Assembly: GCF_030268965.1 (NCBI RefSeq)
Contig: NZ_BSSE01000002.1
Coordinates: forward strand, 1-64,000
Direction of reading: 5' to 3'
Source of the DNA: Microtetraspora sp. NBRC 16547
GTDB taxonomy: Bacteria; Actinomycetota; Actinomycetes; Streptosporangiales; Streptosporangiaceae
Length of the DNA stretch: 64,000 nucleotides
Below are positions 1 to 64,000 of this stretch, piece after piece. Position numbers and translations under genes: made by a program. Below the pieces are notes generated by a model. That model was not told the origin of the DNA, did not search any database, and saw nothing but the letters and a program-made list of their open reading frames with translations. Numbering within the stretch: the first letter of the stretch is position 1; every line of letters starts with the position of its first letter.

Positions 1-144
1 CCCTCGCAGATCAGAAGCCTCACCGTCGAGCTCGCCTCGCCGTTCCTGGCAGAGGCACTACAACACCATCATGCTATGCGCGTCTATCCGTACGCGCCTT
101 TGCACATGGAGGTGTACGCCGACAAGTTCGGCCGCTTCCGCTGA
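1..144 (+). CDS. 3' end of an unidentified gene (partial)
   Basis: The frame starting at the first base is open to a TGA at 142-144 and gives 47 residues ending ADKFGRFR. Third codon positions are mostly G or C, as in real genes of this genome, and the frame is open to the window edge, so this is probably the C-terminal end of a protein that starts outside. I do not recognise the family. A minus-strand remnant overlaps it from 58, so one of the two frames is non-coding over 58-144; the codon use favours this strand. Confidence 0.4.
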   Translation, partial: PSQIRSLTVELASPFLAEALQHHHAMRVYPYAPLHMEVYADKFGRFR

Positions 145-339
145 ACGCTGCGATTCTATAACTGCTGATTGCGCCTCGAATACTTGCTCCCTAGCGGCTT
201 CTGCCTGACTTTCGGCAGCCCAAGCGCTGTGCTTGGCGTGCCTGGTGGCTCGCATTGAAACAATCAAGGCGATAATAGATGCGAATAGTGAAGCTCGTTC
301 AACAGTTACGTTCGCCTTTATTAAACTCCAGATCTCAGG
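58..339 (-). pseudogene. Remnant of a small membrane/coiled-coil protein
   Basis: Read on the minus strand from just after a TAG at 342-340, the frame encodes a hydrophobic stretch (LFASIIALIV) followed by SMRATRHAKHSAWAAESQAEA and a Glu/Ala-rich helix. This one-TM-plus-coiled-coil layout is common in short uncharacterised actinobacterial proteins. No ATG, GTG or usable ribosome binding site precedes the membrane segment, and the last 25 or so residues look non-coding. I read it as a gene that has lost its start and its true C-terminus. Function is unknown. Confidence 0.35.
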
Positions 340-523
340 CTATTCTGCTAGCAGCTCAGGCATACCTCACAAAGTAGGCCATCTTGGCGCCATCGGATAG
401 GAGTCAGCCGTGACCGTGACTAGACACTGACAGACGGCATCTTTAGAGGGCTACTTAGCCAGAGCCACCGCGCTGCGGCTCCCTTGATGAACCGTAGAGC
501 TAGCCGTTTAGCCGTCCGAGCAT

Positions 524-648
524 TGCCGAATTGTGCTCATAGGTATCAAGGCGGCGGCGCTGCGCGCCCCCGCACCGCGGCCCATCGCCCGCCCGCCGTC
601 CGGGCATGCGGCCTGGGGGCCGGTCCCGGACGGCAGCGGCTCGGGCCG
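524..648. repeat. Dispersed repeat E, copy 1
   Basis: About 125 bp starting TGCCGAATTGTGCTCATAGG matches 8985-9108 in the same orientation with scattered substitutions and small indels. The remaining DNA of the 340-818 gap shows no recognisable gene. Both copies lie beside remnants of mobile or broken genes, which suggests the end of a mobile element or a repeat family specific to this lineage. No open frame is conserved between the copies. Confidence 0.75.
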
Positions 649-818
649 TCCTCCGCACCGCAGCAGACGCCGTAATCCAACGCACCGACGACCACAGCGC
701 CGCGCCGCTGCGCCCTGCTCTTCGAGGCTCCTTAGGCGCCGCATCGGCGCCGTTGTGCCCTGCCCCCGCCTGGACACGGATCCCACATACGCAGAATGAT
801 CAGAACATGGAGCCAATG

Positions 819-1187
819 ATGTACGAGGATGTGGTGGACCGGTTCGTGCAGGAGGTTCCGGAGTTCACTCCGGTTTGGCAAGAACACGTAGCCGATAATG
901 GAGAGGTCCTACAGCACGTGCTGTTTTGGGACGTCACAATGTTCGTCCTTGACGCGCATGAGCGAGGAAACCGAAAAATTGTCGATCGCTGTCTCGACTT
1001 CCTTGAGCGTGCTCTTCAGTCGACAGACGTCCACGTTCGGAACCTGGTTGGAACTTCCTTCGTGGAGAACGTGGGCCCGTGGGATCCGGCTGTTCGTGAC
1101 TTCATCGGGACCTGGCCTCCGCTTCTCCGAGAGCAGGCAGCTCGTGATGGTTGGCAGGCAACGGAAGCGCCCAACAATATGCGCTGA
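819..1187 (+). CDS. Small uncharacterised protein (possible DUF7674 family)
   Basis: The 122-residue product starts MYEDVVDRF and has a soluble, acidic, helix-rich composition with the segments PEFTPVWQEHV and HVLFWDVTMFV. It resembles a family of about 120-residue actinobacterial proteins of unknown role, often listed as DUF7674; that assignment is from memory and moderate. The start at 819 is chosen because GGAG lies 6 nt upstream (809-812); ATG codons at 807 and 816 are alternatives. It stands alone between repeat E and the transposase. There is no signal peptide or membrane segment, so a cytoplasmic location is likely. Confidence 0.7.
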   Translation: MYEDVVDRFVQEVPEFTPVWQEHVADNGEVLQHVLFWDVTMFVLDAHERGNRKIVDRCLDFLERALQSTDVHVRNLVGTSFVENVGPWDPAVRDFIGTWPPLLREQAARDGWQATEAPNNMR

Positions 1188-1292
1188 AGAGTGCATGCCT
1201 CCGGCGAGGGCACTCCGGCTCCGGGGTGATCGCCAATCGAGGCCCGGAGGCCGTAGATGGCTGAGGTGGAGCCCGCGCACCCCTCCTACCAT

Positions 1293-1394
1293 CGACCCAG
1301 GCAGAGCCCAGCAGGCCAACTCCTCCGACTCAAGCCCGTCTGTGCCCCTTGGCGTCCAATCGCCGAGGAACGGCGACCGGTTAAGGTACACACG
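1293..1394. repeat. Dispersed repeat B, copy 1
   Basis: About 100 bp (CGACCCAGGCA...GGTACACACG) match 10396-10496 in the same orientation, including the shared strings CTCAAGCCCGTCTGTG and GAGGAACGGCGACCGG. Weaker similarity (CCTCCGGCG...GGCTCCGGG) extends upstream to about 1198 and 10306. It lies in a 535-bp gap, 1188-1722, that carries no convincing gene. Copy 2 directly abuts a transposase remnant, so this is probably debris of, or a target favoured by, mobile elements. Confidence 0.75.
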
Positions 1395-1621
1395 AAGACG
1401 GGCTTGCCCCTCCGTCGCTGGCCCGCTGCCGCTTCGCGGTGGCTGTCGACCGCCGAGCGTGACCGCGTCCGAGCGGTGCTCATGCTTCTCCCGGAGTGCC
1501 CGGAGCGCTTCCACGCAGAGATGGGGAAGCAGCAACGCCGCCTTGCACGATCACACGCCACCCGCCCGTATCTGCCACGTGAGCAGGGCGGGGAGCCCTC
1601 TACCTCAAGTAATCACGGCAG

Positions 1622-3335
1622 ACTTGATCGACTAACCCATTTACATGCAGAAAGTGCCCCTGAACTGGGAAAATCAAAGCGACCAAGCATTTGATAACCA
1701 CAGTTCGAGGAGCACTTTCCAGGTGTCTGACCCTACCGCGTGGTCCCGCGATCTCACAGTCGAAGTCGACGGACGTGGCGTGGTCAACCACGCCGGATCC
1801 GCCGTACTTCGACTGTTCGCCGACGGCACCGGGCTGACCGAACGCCTGTCCAGGGCACTGCGCCGCCGCGGCTTCACCCCGGTCCACGATCGCGGCCGCG
1901 TGCTCACCGACACCGCCGTGATGATCGCTGACGGCGGGCGAGTGCTGTCCGATCTAGCCACCCTGCGCGACCAAGGGGAACTGTTCGGGCCGGTCGCCTC
2001 CGACCCGACCCTGCGACGGGCACTCACCGAGATCGACACCCTGCAACTCGATCGGATCGCCGCCGCCCGCGCCGCTACCCGCCGGAACGTGTGGCAGTTG
2101 ATCGCCGCCCGGCACGGCGGCATCCCCGCCTCCCGCGTCGCCGACCGCGACCTGGGCAAACAGATCGTCATCCGACTGGACGCAACAATGATCCCCAGTC
2201 ACTCCGACAAGCAGGGCGCCGCGGCCAACTTCAAAGGCTACGGCCACCACCCCCTCGCGTCGTTCTGCGACAACACCGGCGAGGCCTTGGTGGTCAAGCT
2301 CCGGCCCGGCACCGCGGGCAGCAACACCGCCCGCGACCACATCGACGTGGTCGACACCTCGATCGCCGCTGTCCCCTGGCCGTACCGGCGCAACCTGCTG
2401 ATCACCACCGACGGCGCGGGAGCCACCCACGACTTCATCAACCACCTGCACGACCTGGCCCACCGCCGCGGCCAGCACCTGGACTACTCCATCGGCTGGG
2501 AGTTGGGTGAACGCGAAACCAACGCGATCACCCTGCTGCCCGAAGATGCCTGGCAGCACGTCATCGACGCCGATGGCAAACCGCGCGACCTCGACAACGC
2601 CGGTGTCGTCGAACTCACCGGACTGCTCCGCCGCAGCGTCGGCGGCGACCAACTCGCCGGCTGGCCCGCCGACATGCGAGTCATCTGCCGCCGCGAACGC
2701 CCCGGCAGCGGCGCCCAACTGTCGCTGCTGGAGGAGGCCGACGGATGGCGATACAGCCTGTTCGTCACCAACACGCACGGCCGCCAACTCGACTTCCTCG
2801 AAGCCCGCCACCGCGTCCACGCCCGCGTCGAGGACCGCATCCGGAATGGAAAATCCACCGGGCTCGCTCACCTGCCCAGCACATCCATGCAGGTCAACAC
2901 CGCGTGGTGTGTCGCCGCCGCGATCGCCACTGACCTGCTGTGCTGGCTACGGCTGCTCTGCCTGACCGGGACCATGGCCCACGCCGAACCCAAAACACTG
3001 CGCTACCGGCTCCTGCACACCGCCGTACGCCTCGTGCGCGGCCAGCGCAAACGCAAGCTCAAGATCCCAGAAACCTGGCCCTGGGCCCGCGAACTGGCCG
3101 CCTGCTTCACCTTCGCGCTCGCCCTGGCCCCGCCCGGCTGACGCCACCACTCATGTCCCTTGACCGCAGACCCCGGAGGAACCCCCCCACGTCGGCCCAT
3201 GGAACCGACGCCCACCCGACGCGACAGCCGGGTCGGACCGCTGCCCAGTAGCTTGACAACATGATCGAACTCGGGGCCGAAGACCGGCTTCACACTCGAG
3301 AAGTGCCCTCGCGCCTTACCCGTGACTGATCAAGG
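1622..3335 (+). mobile_element. IS1380-family insertion sequence (ends tentative)
   Basis: The element is defined by its transposase at 1723-3141. Its ends are uncertain: a 7-bp inverted pair, CTTGATC at 1623-1629 and GATCAAG at 3328-3334, brackets the gene at plausible distances, and the right one lies directly against dispersed repeat C at 3336. No 4-bp target duplication is visible at these borders, so they may be coincidental. Confidence 0.4.
1723..3141 (+). CDS. IS1380-family transposase
   Basis: A 472-residue DDE transposase, the normal length for the IS1380 family, that catalyses cut-and-paste movement of its own element. Candidate catalytic residues are D153 in IRLDATM, D230 in LLITTDGAG and E370 in ARVEDRIRNGK, spaced as in this family. 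The GTG at 1723 is preferred because GAGGAG lies 10 nt upstream at 1706-1712; an ATG at 1645 in the same frame has no such site. The C-terminal part is basic and helical, ending in an LRYRLLHTAVRLVRGQRKRKL segment typical of IS1380 proteins. The frame is uninterrupted, so the element may still be active, in contrast to the broken mobile genes nearby. Confidence 0.93.
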   Translation: MSDPTAWSRDLTVEVDGRGVVNHAGSAVLRLFADGTGLTERLSRALRRRGFTPVHDRGRVLTDTAVMIADGGRVLSDLATLRDQGELFGPVASDPTLRRALTEIDTLQLDRIAAARAATRRNVWQLIAARHGGIPASRVADRDLGKQIVIRLDATMIPSHSDKQGAAANFKGYGHHPLASFCDNTGEALVVKLRPGTAGSNTARDHIDVVDTSIAAVPWPYRRNLLITTDGAGATHDFINHLHDLAHRRGQHLDYSIGWELGERETNAITLLPEDAWQHVIDADGKPRDLDNAGVVELTGLLRRSVGGDQLAGWPADMRVICRRERPGSGAQLSLLEEADGWRYSLFVTNTHGRQLDFLEARHRVHARVEDRIRNGKSTGLAHLPSTSMQVNTAWCVAAAIATDLLCWLRLLCLTGTMAHAEPKTLRYRLLHTAVRLVRGQRKRKLKIPETWPWARELAACFTFALALAPPG

Positions 3336-3903
3336 TCTACGTCGTGACTGGCTCCCGTTTGCAAGCAGAAAGTCAGGGGGTGTGCCAGGTGCCGAGAGCC
3401 CCGGGTCGGCGCGCTGCCGCTTCGCAGTGGATCGATGGCAAGCGGGACAGAGGGGGCAGAGAACATGCTCGCGCCCGAGCAGCCTGGAACCAGAGCGAAA
3501 CAGTAAACGTTCCATGATTGACTAGATCGAAGAGCCGAGGGCGGCAAGTGAGCAACGCGCAGCACTCAGGCAGGCGAGCAAAACGGCAACGCGCCCGAGC
3601 GGCCAAGCAGGCGGCTACGGAGAAAAGCGTGGTTCGCAGGCTTGTGCTCTACACGGTGGCTGGCGTTCTTATTCTCGGCGGCTTGATCTTTCTGGTGTTT
3701 CCGGTCGTGGGAGTGGTCGGTGCAGGTGGCATCGCCTCGGGCGTAATCTTCGCTGCTTCAGCGGGTATGCCCACAAGCTGGGTAGGGCCGCCTAATCCCC
3801 GTGCACCGTATCGCGCCCTGGTCGTGGCCATTAGCGGTCTTCTGCTCCTAGCGTTCGTGCTGGTGTATGGAGTCTCGGAACAGATCGGGTGAGTGACCAA
3901 CTG
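3336..3903. repeat. Dispersed repeat C, copy 1, split in two halves
   Basis: The left half, 3336-3380 (TCTACGTCGTGACTGGCTCC...), and the right half, 3885-3903 (TCGGGTGAGTGACCAACTG), together reproduce the continuous 55-bp sequence at 8571-8625. About 500 bp carrying a small membrane-protein gene separate the halves here. The right half contains the stop codon of that gene. Confidence 0.65.
3548..3892 (+). CDS. Small two- to three-segment membrane protein, unknown function
   Basis: A 114-residue protein with a strongly basic N-terminus (QHSGRRAKRQRARAAKQ), then a hydrophobic pair of segments at about residues 30-65 (YTVAGVLILGGLIFLVFPVV, GAGGIASGVIFAASAG) and a third near 85-105 (ALVVAISGLLLLAFVLVYGV). 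The GTG at 3548 is chosen for GAGGG six nt upstream; a TTG at 3518 is also in frame. No family is recognised. It lies exactly between the two halves of repeat C, and its last codons and stop fall in the right half, so the gene may have arrived with the insertion that split the repeat. Confidence 0.6.
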   Translation: MSNAQHSGRRAKRQRARAAKQAATEKSVVRRLVLYTVAGVLILGGLIFLVFPVVGVVGAGGIASGVIFAASAGMPTSWVGPPNPRAPYRALVVAISGLLLLAFVLVYGVSEQIG

Positions 3904-3914
3904 CTCCCGAGCGG

Positions 3915-4103
3915 TCAGCCGCTGGTGAGCAGCAGGTCTCCGTTGACGGCCACGTCGGGGTGCTTGGTGGTGGCGAAGCTGCCCCCGGGGACGGCCCGGA
4001 GCCTGATGGTGCCGCTTTGGCGGTACTGCGGCCCGGCCAGTACGAGTTCGGCCACTCCATGCAGGCTCTGCCTGGTCAGGACCAGTGCTGTCATGTCCAC
4101 CGG
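3915..4103 (-). pseudogene. N-terminal fragment of an uncharacterised actinobacterial protein
   Basis: The 62-residue product contains SLHGVAELVLAGPQYRQ and GTIRLRAVPGG, which resemble the first 60 residues of a family of roughly 200-270-residue actinobacterial proteins of unknown role. It starts well: GTG at 4103 sits 6 nt after GGAGGAG. It then stops abruptly at TSG-stop, a few bases before repeat C (3885-3903) on the other side. I infer a gene truncated at its 3' end by the rearrangement that placed the repeat here. Confidence 0.5.
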
Positions 4104-4178
4104 CGTCTCCTCCCACGTCGTGTAACCCCGAAAACCCTGCCATGCACGGTCGAGTACCTCGCGCTCTGTGGGGGACTG

Positions 4179-4718
4179 CTACGGCCGGGCCAGCTGCCAG
4201 AGCGCCGCTGAGGACCACAGGATCGCGATGAGGGTGACCAGGGTGCCGCCGGCGAGTGGCAACGCCCAGCCGGGTAGGTGCCGGCTGCGGACGATGAGTA
4301 CCTTCGCGGCGAATGCGCCGTAGAAGAAGCAGCCGGCGAGGGAGTGCAGGGCGACCCGAGCGCTGTCCGTCTGCACTCCGTAGGCGGTGATGCAGTGGTA
4401 GGCGATGGGCAGGGAGAGCACGAACAGCACGGCTCCGCCGATGCGGTGGGCGAGGTGTACCGGGCGGGGGGCGGCACCGGCCCCGGGGAGCCGTTGGTAG
4501 ATCCACAGCGCCAATATGAGCTGGTAGAAGGCCAGGCCCAGCAGGGCGGTGCCGACTTGCGCCTTCAGAAGGTTCGCGTCGTTGCCGCGGCGTCCGAACA
4601 GGCTGCTGGCGTAGTCGGGTGTGTGTATCCGGCCGAACGCGTACAGGGCTGCCGTCACGGCGAGGGCGAGGCCGGCGGCTGCTGTCAGCCGCAGCCCGGC
4701 CGGGCGGGGTGGTGACAT
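4179..4718 (-). CDS. DUF6529-like integral membrane protein (cytochrome b561-like fold)
   Basis: A 179-residue protein with five hydrophobic segments (about residues 10-30, 48-70, 85-108, 122-143 and 150-174). His residues lie in the middle helices (LAHRIGG, IAYHCITAYG, ALHSLAG), the pattern expected for haem ligation in b561-type proteins, so an electron-transfer role in the membrane is plausible. It matches in size and style the proteins called DUF6529. The ATG at 4718 gives a compact start; a GTG at 4736, closer to GGAGG, is possible. The 105-bp repeat D lies about 90 bp upstream, and a second copy lies upstream of the nearby cupredoxin operon, hinting at joint control. Confidence 0.75.
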   Translation of the reverse strand: MSPPRPAGLRLTAAAGLALAVTAALYAFGRIHTPDYASSLFGRRGNDANLLKAQVGTALLGLAFYQLILALWIYQRLPGAGAAPRPVHLAHRIGGAVLFVLSLPIAYHCITAYGVQTDSARVALHSLAGCFFYGAFAAKVLIVRSRHLPGWALPLAGGTLVTLIAILWSSAALWQLARP

Positions 4719-4804
4719 CCTGTGGCTTGCTCCCACGTTCCTCCGATCCCTGCGTGGTCTCGGCTGTCGGCGCCGCCGCAACAGCCCGCTCAACGTAGTT
4801 CAAC

Positions 4805-4910
4805 TAGTTATGTTCCGCCTTCGCGGTGTCCCCGGCGTCAATCTCCCGAAAACCGGGGAATGCCAGGTTTTGCTGTGCTCCGAAATTCGCGGGATTATGT
4901 TACTGAGAAA
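4805..4910. repeat. Direct repeat D, copy 1 (106 bp)
   Basis: Copy 1 runs TAGTTATGTTCCGCCTTCGC to TACTGAGAAA and matches 7262-7366 in the same orientation at roughly 85-90% identity. On the minus strand both copies lie upstream of minus-strand genes (the DUF6529-like gene here, the cupredoxin operon at copy 2) and both keep a TTGACG hexamer. It may be a duplicated promoter region or the border of an inserted cassette. Nothing else is visible in the 4719-5084 gap. Confidence 0.8.
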
Positions 4911-5084
4911 TACTTGGCGTTATCGCCCCGCTGGGTTTCGTCGCCCGTCAATTCATGCGTAGGCGCCGACGGTGCGATCCAGCCAGCCGCAGGTGGCCTC
5001 TATTCGGTACCAGAAACTCGCGCGGGATATCAGTTCACCCGGCAAGATCGACAGCGGCATGCGCCACGAGTATCGAGTGGATGA

Positions 5085-5490
5085 TTATTCGGCGCCCGTG
5101 AGGCCCTCCGCCGGCTTGCGCATGGCCAGCTGCCAGGCCGCGAGCAGCAGCAGCGCGGCCACTTCGACGATCACGCTGATCGCAGCCTGCGGGGAGGGGG
5201 TGAATCCGTGCTCGGTGAACCCGAAAATCCCGATGGTGCGGGAGAGCGTGAAGCCGCCCAGCGTACCCAGGGCCACGGCGGCGGCGCCGAGCCTGACGAT
5301 GGCCGAGTCGCTGACGAGCAGCAGTAGGGTGACGGCGAAGGCGCCGCAGGCCTGGAGCAAGGAACGCCGTGCCGATGATGTGGATGTGCCGGTAGCCGCC
5401 GTTGAGGTAGAGGTCGGCGTGGATATAGCCGCTGACGGCGATGGCGGCGGCCGTGCTCAGGCGGGCGGCGAGGGCCGCGGACGCCTTCAT
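5085..5490 (-). pseudogene. Frameshifted four-helix membrane protein (third gene of the cupredoxin operon)
   Basis: The start (ATG at 5490) overlaps the preceding stop by 4 nt and encodes MKASAALAARLSTAAAIAV...HIIGTAFL. The frame then fails, but the next frame, from about 5360, continues sensibly as QACGAFAVTLLLLVSDSAIV through three more hydrophobic segments to KPAEGLTGAE and a stop at 5085. One extra T in CCTTGCTCC near 5362, where CCTGCTCC would keep the frame, explains the break. Repaired, it would be a protein of about 134 residues with four membrane segments, of unknown function. The single-base change could be a real mutation or a sequencing error. Confidence 0.7.
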
Positions 5491-6455
5491 GCCAGCTTGT
5501 GGTTGGTGACGGCCAGGCCGCCTACACCCTTACGGTAGGTGACAGTGCGGATGCCCAGTGCGTCCTTGAGGCGGCCGGCTGGTACCACCTGTGGGAGGGG
5601 TCCCGGCCCGATGCCCGGTTTGGGCAGCGGGTAGGCGGTGGTGGTGGCGCTGTGAAAGGTGACGTTGCCTTCGGTCTTGGTGAACAGCTGGTGCACGTGG
5701 CCGTTCAGGCAGGTCACAGAGGAGAAGCGGCGTAGCAGGCCTAGGACCTTGATGGCGTCATTGGTGCCCCAGCCCCAGGCCGGGTACATGGCGAACAGCG
5801 GGATATGGCTGAACACCACGATGGGAGTGCCAGCCGATAGATCAGCGACGTCTTTGCGGACGAAGTCGATCTGGTCGGTGCCAAGGTGCCCGAGTTGCTC
5901 CATGTGCAGGGTGTTGACCAGAGCGATGAAGTGGACGCCATGGGTGTCGAAGCTGTACCAGCCGTCGCCGAGGGTGTTTGCGCCGAATCGCTGCCGGTAC
6001 GCGCGTCCGGCGTCGCCGATCGAATCGTGTTCCCCGGGCACCGTGAAGACGCGACCGGTACGCAGGCCGGTCATCATCTGCTTGGCCTGGTCGAACTGGC
6101 CCGGGGTGGACAGGTGGGTGAGGTCTCCGCTGTGCATGACGAAGTCGGGCTGGAAGCCCAGGCTGTTGACCTGATTGAGCGCTTCGGTGAACGTTCGGTT
6201 CACGTCGGTGTTGGCGGCGCCGGTGAAGCCGATGTGGCTGTCGGAAATCTGCACGAACCGCAGCGCGCCAGAGTTTGCGGCGGCCTGTGCGGCGGCGCTG
6301 TCCTGGCTGCCTGCGATGCTGCTGATCACTTGGCCGTCGGCCACCATCAAGACCACGGCGGAGCCGAACCAGCCGGCGTGGCGCAGCAGTTGGCGGCGAG
6401 ACATCCCGTGTTCCGGCGTCGGCTCGGCTCCACGCGGATCGATAGGGCCGGTCAC
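5487..6455 (-). CDS. Tat-exported calcineurin-like metallophosphoesterase
   Basis: A 322-residue phosphoesterase with the metal-binding blocks in order: DSHIG, HSGDLTH, PGEHDS, VVFSHIPL and LNGHVHQ. The usual GNHD block reads GEHD, so one metal ligand differs from the canonical set. A twin-arginine signal (SRRQLLRHAGWFGSAVVLM) near residues 18-40 indicates export of the folded protein. The GTG at 6455 is chosen because it overlaps the upstream stop (GTGA), implying translational coupling. The stop in turn overlaps the next gene by 4 nt, giving a three-gene operon of cupredoxin, phosphoesterase and membrane protein. Substrate is unknown; an extracytoplasmic phosphodiester is likely. Confidence 0.88.
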   Translation of the reverse strand: MTGPIDPRGAEPTPEHGMSRRQLLRHAGWFGSAVVLMVADGQVISSIAGSQDSAAAQAAANSGALRFVQISDSHIGFTGAANTDVNRTFTEALNQVNSLGFQPDFVMHSGDLTHLSTPGQFDQAKQMMTGLRTGRVFTVPGEHDSIGDAGRAYRQRFGANTLGDGWYSFDTHGVHFIALVNTLHMEQLGHLGTDQIDFVRKDVADLSAGTPIVVFSHIPLFAMYPAWGWGTNDAIKVLGLLRRFSSVTCLNGHVHQLFTKTEGNVTFHSATTTAYPLPKPGIGPGPLPQVVPAGRLKDALGIRTVTYRKGVGGLAVTNHKLA

Positions 6456-6961
6456 TGGGTCACCGTCACAGTGGCGGTCATGAACGGGTGGATGCTGCAC
6501 AGGTACTTGTAGGTGCCCGGCGTGGTGAACTTGTAGGGGTAGCGGGCACCGGACGCCAGCGCGGCGGAGCGGAGCGGACCCTGGCCCTGGCTCGTCACGG
6601 TGTGCGGTTCAGGGTCCTGGTTGGTCCAGGTCACCGTAGTGCCTGCCTTGACGGTCAGCGCAGCGGGATGGAAGGCGAAATTCTTGATCGTCACGGAGTT
6701 CGGGCCCACCGGCGTGGCCGGCGCGCTGCGTGCGGGTGCGGCTGTGGCCGTGTTGGGCAGCACCGGGATGGGAGATGCCGGGCCGGTGCCGCCGGGCCTG
6801 CCGGGCAGGCTCTGGCCGGCGCCCGGGGTGATCCCGCGGGACGCCGGGCCGCGCTGCGGCGAGCCGCCGCAAGCGGTGACCAGACCAAGTGCGCCGATCA
6901 GAGCAAGTGCGCCGATCAGGGCCGGTAGGCGAGGTATGCGGGGATGAATATCGTGACTCAT
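6452..6961 (-). CDS. Cupredoxin (plastocyanin-like) lipoprotein
   Basis: A 169-residue blue-copper protein. A lipoprotein signal ends in LVTACGG with the lipidated Cys at residue 31, followed by a Pro/Gly/Ala-rich linker to about residue 85 and a cupredoxin fold. The type 1 copper ligands are visible as H120 (EPHTVTS), C155, H158 and M161 (YLCSIHPFM). It should be anchored to the outer face of the membrane and carry electrons. The ATG at 6961 follows GAGAGGG by 8 nt; an upstream extension to 7186 reads through non-coding DNA. It leads the operon with the metallophosphoesterase (4-nt overlap). The link to the DUF6529-like protein next door is inferred. Confidence 0.9.
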   Translation of the reverse strand: MSHDIHPRIPRLPALIGALALIGALGLVTACGGSPQRGPASRGITPGAGQSLPGRPGGTGPASPIPVLPNTATAAPARSAPATPVGPNSVTIKNFAFHPAALTVKAGTTVTWTNQDPEPHTVTSQGQGPLRSAALASGARYPYKFTTPGTYKYLCSIHPFMTATVTVTQ

Positions 6962-7222
6962 GCTCCTGTCCCTCTCGATGGCTGGAGTGCCGATCCATTC
7001 AGCGCGAATCGACATCGACACTGTGAGATAGCACGCCGGGTTACCCACGGAACCCGCCTGATCAAGTTTGGAGGAAAGGTGACAGGCCGCTCCGGCACGT
7101 TCACCAGCGCCGACCGTGGCTGGGACTCGACTACGCCGACGTGCTGAAACCCGATCCAGAAGCGTTTTTACCCTGAACTGACCCAATCAACGTGAAACCA
7201 CTGGATATGCGACGTTGACACT

Positions 7223-7240
7223 TATATCGCCGGAGATATA
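7223..7240. promoter_or_regulatory. Inverted repeat TATATC-N6-GATATA
   Basis: Perfect 6-bp arms separated by 6 bp, in a locally A+T-rich patch about 260 bp upstream of the cupredoxin start and just before repeat D copy 2. The geometry suits a dimeric repressor site or a promoter element; no regulator can be named. Confidence 0.35.
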
Positions 7241-7261
7241 TGCATGGTTGAACTATTTCCT

Positions 7262-7366
7262 TAGTTATGTCCCACCTTCGCGGTATCCCCGGCGTCAATC
7301 TCCCGAAACCGCGGAATGCTAGGGTTTGCTGTGCTCTGAAATTCGCGGAGATATTTTACTGAGAAA
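7262..7366. repeat. Direct repeat D, copy 2 (105 bp)
   Basis: Matches 4805-4910 in the same orientation, with shared strings such as CCGGCGTCAATCTCCCGAAA and TTGCTGTGCTC. The two copies bracket the whole cupredoxin operon. The gap 6962-7646 otherwise contains only the inverted repeat at 7223 and the tRNA-like scrap near 7503. Confidence 0.8.
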
Positions 7367-7502
7367 GGACGGTCTCTTGGTCCACTGCGAGATCGACGTA
7401 CGCCACGGATGCGGCGCGCTTGGCCACATTCGTAAGCGTCTTAGCCAGTCAGAAACCGGAGAGGCCGGCCCCACTTGGCGGAACCGGCCTCTTGCGTCTG
7501 TG

Positions 7503-7541
7503 GAGCTATGGGGATTTGAACCCAGACCCTTTCGATGCGAA
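7503..7541 (-). other. tRNA 3'-end-like fragment
   Basis: Read on the minus strand, the segment ends GGGTTCAAATCCC-CATAGCTCCA, which looks like a T-loop followed by an acceptor strand and discriminator base. No matching 5' acceptor strand (GGAGCTA) occurs in the next 100 bases and two T-stem pairs are broken, so it is not a working tRNA. Such 3' fragments are left by integrative elements that use tRNA genes as attachment sites, and an integrase remnant lies 1.1 kb away. Confidence 0.3.
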
Positions 7542-7646
7542 CGTGGGTAGAGCGGGCGGCACCGACCCATCGGGTGCTTTCCAGTGCTCTCTAGTTCGGG
7601 TGTGATTTCAACTGCGGGTCTTCCATACAGTCGGGTGTCAGCAGAT

Positions 7647-8255
7647 CTAGATGGTGCCGCTGGTGAGGTAGCCGCAGTCCCACCGCATCTTGGAACCGAG
7701 CGGGCTGCACATCCGGATGTCGTAGAGCTTTCCTGCATACGTCCCGTTAGCCTTGCCCAGGCTCAGATCCTCCACGCCCAGGCTGAGGGACTCAAGGGTG
7801 AGGCCGCTGTAATGCACGTAGTCACCGAGGATCCTATTCAAATTCTGGTCGAAGTTCGTTGTCCAGCCCCCGTCCGCCTTGACCGGATCCATCACCAGGG
7901 ACACGGAACTCCATGCGTTGGTGGTCCAGTTGTAGAAGCCGATGTTGAGAACGACGTGACAGTTCGGCTTCCCGGAAGAGGTCTTCGGATAACCCGGCAG
8001 AAGTTGGCCGAGCACCGAAAGTTGAGAGCCTATTCCGCCGTTGCTCCCAACAGCTCCTGAAGCGATGACGAACTTCGACTGGTAGTCGCATCTGCCCGCC
8101 TTGGCGTGGAACCACACACCGTTGTTTGAAGTCAGGAGCACCGGACTGCCCTGAATTTTGGTATAGGTGACCGCGGCCGAGGCGGGCGCCGCCTGAGAAA
8201 ACAGTAGGGCGAGGCTAAAGAAGATGCCGAAGATGGACGAAAGTGCGCGTTTCAT
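7647..8255 (-). CDS. Secreted protein of unknown function
   Basis: A 202-residue protein with a clear Sec signal peptide (basic MKRALSSIFG, hydrophobic core, cleavage after PASA near residue 28). The mature part is rich in Ser, Gly, Asn and aromatic residues, with four Cys (GRCDYQS, KPNCHVV, IRMCSPLG, RWDCGYL) that could form two disulphides. I do not recognise the family; it looks like a compact beta-rich extracellular domain. The ATG at 8255 follows GAGGAAG by 5 nt. The upstream region holds two strong palindromes, so expression is probably controlled. G+C content is somewhat lower than in the genes to the right. Confidence 0.75.
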   Translation of the reverse strand: MKRALSSIFGIFFSLALLFSQAAPASAAVTYTKIQGSPVLLTSNNGVWFHAKAGRCDYQSKFVIASGAVGSNGGIGSQLSVLGQLLPGYPKTSSGKPNCHVVLNIGFYNWTTNAWSSVSLVMDPVKADGGWTTNFDQNLNRILGDYVHYSGLTLESLSLGVEDLSLGKANGTYAGKLYDIRMCSPLGSKMRWDCGYLTSGTI

Positions 8256-8355
8256 AAGTCTTCCTCAGAGCTAAGGACGGATGAGGCGAATGGCGTTCTT
8301 GGCTCGCACTCTGTCTGACAAGATATCCAGCCTTTCCCAAGCTGGTTGCATCGAT

Positions 8356-8369
8356 TTCTCGAACGAGAA
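8356..8369. promoter_or_regulatory. Inverted repeat TTCTCG-AA-CGAGAA
   Basis: Perfect 6-bp arms around AA, about 100 bp upstream of the secreted-protein gene ending at 7647. It is one of two palindromes within 45 bp; a repressor or activator site is inferred from position and symmetry only. Confidence 0.4.
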
Positions 8370-8384
8370 GGAACATTTCCAGTT

Positions 8385-8398
8385 CGCGGTTAACCGCG
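8385..8398. promoter_or_regulatory. Perfect 14-bp palindrome CGCGGTTAACCGCG
   Basis: An uninterrupted palindrome about 130 bp upstream of the secreted-protein start at 8255 and 16 bp from the neighbouring inverted repeat. It is probably a regulator binding site. The rest of 8256-8551 shows no gene. Confidence 0.45.
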
Positions 8399-8570
8399 GA
8401 TGATCACAAACTCAACGAAAAAGAAACGGCCAACGCCCGATTGTCGATGGCGTGGTGAGGTTGGACTAGCCAAACCCGTAGCAACACTGCGTGCGGACTC
8501 ATATTCTCTCCGCGACCTAGTCATGTAGAGAGCACGAAGGGTGGCACCTTTTCAGCAGGGTGAGGAGCCC

Positions 8571-8625
8571 TCTACGTCGTGACTGGCTCCCGTTGCAAGC
8601 AGGGGGTCGGGTGAGTGACCAACTG
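8571..8625. repeat. Dispersed repeat C, copy 2 (intact)
   Basis: The continuous 55-bp form of the sequence found split at 3336-3380 and 3885-3903. It abuts the integrase remnant, whose reading frame becomes non-homologous where the repeat begins, suggesting the repeat marks a recombination junction. Confidence 0.7.
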
Positions 8626-8632
8626 CGTGACA

Positions 8633-8773
8633 GTTACCGGTATGCCGGAGAGCATGGAAGTGCAGGCCGGGGAAGCCGATCTTCTTCGTGTTCTTCGTCC
8701 AGTCGGCCGCCCGGCGGAAGTTGCTTCGCCGGAGGATGCCGCCCCGCGCGCCAGTGACCGGCCCGACATCCAC
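8633..8773 (-). pseudogene. C-terminal fragment of a tyrosine recombinase (phage-type integrase)
   Basis: The minus-strand frame reads ILRRSNFRRAADW ... GFPGLHFHALRHTGN. LHFHxLRHTGN is the box II motif (catalytic His and Arg) of tyrosine recombinases, and LLRRSNFRR-type text precedes it in actinobacterial ICE and phage integrases. The frame lacks everything upstream and loses homology directly after TGN, so the catalytic Tyr is missing. It is a short relic of an integrated element, consistent with the tRNA-like scrap at 7503. Confidence 0.8.
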
Positions 8774-8955
8774 ATCCTCGGAATGGGCGCGTCCTACGTG
8801 CTACTCCTGACCGGCTTCTACACGACGACGGCCAACACCTGCCGCTATGGGACAGACTTCCAACCGTCGCCTACTGGCTGCTCCCGGCCCTGATCGACTC
8901 CCCCTTGATCGCACGCGCAATGGCCCGCAGGCGCCAGCGGCGCGCATCAGCCTGA
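8764..8955 (+). pseudogene. Frameshifted C-terminal fragment of a small membrane protein
   Basis: The plus-strand frame reads DIHILGMGASYVLLLTGFY. After a frame change near 8842 the text continues as HLPLWDRLPTVAYWLLPALI and PLIARAMARRRQRR to a TGA at 8955. The pattern, a hydrophobic helix then a short loop with LPLWDRLP and another helix, occurs at the end of a small uncharacterised membrane-protein family (possibly DUF2306-like; from memory). Neither the beginning of the gene nor an intact frame is present. It abuts the integrase relic head to head. Confidence 0.5.
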
Positions 8956-8984
8956 GCATGAAACTTGACGGCAACCACATGCCT

Positions 8985-9108
8985 TGCCGAATTGTGCTCA
9001 TAGGGATCAAGGCGGCAGCGCGGCGCGCCGCCGCATTGCGGCCCGTCGCCCGCCCGCTGGCCGGGCATGCGGCCTGAGGCCGGTCCCGGCCGGCAGCGGC
9101 TCGGGCCG
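8985..9108. repeat. Dispersed repeat E, copy 2
   Basis: Matches 524-648 (shared strings include GCCGAATTGTGCTCATAGG and CCGGCAGCGGCTCGGGCCG after small changes). It follows the membrane-protein relic directly. The remainder, 9109-9181, carries nothing recognisable. Confidence 0.75.
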
Positions 9109-9181
9109 ACCGCGGTTACGCCCCCGCCGGGCCCAAAGCGTCCCGCCGCATAGGGCGCCGGACCGCCATCCAGACCGCAGG

Positions 9182-10198
9182 TCAGTCTCGGCTGGATTCG
9201 AGATAGCCGGTTAGATAGGTCAACGACGCGGCGATGTCCTCACCGAGGCCGTGTGGTCGGCGCAGTTCGTCGACGAAGATGGCGATGTCGGCGAGCCGCC
9301 ACCAGAGAGGATAGAGAGCGAGGCCGGCCAGTGCGACGGTTCGGCCGGTGGCACGGGTGTAGCGGGCGAGTACGTCGTCGACGTCGCCATCTGGGTCCTC
9401 GCCGAGCATGCGGGAGAGGGCGGGGGTGAGCATCCACAGGTCCCGCTCTGGCGGAGCGATCTGCACGGTGCCCCAGTCGATGAGCAGCAGTCCAGCCGGG
9501 GTACGCATGACGTTGCCGGGGTGCGGTTCGCCGTGCGTGACCACCCAGCCCGGCGCGGTGTTTTGTACTTGGTCGACTCGCCGGTCGAAGTCGGCGAGCA
9601 ATCGTTGGACTTGCCCGGCATGGACAGACAGCAGCTTACGGGCTGGCTCGGCATAAGGCCCGTCGGTCCACTCCCGATCGAGGTCCTGCAGCGCCTCCTC
9701 CAGCTTGTCCCGACCGGGCAACACCAGGTCAGCCCGTGATGCGGTGTCCGCCACGATCGGGGTTGCCTTGTGCAGCTCGGCCAGCAGGTCGATTACCTCT
9801 ACGCGGTCCTCGGGCCTGTGCGCGCCAAACTGCCCGGCGGCACCCGCCACCATTGGAAACACCGACAGGGCGTACCGCGAGGTTAGCCGCCAGACCGCGG
9901 CGTCAGTCGCGGTCGGGATCGGCGCGAGGACGAAGTCGAGCCCTGCGTCCCGGCACAGTGCCAGGGCGGCACCGTACGACCGGCCGAGCCGGTTGAATGC
10001 GTCATCACGTTCAGCGACCTCAACGCCGAGATCGTCAACCTTGACGAACCAAGCCGTCCCGCGCCGATCCACCACCGACCAGTGGTAACTGCCCGCGCCC
10101 ACCGGGAGGTACTCAACCGAATGGGGCTCAATGTCCCAGCCCTCGGCCAGTGCCACCACCAGTTCGGCCTCCGCCAGACCCCCCGGTCTATCCCTCAT
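9182..10198 (-). CDS. Aminoglycoside/spectinomycin phosphotransferase-like kinase
   Basis: A 338-residue APH/choline-kinase-fold protein. It shows the catalytic loop VVTHGEPHPGNVMRT (an HGxxHxxN Brenner-type motif) at about residues 220-235 and the metal-binding LLIDWGTV just after. The N-lobe has GAGSYHWSVVD and WFVKVDD with the ATP-positioning Lys. Such proteins phosphorylate small molecules, sometimes antibiotics; the real substrate cannot be told. The ATG at 10198 (MRDRPGG) is chosen because relatives start there. The frame stays open to 10531, but that part is repeat B DNA. No ribosome binding site is obvious, so a leaderless start is possible. It is flanked by repeats on both sides. Confidence 0.85.
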   Translation of the reverse strand: MRDRPGGLAEAELVVALAEGWDIEPHSVEYLPVGAGSYHWSVVDRRGTAWFVKVDDLGVEVAERDDAFNRLGRSYGAALALCRDAGLDFVLAPIPTATDAAVWRLTSRYALSVFPMVAGAAGQFGAHRPEDRVEVIDLLAELHKATPIVADTASRADLVLPGRDKLEEALQDLDREWTDGPYAEPARKLLSVHAGQVQRLLADFDRRVDQVQNTAPGWVVTHGEPHPGNVMRTPAGLLLIDWGTVQIAPPERDLWMLTPALSRMLGEDPDGDVDDVLARYTRATGRTVALAGLALYPLWWRLADIAIFVDELRRPHGLGEDIAASLTYLTGYLESSRD

Positions 10199-10395
10199 AC
10201 GCCGGTATTCTGCCTCACTCGCCGCAGAGTCACAGATCATTCTAGAGAGGGCTCTTGAGGCCTTATGGCCGAAATGCGGGTTGCTTTCTCCTCGCCGGTT
10301 CTGCCTCCGGCGGGGGCCTCGGCTCCGGGATGGTCGCCCGAGCGTGAGCCGGTCTGTAGCTGGCTGGGGTGGGAGCCTGATCGTCCCGCCTGCCA

Positions 10396-10496
10396 CGACC
10401 CAGGCAAGCCCAGCAGACCATCTCCTACGGCTCAAGCCCGTCTGTGACGGTTGGCGTCCGATGATCGAGGAACGGCGACCGGCTCGCGTACACGCG
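10396..10496. repeat. Dispersed repeat B, copy 2
   Basis: Matches 1293-1394 in the same orientation. It sits between the phosphotransferase gene and a transposase N-terminal remnant, with the junction to the latter near 10545. Confidence 0.75.
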
Positions 10497-10550
10497 TGGG
10501 TGAACCCCTGATGATGCCTCGTGACTGCCACCCCCGGGCGATGAGAACGG

Positions 10551-10742
10551 GCGAGGAACTAGCCGCGACAGCACGACCCGACCCCCCGGCTGGAGATCGG
10601 GCCGGCTCACCTGACGGCGCAATACGGCGACCTGATGACGAAGCACCACGGTCTCGGCCGCCTCGGCCCGATCACCACGCCCCAGTAGGACCAGGAGCTG
10701 AAAGACACGTCCGAGGATGAGGTAGAGGAGGGACCACGACAC
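10551..10742 (-). pseudogene. N-terminal fragment of an rve-type transposase/integrase
   Basis: The first 64 residues from a GTG at 10742 read SWSLLYLILGRVFQLLVLLG, then AETVVLRHQVAVLRRQVSRP and GGRVVLSRLVPR. This is the characteristic start of actinobacterial integrase-core transposases. The frame then runs into unrelated repeat B sequence, so the helix-turn-helix and DDE domain are gone. It is a dead relic of an insertion sequence. The rest of 10743-10838 shows nothing. Confidence 0.75.
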
Positions 10743-10838
10743 CGTCAGCAGGATGCCCGAGACCTCATCATGCTCGGGCCGTGAACCCCCAGGTCAGCCA
10801 CTACGGCTGAGTTTCCGCACCCCACACGTGAAATTCCG

Positions 10839-11675
10839 TCAGAGCTTCCTCCCGACGGCTCCGTACGCGCCCGCCATGCGGGTGGCGCGGGTGGGATCGT
10901 CGTCCGGGTGCCAGTCGAAGACCGCGACCATGCCGGGTTCCACGAGTTCGAAGCCGTCGAAGAACCGGGTGATCTCGGTGCTGCTGCGCGGGGTGAAGGG
11001 CGTGGGGCCGGTGTTGTACGCCTTCGCGCTGGCATCCACGGCTTCGGGTTCAAAGTCGGCGGTGACGTGAGAGATGGCCAGGTAGCTCCCGGCTGTCACG
11101 GCCTTGGTGAACCGCTTGACGATGCCGAAGGGGTCCTCTTCGTCCTTGATGAACATCAGCGTGCCCACGATCACGATGGCGATCGGCTCGTCGAAGTCGA
11201 GGGTCGTCAGAACGTCCGGATGCGTCAGGATGCTCTCCGGGTCGCGGAGATCGGCCTCAATGTACCTGGTCCTGCCTTCGGGTGTGCCGCGCAGAAGCGC
11301 ACGGGCATGGTTCATCACGATGGGGTCGTTGTCGACGTAGACGACCTTGGCCTCCGGGATCACTCCCTGCGCGACCTCGTGCGTGTTGCCCTGCGTGGGG
11401 ATGCCGGTGCCGATGTCCAGGAACTGGCTGATTCCCTGTTCTGCGAGGAAGCGCACCGCACGTCCAAGGAAGGCGCGGTTGTCCCTTGCTCCCTGGACCA
11501 CTCCAGGGGAGGCGGCCCTGGTGGCTTCGGCGACCTTGCGGTCGGCTTCGAAGTTGTCCTTGCCGCCGAGCCAGTAGTCGTACACACGAGCGGGATGCGG
11601 CACCGAGGTGTCGATTTTCACTGAGGTCGACTCTGGGGTCTCAGACGACGGGGGGAAGTGCGTGTTGTTGGCCAT
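10839..11675 (-). CDS. S-adenosylmethionine-dependent methyltransferase (PF04672-type)
   Basis: A 278-residue protein of the actinobacteria-rich S-adenosyl methyltransferase family Methyltransf_19. The opening VPHPARVYDYWLGGKDNFEAD is diagnostic. The SAM site follows as QFLDIGTGIPTQGNTHEVA near residue 95-113, the acidic VVYVDNDPIVMNHARALL and an IVIVGTLMFI strand. Members are abundant in filamentous actinomycetes and often sit near DUF397/XRE regulators; none is visible here. Substrates are unknown. The ATG at 11675 starts MANNTHFPP. The gene is a single-gene unit between transposase and oxidoreductase relics but shows no damage itself. Confidence 0.9.
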   Translation of the reverse strand: MANNTHFPPSSETPESTSVKIDTSVPHPARVYDYWLGGKDNFEADRKVAEATRAASPGVVQGARDNRAFLGRAVRFLAEQGISQFLDIGTGIPTQGNTHEVAQGVIPEAKVVYVDNDPIVMNHARALLRGTPEGRTRYIEADLRDPESILTHPDVLTTLDFDEPIAIVIVGTLMFIKDEEDPFGIVKRFTKAVTAGSYLAISHVTADFEPEAVDASAKAYNTGPTPFTPRSSTEITRFFDGFELVEPGMVAVFDWHPDDDPTRATRMAGAYGAVGRKL

Positions 11676-11839
11676 GCCGGCCTCCAGGAAAGCGGTTTTT
11701 TCTGATCTTAGCCTCAGTCAATTCTTGAGTGGGGCGTTTGGGGATCTTGGCGCCGATTGTGGCGATCATACGGCTGCCGAAAATCTCATCCGTGCAGCTC
11801 AAGGGCACAGATCTGTCGCGCACAGGGATCCCCTTAAAC

Positions 11840-11990
11840 CGACCGTGGCGTTGAGGACCGGCGATCATCAGCCCCAGGCGCGATCGTGAGCGGGTGGTGG
11901 TAGCCGAGCACCAGCACCTGCGTGACCAGCCGGATCTGCCGGGTGCGCGCCGCGAAATACCCGAAGGATGCCCAGAGAGGTCGTAATACG
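11840..11990 (-). pseudogene. Fragment of a luciferase-like (LLM) F420/flavin oxidoreductase
   Basis: On the minus strand a 45-residue stretch reads PLWASFGYFAARTRQIRL and VTQVLVLGYHHPLTIA. This is the beta-strand and loop typical of residues 50-90 of LLM-class oxidoreductases (ARTxxIRLGTxVLVxxYxxP). It is not linked to a plausible start and loses homology at both sides. It occupies part of the 11676-12061 gap, in which I see nothing else. Confidence 0.6.
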
Positions 11991-12061
11991 TATTCCTGCC
12001 GATGTGCGGGCGGGCGGAGATCTCTACCGTCGAGGACGCCGACGACACCCCGAGGTGAGCC

Positions 12062-13327
12062 ATGCGCGTGCCGAGCGTGTTCCTTCCCGTGTTCCTGTCC
12101 GCAGTCCTGATGACATCCGCCCTCACCTCCGCTGCCGCCGAGGCCGAGACCAAACCCCCGCCCGCCGCCGTCGACGTCGTCTACGAGCGGGCCAACTTCG
12201 GCCCCGGCACCCGCGAGGGCGTCAAGGGGGGAAACACTCTGTCCTTCGCCGCCCCCGTAGGCACGATCTCCTACACCGACGCGCTGGGCACGAAGAGCTG
12301 GGAGTACGCCCGGTGGACCGGCACCGAGCGGCCGATCGGGTTCGCGGCCACCGAGCTGGTGGCCTCCTGGAACGCCGACGTGCCGGCCGGAAGCTGGCTG
12401 CAGGTCGAGATGCGCGGCCGCAACGCTGCCGGGCTGACGAAGTGGTACGTGCTCGGCCGCTGGGCGTACGGCGATGAGGACATCCGCCGCACGTCGCTGC
12501 CTGGGCAGCGTGACGCCGACGGCACGGTCTCGGTCGACACGTTCGTGGCCGCGGCGGGCAAGGCGATCACCGCGTACCAGTTGCGCGCCACGCTGTACCG
12601 TACGCCGGGCTCGTCCGTGACGCCTGTCGTGCGCACGCTCGGCGCGATGGCCTCCGCTGTGCCCAACCGGGCGACCGTCCCGGTCAGCCCCGGCGGCGTC
12701 GCCTGGGGCGTCGAGCTGCCCGTGCCGCGCCGTTCGCAGAACGTCCACGAGGGCCACTACCCCGAGTGGGACGGCGGGGGAGAGGCGTGGTGCAGCCCGA
12801 CCTCGACCACCATGGTTCTCGGCTACTGGGGCAAGTGGCCCAGCGAGCAGGACACCTCCTGGGTGGACGTCTCCGATCCCAACCCCGAGGTCGACTACGC
12901 CGCCCGGTACACCTACGACTACGCCTACGAGGGAGCGGGCAACTGGCCGTTCAACGCGGCCTACGCGGGACGGTACGGGCTGGAGGGGTTCGTCACGCGG
13001 CTCCGATCGCTGACCGAGCTGGAGCGGCTGATCCGCGCCGGCATCCCGGTCGTCACCTCCCAGTCGTTCAAGGCGGAGGAACTGCCCGGCGCCGGGTACG
13101 GCACCAACGGCCACCTCATGGTCATCGTCGGCTTCACCGCCACCGGTGACGTGATCGCCAACGACCCCGCCTCGCGGGACAACGACGCGGTGCGCCGGGT
13201 CTACCCGCGGGCGAACTTCGAGAACGTCTGGCTGCGCAGCACCGGCAGTGGCGGGATCGTGTACGTCATCCACCCGAAGGGTCACCCACTGCCTCCCACC
13301 ACGCCGGGGCTGCCGGCTAACTGGTGA
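12062..13327 (+). CDS. Secreted C39-like cysteine peptidase
   Basis: A 421-residue exported protein. A Sec signal peptide spans residues 1-26, then a beta-rich N-terminal domain (about 35-200) resembling the substrate- or wall-binding half of this family, and a C39-like papain-fold peptidase domain (about 220-410). The catalytic Cys is C244 in EAWCSPTSTT, the His is H351 in NGHLMVIVGF, and N367-D368 in VIANDPAS supply the third residue. It probably cleaves peptides outside the cell. The ATG at 12062 is preceded by GAGGTGAGCC. It is followed 220 bp downstream by another secreted peptidase in the same direction, separated by a gap with no gene. Confidence 0.88.
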   Translation: MRVPSVFLPVFLSAVLMTSALTSAAAEAETKPPPAAVDVVYERANFGPGTREGVKGGNTLSFAAPVGTISYTDALGTKSWEYARWTGTERPIGFAATELVASWNADVPAGSWLQVEMRGRNAAGLTKWYVLGRWAYGDEDIRRTSLPGQRDADGTVSVDTFVAAAGKAITAYQLRATLYRTPGSSVTPVVRTLGAMASAVPNRATVPVSPGGVAWGVELPVPRRSQNVHEGHYPEWDGGGEAWCSPTSTTMVLGYWGKWPSEQDTSWVDVSDPNPEVDYAARYTYDYAYEGAGNWPFNAAYAGRYGLEGFVTRLRSLTELERLIRAGIPVVTSQSFKAEELPGAGYGTNGHLMVIVGFTATGDVIANDPASRDNDAVRRVYPRANFENVWLRSTGSGGIVYVIHPKGHPLPPTTPGLPANW

Positions 13328-13551
13328 CGGCCGGCGACGGGCACGTCCGGTTCTGAGGGGGCCGGGGCGCAGCAATGCGCTCCGGCTACCCGGCAGGTGA
13401 TCAGGGAAAGGGCATGCGGAGGTATGGGAGCCCGCAGCCCGTCAAGCGGTAGTTCTCCGCGTACTCCTGCGTGTCCAGCATCCTGTAAGTGCTCTGTAAG
13501 AGAGGCTGCCTATCTTCACCTCAGTTTCCGTCTTTGACCAAGGGAGCCCTC

Positions 13552-14625
13552 ATGCACCCCCGGACCCGGCACCTGGCTCTCCCCCTGTGCGTCCTGGCCG
13601 CCGTCGGTCTTGCCGGCGGCTTGCCCGCCGCCGCCCCGGCGCAGGCCGCCGATGACGTCACCTACGTACCGCTCGCCGGTGCGGGTGCCTACGCACGCGG
13701 CATCGTCGACTACTGGGTGAAGAACAGCGCGGCCAACCTCATCAAGGCAACGCCGTACAAGCCCACGGTCACCGTCAGGCCATCCACCGGCAGTGAGCCG
13801 ACTCCTGACGGTCCTCCCGGGCTGGTAGGGGAAAACATCACGCCGAAATCGCCGCAGAACACCAGGAATCCTCCCAGGAGCGTGGGAAAGGTGTTCTTCC
13901 TCGATATCGACGGCAACCCGCGCTGGTGCAATGCCACGGCGATGCTGTCGCAGTACAAGAACGTCGTCGCCACGGCCGGGCACTGCGTGTACGAGCCCAC
14001 GAGCCAGACGTACCACTCCTACTGGGTGTTCATCCCCTGCTATTACGAGGGCAAGGCCCCGTTGGGCATCTATGTCGGCAAGCATGGGTACGCCCACAGC
14101 GACTTCAACTCCCGCCGGGACAGCCGCCGCGACTACTCGTTCGTCACCGTCCACAACGGTGTCGACAGCAACCTCAGCGACGTCGGCCGCCTCGGCGACA
14201 ACGCCGGCGGCCAGGGCCTGGCCTACAACCAGAAGGTCGGCGACAACGTCCGGGTGTTCGGCTATGCGAGCGGACCGCTTCCCGGCGGAGACCTCACCGG
14301 AAAGACTCTGAAGTGGACCTACGGTCCGAGTTTCGGCGTGGTCGCCTTGGACTGGGAAAAAGACCGCTGGGGAATCCCGAGCATTCTCAGGGCCAAGAAG
14401 TTGGTCGGTGTCAGTTCCGACCTCCCAGGCGGGGGCCTCTCGGGGGCGGCGTGGCTGCTCGACTACAACTCCGGGATCCGCACCGGCTATCTGAACGGCC
14501 TGACCGTCGGGGTTTTCGACACCGACGGCGACCACTGGACCGACACCGTCGCTTCGTCCTACTTCGACAGCGCGACGTATCGGGTCTACCAGGCCGCGGC
14601 CGCCCTCCAGTCCGGCGCCATCTGA
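13552..14625 (+). CDS. Secreted trypsin-like serine peptidase
   Basis: A 357-residue protein with a Sec signal peptide (residues 1-33, ending AQAADD), a propeptide-like region to about 105, and an S1/V8-type peptidase domain. The triad is visible as H144 in TAGHC, D194 in RRDYSFV and S297 in GGGLSGAAWL; the Ser box is GxSGA rather than the usual GxSGGP. Cys residues around the His (RWCNATAM, GHCVYEP, IPCYYEG) suggest disulphides. The ATG at 13552 follows GGGAG by 6 nt. With the C39-like peptidase upstream it forms a small cluster of extracellular proteases. A strong hairpin follows 70 bp after the stop. Confidence 0.88.
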   Translation: MHPRTRHLALPLCVLAAVGLAGGLPAAAPAQAADDVTYVPLAGAGAYARGIVDYWVKNSAANLIKATPYKPTVTVRPSTGSEPTPDGPPGLVGENITPKSPQNTRNPPRSVGKVFFLDIDGNPRWCNATAMLSQYKNVVATAGHCVYEPTSQTYHSYWVFIPCYYEGKAPLGIYVGKHGYAHSDFNSRRDSRRDYSFVTVHNGVDSNLSDVGRLGDNAGGQGLAYNQKVGDNVRVFGYASGPLPGGDLTGKTLKWTYGPSFGVVALDWEKDRWGIPSILRAKKLVGVSSDLPGGGLSGAAWLLDYNSGIRTGYLNGLTVGVFDTDGDHWTDTVASSYFDSATYRVYQAAAALQSGAI

Positions 14626-14698
14626 GTCGGCCCGAATGCGGCCGGGCGGGAGCCGTCCCCTGGCAGCCGAATCGTCGGAAATATAGAGAAATCTTCGT

Positions 14699-14735
14699 CA
14701 ATATGGAGCACCAGGACTCCTGGTTCTCCATATTG
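14699..14735. terminator. Long hairpin between convergent genes
   Basis: CAATATGGAG pairs with CTCCATATTG and ACCAGGA pairs with TCCTGGT, with one C/T mismatch between the two stem parts and a 1-3 nt loop. It lies between the plus-strand peptidase and the minus-strand dehydratase operon, as expected for a bidirectional terminator. There is no U-tract, which is common in actinomycetes. The rest of 14626-14871 is empty. Confidence 0.65.
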
Positions 14736-14871
14736 GTGGGCTCGGGGGCGGGCGCGGCAGGAAGGGTGCGGGTATGCGAACTTCCCATGGCCTACCGCAA
14801 TCGTGAATGTCTCCGCACCCGGGGCTGGCCCTCTCCTGCGTGGGCTTGATCGGCACCGCCGGCAAGGCGAC

Positions 14872-16200
14872 TTAGAACCATCCAGCCCGACGGTGCACGT
14901 CGAACGGCACGTACTCCGGGCGGTCGGCATGGGGAACCGGCAGGACCGGCTGGCCCATGGCCGCCGACGGCAGAAATACGGTCGCGTAACCGAGGCAGTG
15001 GACCTCGTCGCGCTGGTTGAGGCCGACGATCTCGATGGCCACCGCCGCGTATGACACGGTCCGCCCCGCTGTATCCGTCTTCTCCGCGACGTACTTGCGG
15101 ATCACCTTCCCCTTATAGATCGCCGCGTCGCCGTAGAAGATCGGCCTGCGCATGGTGGTGTACATGCGGTGCACGAACGCGTTGTCGCCCGCCCAGTTGG
15201 TGAGCAGCCGGATCGGTGCCTGCGCGCGCTGGATGCCGAAGTCGAAGGGCAGCGGCTGGCACCGATAGGGCGCGAGATGCCTGTCCTCGTGCTCGTCGTA
15301 GGGGGTGTAGGGCCATCCGGTCACGGGATGGGTCCGGGCGAAGGCCGGGTTCTGGCGAGACCGCCGGTAGGCAGGCCGGAACGCACGCACCAGGCGCGTG
15401 CCGTCCAAGGCGGCGAGGAGCCCATGGTCCAGCGACTGATAGGTCAACGCGTCGCGGATGCTGTACGGGGGCTGCACGATGTTCGGCAGCTCGTCGCCCT
15501 CGTCGACCTCCTCCCAGGACAAGACGCGAGCACCACGGCGCTGCTCCTTCTCAAGCGCCTCGCTGAGTTTCTCGATCTCAGCGGATGAGTAGTGATGGGG
15601 CTCGCGGTTGTAGAGCATCCGCTCGCCCAACCGCTCGACCGGCATCACGCGGGTCCCACCCATCTGCTCCACCGGCAGATGGATGAGGCGTCCGTAGGCC
15701 TTCGCTTTCAGCGCACCGCAGTTGGTCCAGTAGAAGTTCTCGGAATGATGGAAGATGACCTTCCCCTGCCGTCCACGGGTGACGACGAGCTCGCGGGGGA
15801 TCTTCGACGAGGTGAAACGCATTCCGGGACGCAGCACGTCGTAGAACTCCCATGCCACCCCCGACAGGAAGTTCGCCACGGGATACCCTTGCGGTCGCTG
15901 CACACCATGGTCGGCCGGAAAACGGACGTGGATGAGGATGGTCGGAGGGGCGACCTGACTGCCCAGCCAGGACCGTTCCCCATAGGCCGGATCCGTGTAG
16001 AGCGGGTTGTCCTCGCCGATGGCGTAGGCGTACCGCCGGATCAGATCCTCTGTCAAGATCAGCGCGCTGGGCACAGGGATGACGTTGGGATCCAAGGGCG
16101 GCGCGGGATGCGGCGGCGGGCGGTCCTCAGGGCTTTCCTTGTGGAGGAGTTGCCTGCTTCGCTCGATGAACTCTGCCAGGGCTTCGTCGAACGTCTGCAT
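14872..16200 (-). CDS. FAS1-like/MaoC double-hot-dog dehydratase A
   Basis: A 442-residue protein with two hot-dog halves. The first (about 40-190) carries YAIGEDNPLYTDPAYG and QVAPPTILIHVRF, the acidic and Asn-Pro hydratase signature of the FAS1-type dehydratase region. The second (about 290-430) carries RTHPVTGWPYTPYDE and AGDNAFVHRMYTTM. Family members hydrate or dehydrate acyl thioesters on CoA or ACP. It is the last gene of the operon: its ATG overlaps the upstream stop by 1 nt (TGATG). Dehydratase B upstream is a paralogue with the same layout. Together with the ACP and ligase this suggests processing of a carrier-bound acyl group. The substrate is unknown. Confidence 0.85.
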   Translation of the reverse strand: MQTFDEALAEFIERSRQLLHKESPEDRPPPHPAPPLDPNVIPVPSALILTEDLIRRYAYAIGEDNPLYTDPAYGERSWLGSQVAPPTILIHVRFPADHGVQRPQGYPVANFLSGVAWEFYDVLRPGMRFTSSKIPRELVVTRGRQGKVIFHHSENFYWTNCGALKAKAYGRLIHLPVEQMGGTRVMPVERLGERMLYNREPHHYSSAEIEKLSEALEKEQRRGARVLSWEEVDEGDELPNIVQPPYSIRDALTYQSLDHGLLAALDGTRLVRAFRPAYRRSRQNPAFARTHPVTGWPYTPYDEHEDRHLAPYRCQPLPFDFGIQRAQAPIRLLTNWAGDNAFVHRMYTTMRRPIFYGDAAIYKGKVIRKYVAEKTDTAGRTVSYAAVAIEIVGLNQRDEVHCLGYATVFLPSAAMGQPVLPVPHADRPEYVPFDVHRRAGWF

Positions 16201-17423
16201 CAGTTCTCCAGCGGTACATCGCAGGTCAGTCCTCCCCGTATGGGGAGCCTGACCGGCTTTCCATGGTCCGGCAAGAACACGACGGCGTAAGCCTCCACGA
16301 CGGGCTCGCGGAGCTGGTTCCTTCCCACCACCCGGAGAGTGATCGCGTGGTAACGGGTCCTCGCCTCATCGGTCGCTGTGTGGCGGTCGATGACCGCTCC
16401 GGTCAGCCGCAGAGCATCGCCATAGCGGAAGGGCTGAATGATGCGCACGCTCAACTGCCGCAGGAACGCGTCGTCACCCATCCAGTGCGTCACATGCTGG
16501 CCGGCGAGCGTGAACAGCAGACCTCCGGGCGCGCTGGGCCCGGAGGGGGCCGTGGCCGCCGAATCCAGCGAGGTCTCGGCCCTGTCCCAGGCCGGCCACC
16601 CGGTGACCGGATTCGTCGTCCGCCGTCCTTTGAGCTCGGCCAGCCGAGCGTGGTGCAGGTTGCCGGCTCGTACCGGGCGGCCCTCGGCGAAGACCCACAG
16701 CTCGAGGTCGGCCAGCGTCAGCGGACCCTTCAAGAGGGTCGGTGTCGTGTCCCCCACGGCGACGTCGCTCCAAAAGCGCGGGACCGCGCCACGGGAGGGC
16801 TGTTCGGTGTCCAACTCCCGCACCATTTGCTCGACGTCGGCGGGCTCGTACCGGTGGATCGAGCGGTGCGGGAACATCGAAGGGTCCTCGTCGAGCGGGG
16901 CAACCTCAACCTCCGCCCAGCCGCGCGCGAACCCTACTCCGTTGCGCTGGTATTCGACGGTGGAGCGGACGCAGGCCCGGGCCCGGTCGGCCGCGGCGAG
17001 GCGTCGGCTTACATCGCTCACGCAGACGCGCCCGGCGAGGGCGTCACCCAGCCGGACGGTGTCGTCCCAGCTGAGGTGCAACGAGCTCAGCGTGCCGGTC
17101 AGCCGGTGCTCCGTCAGGTCGAGCACCCCGGTCGAGGCGGGCGCGCGGACCGCCAGGACGAACGTCGGGGGCGCGAGCATCGTGTGGTGGACCGAGCCCG
17201 CGCCGTACTGCACATCGAGGTAAAGCGGGTTGTCATCACCCGACGCGTCGACGAACCGGCTGACATTGATCCAACTTGCCACGTCGACACCCGGTTCGAC
17301 GTCGGGGGCCACGCAGCCGATGACCCTTCTGCTCGACTGGATCAGTCGCTCGATCTCGTCGTGTTCCACAGTGTCGTCCTGCCCCACAGCAGAGGCACCG
17401 ACGCGGATACCGGTATCAGTCAT
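16200..17423 (-). CDS. FAS1-like/MaoC double-hot-dog dehydratase B
   Basis: A 407-residue paralogue of the next gene. The N-terminal half has FVDASGDDNPLYLDVQYG and MLAPPTFVLAVRA; the C-terminal half has TNPVTGWPAWDRAE and MGDDAFLRQLSVRI. The conserved DDNPLY block indicates an active hydratase fold. The ATG at 17423 is chosen because it overlaps the ligase stop (17416) by 8 nt; an in-frame GTG/ATG further up would lie inside that gene. The two paralogues may form a heterodimer, as paired MaoC-type subunits often do, or act on successive intermediates. Both ideas are inference. Confidence 0.83.
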   Translation of the reverse strand: MTDTGIRVGASAVGQDDTVEHDEIERLIQSSRRVIGCVAPDVEPGVDVASWINVSRFVDASGDDNPLYLDVQYGAGSVHHTMLAPPTFVLAVRAPASTGVLDLTEHRLTGTLSSLHLSWDDTVRLGDALAGRVCVSDVSRRLAAADRARACVRSTVEYQRNGVGFARGWAEVEVAPLDEDPSMFPHRSIHRYEPADVEQMVRELDTEQPSRGAVPRFWSDVAVGDTTPTLLKGPLTLADLELWVFAEGRPVRAGNLHHARLAELKGRRTTNPVTGWPAWDRAETSLDSAATAPSGPSAPGGLLFTLAGQHVTHWMGDDAFLRQLSVRIIQPFRYGDALRLTGAVIDRHTATDEARTRYHAITLRVVGRNQLREPVVEAYAVVFLPDHGKPVRLPIRGGLTCDVPLEN

Positions 17424-18771
17424 CACTGGTCGCCAGTTCGTCCGCAAGCCTTCCATAGTCGGTCTTGCCGGTGCTGGTCAGCGGGAGCCGATCGACGTCG
17501 AGGACGCGGATGAAACGGGTCGGTATGCCGATGAGCTCGCCCGCGTGCCGCGACAGCTCACGCCTCGACGTCGTCGCGTCACCAGCCGCCCGCGCCAGGA
17601 CCAGCCGCCCCGACAGTTCCAGGGCGGCCACCCGGCCATGTGCCACCAACAGCACCTCCAGCTCGTCGAGGTTCACGCGCTGACCGCTCAGTTTCGCCAT
17701 GCGGCGCTTACGGCCGACAATCGAGTAGAAACCCTCGTCGTCGACGCTGGCGAGGTCACCCGTCGCGAGCCGGCCGCGGTTGACGTCGCCGGAGGCGAGA
17801 TCCGCTCGCCGTCGCGCGTACCCCAGCATGACGTTGGGTCCCTCATAGAGCAGTTCCCCGTCGTCGGCGAGCGACAGGCGGCCACGGGGAACCGGCACGC
17901 CCACGCGGTCCGGCTTGTCCAGCACCCGGTCGGGCGGTACATACGCGATCCGCGCGGTCGCCTCGGTCTGGCCGTACATCACGACGAGCCGTCCGCCCCG
18001 TTCGATCATGTGATGTCCGAAGCGGAGCACCGTCTCAGGCTCCATCCGGCCGCCGGCCTGGCTCAGGGTCCGCAGGTCCGGCAGGGTGGTGTCCTCGAAG
18101 CCGACCCGGGTGAGGATCGCGTAGGTGTAGGGCACACCGGCCAAGGAGGTGCACGCGTTGTCCCTCATGGCCTCCCAGAACCGTGGCCGCACGAGGCTGG
18201 CACCAGGGAACACCACGGACGCCCCGGCGAACAGGTGGGAATTGAGGACCGAAAGCCCGTAGGAGTAATGCAACGGAAGGGCTTGCACAGCCCGTTCGTC
18301 ACCGTCGATGTCGAGGATCCGGACGATCTGTGCGGCATTGGCATCGATGTTGTGCCGGCTCAGCCTCACGTACTTTGGGCTGCCCGTGCTTCCTGACGTG
18401 CTGAGGAGGACCGCCAGCTCATCGTCTATGGGCCCGTCCGACATATGGAGCCGTTCGCAGCGGTCGCCGTCCAGCAGGAACTCGACCTGGTAGAGATCCA
18501 GGAGGCGGGCGATCGCGGCCCTGTCAGCGGCGCCGTCGACCATCATGACCGCGTGGCCGGCCGCCATCGCGCCGAGATAGGCGATGGCTGACTGCGCGTC
18601 CGGACGACACAGGCAGGCCACCAGGGACTTACGTCGGCTGGGGATGGCCGCGGCTCGCCGGAGGACGTCGGCCGCGAGCTCGGCGTAGGTCCAGCTCCGG
18701 TCGGCCCGCCTATCCACGATGGCCGTACCAGACGGTGGCCGGTCCAACCACCCCAGAAGCGCTGGTCTCAT
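17416..18771 (-). CDS. Adenylate-forming acyl ligase (AMP-binding, probable ACP ligase)
   Basis: A 451-residue ANL-superfamily enzyme that activates a carboxylic acid as acyl-AMP and loads it on a thiol carrier. The core motifs are LLSTSGSTGSPK (P-loop, about 125-137), VMYGQTEA (A5), GDLASVDDEGF (A7), GRKRRMAKLSGQRVNLDELE (A8 hinge) and LPLTSTGKTDY with the catalytic Lys near the C-terminus. It is shorter than typical acyl-CoA synthetases and similar in length to compact stand-alone adenylation domains. Its ATG overlaps the acyl-carrier-protein stop by 4 nt, so that carrier is the obvious acceptor. The acid it activates cannot be read from the sequence. Confidence 0.87.
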   Translation of the reverse strand: MRPALLGWLDRPPSGTAIVDRRADRSWTYAELAADVLRRAAAIPSRRKSLVACLCRPDAQSAIAYLGAMAAGHAVMMVDGAADRAAIARLLDLYQVEFLLDGDRCERLHMSDGPIDDELAVLLSTSGSTGSPKYVRLSRHNIDANAAQIVRILDIDGDERAVQALPLHYSYGLSVLNSHLFAGASVVFPGASLVRPRFWEAMRDNACTSLAGVPYTYAILTRVGFEDTTLPDLRTLSQAGGRMEPETVLRFGHHMIERGGRLVVMYGQTEATARIAYVPPDRVLDKPDRVGVPVPRGRLSLADDGELLYEGPNVMLGYARRRADLASGDVNRGRLATGDLASVDDEGFYSIVGRKRRMAKLSGQRVNLDELEVLLVAHGRVAALELSGRLVLARAAGDATTSRRELSRHAGELIGIPTRFIRVLDVDRLPLTSTGKTDYGRLADELATSDD

Positions 18772-19040
18772 GAGCCGGCGCGATCCTTTGACCTCAGGAC
18801 GGCGGCAGCGGAGGCGTAACTGTCGATCTCCAGCACGTCCTTCTCCCCAAGCGATACCCCGAAGGTTTGCTCAAGAGTGATGACGAGCGACATGTGGCCC
18901 AGCGAATCCCAGTGTCGATGCTGCCCGAAGACCAACGTGGTCACGTCGGTTTCGGCAGGCAGATCCAGCCCCACCTTGAAGGCCTCGGACAACATCTGCT
19001 CGAAACTGGGCCCGTCCTGCGCGGAATTCAGCGACGACAT
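18768..19040 (-). CDS. Acyl carrier protein
   Basis: A 90-residue acidic, four-helix carrier protein. The phosphopantetheine attachment site is S46 in HWDSLGHMSLV. The helix after it (ITLEQTFGVSLGEKDVLEID) and the closing YASAAAVLRSK are typical of stand-alone carriers of fatty-acid, polyketide or D-alanyl type. The ATG at 19040 is chosen because GGAG lies 8 nt upstream; a GTG-free extension to 19094 has no ribosome site. It is the first gene of the four-gene operon with ligase and two dehydratases (overlaps of 4, 8 and 1 nt). No phosphopantetheinyl transferase is in the window, so a host enzyme must activate it. Confidence 0.88.
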   Translation of the reverse strand: MSSLNSAQDGPSFEQMLSEAFKVGLDLPAETDVTTLVFGQHRHWDSLGHMSLVITLEQTFGVSLGEKDVLEIDSYASAAAVLRSKDRAGS

Positions 19041-19609
19041 TCCGGATCTCCGTTGTCCTAGCAGTCGAAATGCCTGGTGCCTTGAGCCGCCCAATTCGAT
19101 GGATGGGTCCGTACGGTATGGCCGGTGGGACGCATCCGAAACGATCGTTGGTCTTGTCCCGTGATCACCTCTCCACCAGGTTAGTCAGGTACGTACTGGT
19201 TTCTCCCCCTCAGCGCGGGGGGCTGAACATCGGTTGGTCCGCCGCCGACTCGGGTGCGGGGCCGTCAGCTGCGCTGATGCTCCCGCCGGGGTGAACGCGC
19301 CGTTGCAGTAGCGGGCCGTACGTCGGCGCAGTTCCGCGAAGCGATCGCCAGGACGCAACTGGCGTGACGTCGCGTGGAGCGCGTGGCGAGCGGCGTCGAG
19401 CATGAGTCGCACCAGGTCCGAGGGGAAGGATCTGCTTAGGCTGTCGAGATCACTCGGTCAATCAGGCCATGACGGCAGAAAGCCGGTAATCGGGGACCGC
19501 CCGGTCTCCGGCCTCGCCTGGTAGCGAAGAGATGTTGTGAGGTCCGCGGGCCGGGCCGGGGGTGTGGATTCGCCGGGGGCCGAGGGGAAGACCTGCTGAG
19601 GGAGAACCG
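19041..19609. other. Divergent promoter region between the carrier operon and the MFS gene
   Basis: The 569-bp region separates the minus-strand ACP operon from the plus-strand exporter. It must hold both promoters. A 75-codon minus-strand frame at 19185-19412 (MRLMLDAARHALHATSRQLR...) is open but lacks a recognisable family or ribosome site; I do not call it a gene. No palindrome stands out. Confidence 0.5.
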
Positions 19610-20878
19610 TTGGCCAGGGACGCGGCGGGGGAGCAGCCCCGACCACTTTGGAGGAACCGGAACTTCAACGTTTTTCTCAGCGTGCAGACCTTGTCCGTCG
19701 TGGGGGACTCCTTCTCCACTCTGGCGATGCCGCTGCTGGTTCTCCACGCGACGGGCTCCATCGTCCAGATGGGCCTGCTGACCGGCCTGGCGGGGGCCGC
19801 GTCGATCTTCACGGGGATCTTCGCCGGGGTGCTGGCCGACCGGGTGAACCGACGGGCCCTGCTGATCGCCTGCGACCTTGTCCGGGCGCTTGTCTACGCG
19901 CTCATCCCGCTCGTCTGGCTCTTCTCTCCGCAGATCTGGCTCCTCTACGTCGTCGTACCGATTGGCGCCGCCCTTGGAATGGTTTTCCAGGTCGCATACG
20001 TCACCGTCGTGCCCGGCCTCGTCGACGAGGGCCAGATCATGAAGGCCAACAGCCGTCTCTATGGGACGTACTCCATCGCGAGCATCATGGGACCCGTGCT
20101 CGCCGGTCTCGTCTCGGCGATGTACGGCCCATCCGCCGCGATCGCGGCGGACGCGGGAAGCTTCGCCGTGTCCGCCGCCGGCCTGTGTTTCGTCCGCCCG
20201 CGGTTGCGGAGCGCCACCGCCGTCGGGGATGCGTCGCCGCCCATATCGCAGGCGGGCTGGAAGGACGTCCTGGTGGGCGCGCGGTTCCTCTGGGGGCATC
20301 CGGCGCTGCGGTCGCTGACGGTCCTCCTGTCGTTCCTGACATTCCTCACCCTCGGCCTGACCGACCTGATCATCTTCCACCTGAAGCACGATCTCGGGCA
20401 GCCCGACAGTGCGGCCGGATACGTGCTGGCGTCCGCCGCGGTCGGGTCGATGGCCGCCGCCGTCTTCGCGGGTTTCGCACGCCGGTCCCTCGGATTCGGC
20501 GCCTGCTGGATCGGGTCGTACGCGCTGTGCGGTGTCGCCATCTCGTTCATCGGCCTGTCCGCGAACGTTCCCACGGTGGCGGTGCTGGCGACCGTCTTCC
20601 TCTTCTGCAGGGGCACCGCCGGGATCTGCTCCATGTCACTGAGGCAGGAGGTGACCCCGGATCGCCTGCTGGGACGTGTCACCTCGGCGTTCTGGACCAT
20701 CCACGCGGCCCTCGGCCCGATCGGCGCGGCCTTGCTGACCTGGGGGGCTGCCCGTTTCGGTGTCGCGGTCGTCTGCCTGGCGGCCGGGATCACCTGCCTG
20801 GCGATCGCCCTGTGCGCGACCTTGACCCCCATCCGCCACCCGCGCCCCGAGCTCCTGCCCGCCGAGGCCAGGAAGTAG
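19610..20878 (+). CDS. MFS exporter
   Basis: A 422-residue major facilitator with about twelve membrane segments. It has the loop 2-3 signature GVLADRVNRRALLIACDL and the repeated form FRPR/LGRVTSAFWTIHAALG in the second half, as in macrolide-efflux-type (MFS_3) carriers. The TTG at 19610 is preferred because GAGGGAG lies 5 nt upstream; a GTG at 19562 in the same frame has no such site. It is divergent from the ACP-ligase-dehydratase operon and may export its product, which is inference from position. It ends 14 bp from the convergent sigma-factor gene. Confidence 0.88.
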   Translation: MARDAAGEQPRPLWRNRNFNVFLSVQTLSVVGDSFSTLAMPLLVLHATGSIVQMGLLTGLAGAASIFTGIFAGVLADRVNRRALLIACDLVRALVYALIPLVWLFSPQIWLLYVVVPIGAALGMVFQVAYVTVVPGLVDEGQIMKANSRLYGTYSIASIMGPVLAGLVSAMYGPSAAIAADAGSFAVSAAGLCFVRPRLRSATAVGDASPPISQAGWKDVLVGARFLWGHPALRSLTVLLSFLTFLTLGLTDLIIFHLKHDLGQPDSAAGYVLASAAVGSMAAAVFAGFARRSLGFGACWIGSYALCGVAISFIGLSANVPTVAVLATVFLFCRGTAGICSMSLRQEVTPDRLLGRVTSAFWTIHAALGPIGAALLTWGAARFGVAVVCLAAGITCLAIALCATLTPIRHPRPELLPAEARK

Positions 20879-20892
20879 GCCAGACCCAAGCA

Positions 20893-22095
20893 TTAGACCC
20901 TGCCGGAGGCATCGCGGGCGAGGTGGGCGGCGCGGGTGGTGAGGTAGTCGCGTTCGGGGATGCTGGTCGTCCGGCTCGCCGCTCTGCGGTAGTCGTCGAT
21001 CGCCGCCTGGCGGTCGCCGGCCATCTCCAGCAGGTGGGCCCGGGCGGCGTAGAAGCGGTGGTTTCCGGCGAGGCGGCCGTCGGCGTCGAGCGCCTTGAGC
21101 ATCGCGAGGCCGGTCGCGGCGCCGTGCACCATGGCGGCGGCGACGGCGCGGTTGAGTGTGACCACGGGGTTGTCGGTCATCCGCTCCAGCAGGCCGTACA
21201 GCGCCAGGATCTGCGGCCAGTCGGTCTCCTCGGCCGTCGTCGCCTCGTCGTGGAGGGCGGCGATCGCCGCCTGGAGCTGGTACGGCCCGACGGAGCCCTT
21301 GGCGAGGGTGCAGGTGATGAGCGCGACGCCGTCGGCGATGGCCCGTCCGTCCCACAGGCTCCGGTCCTGTTCGGCGAGCGGGACCGGAGTGCCCCTGGCG
21401 TCGATCCGCGCGGGCCGCCTGGCGTCGGTGAGCAGCATCAGGGCGAGTAGGCCGGCCACCTCGCAGTCGTCCGGAAGCAGGCGGTGGGCCATCCGGGTCA
21501 GCCGGACCGCTTCGCGGGACAGCTCCACGCGGTGCAGGCCGGGGCCGACGCTGCTGGCGTAGCCCTCGTTGAAGATGAGGTACAGCACGTGCAGCACCGA
21601 GCCGAGCCGCGTCGCCCGCTCGTGGGGATCCGGCATCCGGAACGGGACGCCGGACGCCTTGATGCGCTGTTTGGCCCGGCTGATCCGCTGCGCCATCGTC
21701 GCCTCGGGCACCATGAACGCCTTGGCGATCTCGGCCGTGGTGAGGCCGCCCACGGACCGAAGGGTGAGCGCGATCGCCGATGCCGAGGTCAGCGCGGGAT
21801 GGCAGCACAGGAACAACATGATCAGCGTGTCGTCCCGCTCCGCCTCGCGTGCGTCCTCGGCCGGCGGTGCCGTCCGCCGTTCCGGGGGCGCCTGAGCGGC
21901 CACGAGTTCCTCCCGGCGGCGCCGCGCCTGCTCGTTGCGCACCTGGTCGGTCAGCCGGCGCTGCGCGACCTGGATGAGCCAGCCTCGGGGGTTGCCGGGC
22001 ACGCCTTGCCCGGGCCACTGGGCCACGGCGTCCAGCATCGACTCCTGCACCGCGTCCTCGGCGGCGTCGAAGTCCCCGAAACGGCGGGTGAGCAC
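20893..22095 (-). CDS. ECF-type sigma factor with C-terminal DUF6596-like domain
   Basis: A 400-residue sigma-70-related protein. Region 2 includes DFDAAEDAVQESMLDA and NPRGWLIQVAQRRLTD; region 4 includes LTTAEIAKAFMVPEATMAQRISRAKQ. The long helical C-terminal part (from LIFNEGY, about 170-400) is the DUF6596-like extension of this sigma group. Homologous-looking codons extend upstream of the GTG at 22095 (DNPIVDDLLRELAPQVVG), yet no start codon fits. The upstream GTG at 22159, which overlaps the YCII stop, would work only if one G in GCTGGAT were absent. Translation may begin at 22095, at a CTG (22152), or the gene may be frameshifted. The partner gene upstream encodes a YCII protein, the usual arrangement for this family. 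Confidence 0.82.
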   Translation of the reverse strand: MLTRRFGDFDAAEDAVQESMLDAVAQWPGQGVPGNPRGWLIQVAQRRLTDQVRNEQARRRREELVAAQAPPERRTAPPAEDAREAERDDTLIMLFLCCHPALTSASAIALTLRSVGGLTTAEIAKAFMVPEATMAQRISRAKQRIKASGVPFRMPDPHERATRLGSVLHVLYLIFNEGYASSVGPGLHRVELSREAVRLTRMAHRLLPDDCEVAGLLALMLLTDARRPARIDARGTPVPLAEQDRSLWDGRAIADGVALITCTLAKGSVGPYQLQAAIAALHDEATTAEETDWPQILALYGLLERMTDNPVVTLNRAVAAAMVHGAATGLAMLKALDADGRLAGNHRFYAARAHLLEMAGDRQAAIDDYRRAASRTTSIPERDYLTTRAAHLARDASGRV

Positions 22096-22155
22096 GCCGA
22101 CGACCTGCGGCGCCAGTTCGCGCAGCAGGTCGTCGACGATCGGGTTATCCAGCGG

Positions 22156-22551
22156 TCACAGCTCCTCCGGCGGCCCGGACATCACCTGACGGACCTCGAT
22201 CGGCATGTTCAGCGGCGTGCCTCCGGGCCCGGGCGCGGCCGAGATGTACGCGGCGAGCTCGACCGCCCGCTCCGGGCCCTCGCAGTCGACGATCCAGTAG
22301 CCGATCAGGAACTCCTTCGTCTCGGGGAACGGACCGTCCGTGATCACGGGGGCGCTGTCGCCGGCCCGCACGATCTTGGCCTGGTCCGGGCCCGCCAGCC
22401 CCTGGGCGTCCACGAACACGCCGTCCGCGACGAGCTTGTTGTTCGTGGTCTGCATGAACTCGATGTGGGCCTTGACGTCCTCCGGGGGCCAGGTGTGGAT
22501 CGGCGGAAGGTCGGTCTGCTCGCTGAACTGCATCAGCAGCATGTATTTCAT
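22156..22551 (-). CDS. YCII-related protein (DGPF-type), sigma-factor partner
   Basis: A 131-residue single-domain YCII protein. It begins MKYMLLMQFSE and contains VITDGPFPETKEFLIGYWIVDC and the ferredoxin-like ending MPIEVRQVM. Proteins of this kind are nearly always encoded beside ECF sigma factors with long C-terminal extensions. Their biochemical role is unproven, though a catalytic His-Asp pair has been proposed for YCII folds. The ATG at 22551 follows GAGGAG by 7 nt. The stop lies where the sigma-factor coding sequence begins, so the two are probably translated together. Confidence 0.87.
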   Translation of the reverse strand: MKYMLLMQFSEQTDLPPIHTWPPEDVKAHIEFMQTTNNKLVADGVFVDAQGLAGPDQAKIVRAGDSAPVITDGPFPETKEFLIGYWIVDCEGPERAVELAAYISAAPGPGGTPLNMPIEVRQVMSGPPEEL

Positions 22552-22670
22552 GGTCTCGCTCCTCACGTTCATCGACGCCTTCACCCACAGGTCGAAGCAC
22601 GCTGTTCCATTCTCGACATCCCGCCGAGATTCCGGGAAAGAAAATTCGGATCGGCAGTGACCGGTCTCCG

Positions 22671-23087
22671 TCACTTCACGCGCCGTTGGCCGTACGGGCG
22701 GGTCAGAACGTTTCCGCGCCGGGGCGGGGCCGCCTCCAGGGAGTCGATGTGCTCCGACAGCGCGGTCCTGAGATCGGCGAGGCGCTCGTGCGCGAAGTCG
22801 CGCAACTGGCCGAGGAACAGCGGGACACGCTCGTCCGCCAGCCGGTAGTAGACGCGGGTCCCGGCCCTCCGGCTGGTCACGAGGTGCGCCGCGCGGAGCT
22901 GCTGGAGCTGGGCCGAGGTGTTCTTCAGCGCGATCCCCGCCTCCTCGGCCAGCTCCTCGACCGTGCGCTCCCGCTCGCCCAGGACGTCCAGCAGTCGCAG
23001 CCGCACGGGACTGGCGAACGCCTTCCCGATGCGGGCGAGCTGCTGATAGATCGGCTCCTCGGGGAATCCGGCCATGTCAGACGCCAT
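22671..23087 (-). CDS. ArsR-family transcriptional regulator
   Basis: A 138-residue winged-helix repressor. The DNA-binding part spans about residues 25-90 (ASPVRLRLLDVLGERERTVEELAEEAGIALKNTSAQLQQL), followed by the wing LVTSRRAGTRVYYRL. No Cys metal site is visible, so it is not a classic arsenic or metal sensor; a redox or organic signal is more likely. It is the second gene of an operon with the cupin, starting 1 nt after the cupin stop. The inverted repeat at 23622-23639 upstream of the cupin gene is the likely operator, giving autoregulation and possibly control of the divergent MFS gene. Confidence 0.88.
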   Translation of the reverse strand: MASDMAGFPEEPIYQQLARIGKAFASPVRLRLLDVLGERERTVEELAEEAGIALKNTSAQLQQLRAAHLVTSRRAGTRVYYRLADERVPLFLGQLRDFAHERLADLRTALSEHIDSLEAAPPRRGNVLTRPYGQRRVK

Positions 23088-23088
23088 G

Positions 23089-23604
23089 TCAGACCATGTA
23101 CTGGTCGTGCCGGCGGTAGAGCTCAGTCCACTCCTCGGGGCTGAGCTGCCGCCCGGTGATCGCGATCTCGGCGAGCTCCTCGAAGTACGCCTCGCGCGGC
23201 GCTCCCGGTGTGAACAGCAGCAGCATCGAGGCGGGCTCGCCCGACTCGTTCCGGAACGCGTGCACCCCGCCCTCGGGGACGTAGAGGAAGTCGCCCGGCT
23301 TCCCCGCCACCCAGCGCTCGCCGTTGTACAGCCGGATGGTGCCGGACAGGACGTAGAAGGACTCGGTGATCGTCCGGTGGAAGTGCGGGCTGGGACCGGA
23401 CGGCCCCGGCCCCATCTCCCATCGGTAGAGGCCGAAGTGCCCGTTGGTCGAGGCGCCAGTGCTCAGGTAGTGCACCTCGGTCCTCTTGTGCGGCCGCTCC
23501 TCGGTGGCCGCGCTGATCACCAGGTCCGGCGGCGCCGAGGCGGGCCGGAAGACTCCGCTGGCCTCGCCGGTCTCGCCCAGATACCGCGCCTCGGGATACG
23601 ACAT
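23089..23604 (-). CDS. Cupin-domain protein
   Basis: A 171-residue single-cupin protein. Motif 1 is visible as PHFHRTITESFYVLSG (two His and a Glu as metal ligands) and motif 2 as GDFLYVPEGGVHAFRN. It may be a small dioxygenase, isomerase or ligand-binding protein; the metal and substrate are unknown. The ATG at 23604 follows AGGAG by 6 nt. It heads an operon with the ArsR regulator and is divergent from an MFS transporter, which suggests a detoxification or catabolic module that responds to a small molecule. Confidence 0.85.
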   Translation of the reverse strand: MSYPEARYLGETGEASGVFRPASAPPDLVISAATEERPHKRTEVHYLSTGASTNGHFGLYRWEMGPGPSGPSPHFHRTITESFYVLSGTIRLYNGERWVAGKPGDFLYVPEGGVHAFRNESGEPASMLLLFTPGAPREAYFEELAEIAITGRQLSPEEWTELYRRHDQYMV

Positions 23605-23621
23605 CGACAACTCCTCTCATG

Positions 23622-23639
23622 TTCTAACGATTTTTAGAA
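23622..23639. promoter_or_regulatory. Probable ArsR operator TTCTAA-N6-TTAGAA
   Basis: Perfect 6-bp arms, one turn apart, 18 bp upstream of the cupin start in a locally A+T-rich spot. Such 6-6-6 symmetry fits an ArsR-type dimer, and the regulator is encoded in the operon it precedes. Confidence 0.65.
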
Positions 23640-23828
23640 TAGTGCCCGATCGAGGAGGCGTCCTCTCGTTCGGTTGGTGTTCCGGCGGAAGCCGTACGAG
23701 CTGGGTGACGTCTTCCGAGGCGCTGGGGTTCCAGGAGGTCGCGGCGGCGTGTCGGGGCGGCGGTCGCGTGGGCCGCCGCTCACCGTGTACCCATGGCTGC
23801 ACGGTCCGGACGGATATCGCCGAACGGG

Positions 23829-25073
23829 ATGGCGCATGACACGCGGCTGGTCATCACCGCGAGGGCGTTGCGTACGTTCGGTTACGGATGTACGAGCGTT
23901 CTACTGGCGGGGATGCTCGCCCAGGACGGCGACTCTCCATGGCAGACGGGGCTGCTGCTGGCCACCGCGTCGGCGGGCTCCGTGGCGTCCAGCCTGGCGC
24001 TCGGGCTGTTCGCCGACCGCTGGGGCCGGCGGCGCGCGTTGATCGTGTGCGGATGCCTGATGGCGGTCGCGGGTGTCGTCTTCGCCGTCAGCGAGTCCTT
24101 CCCGGCTCTGGTCGCGGCGGCCTTCGTCGGCACTATCTCGCCGTCGACCAACGACAACACCCCCTTCTCCGGGGTCGAGCAGTCGATACTCGCGCAGACG
24201 TGCGCGCCCGCCCGGCTCACCCGGATGTTCACCGTCTACAACGTGACGGCGCTCGCGGCGGGCGCGCTCGGCGGCCTGGCCGCCGCCGCGCTGGGGATGC
24301 AGCACGTCGTGTCCCCCGGCGACGCCGCGTTCGCGCTGTACGCGCTGCTGGCGGCCTCCACCGTGCTCCTGTTCCTGCGGCTCTCGCCCGCCGCCGAAGC
24401 CCACGCACCACTGGAAGCCGAGCCTGACACGGTTCCCGGAGACACGGTTCCCGGAGACGCGGTTCCCGAGGGCGTGGTTCCCGCGACCACGTCACGGCTG
24501 CCGCGTCGGATACGCCGGCTGGTGGGACTGTTCGCCGTCGATGCCTTCGCGGGAGGTCTCGTCGTGCAGGCGGTCCTCGCCTGGTGGTTCGCGCACCGCT
24601 TCGGCGCCACCACCGCGCAACTGGGCCTGATCTTCTTCGCCGCCAACCTGCTGCCCGCGCTCGCGCAGCTCGCCGCGCCCCTGCTGGCCGCCCGCCGCGG
24701 GCTGCTCGCCGCGATGCTGGTGCCGCACTTCGCGTCCAATGTGATCCTCGCCTGCGTCGCCTTCGCCCCCGGCCTCGGCAGTGCGGTCGTCCTGCTCCTG
24801 CTGCGGCAGAGCCTCTCGAAGATCGACGTACCGGCGCGTCAGGCGTTCATGGCGGTGATCGTACGGCCGAGCGAGCGGACGGTGGCCGCCAGCATGACCA
24901 GCATCGCCCGCAGTGTCGCGGTCTCCGTCAGCCCCCTCGTCGCGACCGCGTTGCTCGCCGGACCGCTCGGCCTCGCCGGTGCGCCCCTGCTCGTCGGCGC
25001 CGCGCTCGCCATCTGCTACGACGTAACGATCTGGCGCACGTACCGGTCGACCGCGCCGCTCGCCGACGCCTGA
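23829..25073 (+). CDS. MFS transporter, divergent from the cupin-ArsR operon
   Basis: A 414-residue major facilitator with about twelve membrane segments, the loop signature LFADRWGRRRALIV near residue 60 and NDNTPFSGVEQSILAQT in the fourth helix region. The central cytoplasmic loop contains a short duplicated stretch (VPGDTVPGDAVPEGVVP) made of 15-bp DNA repeats around 24430-24480. The ATG at 23829 places the first helix naturally; an ATG at 23793 would add 12 residues. It probably exports a toxic compound and could be controlled by the ArsR protein through the shared promoter region. The gap 25074-25315 shows no further gene. Confidence 0.85.
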   Translation: MAHDTRLVITARALRTFGYGCTSVLLAGMLAQDGDSPWQTGLLLATASAGSVASSLALGLFADRWGRRRALIVCGCLMAVAGVVFAVSESFPALVAAAFVGTISPSTNDNTPFSGVEQSILAQTCAPARLTRMFTVYNVTALAAGALGGLAAAALGMQHVVSPGDAAFALYALLAASTVLLFLRLSPAAEAHAPLEAEPDTVPGDTVPGDAVPEGVVPATTSRLPRRIRRLVGLFAVDAFAGGLVVQAVLAWWFAHRFGATTAQLGLIFFAANLLPALAQLAAPLLAARRGLLAAMLVPHFASNVILACVAFAPGLGSAVVLLLLRQSLSKIDVPARQAFMAVIVRPSERTVAASMTSIARSVAVSVSPLVATALLAGPLGLAGAPLLVGAALAICYDVTIWRTYRSTAPLADA

Positions 25074-25293
25074 TCGAGCGCCGCCTCCACGATCGGGTTA
25101 CGCGCGCCGCCGGCGGTCTGCCAGGGGAATGCTCATGAAAGACGAGGTCGTCGAGGGGGCGACGTGGACGACGTCTTCTTCCTGCCTCGGCACCCGTACA
25201 CCCGCGCCCTTGTCGCCGTCGTTCCCCGTCTCACCACCTGGTTCCTGTGACGCATCCAATACGAAGAGTTGCCAACCGCCCTCTTGGGTGGAC

Positions 25294-25309
25294 ATAAGAA
25301 ATTTATTAT
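25294..25309. promoter_or_regulatory. Palindrome over the toxin-antitoxin promoter
   Basis: ATAAGAAATTTATTAT is a 16-bp palindrome with one mismatched pair. Its end forms the -10-like TATTAT (25304-25309), 6 nt before the GTG of the toxin gene, so the mRNA is probably leaderless. It is the likely operator for the XRE antitoxin. Confidence 0.55.
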
Positions 25310-25315
25310 GCTGAC

Positions 25316-25678
25316 GTGAGTTGGCAGATAGTGATCGTTCCGGAGGTTCGTGACTGGCTTCACGAGTTGAGGAAGGTGGATCGGCAGACGCTCCTGTTGA
25401 TCGCAGCCGCCTTGGATCGGGTCGCGCAGGAGGGTCCGGGGCTGGGGCGGCCGCTGGTCGACACCCTCGCGGGTTCTACCATCCGGAATCTCAAGGAGCT
25501 CAGACCCGGGTCGAGCGGACGTAGCGAAGTGCGGCTGATCTTCGCTTTCGACCCATGGCGTCAGGCCGTCTTCCTGGTCGCGGGGGACAAGTCCGCCGAC
25601 TGGCATGGGTGGTACGACGTTGCGATCAAGACGGCGGAAGTGCGCTTCTCGCGGTATCTCAAGGAGAGGGAACTATGA
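25316..25678 (+). CDS. HigB-like type II toxin (RelE/ParE superfamily)
   Basis: A 120-residue protein of the phage-derived Gp49/HigB-type toxins, which are ribosome-dependent mRNA interferases in characterised members. Visible features are VRDWLHELRKVDRQTLLLIAA, the LVDTLAGSTIRNLKELRPG block and the strand SEVRLIFAFDPWRQAVFLVAGDK with conserved Arg and Lys. The toxin precedes the antitoxin, the order typical of HigBA systems. The GTG at 25316 lies 6 nt after a TATTAT -10 box with no room for a ribosome site, so leaderless translation is likely. The stop overlaps the antitoxin start by 4 nt. Confidence 0.87.
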   Translation: MSWQIVIVPEVRDWLHELRKVDRQTLLLIAAALDRVAQEGPGLGRPLVDTLAGSTIRNLKELRPGSSGRSEVRLIFAFDPWRQAVFLVAGDKSADWHGWYDVAIKTAEVRFSRYLKEREL

Positions 25679-26013
25679 GCGATCGGGCGGTGACCTGGGA
25701 GAAGTTGCGAGCCGAACTCATCCGTCCTGAAGACGAGCAGGAGATCGCCGAACGCGGCGACGAGTTGATGGCCCGCCAACGTGCCCACCAACTGGCGGAG
25801 GCGCGGCGAAGGCGTGGCCTGCGCCAAGAAGAGGTCGCTCAGGCGATGGGGGTGTCCCAGGCGCGTATCTCGCAGATCGAGAATGGGATGGTCAGTGAGG
25901 TGGCGACACTGGCGGCGTACGTGACGGCGCTCGGCGGCCAGCTCAAGATCGTGGCGGACTTCGGCGAGACCAGCATGGTGCTCGACACGCCCCGCGGGCG
26001 CCGTACGGGCTGA
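25675..26013 (+). CDS. XRE-family antitoxin
   Basis: A 112-residue antitoxin with an N-terminal helical part and a Cro/C1 helix-turn-helix at about residues 45-95 (AEARRRRGLRQEEVAQAMG, SQARISQIENG). The closing VTALGGQLKIVADFGET is common in HigA-type proteins. It should bind and neutralise the upstream toxin and repress the operon at the palindrome 25294-25309. ATGA overlap with the toxin gene couples their translation. Confidence 0.87.
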   Translation: MSDRAVTWEKLRAELIRPEDEQEIAERGDELMARQRAHQLAEARRRRGLRQEEVAQAMGVSQARISQIENGMVSEVATLAAYVTALGGQLKIVADFGETSMVLDTPRGRRTG

Positions 26014-26199
26014 GGACGGACAGGGGCGCGCAACCGGCCGAAGACGCGGGACGGACGGTCCCGCACCAAGTGGATCGTCACCAACGGCCGGGTCTACCCG
26101 CCAGGGGAGTGGATCAGGATCTGGACCTCGAAGTGGTTCTGCGGGGCCTGACCACGCATCATGGGTCCCTGACGCGGGCCGTACGAGGGAAGTGACGCA

Positions 26200-26832
26200 G
26201 TGCGGGAGACCCAGGCACGAGGCATGGCCCCGGTACAGGGGACGACACCGGGCCGAGGCATTGTCCCCGGCGGGGGGACGGCGCCGGGCATGACCATGGA
26301 CGCGCCCGGCATCGCCGCCTGGGCCGGCGGCCTTCCAGCCCGGGCCGGCGGCACACGCGTCCTGGCCATTGAGGGGCGGTCAGGAGCGGGCAAGTCCACG
26401 TTGGCCACGGTGCTCGCGGCCGGGCGGGACCTGCCCGTCGTCCGGATGGACGATCTCTATCCGGGATGGGACGGCCTGCTCGGCGGCATCGACGCGCTCG
26501 TGGAATGGGTCCTGCGGCCGCTCAGCCTGGGACGCCCCGCGCGCTGGCGGCGCTACGACTGGGCCGCGGGGAAGTACGCCGAATGGCGCGAGGAGCCCAG
26601 AACGGGGGCGCTCCTCGTCGAGGGCGTCGGCTGCGGCGCGAGGAGCGCCGCGCCGTTCCTGAGCGGCCTGATCTGGGTGGAGGCCCCCGACGACGTCCGC
26701 AGGTCCCGGGCCCTGACCCGGGACGGGGACCTCTACCTGCCCCACTGGACTCGCTGGGCGGACCAGGAGGAGCGTTTCTACGCCGCCGACGACGTCCGCG
26801 GCCGCGCCGACCTGACGATCGTCACCGGCTGA
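26200..26832 (+). CDS. Uridine-kinase-like P-loop nucleotide kinase
   Basis: A 210-residue kinase-fold protein. After a Gly/Pro-rich N-terminal 45 residues comes a Walker A motif VLAIEGRSGAGKST (about 53-66), the acidic VVRMDDLYPGWDGLLGG, and DWAAGKYAEWRE with LIWVEAPDDVRRSRAL and the LID-like TRDGDLYLPHWTRWADQE. This pattern is shared with uridine-kinase-like ATPases in actinobacteria; the phosphate acceptor is unproven. The GTG at 26200 follows GAGGGAAG by 7 nt, but the odd N-terminus leaves later starts possible, such as the ATG at 26290. A strong terminator overlaps the stop codon. Confidence 0.78.
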   Translation: MRETQARGMAPVQGTTPGRGIVPGGGTAPGMTMDAPGIAAWAGGLPARAGGTRVLAIEGRSGAGKSTLATVLAAGRDLPVVRMDDLYPGWDGLLGGIDALVEWVLRPLSLGRPARWRRYDWAAGKYAEWREEPRTGALLVEGVGCGARSAAPFLSGLIWVEAPDDVRRSRALTRDGDLYLPHWTRWADQEERFYAADDVRGRADLTIVTG

Positions 26833-26858
26833 ACGGGAGCCCACGCGGGCTCCCGTTC
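26831..26858. terminator. Strong hairpin terminator overlapping a stop codon
   Basis: A perfect 12-bp stem, GAACGGGAGCCC with GGGCTCCCGTTC, around the loop ACGC. The TGA of the kinase gene (26830-26832) runs into the stem. It separates convergent genes and probably works for both directions. Confidence 0.8.
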
Positions 26859-26927
26859 ACCCCACGTTCTCGGCCTGAAGCACTCCCCGCACGGGCACGT
26901 GCATCGCTTGAGGTCGTGGGAAGGGCG

Positions 26928-27629
26928 TCACGGGTTCTGCCGTACGCCGAGCTCGTCGAGGCGGTTGAGCATGTCGGCCGGGTCGGCGTAGACCCGGAAG
27001 GCTCCGGCGCGCTCCAGCTCGTCCCTGCCGTACCCGCCGGACAGCAGGCCGATCCCGAGCGCCCCGGCGCGGCGTGCGGCGAGCAGGTCCCAGACGCTGT
27101 CCCCGACCACCATCGCCGAGCGGGGGTCGATGTCGAGCGCGGCGGCGCCGGCGAGGAAGAGGTCGGGGTCGGGCTTGGCCCGGCGCACCATGTCACGCGT
27201 GACCATGGGGGTGTCCTCCGGCAGCCGGAGCATGTCGAGCGCCCGCCGGGCGGTCTTGGCGTATCCGCTGGTCGCGATCGCCCACGGCACCCCGCGCTCG
27301 GTGAGCTCGGACAGCAGCTCGATCGCCCCCGGCAGCGGCTTCACCGAGTCCAGCTGCTCGGTGTAGGCGGCGGCGTGCGCGTGCTGCAGGTCGTCGATCT
27401 GCTCCTGGGTCAGGGACAGGCCGGTCTCACGCAGCAACGCGGTGACGAAGAGGCCGCCGCTCATGCCGATGCGCCGGTGGATCCGCCAGACCGACAGGTC
27501 GATGCCGATCCCGGCCAGCGCGGATCGCCACGCGATCACGTGCTGGTAGACACTGTCGATCAGAGTGCCGTCAAGGTCGAAGAGGAACGCCGGGCTGGCC
27601 GGATCGGGATAACCGAGGTCAGTGCTCAC
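26928..27629 (-). CDS. HAD-family phosphatase (beta-phosphoglucomutase/Gph-like)
   Basis: A 233-residue haloacid-dehalogenase hydrolase. Motif I is FLFDLDGTLIDS with the Asp nucleophile and acid/base Asp, motif II ATSGYAK, motif III the Lys of RRAKPDPDLF and motif IV VVGDSVWD. A helical C1 cap (residues about 25-90) fits sugar-phosphate phosphatases or mutases. The substrate is unknown. The gene is a single transcription unit converging on the kinase gene. Confidence 0.88.
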   Translation of the reverse strand: MSTDLGYPDPASPAFLFDLDGTLIDSVYQHVIAWRSALAGIGIDLSVWRIHRRIGMSGGLFVTALLRETGLSLTQEQIDDLQHAHAAAYTEQLDSVKPLPGAIELLSELTERGVPWAIATSGYAKTARRALDMLRLPEDTPMVTRDMVRRAKPDPDLFLAGAAALDIDPRSAMVVGDSVWDLLAARRAGALGIGLLSGGYGRDELERAGAFRVYADPADMLNRLDELGVRQNP

Positions 27630-27715
27630 CGGCCCATTCTCGCCGGTAGCCCGCCAGGGGTCGTACCCGCGCCCGGGTACGGCGGAGTGGAACCGGGCGC
27701 GGAATGATCAGCCTG

Positions 27716-28009
27716 TCACACGCCCGCGCGTGTAGGGGTGCGCATGGCCTGCTGCTGCGCCTCCTGCCACTCGGACATCTCCTGCTGCCTCGTCTCGCGC
27801 ATCTCCTCGATGCGGAGCGCGATCCCCATGCCGAAGAACGCGGGTGCCCACTCGCCGAGGAAGAGGCCCCAGTGGTCGGCCCGCTCCTGGCCCGCGGGTT
27901 CGTAGTTCCTCGACACGAACCACGACGCGGCGGCCAAGCCGATCGAGGCGAGTCCGGCCGTGTACATCATGCCGGAGCGCAGCCCCATCCTGTGGAGTGT
28001 GCTGATCAT
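27716..28009 (-). CDS. Small membrane protein of unknown function
   Basis: A 97-residue protein with two hydrophobic segments (about 12-30, MMYTAGLASIGLAAASWFV, and 50-65, GLFLGEWAPAFFGMGIAL) and a charged Glu/Gln-rich C-terminal helix (RIEEMRETRQQEMSEWQEAQQ). No family is recognised. The ATG at 28009 follows GGGGGGAAC closely. A short palindrome TAGCGCTA lies about 20 bp upstream and may mark its control region. Confidence 0.75.
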   Translation of the reverse strand: MISTLHRMGLRSGMMYTAGLASIGLAAASWFVSRNYEPAGQERADHWGLFLGEWAPAFFGMGIALRIEEMRETRQQEMSEWQEAQQQAMRTPTRAGV

Positions 28010-28087
28010 GTTCCCCCCTGGTGGTGGTTTGCCTTGTTAGCGCTACCCTTCGCAATGGCGTACAAACAGTGTGTAACGGACAAATGG

Positions 28088-28987
28088 TTAAATACCGGCG
28101 TCCACCTCGGCGCGTGCCGGCGGCGCCGCTCCCTCGCGCGTGCAGGTCAGCGCGGCGGCCCGGACCGCGTAGCGCAGGGATTCGGCGAGGGGCATGGCCC
28201 GGTCCATCGACGCGTGCAGGAACGCGCCGGTGAAGGCGTCTCCGGCCCCCACCGTGTCCACCACGCGTACGGCGACGCCGTCCGCCTCCACCGGGGGACC
28301 GTCGCCGCCCAGCGCCACGGCCCCGGCGGCGCCCCTGGTCACGAGCACGAGGTCCAGGCCGTGGTCGGCGAGCCACGCGCGGGCCGTGTCGAGCGGGTCG
28401 CGTTCGGGGTGGAGCCAGCGGAGGTCCTCCTCGCTCGCCTTGACGACGTGCGCCACCCGGAGCCACGCCTCCACCTGCTCCAGGTACGGCTCCCGCCCGG
28501 GGAGGACGGCCGGCCGCACGTTGACGTCGTAGACCACCGTGACCGCGTCCCTGTGTCCGGCCGCCCATGATCGCAGGACGGCGGCGCCCGGCCGTACGAC
28601 CGCGGCGAGCGAGCCGACGTGCAGCGCGCGCGTGCCGGGCGGGAGCGACGCGGGCAGCTCGCCGGGAGTCCACTGCCAGTCGGCGGTGCGCTCCATGTAG
28701 AACCGGAAGTCGGCGGAGCCGTGCTCGTCGAGGTCCACCACGGCGAGGGTCGTCGGCTCGGCCGTCTCGACCGCGAGGCCGAGGTCGACTCCGTTCGCGG
28801 TCAGGTGGTCGCGCAGTCGCCATCCGAACCCGTCCCGCGACAGCCGGCACAGTAGGCGCGCGGGGGTGCCGAGGCGCGCGACAGCGACGGCCGTGTTCGC
28901 CGGGCCGCCTCCCGGAACGGCGCGCCAGGTGTTCTCGGCGCCCGCAGGGACGAGGTCGATGAGGGCCTCGCCGCACACGATGATCAT
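28088..28987 (-). CDS. PfkB-family carbohydrate kinase (fructokinase-like)
   Basis: A 299-residue ribokinase-fold sugar kinase. The N-terminal signature is VPGGGPANTAVAVARLG (about 25-42) and the C-terminal signature is VDTVGAGDAFTGAFLHA, with the catalytic Asp in GAGD. The first line MIIVCGEALIDLVP resembles fructokinases. It phosphorylates a hexose or ribose in the cytoplasm; the exact sugar is unknown. No transporter or regulator is beside it. Confidence 0.88.
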   Translation of the reverse strand: MIIVCGEALIDLVPAGAENTWRAVPGGGPANTAVAVARLGTPARLLCRLSRDGFGWRLRDHLTANGVDLGLAVETAEPTTLAVVDLDEHGSADFRFYMERTADWQWTPGELPASLPPGTRALHVGSLAAVVRPGAAVLRSWAAGHRDAVTVVYDVNVRPAVLPGREPYLEQVEAWLRVAHVVKASEEDLRWLHPERDPLDTARAWLADHGLDLVLVTRGAAGAVALGGDGPPVEADGVAVRVVDTVGAGDAFTGAFLHASMDRAMPLAESLRYAVRAAALTCTREGAAPPARAEVDAGI

Positions 28988-29137
28988 TCTTCCTCCCGGT
29001 CGGTGCTGGTCGCCCCGGTCGGCTCCCCAGCCGTCCTCGCCTCGCAGTCTGGCAGCGGTCTGTCACTGTGGACCAATGGCCGGAATTCCTACCCGGACAC
29101 CATAGATTTCGGCCCCGGAAGTGGCCGATCATGCCGC

Positions 29138-29169
29138 TGATCACGAGGTTGATCACGAGGTTGATCACG
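29138..29169. repeat. 12-bp tandem repeat (TGATCACGAGGT, 2.7 copies)
   Basis: Two full copies and TGATCACG of a third lie between the divergent kinase and hrpA genes, about 55 bp upstream of the hrpA start. Each unit contains the palindrome TGATCA. Confidence 0.7.
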
Positions 29170-29224
29170 CCGGAGGTAATCCGGTGGCGGAGACGTACCC
29201 GCTCTTACCTATGCTTACGGCGGG

Positions 29225-32200
29225 ATGAAAACTTCGCTCGCCGATCTCCAGGAAAGCCTGCCTGATCTGATGCTGCGCGACCAGCGCAGGCTCCGCCGGC
29301 GCATCGACGGCATGCGCAAGATACGGGACGGCAAGGCACGCCAGGCCGTGGCCGCCGAGATCGCCGCCGACATCGAGGCGGCCGAACTCCGGGTCGCGGC
29401 CAGGCGTGAGGCCGTACCCGTGATCAGCTATCCGCCGCAGCTCCCGGTCAGCCGGCGCAAGGACGACCTGCTCGAGGCCATCCGCGACAACCAGGTCGTC
29501 ATCGTCGCGGGCGAGACCGGCTCCGGCAAGACCACCCAGCTCCCGAAGATCTGCCTGGAGCTGGGCCGCGGCGTGCACGGTCTGATCGGCCACACCCAGC
29601 CGCGGCGGATCGCGGCGCGCACCGTGGCGGAGCGCATCGCCGAAGAGCTGTCGATCCCCCTCGGTGACGCGGTCGGCTACAAGGTGCGCTTCACCGACCA
29701 CTCCAGCGACGGCACTCTGGTCAAGCTGATGACCGACGGCATCCTGCTGGCGGAGATGCAGACCGACCCGCTGCTGCTGCGGTACGACACGCTCATCATC
29801 GACGAGGCGCACGAGCGCAGCCTCAACATCGACTTCATCCTCGGCTACATCAGGCAGTTGCTGCCGAAACGGCCGGACCTCAAGGTGATCATCACCTCCG
29901 CCACGATCGACCCCGAGCGGTTCGCGCGGCACTTCTCCTCGCCCGCCGGGGACGCGCCGATCGTCGAGGTCTCCGGCCGCACCTACCCCGTCGAGGTACG
30001 GCACCGCCCGATCGAGGAGGACGACGACCAGACCCAGGCCATCGTCAACGCCGTCGACGAGCTGTGCGCCGAGGGCCCGGGGGACATCCTCGTCTTCCTC
30101 AGCGGCGAACGGGAGATCCGGGACACCGCCGACGCGCTGAAGGGCCGCCCCGAGGAGGTCCTCCCGCTGTATGCCCGGCTGTCCGCGGCCGAGCAGCACC
30201 GGGTGTTCCAGCAGCACCGCGGCCGCCGGATCGTCCTCGCCACCAACGTCGCGGAGACCTCCCTCACGGTCCCCGGCATCAAGTACGTCATCGATCCCGG
30301 CACCGCGCGTATCTCCCGGTACAGCCACCGGCTCAAGGTGCAGCGGCTGCCCATCGAGCCCGTCTCCCAGGCGAGCGCCAACCAGCGCAAGGGACGCTGC
30401 GGCCGCACCTCCGACGGCATCTGCATCCGGCTCTACTCGGAGGAGGACTTCCTCAGCAGGCCCGAATTCACCGATCCGGAGATCCTCCGCACCAACCTGG
30501 CGTCGGTCATCCTCCAGATGACCTCGCTGGGCCTCGGCGACATCGCGGCCTTCCCCTTCGTCGAACCGCCGGACAGCCGGCAGATCAAGGACGGCGTCAA
30601 CCTGCTGCACGAGCTCGGCGCCATGGACGCCAAGGGGCTCACCCCGGTCGGCCGCAAGATCGCGCAGCTTCCCGTGGACCCGCGGCTGGCCCGCATGGTC
30701 CTGGAGGCCGACAAGAACGGCTGCGTACGCGAGGTCATGATCATCACGGCCGCGCTGTCCATCCAGGACCCGCGCGAGCGCCCGGCGGACAAGCAGCAGG
30801 CGGCCGACGAGAAGCACCGCAGGTTCGCCGACAAGGAATCCGACTTCGTCACCTATCTGAACCTGTGGAACCACATCAAGGAGCAGCAGCGGGAGCTGTC
30901 CTCCAGCGCGTTCCGCCGGTTGTGCCGGACCGAGTTCCTCAACTACCTGCGTGTACGCGAGTGGCAGGACATCGACAGCCAGCTCCGCCAGGTCGCCAAG
31001 AACCTCGGCGTCGTCATCAACAGTGTCGACGCCGATCCCCAGCGGGTGCACGTCTCGCTGCTGTCCGGGCTGCTGTCCCACATCGGCGTCAAGGACGTCG
31101 AGTCGAAGGGAGCCCGGAAGCAGGACGGCCCACGCCGTCCCATCACCGAGTACATCGGCGCGAGGAACGCCCGCTTCGCGATCTTCCCGGGGTCGGCGCT
31201 GGCCAGGGCGCAGCCGCAGTGGGTCATGTCGGCCGAGCTGGTGGAGACCTCGCGGCTCTGGGCCCGGGTCAACGCCAAGATCGAGCCGGGCTGGATCGAG
31301 CCGCTCGCCCAGCACCTCGTCAAGCGCACTTACAGCGAGCCGCACTGGGAGAAGGACCAGGCGGCCGTCGTGGCCTTCGAGAAGGTCACGTTGTACGGCG
31401 TGCCGATCGTGACCGAGCGCAAGGTCAACTACGGCAGGATCGACCCCGAGCTGAGCCGCGAGCTGTTCATCCGGCACGCGCTCGTGGAAGGCGACTGGCG
31501 GACCCACCACAAGTTCTTCCACGAGAACCGCAAGCTGCTCCAGGAGGTGGAGCAGCTTGAGGAGAAGGCCCGCCGCCGCGACATCCTGGTCGACGACGAG
31601 ACGCTGTTCGACTTCTACGACCAGCGGATCCCCACCGACGTCGTCTCCGGACGCCACTTCGACAGCTGGTGGAAGAAGACCGCCCCGGCCAAGCCCGACC
31701 TGCTGACGTTCTCGCCCGAGATGCTGGTCAACGAGAGCGCCGGCGTCAGCGCCCGGGACTACCCCGACGCCTGGCGGCAGAGCGGCCAGCGGATGCGTCT
31801 CACCTACCAGTTCGAACCGGGCACCGACGCCGACGGCGTCACCGTGCATGTGCCCCTCGCGGTGCTCAACCAGGTCGATCCGGCCGGGTTCGACTGGCAG
31901 ATCCCGGGGCTGCGCGAGGACCTCGTCACCGCGCTGATCAGGTCGCTGCCCAAGCAGCTGCGCCGCAACTTCGTGCCCGCTCCCAACTACGCGAAGGCCG
32001 TACTCGAGGCGGTCTCCGCGAGGCAGGAGAGCGGGGCACCGGCGGACGCGCTGTTCGACGTCCTGGAGCGGGAGCTGCACCGGATGACCGGCGTCACGAT
32101 CCCGCGCGACGCCTGGGCCCTCGACCAGGTGCCCGACCACCTGCGCATCACGTACCGCGTGATCGACGACAGGAAGCACGCGATCGCCGAGGACAAGGAC

Positions 32201-33103
32201 CTCGACGGGCTCAAGCGGCGGCTCGCGCCGAAGCTCCGTGCGACCCTGTCCAAGGCGGCCGACGATCTCGAACGCACCGGCCTGCGCGAGTGGACCATCG
32301 GCACGCTGCCGCAGGTGTTCGAGCAGGGCAGGATGAAGGGCTACCCCGCGCTCGTCGACGAGAAGGACAGCGTCGCCGTCCGGATGTTCGAGACCCAGGC
32401 CGAACAGCGGCGCGCCATGTGGGCCGGCACCCGCCGCCTGCTGCTGCTGGGCTCGGTCAACCCGGCCAAGGCCATCCTGCGCGGGCTCACCACGGCACAG
32501 AAGCTGGCGCTCAGCCGCAGCCCGCACGGAGGCGCCGCCGAGCTGTTCGACGATTGCACGGCCTGCGCGGCCGACCGGCTGATCAGTCAGGCCGGCGGTC
32601 CCGCGTGGGACGCCGCCGGTTTCGCGCGGCTGCACGACCACGTGCGCGCCGGGCTGTACGACACCACCGAGGACGTCGTCGGCAAGGCGGAGCGCGTCCT
32701 GGCGACCTGGCACGCCGTGCAGAACTCCATCGCCGGCCCGGCGGACGCGGTCGCCGACATCAAGGAGCAGCTCGACGGGTTGATCCACCCGGGGTTCGTC
32801 ACCACGACCGGGTACACCCGGCTGTCCGACCTGCACCGCTACCTGCGGGCGGTCGAGCGCCGCCTGCAGAAGCTACCGGACGACCCCTATCGCGACCGCG
32901 AGTGGATGCACCGCGTCCACGACGTCGAGGACGACTACCGCGACCTGCTCGACCGGCTGAAACCGGCCGAGCGGGACGCGCCGGCCGTACGCGAGATCCG
33001 GTGGATGATCGAGGAACTGCGGGTGAGTTTCTTCGCCCAGCAGCTCGGCACCCCGGCCCCGATCTCGGAGAAGCGCATCCGCAAGGCGATGGACCAACTG
33101 TGA
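29225..33103 (+). CDS. hrpA: ATP-dependent RNA helicase HrpA
   Basis: A 1292-residue DEAH-box helicase, full length for the family. Core motifs are GETGSGKTT (Walker A, 96-104), TQPRRIAAR (Ia), IIDEAHERS (DEAH at 193-196), ITSATID (III), TNVAETSLTVPGI (V) and QRKGRCGR (VI). After the helicase-associated and OB-fold domains comes the long HrpA-specific C-terminal domain (about 730-1290, DUF3418). HrpA rescues stalled ribosomes or unwinds RNA in characterised bacteria. The stop overlaps the next gene's ATG by 1 nt, so a HAD hydrolase is co-translated. This looks like core genome. Confidence 0.95.
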   Translation: MKTSLADLQESLPDLMLRDQRRLRRRIDGMRKIRDGKARQAVAAEIAADIEAAELRVAARREAVPVISYPPQLPVSRRKDDLLEAIRDNQVVIVAGETGSGKTTQLPKICLELGRGVHGLIGHTQPRRIAARTVAERIAEELSIPLGDAVGYKVRFTDHSSDGTLVKLMTDGILLAEMQTDPLLLRYDTLIIDEAHERSLNIDFILGYIRQLLPKRPDLKVIITSATIDPERFARHFSSPAGDAPIVEVSGRTYPVEVRHRPIEEDDDQTQAIVNAVDELCAEGPGDILVFLSGEREIRDTADALKGRPEEVLPLYARLSAAEQHRVFQQHRGRRIVLATNVAETSLTVPGIKYVIDPGTARISRYSHRLKVQRLPIEPVSQASANQRKGRCGRTSDGICIRLYSEEDFLSRPEFTDPEILRTNLASVILQMTSLGLGDIAAFPFVEPPDSRQIKDGVNLLHELGAMDAKGLTPVGRKIAQLPVDPRLARMVLEADKNGCVREVMIITAALSIQDPRERPADKQQAADEKHRRFADKESDFVTYLNLWNHIKEQQRELSSSAFRRLCRTEFLNYLRVREWQDIDSQLRQVAKNLGVVINSVDADPQRVHVSLLSGLLSHIGVKDVESKGARKQDGPRRPITEYIGARNARFAIFPGSALARAQPQWVMSAELVETSRLWARVNAKIEPGWIEPLAQHLVKRTYSEPHWEKDQAAVVAFEKVTLYGVPIVTERKVNYGRIDPELSRELFIRHALVEGDWRTHHKFFHENRKLLQEVEQLEEKARRRDILVDDETLFDFYDQRIPTDVVSGRHFDSWWKKTAPAKPDLLTFSPEMLVNESAGVSARDYPDAWRQSGQRMRLTYQFEPGTDADGVTVHVPLAVLNQVDPAGFDWQIPGLREDLVTALIRSLPKQLRRNFVPAPNYAKAVLEAVSARQESGAPADALFDVLERELHRMTGVTIPRDAWALDQVPDHLRITYRVIDDRKHAIAEDKDLDGLKRRLAPKLRATLSKAADDLERTGLREWTIGTLPQVFEQGRMKGYPALVDEKDSVAVRMFETQAEQRRAMWAGTRRLLLLGSVNPAKAILRGLTTAQKLALSRSPHGGAAELFDDCTACAADRLISQAGGPAWDAAGFARLHDHVRAGLYDTTEDVVGKAERVLATWHAVQNSIAGPADAVADIKEQLDGLIHPGFVTTTGYTRLSDLHRYLRAVERRLQKLPDDPYRDREWMHRVHDVEDDYRDLLDRLKPAERDAPAVREIRWMIEELRVSFFAQQLGTPAPISEKRIRKAMDQL

Positions 33104-33780
33104 TGGAAGAACGTGGGGGAAGCGTGGAAGCGGCCGTGATCCGGTCACTGGTGTTCGACGTCGGCGAGACGCTGATCGACGAGACGCGGATCTGGTCCCG
33201 GTGGGCCGACCGGCTCGGGGTGCCGTGTCTGACGTTCATGGGCGTCCTCGGCGGGATGGCAGCGCTCGACCGCTCACACGCGGACGCGTTCCAGGTGATC
33301 CGCCCCGGCCTCGACCTCGACGCCGAGATCGAGGCATGGCGGCGGGACGACCCGTACAGCCTGCGCGAGAACTTCGACGGAGACGACCTGTACCCGGATG
33401 TGCGCGACAGCCTCGCGGTGCTCAGGTCCGCCGGATACGAGCTGATCATCGCGGGCAACCAGCCGAGCCAGGCGTACGACGCTCTGGTCGCCATGGATCT
33501 GCCCGTGGACGCCATCCACACCTCGGCCGCCTGGGAGGTCGAGAAGCCCGCTCCGGAGTTCTTCGCCAAGGTCGCCGCCGTGGCAGGCCGACGACCGGAG
33601 GAGATCCTCTACGTCGGCGACAGGCTCGACAACGATGTTCTCCCGGCCAAGCGGGCGGGGATGCGCACTGCACTGCTGCGCCGGGGCCCATGGGGCTACC
33701 TCCACGCGGCCCGGCCGGAGGCCGCCGAAGCCGGTGTGGTCGTCGATAGCCTTGCCGATCTTGTAGCCCATCTGGTCTGA
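33103..33780 (+). CDS. HAD-family hydrolase coupled to hrpA
   Basis: A 225-residue HAD protein with motif I reading LVFDVGETLIDE (a DxGxT form with Gly at the second-Asp+2 position), motif II GNQPSQ, Lys in EVEKPAPEFF and motif IV LYVGDRLDND. Because motif I lacks the usual DxD acid/base pair (D-V-G), catalysis may be altered. The ATG at 33103 is chosen for its TGATG overlap with hrpA; GTG codons at 33124 and 33136 are also possible. Function is unknown. Confidence 0.8.
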   Translation: MEERGGSVEAAVIRSLVFDVGETLIDETRIWSRWADRLGVPCLTFMGVLGGMAALDRSHADAFQVIRPGLDLDAEIEAWRRDDPYSLRENFDGDDLYPDVRDSLAVLRSAGYELIIAGNQPSQAYDALVAMDLPVDAIHTSAAWEVEKPAPEFFAKVAAVAGRRPEEILYVGDRLDNDVLPAKRAGMRTALLRRGPWGYLHAARPEAAEAGVVVDSLADLVAHLV

Positions 33781-33932
33781 CGGTTCGTGACTCCGTGTCG
33801 CTCTGTGGTCGGCGCACGCGCCCTGGCGCGCGCCTTGGCGGCGACCGGCGTGGCCGCGCGGGCCCGTACGCGCGGCCAGCGCGGGCCTGCGGCGGTGCCG
33901 GGCCCCGCCGACGCTGGCAGCCGTGCGCTACC

Positions 33933-34028
33933 GGGGCCGTGCACTTACCGGGCGTGTCGCTTCCGGGGCCGTGCGCTTACCGGGCGTGTCGCTTCCGGGG
34001 CCGTGCGCTTACCGGGCGTGTCGCTTCC
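33933..34028. repeat. 32-bp tandem repeat, three copies
   Basis: Three adjacent units GGGGCCGTGCGCTTACCGGG-CGTGTCGCTTCC; the first differs by one base. Partial units precede it. The unit carries no spacer, so it is a minisatellite and not CRISPR. The surrounding 33781-34008 gap has no gene. Confidence 0.9.
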
Positions 34029-34419
34029 GGGGCTGAGCCGCATGCGCCATGCGGGGTGAGGCCGCCCGCAGACGGGTGATGTGAAGCGGCAGCCACACTG
34101 AGAGGCCGCTCAGGGTGCGGTTCGTTCTTCGATCGAGCGGCGAGCCTGGTCGGGCCTCAAATACCTGCGCCTTCCGCTCGCTGAACGCGCCACCCATCTC
34201 CGCCAGGCATTCGCGCGGCAGTGCTTTGGCGAGAGTGGACAGGATCGCGCTCTCCTCCTCGGCGTGGTGTGAGATCGCTCGCATCGGTTCCTGGAGCGGC
34301 GTGTCTTGCTCGCACGGCCACTCGTGGATCAGCCGCCTTGCCGTTGCCCTGGCGGTGCTGGGATCGGCGGAGTGGCCTGCGGGGGCCGATAGGAGGAGTC
34401 CGGGTAATTCCTGCTTCAT
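34009..34419 (-). CDS. Hypothetical protein, possibly a decayed hemerythrin-like domain
   Basis: A 136-residue frame from an ATG at 34419. The middle part, AISHHAEEESAILSTLAKALP and LAEMGGAFSERKAQVFEA, looks like the second half of a hemerythrin HHE bundle (HxEEE...), but the iron-binding His before it is missing and the C-terminal 30 residues run into the 32-bp repeats. It could be a real small protein or a degenerate fragment. No ribosome binding site is clear. Confidence 0.35.
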   Translation of the reverse strand: MKQELPGLLLSAPAGHSADPSTARATARRLIHEWPCEQDTPLQEPMRAISHHAEEESAILSTLAKALPRECLAEMGGAFSERKAQVFEARPGSPLDRRTNRTLSGLSVWLPLHITRLRAASPRMAHAAQPRKRHAR

Positions 34420-34726
34420 CGCTCAAAAGTCAGCCTTTGCTCGGGTTAGAACCATCAATAGCGGGATGTCCAGTGAATTCTTTTCCAGCGAGCATGTGAG
34501 GATATGTGAGGGCATTTAAGTAAGTCGACGCTATGGCGGGAAATGTAACGCTTCGTGGCCTCGGTGGCGAGGTTCACTCGTGATCGCCTTCCTGTTGTGC
34601 GGTAGTCCCAAAATGGGCAATCTTCTCGATATTCTCATCGAATCTCCTGTGGAAAACCAATGAGAGTCGCCGCACTCTCGTGCGATAATTCGTGTAGGCG
34701 TTCGCATACTGGCTTGAGGGGGTGGC

Positions 34727-36994
34727 GTGAACCGGTCATTCGGGTCTTTCGAGTTCTCTACCAAAAAGCGGCCACACCGTTCTCGCACGGGGCCGTGCGA
34801 CGACGAGTGGTGGACGAAGGTCATGGAGTCTGGAGCGGCCGCCCGTGCGTCACGCGACAGCTCGGCATTCGTTCTCGATGATGCATTCGACGGTCTTTTC
34901 GGCCACATTCCCGATAATGGCAACGTCGGTGCCTCCGGCATCACCAACGACGACCTCGATAGCGGTTCTCGTGCTGCCGGCGGCGGTGACGGTGACGGCG
35001 GCGTCGGGGCAGGCGTGGCGGGTGCCGGAACCGCCGACAGCATCGACGGCGGCGCCGCAGGCCCCGCTCGCGTAGGCGCAGGCGCGGGCGTGGCCGCCGG
35101 CCTGGGCGATGGCGGCCGTGACGGCGACCCGGACGCAGGACGAACACAGACGTCGCGGACACCGCGGGCGTCGTGGCCGTTGGTCGCCTCGATCCGGGAG
35201 TCGGCGTCCGCGCTGGCGGTGGCGACGGTTCCGGACTCGGCCGGGGTGTGTCTGGCCGAGGCGCAGGATCTGCTGTTCGCGCGGGATCGGTTGACCTCGG
35301 CGATCACGGCCCGGATCCGGCGGGTGCACGCGGCGGGTGAGGCCAGGACCCATGGGCACGCCTCGACCAGGACGTGGCTGCGGGGCGCGGCGGGGATGAC
35401 GACGTCGGGTGCGGGCAGGCTGGTCGGGCTGGCGGTGGAGCTGGCCCGGCTGCCGGTGGTGCGTGAGCGGTTCGCCCAGGGGAGCCTGTCCGAGGGGCAG
35501 GTGACGGCGATCTGTGCCGCCACAGGCCGGTTGACCGACGAGCAGGCGGAGCTGGCCGAGCCGATCCTGGTCACGCTGGCGGATCAGGCGACCCCGGCGG
35601 AGGTGGCGCGGGCGGGTCGTTATCTGCACGAGGTGCTCAACCCCGACGGCGCCGAGGATGACGCGGAGGCCGATTACGAGCAGCGTTTCCTGCTGGTGCG
35701 GGAAAGCTCCACCGGCGGGCTGGAGGGCGAGTTCCGGCTGCCCCGTGAGGCGGGGGCCCGGTTGCGCGCGTTGTTGGACGCCTATGCCAAGCCTCGGGCG
35801 CAGGGTGATGACCGGCCGCTTCGGGTGCGTAACGCCGACACGTTGATCGCGTTCTTGGAGCAGCAGGTCAGCACCGAGCTTCTCGTGCTGGTGAACGCCG
35901 CTTCCCTGCCCGACGACCCTGAAACGACCACGCCAAGCCGCTCCCGGCCTGCCGGATCCCGCCCCAGCTCAGGCTCACGTACCGGCCACGCCGGAACCGG
36001 TGGTGACTCCAGCTCCGGCGACCTCCCGCCCGACGGCTTCCCCGGCTCCAGGTGCGGCACCTCCCAGCCAAGCCGCTCCCGGCCTGCCGGCCCCCGCCCC
36101 AGCTCACGCTCAGGCTCCGGCTCTAGCAGCTCACGGACCGGCGAAGCCGGGACTGGAGGTTCACAGTCAGAGGAACACCGGTCGGGCGAGTCTCAGGTGG
36201 CCACCCGCGGCTCTGACGTGCCCGACTCTGACCTGCCTGACTCTGGCGTGCCCGACTCTGGCGTGCCCGACTCTGACGAGTCCGAGGCGTGTGCACCAGG
36301 TTCGGGCCCCCACCGTGAGGCGCCGCGGGCGCGGCGATCGCCTCGCGAGTCAGCTGATGATGACCCGGCACCCGACCAAAGCCCATGCCGTGGGCCTCAG
36401 CCGCCTGAGGGCACGGAAGCGCCGTCCTCGGCCGGGCCGCACACCGGTGAGTCCGAGCGGGGTGGGCCTGCGCCGCATGAGCCGCCACCCGATACGACAC
36501 CACTGATGGGAACACCGTCGGGCGAGCCGTCATGGGGTGAGCAGATAGCCGGATGGGCGTTGCCCGCCGGGCTGATGTCGGGCCGCAGGCTGCCCGGACT
36601 GCTGCTGTCCACCGGACAGTTCCTCCCCGTCTCCGACATCCACCGCCTGGCATCCACCTCCACCCTCACCCGGCTGGTCATGGACGCCGACAGCCAGATC
36701 CTGGACATGGGCCGCAAAGTCCGGCGCGCCACCAGAACACAGCGGCGGGCCATCCTCGCCCGCTACGCCACCTGCATGGTCGACGGCTGCCACCTGCCCG
36801 CCCACCTGTGCCAGATCGACCACATCGACAACTGGAGCGACGGCGGCGCCACCGACCTGGACAAGCTTGGACCCACCTGCCAGTTCCACAACCGCGACCG
36901 CTACCGGCACCCTGAGCGCTACCAGCTGTACCGCGCCGGAAAGGACCGCTGGGCCTTCGCCTACCTCGGCCCCCGCCCCACCACCGGTACCTGA
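34727..36994 (+). CDS. DUF222/HNH endonuclease-like protein (13E12 type)
   Basis: A 755-residue protein. After a Gly/Ala/Asp-rich low-complexity N-terminus (about 70-140) comes a DUF222 domain (about 145-420; e.g. LRGAAGMTTSGAGRLVGLA). A long Ser/Pro/Arg/Gly-rich linker follows, with DNA-level repeats (PSRSRPAG twice; PDSG/PDSD units of 15 bp at about 36220-36282). A C-terminal HNH domain (about 675-735) ends it, with C-x-x-x-x-C-like CMVDGC, IDHIDNWSDGG and the final H of CQFHNRDR. Such proteins are multicopy in actinobacteria; nuclease activity is assumed, not shown. The GTG at 34727 follows GAGGGGG, but the true start could be further in. Confidence 0.82.
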   Translation: MNRSFGSFEFSTKKRPHRSRTGPCDDEWWTKVMESGAAARASRDSSAFVLDDAFDGLFGHIPDNGNVGASGITNDDLDSGSRAAGGGDGDGGVGAGVAGAGTADSIDGGAAGPARVGAGAGVAAGLGDGGRDGDPDAGRTQTSRTPRASWPLVASIRESASALAVATVPDSAGVCLAEAQDLLFARDRLTSAITARIRRVHAAGEARTHGHASTRTWLRGAAGMTTSGAGRLVGLAVELARLPVVRERFAQGSLSEGQVTAICAATGRLTDEQAELAEPILVTLADQATPAEVARAGRYLHEVLNPDGAEDDAEADYEQRFLLVRESSTGGLEGEFRLPREAGARLRALLDAYAKPRAQGDDRPLRVRNADTLIAFLEQQVSTELLVLVNAASLPDDPETTTPSRSRPAGSRPSSGSRTGHAGTGGDSSSGDLPPDGFPGSRCGTSQPSRSRPAGPRPSSRSGSGSSSSRTGEAGTGGSQSEEHRSGESQVATRGSDVPDSDLPDSGVPDSGVPDSDESEACAPGSGPHREAPRARRSPRESADDDPAPDQSPCRGPQPPEGTEAPSSAGPHTGESERGGPAPHEPPPDTTPLMGTPSGEPSWGEQIAGWALPAGLMSGRRLPGLLLSTGQFLPVSDIHRLASTSTLTRLVMDADSQILDMGRKVRRATRTQRRAILARYATCMVDGCHLPAHLCQIDHIDNWSDGGATDLDKLGPTCQFHNRDRYRHPERYQLYRAGKDRWAFAYLGPRPTTGT

Positions 36995-37110
36995 TCGGAA
37001 CGCCGCACATGACCGGAACGCCGGTGCCTGACCACAAGATCTCCGGCACCAGCCGTGGGAGTTGCCGGGACCTGGCACGGTCGGCGCGCTGCCTGCCGTC
37101 AGAGCTGCGA

Positions 37111-37340
37111 GGTCGCACCTTGCGCATCAGGGCCGTGGGTCGCACCTTGCACATGAACCGGGAGTCGCGCCTTGCACATCAGGGCCGCGGTCGCACCGGT
37201 GCACTCAGAGCCGCCCGGCACCGTCCAGGGCGGTGAGCTCGCAACCGCAGGGCCGTGAGCTCACAACCGTGGACCGGGGAGTCCCGAGTTCGCACCGTGT
37301 ACGTCAGAGATGCGAGTTCGCACCGTGTACGTCAGAGATG
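37111..37340. repeat. Degenerate tandem repeats, 22-28 bp units
   Basis: Two blocks. About 37111-37189 holds three related units starting GTCGCACCTTGC(G/A)CAT, and 37285-37340 holds two exact 28-bp units starting CGAGTTCGCACCGTGTACG, followed by a third, diverged one. Between them lie two GTGAGCTC(G/A)CAACCG units. All share a TCGCACC core. The array fills the 36995-37331 gap and reaches into the GDSL gene's 3' end. Confidence 0.8.
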
Positions 37341-38543
37341 CGAGAGCCGCACTGTGTACGCGAGCCTGCGGCGCCCGGCGTCGCTGAGATGTAGGTGGTC
37401 GCCGTGGTCGTACTCAGCGGCGAGTTGTGCGGGGAATCCGGGGTCGCGCACCGCCTGGTCGAAATCGATCACGCCGTCGAACGCCTTGCTGGTCCGGATC
37501 CACACGTTGACCTGCTGGCGGATCTCCTCGCGTTCCTCGGTCCAGGTCGAGTACCCGTAGAACGGTGTCAGCGTGCCGCCCAGGATGCGCAGCTTTTTGG
37601 CATGCGCCTGTTTGATCATCTTCTTGTACGCGTCGATCAGCGGCTTCGCCGACGTGTACTCCCCGCGGGAGATGTCATTGATCCCTTCGAGCACCACCAC
37701 CGTGCGGACGCCCGGCTGCGAGAGCGCGTCCCTCGTGAACCGGGTCAGCGCGCTCGGCCCGACGCCCGAGGACAGCATGCGGTTTCCGGCTATGCCGACG
37801 TTGAGCACACCCACCCGCTTCTCGGCGGGCAGCTGTCCGACCCGCTGGTAGAGGTAGTCGGTCCACCGCCGGTTGGCGTCGTTGCCCTGGCCGGTGCCGT
37901 CGGTGATGGAGTCGCCCAGCGCGACGACGGAGCCGGTGCCGCCAGCGGTGGTCACCGCGATCCGGTCGAGGAAGTACCACTGCGTGCTGGTGGTGGCGAA
38001 CGCCTCCGCGGACTCATCGGCCGCGTAGTTCCCGGGCGTGGACAGGTAGGTCGTCGCGTAGGCCCGATCGTGGCCGGTGACCTCCTCCACGGTCGTCGGG
38101 ACGTAGAGGCTGATCACCATATCCCGGCGGCCGGGGATCTTCCCGGGGAGTGGGTCGCTCCAGATGGCCTGGCCGGGCCGAACTGTGATCCACTTGCGCC
38201 CGTTGAAGGTCAGCGCCTGGTTGGTCTTGGTGACGATCTCGGCTCCGTACGCCTGGAGGCCGATGTGGACGCTCTTGAAGGTGACCGGCTCCGTGCCGAA
38301 CACGTTGGACAGGCGGATGCGCAGGCCGGAGCCTCCGATGCTGGTGCGCGCCACCATGCGGATGGTCTGGCCGCCGATCGTGGTGGTCAACCGGTCGCCG
38401 GCGGTCAGCCGGTCACTCGCGGCGGACCACGTCCCCACCAGGCGCCGGGACTCCGCCCCGGCCGGTGACGTGGGAAGCACTCCCGCCATCACCGCAGTCA
38501 TGACCAATACCGCCATGGCCAACCGGTGAACCGGCCGTCGCAT
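37332..38543 (-). CDS. Secreted SGNH/GDSL hydrolase
   Basis: A 403-residue exported esterase/lipase-type enzyme. A Sec signal peptide covers residues 1-30, a beta-rich domain about 35-190, then the SGNH catalytic domain. Block I is VVALGDSITDG with the nucleophile Ser, block II GIAGNRM, block III LEGINDIS and block V DHLHLSDAGR with the catalytic Asp and His. It probably deacetylates or de-esterifies a polysaccharide outside the cell. The ATG at 38543 follows AGGAGG by 6 nt; longer starts lack one. The last codons (YTVRLSHL) lie inside the degenerate tandem repeats, so the C-terminus may have been rewritten by them. Confidence 0.88.
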   Translation of the reverse strand: MRRPVHRLAMAVLVMTAVMAGVLPTSPAGAESRRLVGTWSAASDRLTAGDRLTTTIGGQTIRMVARTSIGGSGLRIRLSNVFGTEPVTFKSVHIGLQAYGAEIVTKTNQALTFNGRKWITVRPGQAIWSDPLPGKIPGRRDMVISLYVPTTVEEVTGHDRAYATTYLSTPGNYAADESAEAFATTSTQWYFLDRIAVTTAGGTGSVVALGDSITDGTGQGNDANRRWTDYLYQRVGQLPAEKRVGVLNVGIAGNRMLSSGVGPSALTRFTRDALSQPGVRTVVVLEGINDISRGEYTSAKPLIDAYKKMIKQAHAKKLRILGGTLTPFYGYSTWTEEREEIRQQVNVWIRTSKAFDGVIDFDQAVRDPGFPAQLAAEYDHGDHLHLSDAGRRRLAYTVRLSHL

Positions 38544-38958
38544 CGTCGTCCTCCTGTTTGATCGCCTTCTGCGACGGCTTACATTACGGGCATTTGTCAC
38601 AGTAGACGCATGAGTCAGCGGTGAATCCTCTGGAAAAATCGGTCCACCGCGACGCGTGTTCCGGATGACCGTGACGCGATCGGTTGATGATCAGCAGGTG
38701 ATCGGCGGTCGGGTGGCCGCTCGCCCCGACATGCGGGCGACGAACGCGCCCTGACAGGTTCCGTCGTGTGCCGACATACTCGGCCCGGGCTTCTGACACG
38801 CCGCATGGTGTCGCCACACGCGGTGATCCGCTGAGCCCCGGCGGCCTCTGGCAGGTGCGTCCCGGGGGCCTCTGGCCGGTACGGAGGACGCGACCCGGCC
38901 ATCGAGCATTCACTCTCCTCTCATGGTGCCGACGCGCGCGCCGGATAAGGTCGAGGCG
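38544..38958. other. Intergenic region without a gene
   Basis: This 415-bp divergent spacer holds the promoters of the GDSL hydrolase and the phosphatase. A short GGCCTCTGGC repeat occurs twice near 38843 and 38868. I see no convincing coding frame or strong palindrome. Confidence 0.5.
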
Positions 38959-39753
38959 ATGAACGAACATGAGCGTTGGATAGCTCTCGACGGCGCAGTC
39001 AATGTAAGAGATCTCGGCGGCCTCCCCACCGCCGACGGAGGGGCCACCAGGTTCGGACGGATCCTCAGAGGCGACAACCTCCAGGGACTGACCGCCGGAG
39101 ACCTGGCCCGGCTGGTCGGGGAGTTCAAGCTCAGGCACGTGGTCGACCTCCGCTCCCAGGCCGAGGTACGGCTGGAGGGGCCGGGCCCGCTGACCCGGAT
39201 GCCCGAGGTCGGACACCACCACCACAGCCTGTTCGCCGAGGCGGGCCGGTTCACCGACGTGGAGGCCGACACCATCGACGGTGACCGGGTCCTCCCCTGG
39301 GGACGGTCGCCCAAGGTCGACGAGGAACTGCGGGTCACCGGCTACTACTACGGATATCTCCGCGCGCGGCCCGATTCGGTGGTGGCGGCGCTGCGGGTGC
39401 TCGCCCGCGACGACGGCATGGCGCTGGTCCACTGCGCCGCGGGCAAGGACCGCACCGGCGTGGTGAGCGCGCTCGCCCTCGCCGTCGCCGGAGTGACCCG
39501 GGAGGCGATCATCGCGGACTACGCCGTCACGGGTGAGCGGCTGGAGGGAGTCCTCGCCCGCCTGCGGGCCAGCGACACCTACCGGGCCGACCTCGACGGC
39601 AAGCCCGCCGACCACCATCTGCCGCGTCCGGAGTACATGGAGCAGTTCCTGTACACGCTCGACGTGCGGTTCGGCGGCCCGTTCGGCTGGCTGGAGCGCA
39701 ACGGCTGGACCGACGGCGACACCGAGGCACTCCGCTCCCGCCTCATCGCCTAG
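38959..39753 (+). CDS. Protein-tyrosine/serine phosphatase
   Basis: A 264-residue phosphatase of the Tyr_phosphatase3 type. The N-terminal NVRDLGGLPTADGG signature (about 15-30) is followed by HVVDLRSQAEV and the P-loop VHCAAGKDRTG (Cys nucleophile and Arg; CxxGKDRTG) near residue 160. Members dephosphorylate proteins or phosphoinositides. The ATG at 38959 (MNEHERW) is preceded by GAGG. It is a monocistronic gene, converging on the ABC operon across a hairpin terminator. Confidence 0.88.
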   Translation: MNEHERWIALDGAVNVRDLGGLPTADGGATRFGRILRGDNLQGLTAGDLARLVGEFKLRHVVDLRSQAEVRLEGPGPLTRMPEVGHHHHSLFAEAGRFTDVEADTIDGDRVLPWGRSPKVDEELRVTGYYYGYLRARPDSVVAALRVLARDDGMALVHCAAGKDRTGVVSALALAVAGVTREAIIADYAVTGERLEGVLARLRASDTYRADLDGKPADHHLPRPEYMEQFLYTLDVRFGGPFGWLERNGWTDGDTEALRSRLIA

Positions 39754-39759
39754 CCAGTA

Positions 39760-39794
39760 AGCCGGCTCCAGCGCGAGAGCGCGGGGTGCCGGCT
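39760..39794. terminator. Hairpin terminator between convergent genes
   Basis: AGCCGGC pairs with GCCGGCT, and inside it GCGC-GAGA-GCGC forms a second stem. It lies 6 bp after the phosphatase stop and 11 bp before the end of the ABC permease gene, and probably serves both. Confidence 0.7.
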
Positions 39795-39805
39795 GTGGGG
39801 CGGGG

Positions 39806-40582
39806 TCACGCGTCGCGCGTCCGTAGCAGCAGCCCGCCGCACAGCAGCGCGGCGACGGCCCACGCCGCGAGCACGGCCAGGCCCGCCCACGGGCTGAGCG
39901 GCAGGGCCGACAGACGCGTGGTGGCCTGGACGGCGAGCCCCGCGTTCATCGGAGAGATCTGCCACAGGAGCTTCTGCAAGCCCGGATCGGACACCATGAG
40001 GGGAAGGGCCGACAGGATGTAGAGCAGCCCGAACACGATCCCCATGGCGATCGCCGAGTCCCGTACGGCGACCGCGACGCCGAGACTGAGCAGGGCGATG
40101 AGCGCCAGATAGAGGACCGAGCCCGTGGCCGCCCGCAATGTCGGCCCGTCGGCCAGGGACAGCAGCGGCTGGCCGTGTTCGGGGACGAAGCCGTTGCCGG
40201 CCAGGATGAGCCGCCCGGCCAGCACGGACGCGAGCACGGCGCCGGTCGCCGCGGACAGCGTCACCCCGGTCAGGACGGCCGCCTTGGCGGTCAGGACGGT
40301 GACCCGGCGCGGCATGGCGGTGAAGGTGGTGCGGACCAGGCCGGTGCCGTACTCGCCGGTGACCGCCAGCACGGCCAGGATGGCGACGACGGCCTGGCCT
40401 GCCTGGACCCCCATGAGGCTGAGCTTGGGGACGTCGTAGGCGCATCCCGCGGGCGGGCAGGAGACCACCGCGGCCGCGGCGGCGCTCGCGGCGGGGGTCA
40501 GGGTGACGACGGCCAGCAGCAGCCAGCCGATTCCTGGCAGGGTGCGCAGTTTGGTCCACTCGGCCGACAGATGCCGCCTCAT
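39806..40582 (-). CDS. ABC-2-type transporter permease (small)
   Basis: A 258-residue permease with six hydrophobic segments. It starts RRHLSAEWTKLRTLPG, the usual opening of actinobacterial ABC-2 permeases, and contains TGEYGTGLVRTTFTAMPRR, the coupling region to the ATPase. It is the last gene of a three-gene operon; its ATG overlaps the previous stop by 4 nt. It likely exports a peptide, lipid or drug with the larger permease and the ATPase encoded upstream. Confidence 0.87.
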   Translation of the reverse strand: MRRHLSAEWTKLRTLPGIGWLLLAVVTLTPAASAAAAAVVSCPPAGCAYDVPKLSLMGVQAGQAVVAILAVLAVTGEYGTGLVRTTFTAMPRRVTVLTAKAAVLTGVTLSAATGAVLASVLAGRLILAGNGFVPEHGQPLLSLADGPTLRAATGSVLYLALIALLSLGVAVAVRDSAIAMGIVFGLLYILSALPLMVSDPGLQKLLWQISPMNAGLAVQATTRLSALPLSPWAGLAVLAAWAVAALLCGGLLLRTRDA

Positions 40583-42126
40583 GCGTCCCTCCGGCGAATC
40601 CGGACGACCGCCAGCCCGAGGGCCAGCGCCGCGTAGGCGCAGAGCACGGACAGGCCGGCCCAGGGGGCCAGCGGGTAGTAGCCGGCCGACGGCGCGTAGT
40701 ACGCGAGGACGTGCGGGTACTCGGGGATGCTCTGCTGGACGGCGAATCCGGCGGCCGGGGTGAGCCGGAGCAGCCACTGGGCCGCGCCGAGCGGCAGGAC
40801 GGACGTGGTCGCGAGGACGTGCGGCACGACGATGACGGCGACGGCCACGGTGACCGCCGCGGCGCTGTTCCGGAACAGGGCGCCGAGAGCGAACGCGAGG
40901 ACGGCGGCGACGGCCAGCAGCGCCGCGACGCCGGCGATGACGCGCAGTTCGGTGAGTGTGCTCACCGGGAGGACAGGGTTGCCGTTGGAGCGCAGGATCC
41001 GCGTGCCGACGACGACCGCGATGCCCGCCGCGGCCAGCCCGGCGACGAACGTCACCGTGCCGATCACCGTGGCCTTGGCCGCCAGCACTCGGCCGCGCCG
41101 CGGGCCGGCAAGGAGGCTGGTGCGGATCAGGCCCCGCCGGTATTCGGCGGTCACGAACATCACCGCCGCCACGATCACCACGATGAGTCCGGCCGGCAGG
41201 CCGGAGAGGGTGCTTTCGATCCGCTGGCCCTCCCCGGTCGGCCCGATGTCGCCGACCCCGGTCACGGTGTAGGTGTCACCGGACTGCGCGAACCCGCCCG
41301 GATGGTGGGGCGCCCCGTCGGGCTCCAAGGTCACGCCGATGTCGTCCCGCTCCCATGCGCCGCCGGACGTCCTGCCCTCCAGGGCGACCTGGTCGAAGAC
41401 GGCGATGGCCTCGGTGAACCGGACCGCCTGGATGCTCCCGCCGAAATCGGCCTGCTGGACCGTCAGGTCGCCCGGAGAGGCGACGAAGAGCCCGACCTGC
41501 ACCGTGTCCGGCAGTCCGGCCAGCCGGGCGGTGCCGACCACGGTCCAGTGCCGGCCGTCCGCTGACTCGTAGCCGGTGAGCTCTTCCCCGGAGCGGGTCA
41601 GCCGCAGCCAGCGTGGGGAGTCCTTCGACACGCCGCCCGGGCGGCCGGCCATGTCCCCGGTGAAGTCGTACTGCATCCGCACCCCGTGGCCGCCGGTGAC
41701 CATCGTCGCCGCGTACGTGGATCCTTGCCGGGTGCCGTCCTTGACGATGACTCCGGCCTTCGCCCACGGCACGACGCCGTCGACCTCGTTGCGCACCCCC
41801 GGGGTGACGTCGGGTTTGCGGATGTGGCCGGTCATGGAGCTCACCCGCGCCGTGATGCTGCCGTCGCCGGTCAGCGGCTTGTGCACGAAGTAGAACTTGT
41901 CGTCCACCGCCTCCCCGCCCGGCCCCACCGGAACGGCGGGGCAGACATCGTACGGACCGCCGCACGAGGTGTGGCTGCCCGACGCGGAGACCAGCCCGAG
42001 CGTCACGATGACGAGCGGCGCGACCGCCAGGCCGAGCACCCAGCCGCGTACCGTCCTGAACTTGGTCCACTCGGCGCGGAGCAGGCGCCCGAAGCCGCCG
42101 CGTCGCGGGGCCGTGCCGGCGCTCAT
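40579..42126 (-). CDS. ABC-2-type permease with a large extracytoplasmic domain
   Basis: A 515-residue permease. After RLLRAEWTKFRTVRGW and TM1 (about 27-48) comes an outside domain of about 240 residues (50-295). It contains Trp/Asp-rich beta segments (e.g. PWAKAGVIVKDGTRQGSTYAA, LRLTRSGEELTGYESADGRHW), the hallmark of DUF1349/concanavalin-like beta-sandwiches. The remaining TMs and the coupling loop TAEYRRGLIRTSLLAGPRR follow. The domain could bind carbohydrate, peptidoglycan or an antibiotic. It overlaps the ATPase gene by 4 nt (ATGA) and the small permease by 4 nt. Confidence 0.85.
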   Translation of the reverse strand: MSAGTAPRRGGFGRLLRAEWTKFRTVRGWVLGLAVAPLVIVTLGLVSASGSHTSCGGPYDVCPAVPVGPGGEAVDDKFYFVHKPLTGDGSITARVSSMTGHIRKPDVTPGVRNEVDGVVPWAKAGVIVKDGTRQGSTYAATMVTGGHGVRMQYDFTGDMAGRPGGVSKDSPRWLRLTRSGEELTGYESADGRHWTVVGTARLAGLPDTVQVGLFVASPGDLTVQQADFGGSIQAVRFTEAIAVFDQVALEGRTSGGAWERDDIGVTLEPDGAPHHPGGFAQSGDTYTVTGVGDIGPTGEGQRIESTLSGLPAGLIVVIVAAVMFVTAEYRRGLIRTSLLAGPRRGRVLAAKATVIGTVTFVAGLAAAGIAVVVGTRILRSNGNPVLPVSTLTELRVIAGVAALLAVAAVLAFALGALFRNSAAAVTVAVAVIVVPHVLATTSVLPLGAAQWLLRLTPAAGFAVQQSIPEYPHVLAYYAPSAGYYPLAPWAGLSVLCAYAALALGLAVVRIRRRDA

Positions 42127-43052
42127 CGGCCCGCCTCGGCGTCCGCCGCGCGGAACTCGACCGCGTTCCGGGTGAGCTCCAGGTAGGCCTCCTCCAGCGT
42201 GGCCCGGTCGGCGGCCACCTCCGAGAACGGCACGGCGCCGGCGGTGAGTGCCGCCACGACACGCTCGGCCGCCAGCCCCGAGACGGTGATCACATCGCGG
42301 TCGGCGACGGCCACGGTGGCCCCGGCCTGCGACAACGCCGTCGTCGCCCGCTCCCGGGCCGTCGTACGCAGCCTGACCCGGTCACGGGACGCGGCGGCGA
42401 TCAGGTCGGCCACGCTGGTGTCGGCCACGACCCGCCCCCGGCCCACCACCACGAGATGGTCGGCGGTGTCCTGCAGCTCGCTCATCAGGTGGCTGGAGAC
42501 CAGGACGGCGCGGCCCTGCGCGGCCAGCGAGCGCAGGAAGCCGCGGATCCACACGATGCCCTCGGGATCGAGGCCGTTGACCGGCTCGTCCAGCATGAGC
42601 ACCGGCGGGTCGCCGAGCAGTGCGGCGGCGATGCCGAGACGCTGCCGCATGCCCAGGGAGAAGCCGCCGGCCCTGCGGCGGGCCGCCGATCGCAGGCCGA
42701 CCTGATCGAGCACCTCGTCGACCCGCCCGGCGGGCAGACCCTGGGAGTGCGCCAGCCACAGCAGGTGGTTGCGCGCGGTACGGCTGGGCTGTAGCGCTGC
42801 GGCGTCGAGCAGGGCGCCGACGTGGCGCAGCGGAGTGCGCAGGCTCCGGTACGGCCGCCCGCCCACCAACGCGGTGCCCTCGTCGGCCGCGTCCAGGCCG
42901 AGGATCACCCGCATCGTGGTGGACTTGCCCGCGCCGTTGGGGCCGACGAAGCCGGTGACGTGTCCCGGGGACACGGTGAAGGACATCCCGTCCAGCGCCA
43001 CGGTCTGGCCGAACCGCTTGCGCAGGCCGTGGACTTCGATGGTTGCGTGCAT
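42123..43052 (-). CDS. ABC transporter ATP-binding protein
   Basis: A 309-residue drug-exporter-type ATPase. It has Walker A GPNGAGKSTT (about 38-47), the signature FSLGMRQRLGIA, Walker B PVLMLDEPVNGLDPEG and an H-loop VLVSSHLMSE. The C-terminal extension past residue 215 is typical of BcrA-like subunits. It leads the operon with two permeases and is divergent from a two-component system 110 bp away, an arrangement typical of cell-envelope-stress or peptide-antibiotic exporters. Confidence 0.92.
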   Translation of the reverse strand: MHATIEVHGLRKRFGQTVALDGMSFTVSPGHVTGFVGPNGAGKSTTMRVILGLDAADEGTALVGGRPYRSLRTPLRHVGALLDAAALQPSRTARNHLLWLAHSQGLPAGRVDEVLDQVGLRSAARRRAGGFSLGMRQRLGIAAALLGDPPVLMLDEPVNGLDPEGIVWIRGFLRSLAAQGRAVLVSSHLMSELQDTADHLVVVGRGRVVADTSVADLIAAASRDRVRLRTTARERATTALSQAGATVAVADRDVITVSGLAAERVVAALTAGAVPFSEVAADRATLEEAYLELTRNAVEFRAADAEAGR

Positions 43053-43073
43053 GGCTCCGGTTGTACGGACCCG

Positions 43074-43118
43074 GACCTAACACGGCCCGAACGAGTCCTG
43101 TCACATCGGTGTTAGGTC
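43074..43118. promoter_or_regulatory. Long inverted repeat in the divergent ABC/two-component promoter
   Basis: GACCTAACAC (43074-43083) and GTGTTAGGTC (43109-43118) are perfect 10-bp arms, 25 bp apart, in the 110-bp gap between the ATPase start and the histidine-kinase start. One arm lies towards each gene, as expected for a regulator controlling both directions, most simply the response regulator encoded here. Confidence 0.65.
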
Positions 43119-43162
43119 GGGCACGGCATCCTGAAGGTCGGCACCGAGCAAGGAGATGACCG

Positions 43163-44356
43163 ATGAGGACGCCGCGTCGTCTGGCCATGCGGGCCCGCAC
43201 CGTGCGGTGGCGGTTCACCGCCCTGTACGGTGCCACGTTCCTCATGTCCGGTGCCGGACTGCTGGTCATCAACAACCTGGTGGGACTGTGGGGGACGCAG
43301 ACCAGCCACGCCCTGCCTCCCGGCGCCGCGCCGGGCCGGCCGGCCACGCTCGAGGCCGCCATGGAGCTCAACCAGCTCCTCCAGGCCGAGCTGTCGCAGG
43401 TGAAGGCCGCTCAATCGCGTCAGCTCCTGGTCGGCTCGATTGTCGCGCTGGCCGTCATGGCCGTGGTGTCGGTCGCGCTGGGCCGTGTCGTCGCGGCCCG
43501 GGTGCTGCGCCCGCTGCGCACGATCACCGCGGCCACCCGCCAGATCTCCGCCGACGACCTGCACAAACGCCTGGCCGTGGCGGGCCCGGCCGACGAGGTG
43601 AAGGACCTCGCCGACACCATCGACGGACTGCTGGAGCGCCTGGAGGCGTCCTTCGCCGCCCAACGCCGGTTCGTCGCCAACGCCTCCCACGAGCTGCGCA
43701 CCCCGCTGACGACCATGCGGGCCTCGCTGGACGTGGCCATGGCAAAGCCGGAGCCGGTGCCGGCCCAGACGGCCGCGCTGGCCGACCGGCTCCGCGCCGA
43801 ACTCGACCAGGTCGACCGGCTTCTGGAGGGCTTCCTCCTCCTTGCCCGCGCCCAGCACGGCGCGTCGTCCGACAGTACGGCGTTCTCCCTCGGCCGCGCG
43901 GTGTCCGCGGCCCTGGACGCCCGCGCCGCCGACATCGCGGCCAAGGGACTGACCGTTCATGACGGTACGGTCGACGACCGCGCGTGGACGCGGGGGGACC
44001 CGACACTACTGGCCCGGATGATCGACAACGTGATCGACAACGCCGTCAAGCACAACCACGACGGCGGCTGGATCCGGTGCGCGACCGGGGCCGAGGGCGA
44101 GGGCGCGTTCCTCATCGTGGAGACGGGCGGGCCCGTTCTCGATCAGGGCCAGGTCGCGCTGCTGGCGCAGCCGTTCCAACGGCTCGGCGCGGACCGGACC
44201 GGCTCCGGCAACGGCTCGGGGCTCGGCCTGTCAATCGTCGCCGCCGTCGCCGCCGCGCACGGCGGCACCCTGGACCTGCGTGCCCGGCCCGAGGGCGGCC
44301 TCCGGGTCGCCGTCTCGCTCCCTCTGACGAGCGCACAGGCGGGTGTCCCGGCGTGA
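43163..44356 (+). CDS. Sensor histidine kinase
   Basis: A 397-residue sensor. TM1 lies at about 18-42, a short extracytoplasmic loop at 43-88, TM2 at 89-113, then HAMP (114-165), the HisKA box ANASHELRTPLTTM with phosphorylated H176, and an HATPase domain with the N-box DNVIDNAVKHN and GSGLGLSIV. The D-box reads VETGGPV, a variant seen in this subgroup. The ATG at 43163 follows AAGGAG by 7 nt. The stop overlaps the response-regulator start (GTGA). The small loop suggests sensing through the membrane or the partner transporter, as in Bce-like systems, which is inference. Confidence 0.92.
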   Translation: MRTPRRLAMRARTVRWRFTALYGATFLMSGAGLLVINNLVGLWGTQTSHALPPGAAPGRPATLEAAMELNQLLQAELSQVKAAQSRQLLVGSIVALAVMAVVSVALGRVVAARVLRPLRTITAATRQISADDLHKRLAVAGPADEVKDLADTIDGLLERLEASFAAQRRFVANASHELRTPLTTMRASLDVAMAKPEPVPAQTAALADRLRAELDQVDRLLEGFLLLARAQHGASSDSTAFSLGRAVSAALDARAADIAAKGLTVHDGTVDDRAWTRGDPTLLARMIDNVIDNAVKHNHDGGWIRCATGAEGEGAFLIVETGGPVLDQGQVALLAQPFQRLGADRTGSGNGSGLGLSIVAAVAAAHGGTLDLRARPEGGLRVAVSLPLTSAQAGVPA

Positions 44357-45042
44357 GGGTCCTGGTAGTGGAGGACGCGCGCGCCCTCGCCGCCGTCCTG
44401 GTCGAGGGGCTGTGCGATCAGGGCATGGCCGTGGACGTGGCGTACGACGGCCTGGAAGCCGCGGCCAAGCTCGACCTCAACGCCTACGACGTGGTCGTCC
44501 TCGACCGCGACCTGCCGGGCATCCACGGGGACACCCTCTGCCGGATGATCACCGAACGCGACGACCGCGTCATGGTCCTGATGCTGACCGCGGCCGGCTC
44601 ACCCGGCGACCGGGTCACCGGCCTGAGCCTGGGCGCCGACGACTACCTCGCCAAGCCCTTCCACTTCCCCGAACTGGTCCTGCGCATCCGCTCCCTGGCC
44701 CGCCGCCAACCCTCCGCCCGCCCCCGGACCCTGCGCGCGGCGGGCATCGAACTCGACCCCCTACGCCGCACCGTCACCCGCGACGGCCGGCTGCTCGATC
44801 TGTCGGTCAAGGAGTTCGCCCTCCTCGAAACCCTCCTGCGCGCCAGCCCCGCTTTCCTCAGCAGCGAAGACCTGCTCGAACAGGTCTGGGACGAACACGC
44901 CAACCCGCTCACCAACACCGTGACCGTCACCATCGGCCGGCTACGCCGCAAGCTCGGCGACCCCCCGATCATCACCACCACACCCGGCGTGGGTTACCGC
45001 ATCACCGATCCACCCGGGGACGGCGCGCCGCCTGCCCGCTGA
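44353..45042 (+). CDS. OmpR/PhoB-family response regulator
   Basis: A 229-residue regulator. The receiver domain (1-115) has VEDAR, the phosphorylated D51 in VVLDRDLPG, and the Lys in DDYLAKPF. The winged-helix domain (about 130-220) has LDLSVKEFALLETLL and TNTVTVTIGRLRRKLG. The GTG at 44353 overlaps the kinase stop. It probably binds the inverted repeat 43074-43118 and controls the ABC operon and itself. Confidence 0.92.
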   Translation: MRVLVVEDARALAAVLVEGLCDQGMAVDVAYDGLEAAAKLDLNAYDVVVLDRDLPGIHGDTLCRMITERDDRVMVLMLTAAGSPGDRVTGLSLGADDYLAKPFHFPELVLRIRSLARRQPSARPRTLRAAGIELDPLRRTVTRDGRLLDLSVKEFALLETLLRASPAFLSSEDLLEQVWDEHANPLTNTVTVTIGRLRRKLGDPPIITTTPGVGYRITDPPGDGAPPAR

Positions 45043-45075
45043 GGATCGCGCGGGCACCCGGCGCGGTGGACCCGC

Positions 45076-46128
45076 CTAGCGCGTCTCCAGGGCAACGGTC
45101 GTACGGGTGGCCGCGGAGTGCCTGGCCGCCTCCAGGACGGTGAGTGACTCGACGGCGTCGCGCGGATCGACGGGCGGCGGGGCGCCGTCCCGCAGGCACG
45201 CCACGACACCGGCGTAGAACTCCTGGTAGGCGCCCGGCTCCGTCGGGACCGTGCGGTTGTCGCCCTCGACGCCGAGCTCACCCCAGCGCTCCCGCGCCTC
45301 CACACCCCAGCCCTCGCCGCCCGGGCGCTCGCCCGCGCGCAGGCGGTCCTCCTGCTGGTCGAGGCCCCATTTCACGTACGCGCTCCGCGATCCGAGGACC
45401 CGGAACCGGGGGCCGAGCCGTCCCGCCACCGCGCTCATCCACAGGTGGGAACGCGTTCCGTTCGCGTGGGTCAGCGCCACGAAGGCGTCGTCGTCACACA
45501 GGACGCCCGCCCGCCGCACGTCGGTCTCCGCGTACACGGTGGACACGGGGCCGAGGAGCTGGATCGCCTGATCCACGAGGTGGCTGCCGAGGTCGTAGAG
45601 CACGCCGCCGATCTCGTCCACGCCGCCCAGCTCGCGCCAGCCGCCCTTGGGCACCGGACGCCAGCGCTCGAACCTGGACTCCAGCCGGTGGATCGGGCCG
45701 AGCTCCGGCAGCAGGCGACGGATGGTGAGGAAGTCGCCGTCCCACCGCCGGTTCTGGAACACCGTCAGCATCAGGCCGCGCTCGCCGGCCAGCCGGACGA
45801 GGCCACGGGCCTCCGCCGCGGTGCCGGCGAGCGGCTTGTCCACCACGACCGGCAGACCCGCCCCGAGCGCCGCCCGCGCCAGCGGCACGTGCGTGCGGTT
45901 GGGCGAGGCGATCACGATCACGTCGCATCGGCCGGGAAGCTCCTCGGCCGACGTCACGACCTCCGCGCCGGGATACGCGTGCCGTACCCGGCCGGCTCGT
46001 TCGGGGTCCCTGGTGACCACCGCGGCCAGCCGGAGGCCGGGGGTGGCCGCGATCAGCGGCGCGTGGAAGAACGCGCCGGCCGTCCCGTACCCGGCGAGGC
46101 CGACGCGGATCTCAGACTCGTACGGCAT
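45076..46128 (-). CDS. Gfo/Idh/MocA-family oxidoreductase
   Basis: A 350-residue NAD(P)-dependent dehydrogenase. The Rossmann motif is VGLAGYGTAGAFFHAPLI, followed by CDVIVIASPNRTH and the catalytic Lys block VVDKPLAGTA; FQNRRWDGDF and GSHLVDQAIQLLG belong to the C-terminal beta-sheet domain. The FFHAPLI form and the NRRWDGDF segment resemble scyllo-inositol- or sugar-dehydrogenase-like members; the substrate is unknown. It is monocistronic and converges on the response regulator. Confidence 0.9.
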   Translation of the reverse strand: MPYESEIRVGLAGYGTAGAFFHAPLIAATPGLRLAAVVTRDPERAGRVRHAYPGAEVVTSAEELPGRCDVIVIASPNRTHVPLARAALGAGLPVVVDKPLAGTAAEARGLVRLAGERGLMLTVFQNRRWDGDFLTIRRLLPELGPIHRLESRFERWRPVPKGGWRELGGVDEIGGVLYDLGSHLVDQAIQLLGPVSTVYAETDVRRAGVLCDDDAFVALTHANGTRSHLWMSAVAGRLGPRFRVLGSRSAYVKWGLDQQEDRLRAGERPGGEGWGVEARERWGELGVEGDNRTVPTEPGAYQEFYAGVVACLRDGAPPPVDPRDAVESLTVLEAARHSAATRTTVALETR

Positions 46129-46144
46129 GGCCCAACGATATTGG

Positions 46145-46193
46145 CCCCATCAGCCCCATTAGCCGCATTAGCCCCATTAGCCCCATTGGCCCC
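46145..46193. repeat. 9-bp tandem repeat (CCCCATTAG, about 5 copies)
   Basis: Five units with single-base variants plus CCCC, starting 17 bp upstream of the dehydrogenase gene's ATG, so it lies in its promoter or leader. Such a length-variable array could alter expression; this is inference. Confidence 0.8.
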
Positions 46194-46265
46194 GCGACGC
46201 GTCCTCTGAAGGGCCGACCCGGCCACCCATGTGGCCTGACGGAGTGATCGTCGCCGGGCGGCGGA

Positions 46266-47171
46266 TCAGTTGTCCCGGTCGTCGCGCTCGGCCAGGAACG
46301 CCTCGAACTGGGCGGCCAGCTCGTCGCCGGTCGGCATGGGGGTGTCCTCCGCGAGGAGGTTCTCCCGTTCGGCGCCCGACTGGAACGCGTCGTACTGCTG
46401 CTCCAGCCCTTGGATGGCGCTCGACAGCTCGTCGGAGGCCTGGATCTGCTCCTCGATCTCGCGGTTGGTCTTCTCGGCGGCGTCCCGGAGGGCCTCAGTG
46501 GGGAAGACCAGGCCGGTGCCCCTGGTGACCGCCTCCAGGGCCGCCACCGCCGCCTGGTGGTACTCCGCCTGAGCGAGATAGTGCGGGACATGCACCGCGT
46601 ATCCGAGCGCGTCGTGCCCCTTCGCGCCGAGGCGCAGCTCGATCAGGGCGGCGATGCTGCCTGGCACCTGGACCTTGCCGAACGGGCTGGGCGGCCCGGC
46701 GACCAGCTCGGGCCGGCTGCCGTGCGCGGTGAGGCCGAGCGGGCGGGTGTGCGGGACGCCCATCGGGATGCCGTGCACAGTCACCAGCTTGCCGACGCCG
46801 AGCTGGGTCACGAGCATGCCCACAGCCTCGGTGAACAGCTCCCACTCGCGGTCGGGCTCCGGACCGGTCATGATCAGGAAAGGCGTGCCGGTCACGTCGT
46901 CGGCGAGGTAGACGGCCAGCTCGGGCGTGTCGTAGTCCGCCCAGTGGTCACCGTCGAAGGTCATCACGGGGCGCCGCGAGCGGTAGTCAAGGAGTCTGTC
47001 CACATCGAACGTGGCGATCAGCCGGTGGTCCAGCTCGGAGAGCAGGTGCCCGAGGGCCAGTCTGCCCGCGCCACCGGCGTCCACGAAGCCCTCGAAGTGG
47101 TAGAGCAGCACCGGATCGGCCAGCTCGGGGGCGTCGCCGTCGAGCCTGTAGAGATCCGTCGGGTCGAGCAC
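46266..47171 (-). CDS. PAC2-family protein
   Basis: A 301-residue protein of the PAC2 (proteasome assembly chaperone-like) family that is widespread in actinobacteria. It shows VLLYHFEGFVDAGGAGRLAL, FDVDRLLDYRSRRPVM, the FLIMTGPEPDREWE strand and GIPMGVPHTRPLG. A helical, Glu/Gln-rich tail (about 225-301) may be a coiled coil. Its role is unproven; a link to proteasome assembly is inferred only from the fold. It starts with GTG at 47171. Confidence 0.88.
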   Translation of the reverse strand: MLDPTDLYRLDGDAPELADPVLLYHFEGFVDAGGAGRLALGHLLSELDHRLIATFDVDRLLDYRSRRPVMTFDGDHWADYDTPELAVYLADDVTGTPFLIMTGPEPDREWELFTEAVGMLVTQLGVGKLVTVHGIPMGVPHTRPLGLTAHGSRPELVAGPPSPFGKVQVPGSIAALIELRLGAKGHDALGYAVHVPHYLAQAEYHQAAVAALEAVTRGTGLVFPTEALRDAAEKTNREIEEQIQASDELSSAIQGLEQQYDAFQSGAERENLLAEDTPMPTGDELAAQFEAFLAERDDRDN

Positions 47172-47473
47172 CTGAGTCCCAGCCTTTCCTCATGAACGCT
47201 TCTCTGGTGAACCAGCGAGAGGTCCCGTGGATTCCGCGTCGGTGTGGTGGACCCTACCGGGTGGACAACGGCTCCCATGGAGTCGGACCCGGAACTGGAG
47301 GAGTTCGCGACCAAGCCGCCCGGGCTCGGCACCCCCTGCATGTTTCGGGCTGGACGGGCCGTTCGAGAAGAGTGATCCGGAGGTAGAGGAATATCCCACG
47401 CGGGGTGGTATTTCCACTAAGTCCGCAATTCGGGTATTTGCTGTGACTCTAGCTATTTGTTGAAGCGATAGTC
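47172..47473. other. Intergenic region upstream of the terpene synthase
   Basis: This 302-bp divergent spacer contains an A+T-richer promoter-like patch near 47410-47470. A 32-codon frame at 47277-47375 (MESDPELEEFATKPPG...) starts with ATG but lacks a ribosome site; I do not call it a gene. Confidence 0.45.
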
Positions 47474-48484
47474 ATGCTGTTGGGCGTGTCTAATCCTTCC
47501 GCGCTTTCCCAAAGCAGACCGCTGTTGCGCATCCCCGCGCTGACCTGCCCGTTCCCCAGCGAGGTCAATCCGTACGTCGAGGAAGTGGACAGGGACACGC
47601 TGGCCTGGCTGGCCGCGTCCGGAATGATCGAGGGGACCGAAAACCTCGGACGTTACGGCGCGGCCAGGTACGGCTGGCTTGGCGCGAGAACCTATCCGTA
47701 CGCCACCCGGGAGTTGTGCCGGCTCGTCACCGACTGGTGCGTGTGGCTGTTCGCGTTCGACGACGTGTTCTGTGAGTCGGACCGGGCGGCGGCCGAGATC
47801 GCCAGCGCTCTCCCGCTGTTCATCTCCGTCATCGACGACCTCGACGACGGCGACCAGGTCGGCAACGTCTTCGCCCGGTCCTTGCTGGAGATCAAGACCA
47901 GGATCGCCGCGGCGGGGAACGCCGACCAACTCGACCGTTGGCGGGCCATGACCAAGGACTACCTCTTCGCCCAGGTCTGGGAGGCCGCCAACAGGGAGCA
48001 GGACGTCGTCCCGTCCTTCGACGACTACATCGTCATGCGGCGCAGGACCGGCGCGATGCTCACGGTCTTCGCGCTGATCGACGTGGCCGCCGGCAGCTAC
48101 CTCACCCCCGACGAGTGGCGGCTCCCCGACGTGCGGGCGATCACCGAGCACGCGAACGACGTCGTCGTCTGGGACAACGACCTCATCTCGTACGCCAAGG
48201 AGCGCTCTGGCCCGAACATCAACAACAACCTGGTCAGCGTGCTCCGCCGGCACAAAGGGTGCTCCACCCAGGAGGCCATGGACCTCATCGGAGGGATGCG
48301 CAACGAGGCGGTCGCCGGGATGGTGTCGCTGAAGCCCCGGCTCGACGCCCTCGGCTCGCCCGGGGTCGCGGCGTACGTCAAGGGCCTGGAGTGCTGGATC
48401 AGCGGGAGCGTGGACTACTCGCTGACCAGTTCCCGTTACTCGCAGGCGTGGCCGGCACCGGCGCTGCCCGGCGTCGACGATTGA
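47474..48484 (+). CDS. Class I terpene synthase (terpene cyclase)
   Basis: A 336-residue all-helical cyclase. The aspartate-rich motif is FDDVFCESD (D96, D97), the NSE triad is NDLISYAKE (N235, S239, E243), and an RY pair stands near the C-terminus (SSRYSQ), as needed for Mg2+ and diphosphate binding. It should convert a C10-C15 prenyl diphosphate to a volatile or cyclic terpene; the product cannot be predicted. The ATG at 47474 has only a weak ribosome site and a GTG at 47486 is possible. No prenyltransferase, P450 or methyltransferase is beside it. A large ATPase regulator converges from the right across a tandem repeat. Confidence 0.9.
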   Translation: MLLGVSNPSALSQSRPLLRIPALTCPFPSEVNPYVEEVDRDTLAWLAASGMIEGTENLGRYGAARYGWLGARTYPYATRELCRLVTDWCVWLFAFDDVFCESDRAAAEIASALPLFISVIDDLDDGDQVGNVFARSLLEIKTRIAAAGNADQLDRWRAMTKDYLFAQVWEAANREQDVVPSFDDYIVMRRRTGAMLTVFALIDVAAGSYLTPDEWRLPDVRAITEHANDVVVWDNDLISYAKERSGPNINNNLVSVLRRHKGCSTQEAMDLIGGMRNEAVAGMVSLKPRLDALGSPGVAAYVKGLECWISGSVDYSLTSSRYSQAWPAPALPGVDD

Positions 48485-48510
48485 ACGCCGACCCGTGAAA
48501 GCCCGCACAC

Positions 48511-48594
48511 GAACATCGGCACATGAACACCGGCACACGAACACCGGCACATGAACACCGGCACATGAACACCGGCACATGAACACCGGCGTCT
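48511..48594. repeat. 14-bp tandem repeat, six copies
   Basis: Six units of GAACACCGGCACAT with single changes, starting 27 bp after the terpene-synthase stop and ending 15 bp before the ATPase-gene stop. As 14 is not a multiple of 3 the array is non-coding in design. Confidence 0.9.
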
Positions 48595-48608
48595 GAGCAC
48601 GAGGCCGA

Positions 48609-50720
48609 TCAGTCCAGGGCGTGCGGCTCCTCGAAGTCGTCCAGCGCGTACTCGATGAGCTCGCTGAGCGAGAGCCGCGTGCCCCGGCTGTACGCCTCCT
48701 GGTAGGCGGCGTCGCCGAGGAGCTTCTCGCACTCCTTGACGCACTGCTCGTGCTCGTTCGTGAAGAAGGGCGACCCGAACTGCGGCAGCCCGAAGGTCCG
48801 CCAGTTGGTCTGGGCCGCGCCGAGCAGGTGGGCGGTGTACTCCGGCCGCCCCATCTCGAGGTAGAGCCCCGCCATCACGTCCACGCACAGCACGATGCCC
48901 AGGACGTCGTGGAAGTGACGCTTGATCCGCAGCGCGGACTTGCAGCTCTCCAGCGCGTCGTCGCGACGGCCGGTGGCCCGCTGGACCTGTGCGGTGGCAT
49001 ACCACGCGTACGAGCGCAGCCACTGCTCCCCGCGCTCGGTGCACACCTTGATGCAGTCGCCGAGGAGCTCTGCGGCCTCGGCATGGTCCCCCTGTGCGAA
49101 CAGGACCATGGACAGCTCGACGATCGCGGGCAGTAACCCGGGGTTGAGCTCACGCCCTCCCCGGTGGAACTCGATAGCCACGCCGAGCAGGGCCGTGGCC
49201 TTATTGGCATCGCCCTGCAGCATGGCGGTGGTGCCCTGCATCTTGGTCGCCAGGATGACGGCCCCGGAGTCGCCCGCGCGCACCGCCTCGCTGCTGCACT
49301 CCTCGGCCGCCGCGAGCGCGCCCGGCAGGTCGCCCTGAGCGCTGCGGATGTACGCGAGCACCCACAGGGCCTTGCACCGTTCCTTGCTCGTCACGCGTGA
49401 CGCCGCGAGCGCCCGCTCCAGGTAGACCGCGCCCGCCCGGGCGAACCCGCACGCGACCCAGAGGAACCACAGGGACGACAGCAGTTCCAGCCCGACGCGC
49501 GCCTCGACCGGGTCGGACAGGCAGTAGTCGAGCGCGACCCGGATGTTGTCGTGCTCCTGCCCCATCCGGATGTACCACTGGACCTGCCGGGGACCCGACC
49601 AGGAGTGCTCGCCGTCCCTGGCGAGCTGGAGGTAGTGATCGCGGTGGCGGCGCCGCAGCGTCTCGGTCTCGCCGAGCTTCTCCAGCCACTCGGCGCCGTA
49701 CTGCCGGAGCGTGTCGATCAGTCGGTACCGTTGACCGACCGGGGTGGTGAAGCTGAACAGGATCGACTTGTCGACCAGGCCAGTGATCACGTCCAGGATG
49801 GTCGCGGCCTCCAGGCTGTCGCCCACGCAGACGTAACGGGCCGCGTCCAGGTCGAAGTCGCCCGCGAACACCGACAGGCGGGCCCACAGCAGCCGCTCGG
49901 CCGGCTCGCACAGCTCGTGGCTCCAGCCGATCGCGGCGCGCAGCGTCTGGTGCCGCGGCAGTGCCGTACGGCTGGCGCCGGCCAGCAGGCTGAACCGATC
50001 GGTGAGCAGCGCGAGGATCTGCTCGACCGACAACGCGCGCAGCCGGACGGCGGCGAGCTCGATGGCGAGCGGGATCCCGTCAAGTCGCCGGCACAGCTCG
50101 GACACGGCCGACACGTTGCTCTCGTCCACCACGAAGTCGGGCACCACCGCGCTGGCCCGCACGGCGAAGAGCTGCACCGCCTCGTTGGTGTACGGGTTCT
50201 CCGAGGGATCGTCTCCCGGCACGGCGAGCGGCGGGACCGCGATCGTGTACTCGCCCGGGGCGTTGAGCGACCGGCGGCTCGTCGCGATGATCCGCAGGTT
50301 GGGCGCTCGGAGGAGCAGCTCCTGGATCAGCTCGGCGCAGGCGTCCACCAGATGCTCGCAGGTGTCCAGGATGAGCAGGAGCTCACGGTCGCCCAGCCAC
50401 TCGGCCAGGGTCTCGGAACCGGCCCGGTGCGACTGGTCGGCGATGCCGAGCGCCGACGTGATCGTGTGGTGGACCATCCCGGCGTCCTGCAGCCGCGCGA
50501 GGTCGGCGTACCAGACGCCGTCCTTGAACTGCTGACGCACCAGATGGGCGATGCGCAGAGCCGTACGAGACTTGCCGACGCCTCCGATCCCGGTCACGGT
50601 GACCAGTCGGGAGTCGTGCAGTCGTTGTCTGATGGTGGCGAGAAGCCTGGTTCGGCCCACGAAGCTGGTCAGCTCCGCGGGCAGGTTGCCCTCTCGACGC
50701 CATCCTGCTGGCGTTGCCAT
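48609..50720 (-). CDS. NB-ARC/TPR ATPase regulator without a DNA-binding domain
   Basis: A 703-residue STAND-type ATPase. It starts NLPAELTSFVGRTRLLATI, the opening of AfsR/LuxR-like ATPases. Walker A is VTGIGGVGKSRTALR (about 42-56), Walker B LLLILDTCEHL, then LRIIATSRRSLNAPGE and LDGIPLAIELAA. The C-terminal half is TPR-like helices (about 380-690). No LuxR helix-turn-helix or SARP domain is present at either end, unlike most relatives, so it may act through a partner. It is convergent with the terpene synthase. An imperfect palindrome lies about 135 bp upstream of its start. Confidence 0.85.
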   Translation of the reverse strand: MATPAGWRREGNLPAELTSFVGRTRLLATIRQRLHDSRLVTVTGIGGVGKSRTALRIAHLVRQQFKDGVWYADLARLQDAGMVHHTITSALGIADQSHRAGSETLAEWLGDRELLLILDTCEHLVDACAELIQELLLRAPNLRIIATSRRSLNAPGEYTIAVPPLAVPGDDPSENPYTNEAVQLFAVRASAVVPDFVVDESNVSAVSELCRRLDGIPLAIELAAVRLRALSVEQILALLTDRFSLLAGASRTALPRHQTLRAAIGWSHELCEPAERLLWARLSVFAGDFDLDAARYVCVGDSLEAATILDVITGLVDKSILFSFTTPVGQRYRLIDTLRQYGAEWLEKLGETETLRRRHRDHYLQLARDGEHSWSGPRQVQWYIRMGQEHDNIRVALDYCLSDPVEARVGLELLSSLWFLWVACGFARAGAVYLERALAASRVTSKERCKALWVLAYIRSAQGDLPGALAAAEECSSEAVRAGDSGAVILATKMQGTTAMLQGDANKATALLGVAIEFHRGGRELNPGLLPAIVELSMVLFAQGDHAEAAELLGDCIKVCTERGEQWLRSYAWYATAQVQRATGRRDDALESCKSALRIKRHFHDVLGIVLCVDVMAGLYLEMGRPEYTAHLLGAAQTNWRTFGLPQFGSPFFTNEHEQCVKECEKLLGDAAYQEAYSRGTRLSLSELIEYALDDFEEPHALD

Positions 50721-50854
50721 GCCGCCTCACGGGGGTCGCGTCCGGCCTGCTACCTGTTTCCGCATCGTACCTTTGCTGCCGGTTGAATGTTCGGGTCTGA
50801 GATCTTCGACTGTCACCTCTAGTAAGGAATCACCTTTTAGCGGCATATTCCGGT

Positions 50855-50873
50855 GTAATTCACCGTGATTTAC
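50855..50873. promoter_or_regulatory. Near-perfect palindrome GTAATTCAC-C-GTGATTTAC
   Basis: 9-bp arms with one mismatch, in the A+T-rich divergent spacer between the ATPase regulator (start 50720) and the small gene at 50947. A repressor site is likely from symmetry and position. Nothing else is seen in 50721-50946. Confidence 0.5.
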
Positions 50874-50946
50874 GGCCATCTGGGATGACGGCCGCGACGC
50901 GCCGACGGGGCACGCGGCCGGCCGCCGGTCCGGTTACCATCGTCGT

Positions 50947-51120
50947 GTGACTGAGCGGCACCCGGATGACATGCGGCCGGTGGACCTCTTTGACGAGGGA
51001 CTGCCGGTGCTGCCCGACCAGACCAGCGACGACACCGACCTCGGGTGGGGCGAGTGGCGCGGCGACGCCGATTCCGACGACGCCCGGCTGATCGAGGAGC
51101 GCCCACCGCACTGGGACTAG
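50947..51120 (+). CDS. 57-residue acidic protein of unknown function
   Basis: A GTG at 50947 opens a 57-codon frame ending in TAG at 51120. The product has MRPVDLFDEGLPVLPDQTSD, then DTDLGWGEWRGDADSDD and ends RLIEERPPHWD. The very acidic make-up, the Trp-Gly-Trp-like WGEW and the PPHW end match a small actinobacterial protein that I have seen annotated as hypothetical. Codon use is fully typical (strong GC3). It stands between the ATPase regulator and the ABC operon. Confidence 0.75.
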   Translation: MTERHPDDMRPVDLFDEGLPVLPDQTSDDTDLGWGEWRGDADSDDARLIEERPPHWD

Positions 51121-51201
51121 GTCGCAACCAGAAGCGGATGGTGCGGACCGGCGCGCGGCTGGGTGTCGTGTGGGCCGCTCTGGGCCGTCCTGCTCGGCGC
51201 G

Positions 51202-52068
51202 TCAGGACACCACGTCTTTGGCGCGGAAGCGCCGGAAGGCGACCGCGATGAGGATCACCGAGTACGTCACCGAGACGGCCACGCCCTTGATCATCCCGCT
51301 GTAGTCCGGGTCGGGGGTGAGGGCGTCGGTCCAGGCGTTGTTCCAGAACGTGGGCAGGAACTCGCGGATGGAGCCGAGCGCCTCCACCGCCTGCAGGATG
51401 CTGCTCACGATCACCAGGCCGACGGCGCCGCCGACCGCGCCGAGGGGCGAGTCCGTGCTGACCGACAGCAGGAACGCCATGGAGGCGACGACGAACTGGC
51501 TCACCAGGGCGTACCCCACGACGACGGCGAACCTCGGCAGCGCGTCGGCGGCCGGGATCGTCTCGCCGGTGCCCGGCACCTGGATGTCGTTCCAGCCGAA
51601 GGCCAGCGTGCCCGCGACCAGCGCCATGAGCGGCAGCACGGTCACCGCCGCGGCGGAGTAACCCATCGCGACGATCAGCTTCTGCCGTAGCAGCCGGTCC
51701 CGTGGCACGGGCGCGGCCAGCAGGTAGCGCAGCGACGACCAGTCGGCCTCGCTCGCGACAGTGTCCCCGCAGAACAGCGCCACCGCGACGACCAGCAGGA
51801 AGCTCGCGGACACCGACAAGGCGAAGGCGGCGAAGTTCAGCCCTCCCTGGGTGGCCAGATCCGACAGCCGCAGGGTGTTGCCCTGGCCGGCGGGTCCGGG
51901 GCCGAACTGGAACGCCACCACCAGGATCCACGGTAGGGCGAGCAGCAGCCCGAACATCGCCTTCGTCCTGCGGCGGCGCAACTGGCGGACGAACTCCACG
52001 CGGAGTGACAGCGTCCGTCCGGGCGCGTACCCGGGCGCGTAGCCGGGGGCCGCGGGGTTCCCGTTCAC
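51202..52068 (-). CDS. ABC-2-type transporter permease
   Basis: A 288-residue permease with six hydrophobic segments. It opens with a short Pro/Gly/Tyr repeat (GYAPGYAPG) and has RQLRRRRTKAMFGLLLALPW, SEADWSSLRYLLAAPVPRDRLL (coupling region) and a C-terminal FRRFRAKDV. The GTG at 52068 is chosen because it lies 2 nt after the stop of the fused hydrolase/ATPase gene; the frame further up overlaps that gene. With that protein it makes a two-gene ABC exporter. Confidence 0.87.
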   Translation of the reverse strand: MNGNPAAPGYAPGYAPGRTLSLRVEFVRQLRRRRTKAMFGLLLALPWILVVAFQFGPGPAGQGNTLRLSDLATQGGLNFAAFALSVSASFLLVVAVALFCGDTVASEADWSSLRYLLAAPVPRDRLLRQKLIVAMGYSAAAVTVLPLMALVAGTLAFGWNDIQVPGTGETIPAADALPRFAVVVGYALVSQFVVASMAFLLSVSTDSPLGAVGGAVGLVIVSSILQAVEALGSIREFLPTFWNNAWTDALTPDPDYSGMIKGVAVSVTYSVILIAVAFRRFRAKDVVS

Positions 52069-52070
52069 GC

Positions 52071-54716
52071 TCAACGGTTCTCTCCGATCAGGTCGAGGAA
52101 GGCGTCCTCCAGGCGGGGACCCGGTCCGTCCGAGGGCGACCGCACACCGAGCAGGTCGCCGACGGAGCCGTGGAACATGAGTCGGCCGCGGCGCATCACG
52201 ACCACGTGGCTGCACGTCTGCTCGACCTCGCCGAGCAGATGGCTGGAGACGATCACGGTACGGCCGCCCTCGGCGTACGCCTTGAGCACCTCGCGCATCT
52301 CGGCGATCTGGGGCGGGTCCAGGCCGTTGGTGGGTTCGTCGAGCACGAGCAGGTCGGGCAGGCCGAGCATCGCCTGGGCGATGGCCAGGCGCTGGCGCAT
52401 GCCCTGGGAGTAGGTGCGCACCGCGCGGTCCAGCGCGGACCCCAGCCCGGCGATCTCCAGCGCCTCCTCAAGGTGCGCGTCGCGAGAGGGCCGTCCGGTG
52501 GCCTGCCAGTAGAGCTCCAGGTTGGCCCGGCCGGTCAAGTGCGGCAGGAACCCCGGGCCCTCCACGAACGACCCGAGCCGCGACAGGACCGGCGCGCCGG
52601 GGACCACGCGGCGGCCGAAGATGTGGATCTCGCCCTCGTCCGGATGGATCAGTCCCATCATCATCCGCAGCGTGGTGGTCTTGCCCGCGCCGTTCGGTCC
52701 GAGCAGGCCCAGCACCTGGCCCTTCTCGACCTGGAACGAGAGGTCGTCGACCGCCTTCTCGCCGTTGCGGTAGCGCTTGGTCAACCCGGTCACCCGTAGC
52801 GGGATGCCGTCCGGCGCGCCGTCCTCGGCCGCTGCTGTACGGCGGCGGCCGGTGAGGAGGAGCCCGGTGGCGATGACGATCGCGGCGAGCGGCAGGGCCC
52901 ACGTCCACCAGCCCGGCCCGGTCGCGGGCGTCGCGAGCGACGCGTCGCTGGGAATGGTGAGGGCGTCTTCGGCCAGGCCGACGCGGTACACGGCGGGCGC
53001 GGTGGGCGTGGCGTATCCGAGGTCGGTGGTGGTCAGCACGAGCCGCAGCCGGTGGCCCGCGGCGAAACTCCGGTCGATGGCGGGCAGCGTGACCGTCGCC
53101 TCCGTGCCCTTCTCCGTCGCGGCGACGCGCAACGGGGCCACCAGATTCGACGGCAGGACGGGCCGCCCGCCGCCCGCGTCGTAGAGCTTGGCGAAAAGCG
53201 TCACCTCGCCGGTGCCGTACACCTTGATCCGGACCATGGGCGTGCCGGTGACGTGCAGCGGCCGGGAGAGCGGCGCGGACTCGAAGACCGCGCTCTGGCC
53301 GGGCACGTCCATGGCCATGCCCGAGCCGGCGGCGGCACCGCCGAGGAGGCTGCCGAGGCCGGGGACCGCCGAGACCGAGGTTGGCGATCCGCCGGGAGGG
53401 TTGGCGATCTCCTGGTCGGGACCGGAGATCCGGAGCTGTGACCGGGTCGCGCCGTACAGGCCGGGATAGGCCGTTCCGGTCGCGTGGACGACGACGGGAC
53501 GCCGCGTTCCTGCGTCCCGCCCGCCGTCCCGGGAAACGGTGAAGACATCGGGACCCCGGATGCCGGGTGCCGCTGCCCCTGCGCCCGCGTCGGATGCCCG
53601 GCCCGCCTCCACGCCCGGCACGGGAGAGTCCTTGAGCCAGCGGTCGAGCCAGGCCGTGACCCGTTCGCGCACCCAGTCGCTGTCGGCGTCGTCGCCGCCG
53701 CCGTCGTGCCCACCGCCCATCCACATCACCTCGACGGGCGCCCCCGTCGCCGCGATGACGCGAGCGTTCGCGTCGGCCTGGCCCAGTGGGAACAGCGAGT
53801 CGCGCTGGCCCTGGACCAGCAGCGTCGGGATCCTGATTTGCCCGGGCACGGAGACCGGGCTGGAAGCACGCAGCAGCTTCACAGCCTCGGGGGTGGCCCG
53901 GCCGGTCTTGGCGACGGTCTGGTACATCTCGCAGATCTCGGGCAGGAACCGGCCGCACTGGACCTGCCGCGCCGTCGGCGCCGGGCCGCCCGGCGCCGGA
54001 CCGGTGGAACCGCCGGTGGAACCGCCAGCGAAACCGGCGGCGGAACCGATGGGGCCGCCGAAGGGTGACGTGCTGCCGCCGGCGCCGAAGAAGAGACCGG
54101 CCCACATCTTCTTGAACACGCCCTGCTCGGGGCCCTGCCCGGTGGACTCCGGGAACAGCGCGTCGGCCAGGTCGTACCAGGTGATCTGGGGGGCGATGGC
54201 GTCGATCCTGTCGTCGTAGGCGGCGGCCATCAGGGCGATGGCCCCGCCGTACGAGCCGCCCGCGACGCCCACGCGCGGGTCGCCGTTCCCGTCGAGCCGC
54301 ACCTCGGGCCGCCGGGCGAGCCAGTCGACGAGCTGGCGGACGTCCTTCACCTCGTAGTCGGGCGAGTTCAGCGCGATCTCGCCGGTGGACCGCCCGAACC
54401 CCCGGGCCGACCAGGTCAGTACGGCATAGCCGTGCCCGGCCAGCCGCGCCGCCTCGTCCCGCAGGTCGTCCTTGCTGCCGCCGAAGCCGTGGGCGAGCAG
54501 CACCGCCGGGGCCCGGCCGCCGGAGGCGGGCGGGTAGAAGGTGGCGTCCAGCGTCACGCGCTGGTCGTCGGCCGGGCCGTCCACCACGGGAATGGCCACG
54601 TCCTGGCCGTGCACCCGCGGTTCGGACGGCCACAGGAGCCAGGCGAGGCCGCCGACGACCACCAGCGCGAGCGCCACCAGTGCGGCAAGGGCACGCCGCC
54701 CACCCCGAAACGTCAT
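52071..54716 (-). CDS. Fusion of an extracytoplasmic alpha/beta hydrolase (S15/Xaa-Pro peptidase-like) with an ABC ATPase
   Basis: An 881-residue two-enzyme protein. Residues 8-31 are a signal anchor. About 40-560 form an alpha/beta hydrolase with S15-type C-terminal jelly roll: oxyanion loop VLLAHGFGG, nucleophile VGVAGGSYGGAIAL, acid VQGQRDSLFPLG, His GGGHDGG. A second membrane segment follows at about 600-622 (WWTWALPLAAIVIATGLLL). From about 640 lies a complete ABC ATPase: GPNGAGKTT, YSQGMRQRLAIAQ, LLVLDEPTNGLDPP, VIVSSHLLGE. Topology predicts the hydrolase outside and the ATPase inside. The partner permease is encoded 2 nt downstream. The hydrolase may process or hydrolyse the exported compound; the fusion is known in actinomycetes but its role is not. 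Confidence 0.88.
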   Translation of the reverse strand: MTFRGGRRALAALVALALVVVGGLAWLLWPSEPRVHGQDVAIPVVDGPADDQRVTLDATFYPPASGGRAPAVLLAHGFGGSKDDLRDEAARLAGHGYAVLTWSARGFGRSTGEIALNSPDYEVKDVRQLVDWLARRPEVRLDGNGDPRVGVAGGSYGGAIALMAAAYDDRIDAIAPQITWYDLADALFPESTGQGPEQGVFKKMWAGLFFGAGGSTSPFGGPIGSAAGFAGGSTGGSTGPAPGGPAPTARQVQCGRFLPEICEMYQTVAKTGRATPEAVKLLRASSPVSVPGQIRIPTLLVQGQRDSLFPLGQADANARVIAATGAPVEVMWMGGGHDGGGDDADSDWVRERVTAWLDRWLKDSPVPGVEAGRASDAGAGAAAPGIRGPDVFTVSRDGGRDAGTRRPVVVHATGTAYPGLYGATRSQLRISGPDQEIANPPGGSPTSVSAVPGLGSLLGGAAAGSGMAMDVPGQSAVFESAPLSRPLHVTGTPMVRIKVYGTGEVTLFAKLYDAGGGRPVLPSNLVAPLRVAATEKGTEATVTLPAIDRSFAAGHRLRLVLTTTDLGYATPTAPAVYRVGLAEDALTIPSDASLATPATGPGWWTWALPLAAIVIATGLLLTGRRRTAAAEDGAPDGIPLRVTGLTKRYRNGEKAVDDLSFQVEKGQVLGLLGPNGAGKTTTLRMMMGLIHPDEGEIHIFGRRVVPGAPVLSRLGSFVEGPGFLPHLTGRANLELYWQATGRPSRDAHLEEALEIAGLGSALDRAVRTYSQGMRQRLAIAQAMLGLPDLLVLDEPTNGLDPPQIAEMREVLKAYAEGGRTVIVSSHLLGEVEQTCSHVVVMRRGRLMFHGSVGDLLGVRSPSDGPGPRLEDAFLDLIGENR

Positions 54717-54824
54717 GCCGAGAGCCTACTGAGATCTCCTGAGAACCGGCTGAGACGAGATGACGGCGGGGCCGCGCGCCTGGGCGCGTACGTCCGCGCC
54801 CGGGCACGAGGATCGGGGGGCTGA

Positions 54825-57332
54825 TCAGTCGAACGTGATGGCCGTGGTGAGCCGGATGTCGTCGAGGGAGTGACCCGTCTGGAGCGTGTAGGCGCCCTCG
54901 ACCAGCCGCCAGCCGCCGTCGGCCCAGATCTCGGCCGCGCGGCGCGGGATCTCCACCACCACCTCGGCGGTCTCGCCCGGCCCGGCCTCCGCCACGGCGA
55001 ACCCGGCGAGCCAGCGCGCCGGGCGCGTCCCGTCCGGCGTCACGGTCCCGTCCGGCGTCACCGGACCGCCCTGCGTCGCCGTCTCGTCCAGCCCGTCTGA
55101 TGCCACCGGCGCCAGGTAGACCTGGACGACCTCGCGGCCCGCGCGCCCGCCCGTGTTGCGCACTCTCACCGTCAGCGTCCCGCCGCCGTGTTCGCCGCTG
55201 TACTCGGCCGACTCGTACTCCCAGGTCGTGTAACCGAGGCCGGAGCCGAAGCCGAAGGCCGGCGCGGTGCCCGACCGCTCCCAGGCCCGGTAGCCGATGA
55301 ACACCCCCTCGTCGTACGGCAGGGCGCCGTCGCGGGGCGTCACCTCGACGACCGGGCAGTCCTCCAGCGTGGCCGGCCAGGTGGTGGGCAGCCGCCCGCC
55401 CGGCTCGGCATGACCGAGCAGCACGTCGGCCAGTGCGTGCCCGCCCTCCTGGCCGGGGAACCAGGTGAGCAGGATCGCCGCGACCTCGTGCCGCCACGGC
55501 ATCTCGACCGGGGAGCCGGAGTTGACCACCACGACCGTGCGGGGGTTGGCGGCGGCCACCCGCGACACCAGCTCGTCCTGGCGTCCAGGAAGCTTCAGCG
55601 AGGTGCGGTCGAAGCCCTCGCTCTCGACCTCCTTGGTGGTGGCCACGACGACGACGGCCACGTCGGCCGCCGCGGCGGCGCGCACCGCCTCCTCGATCAG
55701 CTCGTCCGGCCCCGGCGACGGCTCCCGGTGGCCCAGCGTGAACCCCACGAACGGGAACGGCAGCAGCTCGGAGGGGAGCGTTTCGTGAACGAGACTGACC
55801 TCGACCGGCTCTCCGGCGGAGAGATCGATGTCGGCGACGGCCTGCGGTGGCGCGAGGAAGAGCGCGATGGGGTCGTCGCTCTCGCCCGTGATCATCTCGT
55901 CGAGGTACGAGCGGCCGCCGACGGTCAGCCGGAACCGGCCCATGCCGATGGCCGAGAACCGGTGCGCGCCGCTGGTCTCCGGGACGAACGTGCCGCGGAT
56001 CTCGACGCTGCGCAGCTCCTCGAACACGACGCCTTCTGGCAGCTCACCGAGCCACTGGACCTCGCCTTCGGGCAGCGGGAACTCGCTGAGGACCCGGCCG
56101 TCCTCCGCCCGGCAGACCGCCCGGACGGGGAAGCGCGCGGGGGCGAGCCGATCGCCGGGGTCGGCGCCCCTGGCGTACGTCAGCCGCGCCCCCGCGGCGG
56201 TGAGGCCGTCGAACGGGGAGACGGTGTGCTCGGGGGAGACCTGGGCGCTGCCTCCTCCCATGACGCGCGCATCCTTGGCCGCGCCGCCGATGAGCGCGAC
56301 GGAGGGATCCCCGGCGAGCGGCAGGACATCGTCGTTGCGCAGGAGGGTGAAGGAGCGGACGGCCACCTCCCGCGCCAGCGCCTCGCCGTCGACGACAGGA
56401 GGGACGGCGGGCAGTGGCGAGCCCTCGAGCGCGCCGACCCGGGCGGCCAGGGTCAGCACCCGGCGCGCGTGCTCGTCCACGACCTCCTCCGGCACCTCCC
56501 CGGCGCGTACGGCCGCCGCCAGCGCTTCGCCGTACACGGTGGAGGGGCCGGGCATGGCGACGTCGAGCCCGCCGAGGGCGGCGCGGATCGTGTCGCGTGC
56601 CGCGGTCCAGTCCGAGACGATGAAGCCGTCGAAACCCCATTCGTCGCGCAGGATCCGGTTCTGCAGTTCGGCGTGCTCCGTCATGGTGTGCCCGTTGACG
56701 GAGTTGTACGCCGCCATGATCCCGAACGGTCCGGCCTTCCTGACCACGGTCTCGAACGGCGCGAGGTAGAGCTCGCGGAGCGCGCGCTCGCCGACCAGCA
56801 CGTCGACGGTCATGCGCTCGGTCTCGGAGTCGTTGGCCACGAAGTGCTTGACGGTGACCGCGACCCCGCCCTCCTGGACCCCGGTGACGTACCCGGCGGC
56901 GATCTCGCCCGTGAGGAGCGGGTCCTCGGAGTAACACTCGAAGTGCCGCCCGCCGAGCGGGGAGCGGTGCAGGTTGACCGTGGGAGCCAGCAGGACGTGG
57001 ACGCCCTTGCGCCGGGCCTCCTGCGCCAGCAGGTTGCCGACCCGCCGGGCGAGCGTGACGTCCCAGGTCGCGGCGAGGGCGGTGGGGCTGGGCAGCGCGA
57101 TCGACGGGTCGCCCCCGGACCACTGCGTGCCGCGCACGCCGATCGGCCCGTCGGACATCACGATCGGCGCGAGGCCGATCTCCGGCAACGGCGGCAGCGT
57201 CCACATGTCCCGCCCGGCGAGGATGCGGGCCTTGTCGTCCAGGCCGAGGCGGCTCAGCGCACGCTCCACCGGCTGGAGCTCCGGCCGCTCCGCGTTCTCC
57301 CCGGTGCTATGTGTGGTGTTGTTCTCGGACAC
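54825..57332 (-). CDS. Glycoside hydrolase family 3 beta-glycosidase with PA14 domain
   Basis: An 835-residue GH3 enzyme without a signal peptide, so probably cytoplasmic. The (alpha/beta)8 domain has VMSDGPIGVRG, the substrate-binding KHF (162-164) and the nucleophile D241 in GFIVSDWTA. The second domain (from about 320) includes LIGGAAKDARVMGGGSAQV. A PA14 insert (about 405-545, ETSGAHRFSAIGMGRFRL) and a fibronectin-III-like end (about 730-835) complete the beta-glucosidase-type layout. It cleaves beta-glucosides, xylosides or plant glycosides. It starts with GTG at 57332 and is divergent from a TetR regulator that shares a perfect palindrome upstream. Confidence 0.93.
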   Translation of the reverse strand: MSENNTTHSTGENAERPELQPVERALSRLGLDDKARILAGRDMWTLPPLPEIGLAPIVMSDGPIGVRGTQWSGGDPSIALPSPTALAATWDVTLARRVGNLLAQEARRKGVHVLLAPTVNLHRSPLGGRHFECYSEDPLLTGEIAAGYVTGVQEGGVAVTVKHFVANDSETERMTVDVLVGERALRELYLAPFETVVRKAGPFGIMAAYNSVNGHTMTEHAELQNRILRDEWGFDGFIVSDWTAARDTIRAALGGLDVAMPGPSTVYGEALAAAVRAGEVPEEVVDEHARRVLTLAARVGALEGSPLPAVPPVVDGEALAREVAVRSFTLLRNDDVLPLAGDPSVALIGGAAKDARVMGGGSAQVSPEHTVSPFDGLTAAGARLTYARGADPGDRLAPARFPVRAVCRAEDGRVLSEFPLPEGEVQWLGELPEGVVFEELRSVEIRGTFVPETSGAHRFSAIGMGRFRLTVGGRSYLDEMITGESDDPIALFLAPPQAVADIDLSAGEPVEVSLVHETLPSELLPFPFVGFTLGHREPSPGPDELIEEAVRAAAAADVAVVVVATTKEVESEGFDRTSLKLPGRQDELVSRVAAANPRTVVVVNSGSPVEMPWRHEVAAILLTWFPGQEGGHALADVLLGHAEPGGRLPTTWPATLEDCPVVEVTPRDGALPYDEGVFIGYRAWERSGTAPAFGFGSGLGYTTWEYESAEYSGEHGGGTLTVRVRNTGGRAGREVVQVYLAPVASDGLDETATQGGPVTPDGTVTPDGTRPARWLAGFAVAEAGPGETAEVVVEIPRRAAEIWADGGWRLVEGAYTLQTGHSLDDIRLTTAITFD

Positions 57333-57409
57333 TTTCAGCGAACTCCCTTGATGCGGGTGACCAGGACGGCGCCGGCGACGCGTTCGTCTTCTTGGAGTAT
57401 GAACAAACT

Positions 57410-57425
57410 TACCGAGTACTCGGTA
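57410..57425. promoter_or_regulatory. Perfect 16-bp palindrome, probable TetR operator
   Basis: TACCGAGTACTCGGTA lies 78 bp upstream of the GH3 start and 125 bp upstream of the TetR start, in the divergent promoter region. It is the obvious binding site for the adjacent TetR protein. Confidence 0.75.
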
Positions 57426-57549
57426 GGTTATGAGATGAACACGTTATAGACGTTCCAGGCGGCTACGCTGCCCTGGCCGGACGGCGCGACAGGACCGCGC
57501 GACAAGACGACGTGACAGGACGACGTGACAGCGTGAAGGGGAGTGGCCC

Positions 57550-58140
57550 ATGGCGGGGCGGAGGGACCGGCGTGGGGACCGGCGTGAGGAGATCCTGCTG
57601 GCCGCGCTCGAGGTGTTCGCCGAGCGCGGGTACACCGGGGCGTCCATCGCGTCCATCGCCGAGCGGGTGGGGCTCACCCAGCAGGGTGTCCTGCACTATT
57701 TCCCGAGCAAGGACCGGCTGCTGGCCGAGGTCCTCATGCTGCGCGACCAGCGCAACCTCGACGTGATCATGCTGCCCGGGAACGAGGGCGCCGTGACGCT
57801 GGACACCGTCGCCGCCCTGGTGGAGTACAACGCCCAGCGTCGCGGCATCGTCCAATCCTTCACGGTGCTGTCCGCGGAGAGCGTCATCGAGGACCATCCG
57901 GCCAAGGACTTCTTCCAGGAGCGGTACGGAAGCGCGCGAGCCTGGATGGCCGAGGTCGTCCGGGCGGAGATCGGCGACGAGCTTCCCGGGGGCGTGACGC
58001 CGGAGCAGGCCGCCCCGCTGATCTTCGCGGTGATGGACGGGTTGCAGCTCCAGTGGTTGCTCGCGCCGGACGAGATCGACATGCCTGCTCTCTTCCGGGC
58101 TTTCGTGTCCCTCCTCAAGGCAGGGGTTGCCGCTTCTTAG
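57550..58140 (+). CDS. TetR-family transcriptional regulator
   Basis: A 196-residue repressor. The N-terminal helix-turn-helix spans about 10-58 (RREEILLAALEVFAERGYTG, ASIASIAERVGLTQQGVLHYF), followed by a helical ligand domain like those of glycosidase-linked regulators. Its gene is divergent from the GH3 glycosidase and a perfect palindrome lies between, so it probably represses the glycosidase until a sugar signal appears. The ATG at 57550 is preceded by GAAGGGGAGTGGCCC. Confidence 0.9.
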   Translation: MAGRRDRRGDRREEILLAALEVFAERGYTGASIASIAERVGLTQQGVLHYFPSKDRLLAEVLMLRDQRNLDVIMLPGNEGAVTLDTVAALVEYNAQRRGIVQSFTVLSAESVIEDHPAKDFFQERYGSARAWMAEVVRAEIGDELPGGVTPEQAAPLIFAVMDGLQLQWLLAPDEIDMPALFRAFVSLLKAGVAAS

Positions 58141-58212
58141 CTGGATATTTGGTTTATATCGGGGTTGTCCCCGATTGCGTTGCGCCCAACGTGACCGGCA
58201 TCATTGCGTCGC

Positions 58213-59415
58213 GTGACGATTGGAACGCTCAGGCAAACACCTCATCGAATCCTCGATTGGGCCCTCCCGTACTGGACGCGGGGGGAGGCGGGCCGGGAGA
58301 CGCCGGCGGAACTGTTCCGGGTGCTCTACCTCGGCTGGCTGGCGGCGTTCGTACTCAAGATGCTGGGGGCGTCCTGGGACGTGTCCTGGCACTTCCGGTG
58401 GCTGCGCGACGACCTGGCCCCGCCCCACCTGCTCAACACCGTCGGCACGGTCATCGCCGTGGGCCTGACCATCGTCCACTGGTACACCGGTTACGGCGTG
58501 GACCGCCTGGCCTCCCGGTTGATCGTGTGGGGTACGGGCGTCTTCCTCATCGCCATCCCGCTCGACCTGATCAACCACCGGGTCAACGGTCTCGACATCA
58601 CCGCCTGGAGCCCCTCGCACGCGCTGCTGTTCATCGGCAGCGGGCTGATGATCGCCGGGGTGACCCGGGGCTGGTGGCTCGGCGCGCCGCGCGGCGACGC
58701 GCGGGCCGAGCGGCGGCGCACCCTCGTCCTCGGCGCGCTGTTCGTCTTCTTCCTGGAGAACCTGCACTTCCCCGCCCAGCAGCAGGAGTACGGCGTGCTG
58801 GAGATCGCCTCGTGGGACCGCGGCGACCCGTACGCCGAGCCGAGCCTGCTGGAGTTCGCGGCCAACCAGCTCGGCCGGGCGGTGGACCGCGAGATGATCG
58901 TCAAGTTCTCGCTCCCGGTGCCCGACCTGCTCTACCCGCTGTGGGCCGGTGTGGCGGGCATGCTCGTCCTGGTCATCGCCCGCCTCATGGTCGGCCGCGC
59001 CTGGACGGCGACGGCCGTCGCCGCCGCGTACGTCGGTTACCGCGCGCTGGTCTGGCCGCTCTTCGTCGGGATGGGTTTCCCGGCCTCGGCCGTCCCGTTC
59101 TTCTTCGTGCTCGGCGCCGTCGGCGTCGACCTGGCTTTCATGGGCTGCCTGCTGCTCGGCGATTCGACGCTCGCCCGTCTGGTACGGCCCGTGCTGGGCG
59201 CGGCCCTGGTGACCGCCGGGATCTACGGCGGCCTCGCGCTGCAGAGCAAGTTCCTCTCCGCGCCGCCCTACCCGGAGGACTCGTGGCCGATGGCGGCTGG
59301 GCTGCTCGCGGCCGTCTGGATCGGCGCGGAGATCCTCACCCGGATGTACCGCCTGCGCGACGGCGACCGCGATCAGGAGACGGGCGCGCGGGTCAGCGCC
59401 ACCGCCACGCCGTAG
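58213..59415 (+). CDS. Polytopic membrane protein of unknown function
   Basis: A 400-residue protein with about nine to ten hydrophobic segments. It has conserved-looking aromatic motifs (LGASWDVSWHFRWLRDDL, APPHLLNTVGT, WSPSHALLFIGSG, EFAANQLGRAVDRE), with several His near membrane borders that could bind metal. The GTG at 58213 is an arbitrary choice; a TTG at 58204 is also possible and no ribosome site is clear. It overlaps the convergent copD gene by 43 bp at its 3' end. Proximity to copC/copD raises a possible role in copper or respiratory assembly, which is inference. Confidence 0.72.
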   Translation: MTIGTLRQTPHRILDWALPYWTRGEAGRETPAELFRVLYLGWLAAFVLKMLGASWDVSWHFRWLRDDLAPPHLLNTVGTVIAVGLTIVHWYTGYGVDRLASRLIVWGTGVFLIAIPLDLINHRVNGLDITAWSPSHALLFIGSGLMIAGVTRGWWLGAPRGDARAERRRTLVLGALFVFFLENLHFPAQQQEYGVLEIASWDRGDPYAEPSLLEFAANQLGRAVDREMIVKFSLPVPDLLYPLWAGVAGMLVLVIARLMVGRAWTATAVAAAYVGYRALVWPLFVGMGFPASAVPFFFVLGAVGVDLAFMGCLLLGDSTLARLVRPVLGAALVTAGIYGGLALQSKFLSAPPYPEDSWPMAAGLLAAVWIGAEILTRMYRLRDGDRDQETGARVSATATP

Positions 59416-60494
59416 GCGAGGCCCATGACGGCCAGTTCGAACGCCACCCAGGCGGCGAACGCCGTCGGGGCCTGCCGGCTGATCGCGGGCAGCAGCCGCC
59501 AGCGGATGTTGCCTCCGAGCAGCGCCACCGCACCGACGAACACGATCTTCGCGATGACGAGCCGCCCGTAGCCGGTGGTCACCAGCGAGAGCGGGAACTC
59601 CTCGCCAGGGGTCAGCAGCAGCTCCACCACGCCGTTGAACAGGCCGGTGAGCCCGACGACGAGCAGGGCCACCGTGGCCAGCCGGGAGAACCGCGGCAGC
59701 GTCAGCGCCAGCAGGTCGCGGTTCCCGGCGAGCAGCACGGCCAGCGCGAGCAGGCCCCCGACCCAGGCGGCCGACCCGATGACGTGCAGCTCCATCGAGA
59801 CCATGCTCATGTCGTGCCAGTACCAGTTGGAGGCGTGACCGGTCACCGGCAGCGGAAGCAGGCCGAACGCCGCCACCAGCACGCGGAACTCGGCTGGCAC
59901 CTTCTCGCCGAACCTGACCGCGAACATGCCCACGGCGGCGCTTACCGTCGCGCATGAGGCGCTGACGATGAGGCCCTGGCCGGAGCCGATCCGCTCGACG
60001 TACCCCGCCACATCGGGCGCCTGGCCCGGGGTGAGCTCAGCGGCGCTCAGCACGGTGGAGATGAGCGCCGAGGCCGCCCACACCAGCGCGGACAGCACCG
60101 CCCAGTGCCTGGCCCGCGCCGCCACCGGCTCGGTCCGCTCCGGATCGTCGAAGCCGAGCAGCTTGGGCAGCAGGCTGAGCCCGACCGTCGCCGTCGCCGC
60201 CACGTCCAGGACCAGCCGCATGACGGGCAGGCCGTACTCCACCAGCGGGCCGGGCATCACGATGCCCTGTGCGGCCGTGGGCAGCGTGAGCCAGGTCGAG
60301 ACCAGCACGGCGAGCAGTCCGGCGAGGACGATCGCGGCGAGCGCGAGCCGCGGACGGGCCACCGCGGGCACGCTCTCCGTCTGGGCGTTCTTCGTCTGGG
60401 CGTTCCCCGTCTGGATGTTCTCCGTCTGGGCGTTCTCCGAGTCCGCCCCGGGACCCGTCGTGTCCGCCTTCTTCGTGACGCCGGTCGCGGTCAT
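59373..60494 (-). CDS. copD: CopD-family copper transport/resistance membrane protein
   Basis: A 373-residue integral membrane protein of the CopD type with about eight membrane segments. His-rich membrane positions occur in VTGHASNWYWHDMSMVSMELHVIGSAAWVGG, the region thought to carry copper. The N-terminal 45 residues are hydrophilic and made of near-repeats (ENAQTENIQTGNAQTKNAQ), encoded by a 15-bp tandem repeat. The ATG at 60494 overlaps the copC stop by 4 nt. CopC and CopD together take up or resist copper across the membrane. The 3' end overlaps the convergent gene by 43 bp. Confidence 0.88.
   Translation of the reverse strand: MTATGVTKKADTTGPGADSENAQTENIQTGNAQTKNAQTESVPAVARPRLALAAIVLAGLLAVLVSTWLTLPTAAQGIVMPGPLVEYGLPVMRLVLDVAATATVGLSLLPKLLGFDDPERTEPVAARARHWAVLSALVWAASALISTVLSAAELTPGQAPDVAGYVERIGSGQGLIVSASCATVSAAVGMFAVRFGEKVPAEFRVLVAAFGLLPLPVTGHASNWYWHDMSMVSMELHVIGSAAWVGGLLALAVLLAGNRDLLALTLPRFSRLATVALLVVGLTGLFNGVVELLLTPGEEFPLSLVTTGYGRLVIAKIVFVGAVALLGGNIRWRLLPAISRQAPTAFAAWVAFELAVMGLAYGVAVALTRAPVS
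60379..60438. repeat. 15-bp in-frame tandem repeat inside copD
   Basis: Four units of GTCTGGGCGTTC(T/C)(T/C)C on the plus strand, encoding NAQT-type pentapeptides near the N-terminus of CopD. The length keeps the reading frame, so copy-number change would only lengthen the tail. Confidence 0.75.
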
Positions 60495-61141
60495 GCCGTG
60501 CCCCGCACGCGACGGTCGTGCCGTACGAGCACGAAGGCGGACAGGGCGAGCAGCGCGACGGCCACGACGAGCAAGCCCCACACCCAGCCGCCGGACGAGC
60601 TCTGCGCGCTGAGGTCGACGGCGGACGTGGTGCGGCCCGGCTGCCCGTCGGCGGCCGGAGGCTCCGCCCCGCCGTTCGGCGCCTGCGCGGAGGAGGTCGG
60701 CGAGGTGGTGGGGGAGGAGGACGCCGACGGGTCCGCGGGCGTGGTCGCCGAGGGGGAGGGCTGCCCGGCCGCCTGCCCGGCGGTGGTCAGGGTGAAGGTG
60801 ATCGTTCCGGTGACCGGATGGCCGTCGTTCGAGACGATGCGGTAGCCGATCACGTACGCGCCGGCCGGTCCGAGCGGGGCCAGGCCGATCGAGACGCTGT
60901 CGCCCTTGGCCGTGATCTCGCCCTGCTCGTAGGTGGCTCCGTCGGGGCCGGTGACGGCGATCCGGGCGAAGTCCTTGCGTACGGGCTGGTCGAAGTTCAG
61001 CGTGATCCGTTTCGGTGCCGTGGACACCTGGGCGCCGTTCTCGGGGTCGCTGCCGACCAGCACGTTGTGCGCCTGTGCGGGTGCCGCGACGCCCAGTAGC
61101 GGAGCGCAGGCGAGCAGCAGGACCGTGAGTAGCCGCCTCAC
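60491..61141 (-). CDS. copC: CopC-domain copper-binding protein, membrane-anchored
   Basis: A 216-residue protein. The signal peptide ends AQA, so the mature N-terminus is H25 (AHNVLVGSDPENGAQV), the expected first copper ligand. IVSNDGHPVTGTITF supplies the Asp and His of the Cu(II) site. After the CopC beta-barrel (25-125) comes a Ser/Thr/Pro-rich linker and a C-terminal membrane helix (about 188-208, GWVWGLLVVAVALLALSAFV). The GTG at 61141 is used because longer starts lie in non-coding repeats. It is co-translated with copD. Confidence 0.9.
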   Translation of the reverse strand: MRRLLTVLLLACAPLLGVAAPAQAHNVLVGSDPENGAQVSTAPKRITLNFDQPVRKDFARIAVTGPDGATYEQGEITAKGDSVSIGLAPLGPAGAYVIGYRIVSNDGHPVTGTITFTLTTAGQAAGQPSPSATTPADPSASSSPTTSPTSSAQAPNGGAEPPAADGQPGRTTSAVDLSAQSSSGGWVWGLLVVAVALLALSAFVLVRHDRRVRGTA

Positions 61142-61223
61142 CGATGATGACCTTCCGTTGGATGCTTCCTGACCCAGACATGGTGCCACCTGTTCGGCAC
61201 CGGTACGGCTGCCGCCCACGCGT

Positions 61224-61259
61224 GATCGGCAGGGAGATCGGCAGGGAGATCGGCAGGGG
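61224..61259. repeat. 12-bp tandem repeat (GATCGGCAGGGA, three copies)
   Basis: Three adjacent units, about 85 bp upstream of the copC start, in the 61142-61343 spacer. No other feature is seen in that spacer. Confidence 0.8.
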
Positions 61260-61343
61260 AGGGTCTCGCCGTGGAACCGGTTCACGCGTCCGGCTTTCCC
61301 CTGCCGTCAGGAAAGAGCGATCCGAGTCAAGATCACCTGGTGA

Positions 61344-62588
61344 TCAGCCGATCAGCCGATCAGCCGAGCTCGGCGACGCCCTGCCGCAGCGCCGGTGCCC
61401 GCCGTTCCGCTCGTTCCGCCCGTTCCGCTCGTTCCGTCCGCTCCGCGCCGCCTCCAGCCGGGTGAAGAGCCGCTCCCACTGGAGGCGGATCTCGCCCATC
61501 TCGTAGCGGGCCGCCGCGATGCGGGCGGCGGAGCCGAGCCGGTGCCGGAGCGGCTCGTCCGCGACGAGGCGGCCGATCGCCGCGGCCAGTTCGGAGACGT
61601 CGCGCGGCGGCACGAGCAGGCCGTCCGTCCCGTGGGTGACGATCTCGCCGGGGCCGTGGGGGCAGTCGAAGCTGACGACCGGCAGGCCGTGGGCCATCGC
61701 CTCGATGAGGACCATGCCGAATCCCTCGTACCGGGAGCTGAGCACGAAGGCGGCTCCCTTGGCGAACTCCTCCTCCAGCGCTGTGGTGCCACCCATCAGG
61801 AAGACGTGGTTGTACAGGTGCAGCCGGTGGATCAGGCGTTCGAGCCGCGCCCGCTCCCTGCCGTCGCCGTAGATGCGCAGCTGCCAGTCGGGGTGCGCGT
61901 CGGCGACGACGGCGAACGCCTCGATGAGCAGGTCGAATCCCTTCTGCCGGGTCAGCCGGCCCGCCGCGACCACGATCCGGCCGGCCAGGTCGGCGGGCCG
62001 CCGCTCCGCGGGGGTGAGCGCGTTCGGGATGGTGGTCAGCACGGTGCCCGTCCCGTCCAGGACGGCCGCGTACCGGGCGGTGTCCGCCAAGGTGAGCGTG
62101 ACGACGGCGTCCAACCGGGGATACCAGCGGGCGATCTCGGCGGCGAGCGCGGGCTTGTGCGAGTCGAGGTGCATGTGCTCCTGGGCCACCCGTACGACAC
62201 TGTCCGGGGCGAAGCGCGCGGCCAGCAGGTTGAGCGCCGGCCGCGTGGTCACCAGTACGCCGCCATGGAGAGAGCGCAGATAGTTCGCGATTCGCGCGTC
62301 GCTGTACCGGTTGAAGGTCGCGTACCGTACCTCGGCCTGCGGGATGAGGCGGCTCGGCTGACGGAGCAGCCAGGCGCGGAAGGGGTGGCGCCACCGAGGC
62401 CCGCGCCGGTCGGCCAGTACGCGCACCCGGACGCGCGGGTCGATGGGGAACGCGGGAATCCGCCGGGTGCGGAAAACGCTGATCAACTCGACGTCGTGCC
62501 CGGCGGCCATCGCGTTCGCCTGGTTGATCACGGTTCGGATGGTGCCGCCGACACCGAAGGCGTTCATGATGAGGTAGCGGATCTTCAT
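61344..62588 (-). CDS. GT4-family glycosyltransferase
   Basis: A 414-residue GT-B enzyme. The N-terminal domain has YLIMNAFGVGGTIRTVINQA; the C-terminal domain has IVVAAGRLTRQKGFDLLIEA, LRIYGDGRERARLE and the retaining E-x7-E region FVLSSRYEGFGMVLIEAMAHGLPVV. It transfers a sugar from a nucleotide donor, perhaps to teichoic acid or an exopolysaccharide. The last residues, from about 390, are encoded by short repeats (GRNERNGRNERNG; GATCAGCC units at 61342-61365), so the tail looks recently altered. The ATG at 62588 overlaps the upstream stop by 4 nt. Confidence 0.9.
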   Translation of the reverse strand: MKIRYLIMNAFGVGGTIRTVINQANAMAAGHDVELISVFRTRRIPAFPIDPRVRVRVLADRRGPRWRHPFRAWLLRQPSRLIPQAEVRYATFNRYSDARIANYLRSLHGGVLVTTRPALNLLAARFAPDSVVRVAQEHMHLDSHKPALAAEIARWYPRLDAVVTLTLADTARYAAVLDGTGTVLTTIPNALTPAERRPADLAGRIVVAAGRLTRQKGFDLLIEAFAVVADAHPDWQLRIYGDGRERARLERLIHRLHLYNHVFLMGGTTALEEEFAKGAAFVLSSRYEGFGMVLIEAMAHGLPVVSFDCPHGPGEIVTHGTDGLLVPPRDVSELAAAIGRLVADEPLRHRLGSAARIAAARYEMGEIRLQWERLFTRLEAARSGRNERNGRNERNGGHRRCGRASPSSADRLIG

Positions 62589-62995
62589 GTGGTGGCTCTC
62601 TCGCAGATCAGGGAGAGGTTCCGCTTCACGGTGGAGTACGGCCGGATGCGGGAGAACCCGTGGGACTGGGCCGGGAAGGTCATGATTCTCTTCTTGTCGG
62701 CGGTGTCGTCGAGGTGGCGACCCACCCGCAGCTCCGCCTGGCCGGGCAGATCCGGGTGCAGGTCCCAGACGTCCCGAGCGCTCGTGGTCGCGGCGGTGAC
62801 GATCTCGATGTCGAAGGAGCCATCGAACCTCCGGCCGTTCACCGTCGCCGGGCAGCGCAGGACGGTCCGCGACCGGTCGCGGTTCCTGAGCGCCAGCGTC
62901 GCGGCCGCCGGAGGCATGCCCACGACCGCTCCCACGATGCGGATGCGGCCGTCCCTCGGCCACACATGTTCGATCTCCGCGTGCGCCGGCTCCAC
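62585..62995 (-). CDS. Uncharacterised protein co-transcribed with the glycosyltransferase
   Basis: A 136-residue soluble, beta-rich protein. It has VWPRDGRIRIVGAVVGMPP, LALRNRDRSRTVLRCPATV and RRFDGSFDIEIV. This pattern recurs in short actinobacterial proteins or N-terminal domains next to glycosyl- or glycerophosphotransferases, but I know no defined function. The GTG at 62995 follows GGGAG by 7 nt. Its stop overlaps the glycosyltransferase ATG, so both are made together and the protein may assist or modify that pathway. Confidence 0.78.
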   Translation of the reverse strand: MEPAHAEIEHVWPRDGRIRIVGAVVGMPPAAATLALRNRDRSRTVLRCPATVNGRRFDGSFDIEIVTAATTSARDVWDLHPDLPGQAELRVGRHLDDTADKKRIMTFPAQSHGFSRIRPYSTVKRNLSLICERATT

Positions 62996-63025
62996 CCGGG
63001 TCTCCCTTCACGCTGTACGCTCGAC

Positions 63026-63060
63026 CTACTACCCCAATAGTCACTACTACTCCAATAGTA
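63026..63060. promoter_or_regulatory. Two BlaI-type operator copies
   Basis: CTACTACCCCAATAGT (63026-63041) and CTACTACTCCAATAGT (63044-63059) are 16-bp direct repeats, 18 bp apart, each with ACTA...TAGT symmetry. They lie between the regulator gene (start 63098) and the divergent glycosyltransferase operon (start 62995). Confidence 0.65.
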
Positions 63061-63097
63061 CGTTCCTGATAGTAGGAACGGGATAAGAGGAGCTGCC

Positions 63098-63481
63098 GTG
63101 CACATGGCCGGGGATCGGGGACAGCCCGACAGGCGATCTCCCGGGATGCTGGAAGACGAGGTGCTGGCCACCCTGTGGGCCGCCTCCGGCCCGATGAGTC
63201 CGGCCGACGTGCAGGCCGAGCTGGGCGGATCGCTCGCCTACACGACCGTGATGACGACGCTCGCCCGCCTGCACCGCAAGGGCCTCGCGACGAGGGAGCG
63301 GGCGGGCCGCGGCTTCGTCTACGCCCCAACCGTGGACGAGGCCTCGCACACGGCCGACGCCATGCGGGACCTGCTCGTACGGCGAAGCGACCGCGCCGCC
63401 GTGCTGGCCGAGTTCGTCTCCCGCCTGTCACCGGACGAGGAGCAGGTCCTGCAGCGGCTCCTGCGGGAGGTCGACGGCTGA
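63098..63481 (+). CDS. BlaI/MecI/CopY-family transcriptional repressor
   Basis: A 127-residue winged-helix repressor. The DNA-binding part has LEDEVLATLWAASGPMSPAD and SLAYTTVMTTLARLHRKGLATRERAGRGFVYAP; the C-terminal helices (about 85-127) dimerise and are the site of protease cleavage in BlaI. The GTG at 63098 follows AGGAG by 5 nt. Two operator-like repeats upstream suggest autoregulation and control of the divergent glycosyltransferase operon. In most actinobacteria the partner is an M56 (BlaR1-like) membrane peptidase downstream; the next gene here runs in the opposite direction, so this is not a standard pair. Confidence 0.88.
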   Translation: MHMAGDRGQPDRRSPGMLEDEVLATLWAASGPMSPADVQAELGGSLAYTTVMTTLARLHRKGLATRERAGRGFVYAPTVDEASHTADAMRDLLVRRSDRAAVLAEFVSRLSPDEEQVLQRLLREVDG

Positions 63482-63889
63482 GGCGAACGAGGCCCGCGCC
63501 GACACGGAGTCGCTGTTCGAGAAGGCGGGGCCCGCCTCGGCCGCGGTCAGGACCTGACCATCCTGTGGGGCGCGGGCTCACCCGTGCTCCGGACGTGTCG
63601 ACGTTCACCGGCACAGTGTGCACCGACGTGATCGGCCGACGCCCCACGTTTGCCCGAAGGAGCAGGGCCCAGGGCCGCGCGTGTGGACGTGCACCGCGCG
63701 CGGCCGATTGATTACAGTCCGAGAATCACCGGATAAGTCCCGGATTCTCCGTTTGGGGCGAGGGAGCGGAGCGGGACGGAACGAGGACCGGAGCTTCCGT
63801 CCCGGCGCAGCGACCGACCCACCGGTCCTCGGCGTGAAAGCCCAGCGAAGTGAGAGAGGGCGTCGTCCGGCCCGGCCCGCGGCGGGAGA
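63482..63889. other. Intergenic region with a hairpin
   Basis: No gene is recognised in this 408-bp gap. At 63721-63749 GAGAAT pairs with ATTCTC and CCGG with CCGG, a possible terminator between the convergent genes. Confidence 0.5.
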
Positions 63890-64000
63890 TCAGGGGAGCA
63901 CCGAGCCGTACAGCCAGGTGACGAAGACGAGGCCGGTCATGACGGGGACGATGTCGGCCGAGGCGGCGCGCAGCCGGAAGGCGGCGACGATGGACAGCAC
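63890..64000 (-). CDS. C-terminal end of a membrane protein (partial)
   Basis: The minus-strand frame from the window edge to a TGA at 63892-63890 encodes 36 residues, AAFRLRAASADIVPVMTGLV then FVTWLYGSVLP. The last 20 residues form one hydrophobic segment. GC3 is high. The position opposite a blaI-type gene allows an M56-peptidase-like identity, but nothing in this short piece proves it. Confidence 0.45.
   Translation of the reverse strand: MLSIVAAFRLRAASADIVPVMTGLVFVTWLYGSVLP

Follow-up and report, generated by a model that had tools for sequence, protein, structure and literature searches.

What do five neighbouring genes for a carrier protein, an adenylating ligase, two related hot-dog proteins and a transporter make, and do they belong together? 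They lie within a 64,000-nucleotide stretch of Microtetraspora sp. NBRC 16547 (the window). As the earlier note had described, the list of open reading frames (ORFs) places the carrier protein (ACP), the ANL ligase and the two paralogous double-hot-dog proteins (dhA and dhB) head to tail on the minus strand, with Ser46 of the ACP in the motif HWDSLGH, and the MFS gene divergently on the plus strand:

18768..19040, minus strand: ACP, 90 residues, predicted phosphopantetheine Ser46, ATG at 19040
17416..18771, minus strand: ANL adenylate-forming ligase, 451 residues, ORF with AMP-binding match
16200..17423, minus strand: dhA, first double-hot-dog protein (MaoC/FAS1-DH-like), 407 residues from ATG 17423, ORF with FAS1_DH_region match
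14872..16200, minus strand: dhB, second double-hot-dog protein, 442 residues, ORF with FAS1_DH_region match
19610..20878, plus strand: divergent MFS transporter, ORF from GTG 19562, TTG 19610 preferred
14873..20878, no strand: shared, apparently transferred unit from the dhB stop to the MFS stop, from comparison with loci G055 and G221 and with congeners

Two of the three core junctions overlap with certainty, ACP/ANL by 4 nt and dhA/dhB by 1 nt. The additional 8-nt overlap between ANL and dhA that had been proposed depends on a dhA start at ATG 17423; the longest possible start is 17456, and in G221 the longest dhA ORF begins 28 nt past the ANL end, so that a later start (near 17387) without overlap is possible. 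For the MFS gene, TTG 19610 is more likely to be the start than GTG 19562 because the sequence LAxDAAGEQP is common to the window and G221. A scan of positions 14500-21200 yielded no promoter-like sequence (shuffle mean 0.6) and three terminator-like ones (shuffle mean 1.8).

Conserved residues of the encoded proteins

The ACP scores 18.0 bits against its Pfam model, under the cut-off of 20.8, and is absent from the 44 PF00550 matches of a search of its own genome; its profile matches ACPs in the PDB (best E 7.4e-6). Judged by its sequence, it has the DSL-type phosphopantetheine serine of a carrier protein, and W44-D45-S46-L47-G48-H49 is invariant in all seven orthologues.

Adenylating enzymes are marked by AMP-binding core motifs and a C-terminal catalytic lysine. 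The ligase, which matches the AMP-binding family with an E value of 5.8e-43 (Pfam), carries both and is assigned to these enzymes by its motifs: TSGSTG, YGQTEA, TGD and GK436 are invariant in 7/7 ANL orthologues. In NRPS adenylation (A) domains, the Asp235 equivalent binds the substrate amine (PMC11253843). Ser170 takes the place of this aspartate in each of the seven ANL orthologues, on which ground we rejected an NRPS amino-acid A domain. The replacement suggests a non-amino-acid substrate, a reading of the pocket that takes in the missing amine-binding Asp only.

Both double-hot-dog proteins match FAS1_DH_region (dhB, E 2.5e-8; dhA, E 2.9e-7; Pfam). The catalytic dyad of MaoC and R-specific hydratases-dehydratases consists of Asp and His in a GD-x-NP-x-H motif of the C-terminal hot dog. 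The dyad Asp is kept throughout (7/7 dhA and 8/8 dhB orthologues); the His is found in none of the seven dhA and in six of the eight dhB sequences, Arg replacing it in the other two, and dhB has no NP. The pair departs from the canonical dyad and was not assigned to this enzyme class. The dhA model matches 4v12 (E 2.0e-13, TM scores 0.41 and 0.50) at a pLDDT of only 57.6, and is assigned a double-hot-dog fold on this basis; it resembles double-hot-dog dehydratases and hydratases, with thioesterases lower in the fold list. The fold search covers dhA only, the dhB model (pLDDT 47.4) being too poor. Hydratases and dehydratases are among the nearest sequence and fold matches of the pair, all of them remote, and "dehydratase" is a putative label drawn from this homology. 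The transporter matches MFS_1 (E 7.5e-26, Pfam) and scores 193.4 bits against TIGR00900, under its cut-off of 319.6.

Transfer of the unit and larger clusters in relatives

All five genes are present in G221, a genome of another genus of the same family, with nucleotide identities of 90.9% and 90.0% over two stretches (rpoB locus, 89.4%). The four-gene part is 94.6% identical over window positions 14873-19108 in G055, an Actinoallomurus metagenome-assembled genome (rpoB locus, 86.3%). The flanks in the window are unrelated to those in either, and on both sides the shared unit ends at the outer stop codon or close to it. With G221 the identity (90-91%) hardly exceeds that of rpoB, so the main evidence for transfer comes from G055 and from the unrelated flanks. 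Right of the unit, synteny with three congeners restarts at 20900-20917; on the left, the neighbouring stretch 13444-14669 matches a different contig of congener G002, and no congener with both flanks joined (an empty site) was found. A dhB orthologue is absent from congeners G001-G003 and present in 4 of 341 family genomes, our own included. The core reading frames are intact in the window, G055 and G221, with pN/pS values of 0.37 for four genes in the window-G055 comparison (p 5.8e-13) and 0.29 for five genes in the window-G221 comparison (p 7.7e-38); for the ACP alone, the purifying signal between window and G221 is not significant (p 0.12). Collectively, block sharing, unrelated flanks, edges at the outer stops and purifying selection point to a functional, horizontally transferred unit that apparently moved as a block between soil actinobacteria. 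Among plasmid records, 29 match dhB (28.8-33.4% identity among the 10 listed) and one matches dhA (27.5%); phage records contain none for dhB, and a phage origin was set aside.

We compared ten loci: the window, G221, G055, Streptomyces fumanus, S. sp. NEAU-Y11, G771, Mangrovihabitans, Umezawaea, Micromonospora chokoriensis and G1140. L070/G451, whose contig starts within dhB, and a SAR202 metagenome-assembled genome were excluded. Presence was scored by tblastn, because at four of the loci (S. fumanus, NEAU-Y11, G771 and Umezawaea) simple ORF calling had placed genes on the opposite strand across the core or the DegT gene. The gene-neighbourhood check that had been suggested for the four-gene set found the order ACP-ANL-dhA-dhB in eight of the ten loci, an arrangement that is therefore not due to chance. 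ACP, dhA and dhB occur together in all ten, and the ACP always lies upstream of dhA, with or without ANL between them. An MFS orthologue is present in one of the nine other loci (G221; 86% amino acid identity).

At seven of the ten loci the core sits inside a larger cluster, with a DegT aminotransferase gene directly after dhB. Four of these clusters contain a MIPS-like gene (S. fumanus, S. sp. NEAU-Y11, G771 and Mangrovihabitans) and three an AroB-like cyclase (Umezawaea, M. chokoriensis and G1140). Orthologues of ACP, dhA and dhB are found in 7/7 and of ANL in 6/7; no ANL orthologue is present within the 40 kb read in G1140, and that of M. chokoriensis shares only 40% identity and points away from the core. 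Besides the core, the larger clusters hold cyclases of the cyclitol type and reductases, together with either FemAB genes or sugar aminotransferase and ATP-grasp genes, depending on the type, which makes them probable aminocyclitol-type pathways. A FemAB-like gene is present in 4/4 MIPS-type loci, and a C-domain-like protein, read by eye, in 2/3 AroB-type loci. For M. chokoriensis, the genome match to DegT is listed with one internal TGA, whereas its ORF of 422 residues is open.

The window (64 kb), G221 (39 kb) and G055 (21.5 kb) stretches show the core alone, with neither cyclitol cyclase nor aminotransferase; an aminocyclitol-type assignment of the window unit was rejected, these genes being confined to the seven other loci. 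The genome of the window itself holds only distant DegT homologues, the best of them matching at 35% along part of its length. The earlier note's statement that the cluster has no ketosynthase (KS), thioesterase, reductase or transaminase stands for the window unit, whose five-gene set recurs in G221 between unrelated flanks, and does not extend to the seven loci with DegT and larger clusters. Membership in a larger known cluster had been named as refuting its reading: a larger cluster exists at those loci, but neither for it nor for the gene set did a described counterpart turn up in the excerpts of open-licence PMC texts retrieved with narrow terms. The recurrence of DegT and cyclase genes around the core makes it look like a portable acyl module.

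Candidate function and comparison with known systems

On balance we slightly favour a mobile five-gene carrier-protein module by which an acid is loaded, remodelled and exported. ANL would adenylate a carboxylic acid, probably not an amino acid, and load it onto the dedicated holo-ACP rather than onto CoA; dhA and dhB, probably as a hetero-complex, would act at the α,β positions of the thioester, most likely by removing or adding water; and the product or a derivative would be exported by the MFS protein. Elsewhere among actinobacteria, the core together with DegT may supply an acyl or amino-acyl unit to larger, probably aminocyclitol- or sugar-type products. The precedents of AmcH/AmcB and VinN/VinL, in which a dedicated ligase loads a dedicated ACP, argue for this explanation. 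Against it count the lack of a releasing enzyme and of an acyl acceptor among the five genes, the missing or divergent ANL in G1140 and M. chokoriensis, the weak models of both hot-dog proteins, and the retention of MFS with the core in G221 only.

The departures from the hydratase dyad in dhA and dhB weigh against it as well, and bear on what the pair does. AmcE, a hot-dog protein once assigned as a dehydratase (DH), is a decarboxylase (PMC10698177), which also tells against the favoured reading. That dhA and dhB instead decarboxylate, hydrolyse or add an amine to the ACP-bound chain would supply the releasing step that is otherwise missing; we regard it as possible but doubtful, as the nearest matches include hydratases and dehydratases, though remote, and thioesterases stand lower in the fold list. 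It is rather unlikely that the module is an acyl donor only, its acyl-ACP chain being moved onto an amine or hydroxyl by an unlinked acyltransferase, encoded either by a host gene or by a second cluster elsewhere in the genome: Pfam finds no thioesterase among the five genes and the FemAB-like and C-domain-like proteins of the larger clusters could do such a transfer, but their genes were not found in the window, G221 or G055 stretches, and the distant DegT homologues of the own genome also speak against it.

Ordinary CoA-dependent acid catabolism with an incidental ACP seems improbable. Many model matches of ANL are CoA ligases, and nine of the 11 stretches with remote dhB relatives contain an ANL match; yet the ACP accompanies dhA at every locus and overlaps ANL in the window, and Pfam finds neither acyl-CoA dehydrogenase nor thiolase among the five genes. 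It is very improbable that the unit is a decaying, functionless leftover of a larger cluster after loss of the aminotransferase and scaffold genes. The seven larger loci and the absence of the tested cluster genes from the window, G221 and G055 would fit such decay, but intact frames, purifying selection (not significant for the ACP alone between window and G221) and identical edges in different backgrounds do not. Unlikely, too, is a reading in which the five genes form a whole natural-product pathway in minimal and mobile form, whose non-canonical hot-dog heteromer both converts and releases the acid, the core apparently having been recruited with DegT at least twice, as the acyl or amino-acyl branch, into otherwise different cyclitol-type clusters.

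Taken together, the data define a portable acyl module of ACP, ligase and two double-hot-dog proteins that occurs in three different genomic contexts, none of them matched to a described product. Both the small operons and the larger clusters are worth expressing, and the five genes offer a clean test bed for studying what chemistry a non-canonical hot-dog pair performs on a carrier protein.

Among known systems, the isonitrile lipopeptide (Sco-type) system has a non-haem iron isonitrile-forming oxidase and a flavin dehydrogenase; Pfam finds neither among the five genes, and the assignment was rejected. So were a type II FAS or PKS, as no KS was found among the five genes and 11 further window ORFs (Pfam), and a defence system, as the five proteins gave no PADLOC match at E 0.01. 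With MSMEG_6754, MeaC and ChsH1/H2 the unit shares the double-hot-dog fold (dhA model) and weak sequence matches; unlike them, it has two adjacent paralogues of about 400-440 residues, a dhA without the catalytic His, and no KS or KR partners.

In the cispentacin/coronafacic acid system, the AmcH ligase loads a small acid onto the dedicated ACP AmcB, and the chain attached to the ACP is the substrate of both a hot-dog enzyme and an aminotransferase (PMC10698177). The unit likewise combines a dedicated ligase, a dedicated ACP and a hot-dog enzyme, and the AmcB and AmcH models match weakly, far under their cut-offs (ANL, 67.4 of 370; ACP, 16.8 of 80). The AmcF-AmcG KS-CYF heterodimer and the hydrolase of Amc are absent from the five genes; given the missing KS-CYF pair and these scores, an Amc-type cluster was rejected. 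In vicenistatin biosynthesis, VinN is a stand-alone A enzyme with a separate ACP, VinL. It binds its β-amino acid through Asp230 (PMC11253843). Our unit differs in having Ser at this place in all seven ANL orthologues and no PKS, and resembles VinN/VinL in pairing a ligase with a separate ACP; VinN (3wvn) is also the best PDB sequence match of ANL (E 3.6e-36).

Gene layout and protein families

All five gene positions proposed in the earlier note were as given when the ORFs were re-checked. The genes for the ACP, the adenylate-forming ligase (ANL) and the putative hot-dog paralogues dhA and dhB form a head-to-tail run on the minus strand, with an MFS gene divergent from it:

18768-19040, minus strand: ACP
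17416-18771, minus strand: ANL
end at 16200, minus strand: dhA
16200-14872, minus strand: dhB
19562-20878, plus strand: MFS ORF

The claimed overlaps of 4 nt (ACP/ANL) and 1 nt (dhA/dhB) were recovered; the one of 8 nt (ANL/dhA) is conditional on ATG 17423. In G221, a one-contig genome from a different genus of the same family, the longest dhA ORF starts at 17757, 28 nt past the ANL end at 17785, so the real dhA start may be later than ATG 17423. A Pfam scan of the proteins returned AMP-binding, FAS1_DH_region (twice) and MFS_1. At 18.0 bits the ACP stays below the cut-off of 20.8, and it is missing from the 44 PF00550 matches in its own genome; its profile matched solved ACPs, and W44-D45-S46-L47-G48-H49 is invariant in 7/7 orthologues.

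The best match of ANL is VinN (PDB 3wvn). In VinN and amino-acid A domains an Asp binds the substrate amine, according to an excerpt of PMC11253843. Ser170 of ANL aligns with this Asp of VinN, and all seven ANL orthologues carry Ser in its place, an exchange which argues that the substrate is probably not an amino acid.

The earlier note described dhA and dhB as two double-hot-dog dehydratases. A weak structure model of dhA (pLDDT 57.6) matched MSMEG_6754, MeaC and itaconyl-CoA hydratase, and the double-hot-dog fold of dhA is likely settled on the strength of this model, whereas the dehydratase reaction is not. In a tree of 26 rows, 11 of them remote relatives, dhA and dhB formed two sister clades (midpoint root only). 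Asp is kept in both halves of both proteins. The His of the MaoC dyad is present in 0/7 dhA and 6/8 dhB sequences, with Arg in the other two; since it is also lacking in 11/11 remote relatives, the wider family shares this loss.

Distribution, edges and selection

dhB is rare and scattered. Searching genome contigs with dhB returned eight loci: two Actinoallomurus MAGs (94%, one copy partial), Umezawaea tangerina (76%), Streptomyces fumanus (74%), S. sp. NEAU-Y11 (72%), Micromonospora chokoriensis (69%), Mangrovihabitans endophyticus (68%) and a SAR202 MAG (39%). At a threshold of E 1e-60, a dhB profile run against whole genomes detected the gene in 2/394 genomes of the class and 4/341 of the family (both including the window's own genome, the latter also the Actinoallomurus MAG G055), in 2/392 genomes of the S. 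fumanus genus (including the already-known G699) and in 3/350 of the M. chokoriensis family (including the already-known G701 and G702). G221, G771 and G1140 were new loci from these searches. The G451 copy is partial (residues 283-441), and its contig is apparently that of locus L070. At the SAR202 (Chloroflexi) locus (L071, 9989-13356) an MFS gene lies a short way downstream of the dhB relative; ACP and ANL matches and a separate dhA are absent within the stretch.

The window and G055 share 94.6% nucleotide identity across 14873-19108, from the dhB stop to a point 68 nt before the start codon of the ACP gene. The rpoB locus of G055 is 86.3% identical to that of the window, so the G055 copy is closer than its rpoB locus. 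For G221 the values are 90.9% for 14873-19243 and 90.0% for the MFS gene (19579-20878), with 89.4% at the rpoB locus; this identity by itself would not prove transfer. Only short pieces of the remaining window match the G055 or G221 stretches. The dhB profile found no orthologue in the whole genomes of three congeners (G001-G003), with which synteny starts at 20900-20917, just past the MFS stop. No direct or inverted repeat of at least 9 nt was found between 14601-14880 and 20871-21150. Judged by its substitutions, the unit is functional, not debris: for the shared genes taken together, pN/pS is 0.37 against G055 (p 5.8e-13 vs neutrality) and 0.29 against G221 (p 7.7e-38), ranging from 0.16-0.54 per gene in the two comparisons; for the ACP alone against G221 it is not significant (p 0.12).

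Some 335 nt between ACP and MFS (19244-19578) are without counterpart in G221, where just 12 nt separate the two matching stretches. Elsewhere the window encodes a DDE_Tnp_1_4 transposase near the contig start (1645-3141), an APH-type kinase with distant similarity to APH(9)-Ib (9182-10531; 188.8 bits vs cut-off 675), a 378-aa protein without Pfam match (13489-14625; G001-G003 and G221 each hold 19-38 stretches matching it, G055 none) and an ECF-type sigma factor with DUF6596 (20893-22095), which begins the stretch syntenic with the three congeners. In G221 (L078, L079) the unit is flanked by glycosyltransferase/CDP-glycerol glycerophosphotransferase and Stealth-type genes.

Relatives in larger clusters

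Ten loci were compared by tblastn: the window, G055, G221, Umezawaea, S. fumanus, NEAU-Y11, G771, M. chokoriensis, Mangrovihabitans and G1140. ACP, dhA and dhB occur in all ten and an ANL orthologue in nine; that of M. chokoriensis is just 40% identical and oriented away, and the best match within reach in G1140 (28%) is the A domain of a protein that is NRPS-like by eye. Immediately 3' of dhB, 7/10 loci carry a DegT aminotransferase; four orthologues aligned with the NEAU-Y11 protein are 65-80% identical to it, and tblastn gave 66-91% for the six loci other than NEAU-Y11. The Lys of SKNL, presumably catalytic, is kept in 5/5 aligned DegT proteins.

S. fumanus, NEAU-Y11, G771 and Mangrovihabitans additionally encode a myo-inositol-phosphate-synthase-like protein and three reductases (two HIBADH-like, one SDR), along with genes of the FemAB, TylF and MFS families. 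In Umezawaea, M. chokoriensis and G1140 the additions are AroB-like cyclases, a pair of sugar-type aminotransferases and ATP-grasp genes; two of these three loci also encode a protein read by eye as C-domain-like. By tblastn none of these cluster genes (DegT, cyclases, reductases, others) was matched in the window or in the G221 and G055 stretches; the G221 DegT search covered its stretch, and the G055 contig continues for just 267 nt beyond dhB, where absence means only that no DegT lies directly next. The best DegT homologue elsewhere is 35% identical over part of its length in the window's own genome and 41% in G055.

All four loci with the myo-inositol-phosphate-synthase-like gene encode a ~202-aa protein without Pfam match (L067 3577-4185, L066 3420-4028, L069 13703-14359), TOPRIM/primase fragment-like by eye and an odd member of such a cluster. 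A further gene group (L057, 7378-12022) comprises an ANL relative, an ACP-like ORF, a FabG-like SDR and LuxE and LuxC homologues, with an adjoining glycosyltransferase gene; it is possibly another carrier-based acyl system.

A putative portable acyl module

The simplest account of the unit is a portable acyl module. An acid would be converted to acyl-AMP and then acyl-ACP, remodelled on the carrier by dhA/dhB, and released or transferred before export. Where DegT is present (seven loci), its substrate for amination may be the remodelled chain or, alternatively, a cyclitol. The main gap of this account is the release step, which is missing in the stand-alone form (window, G221, G055). Literature searches aimed at this gene set found no description of it; the component proteins and the principle of a dedicated ligase with an ACP are already known. 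A literal reading of "dehydratase" for dhA and dhB calls for caution in view of AmcE, a hot-dog enzyme that was initially assigned as a DH but proved to be a decarboxylase of an ACP-bound acid (PMC10698177). In the same system, AmcC aminates the chain carried by AmcB, and a DegT enzyme aminating the remodelled ACP-bound chain would parallel this step.
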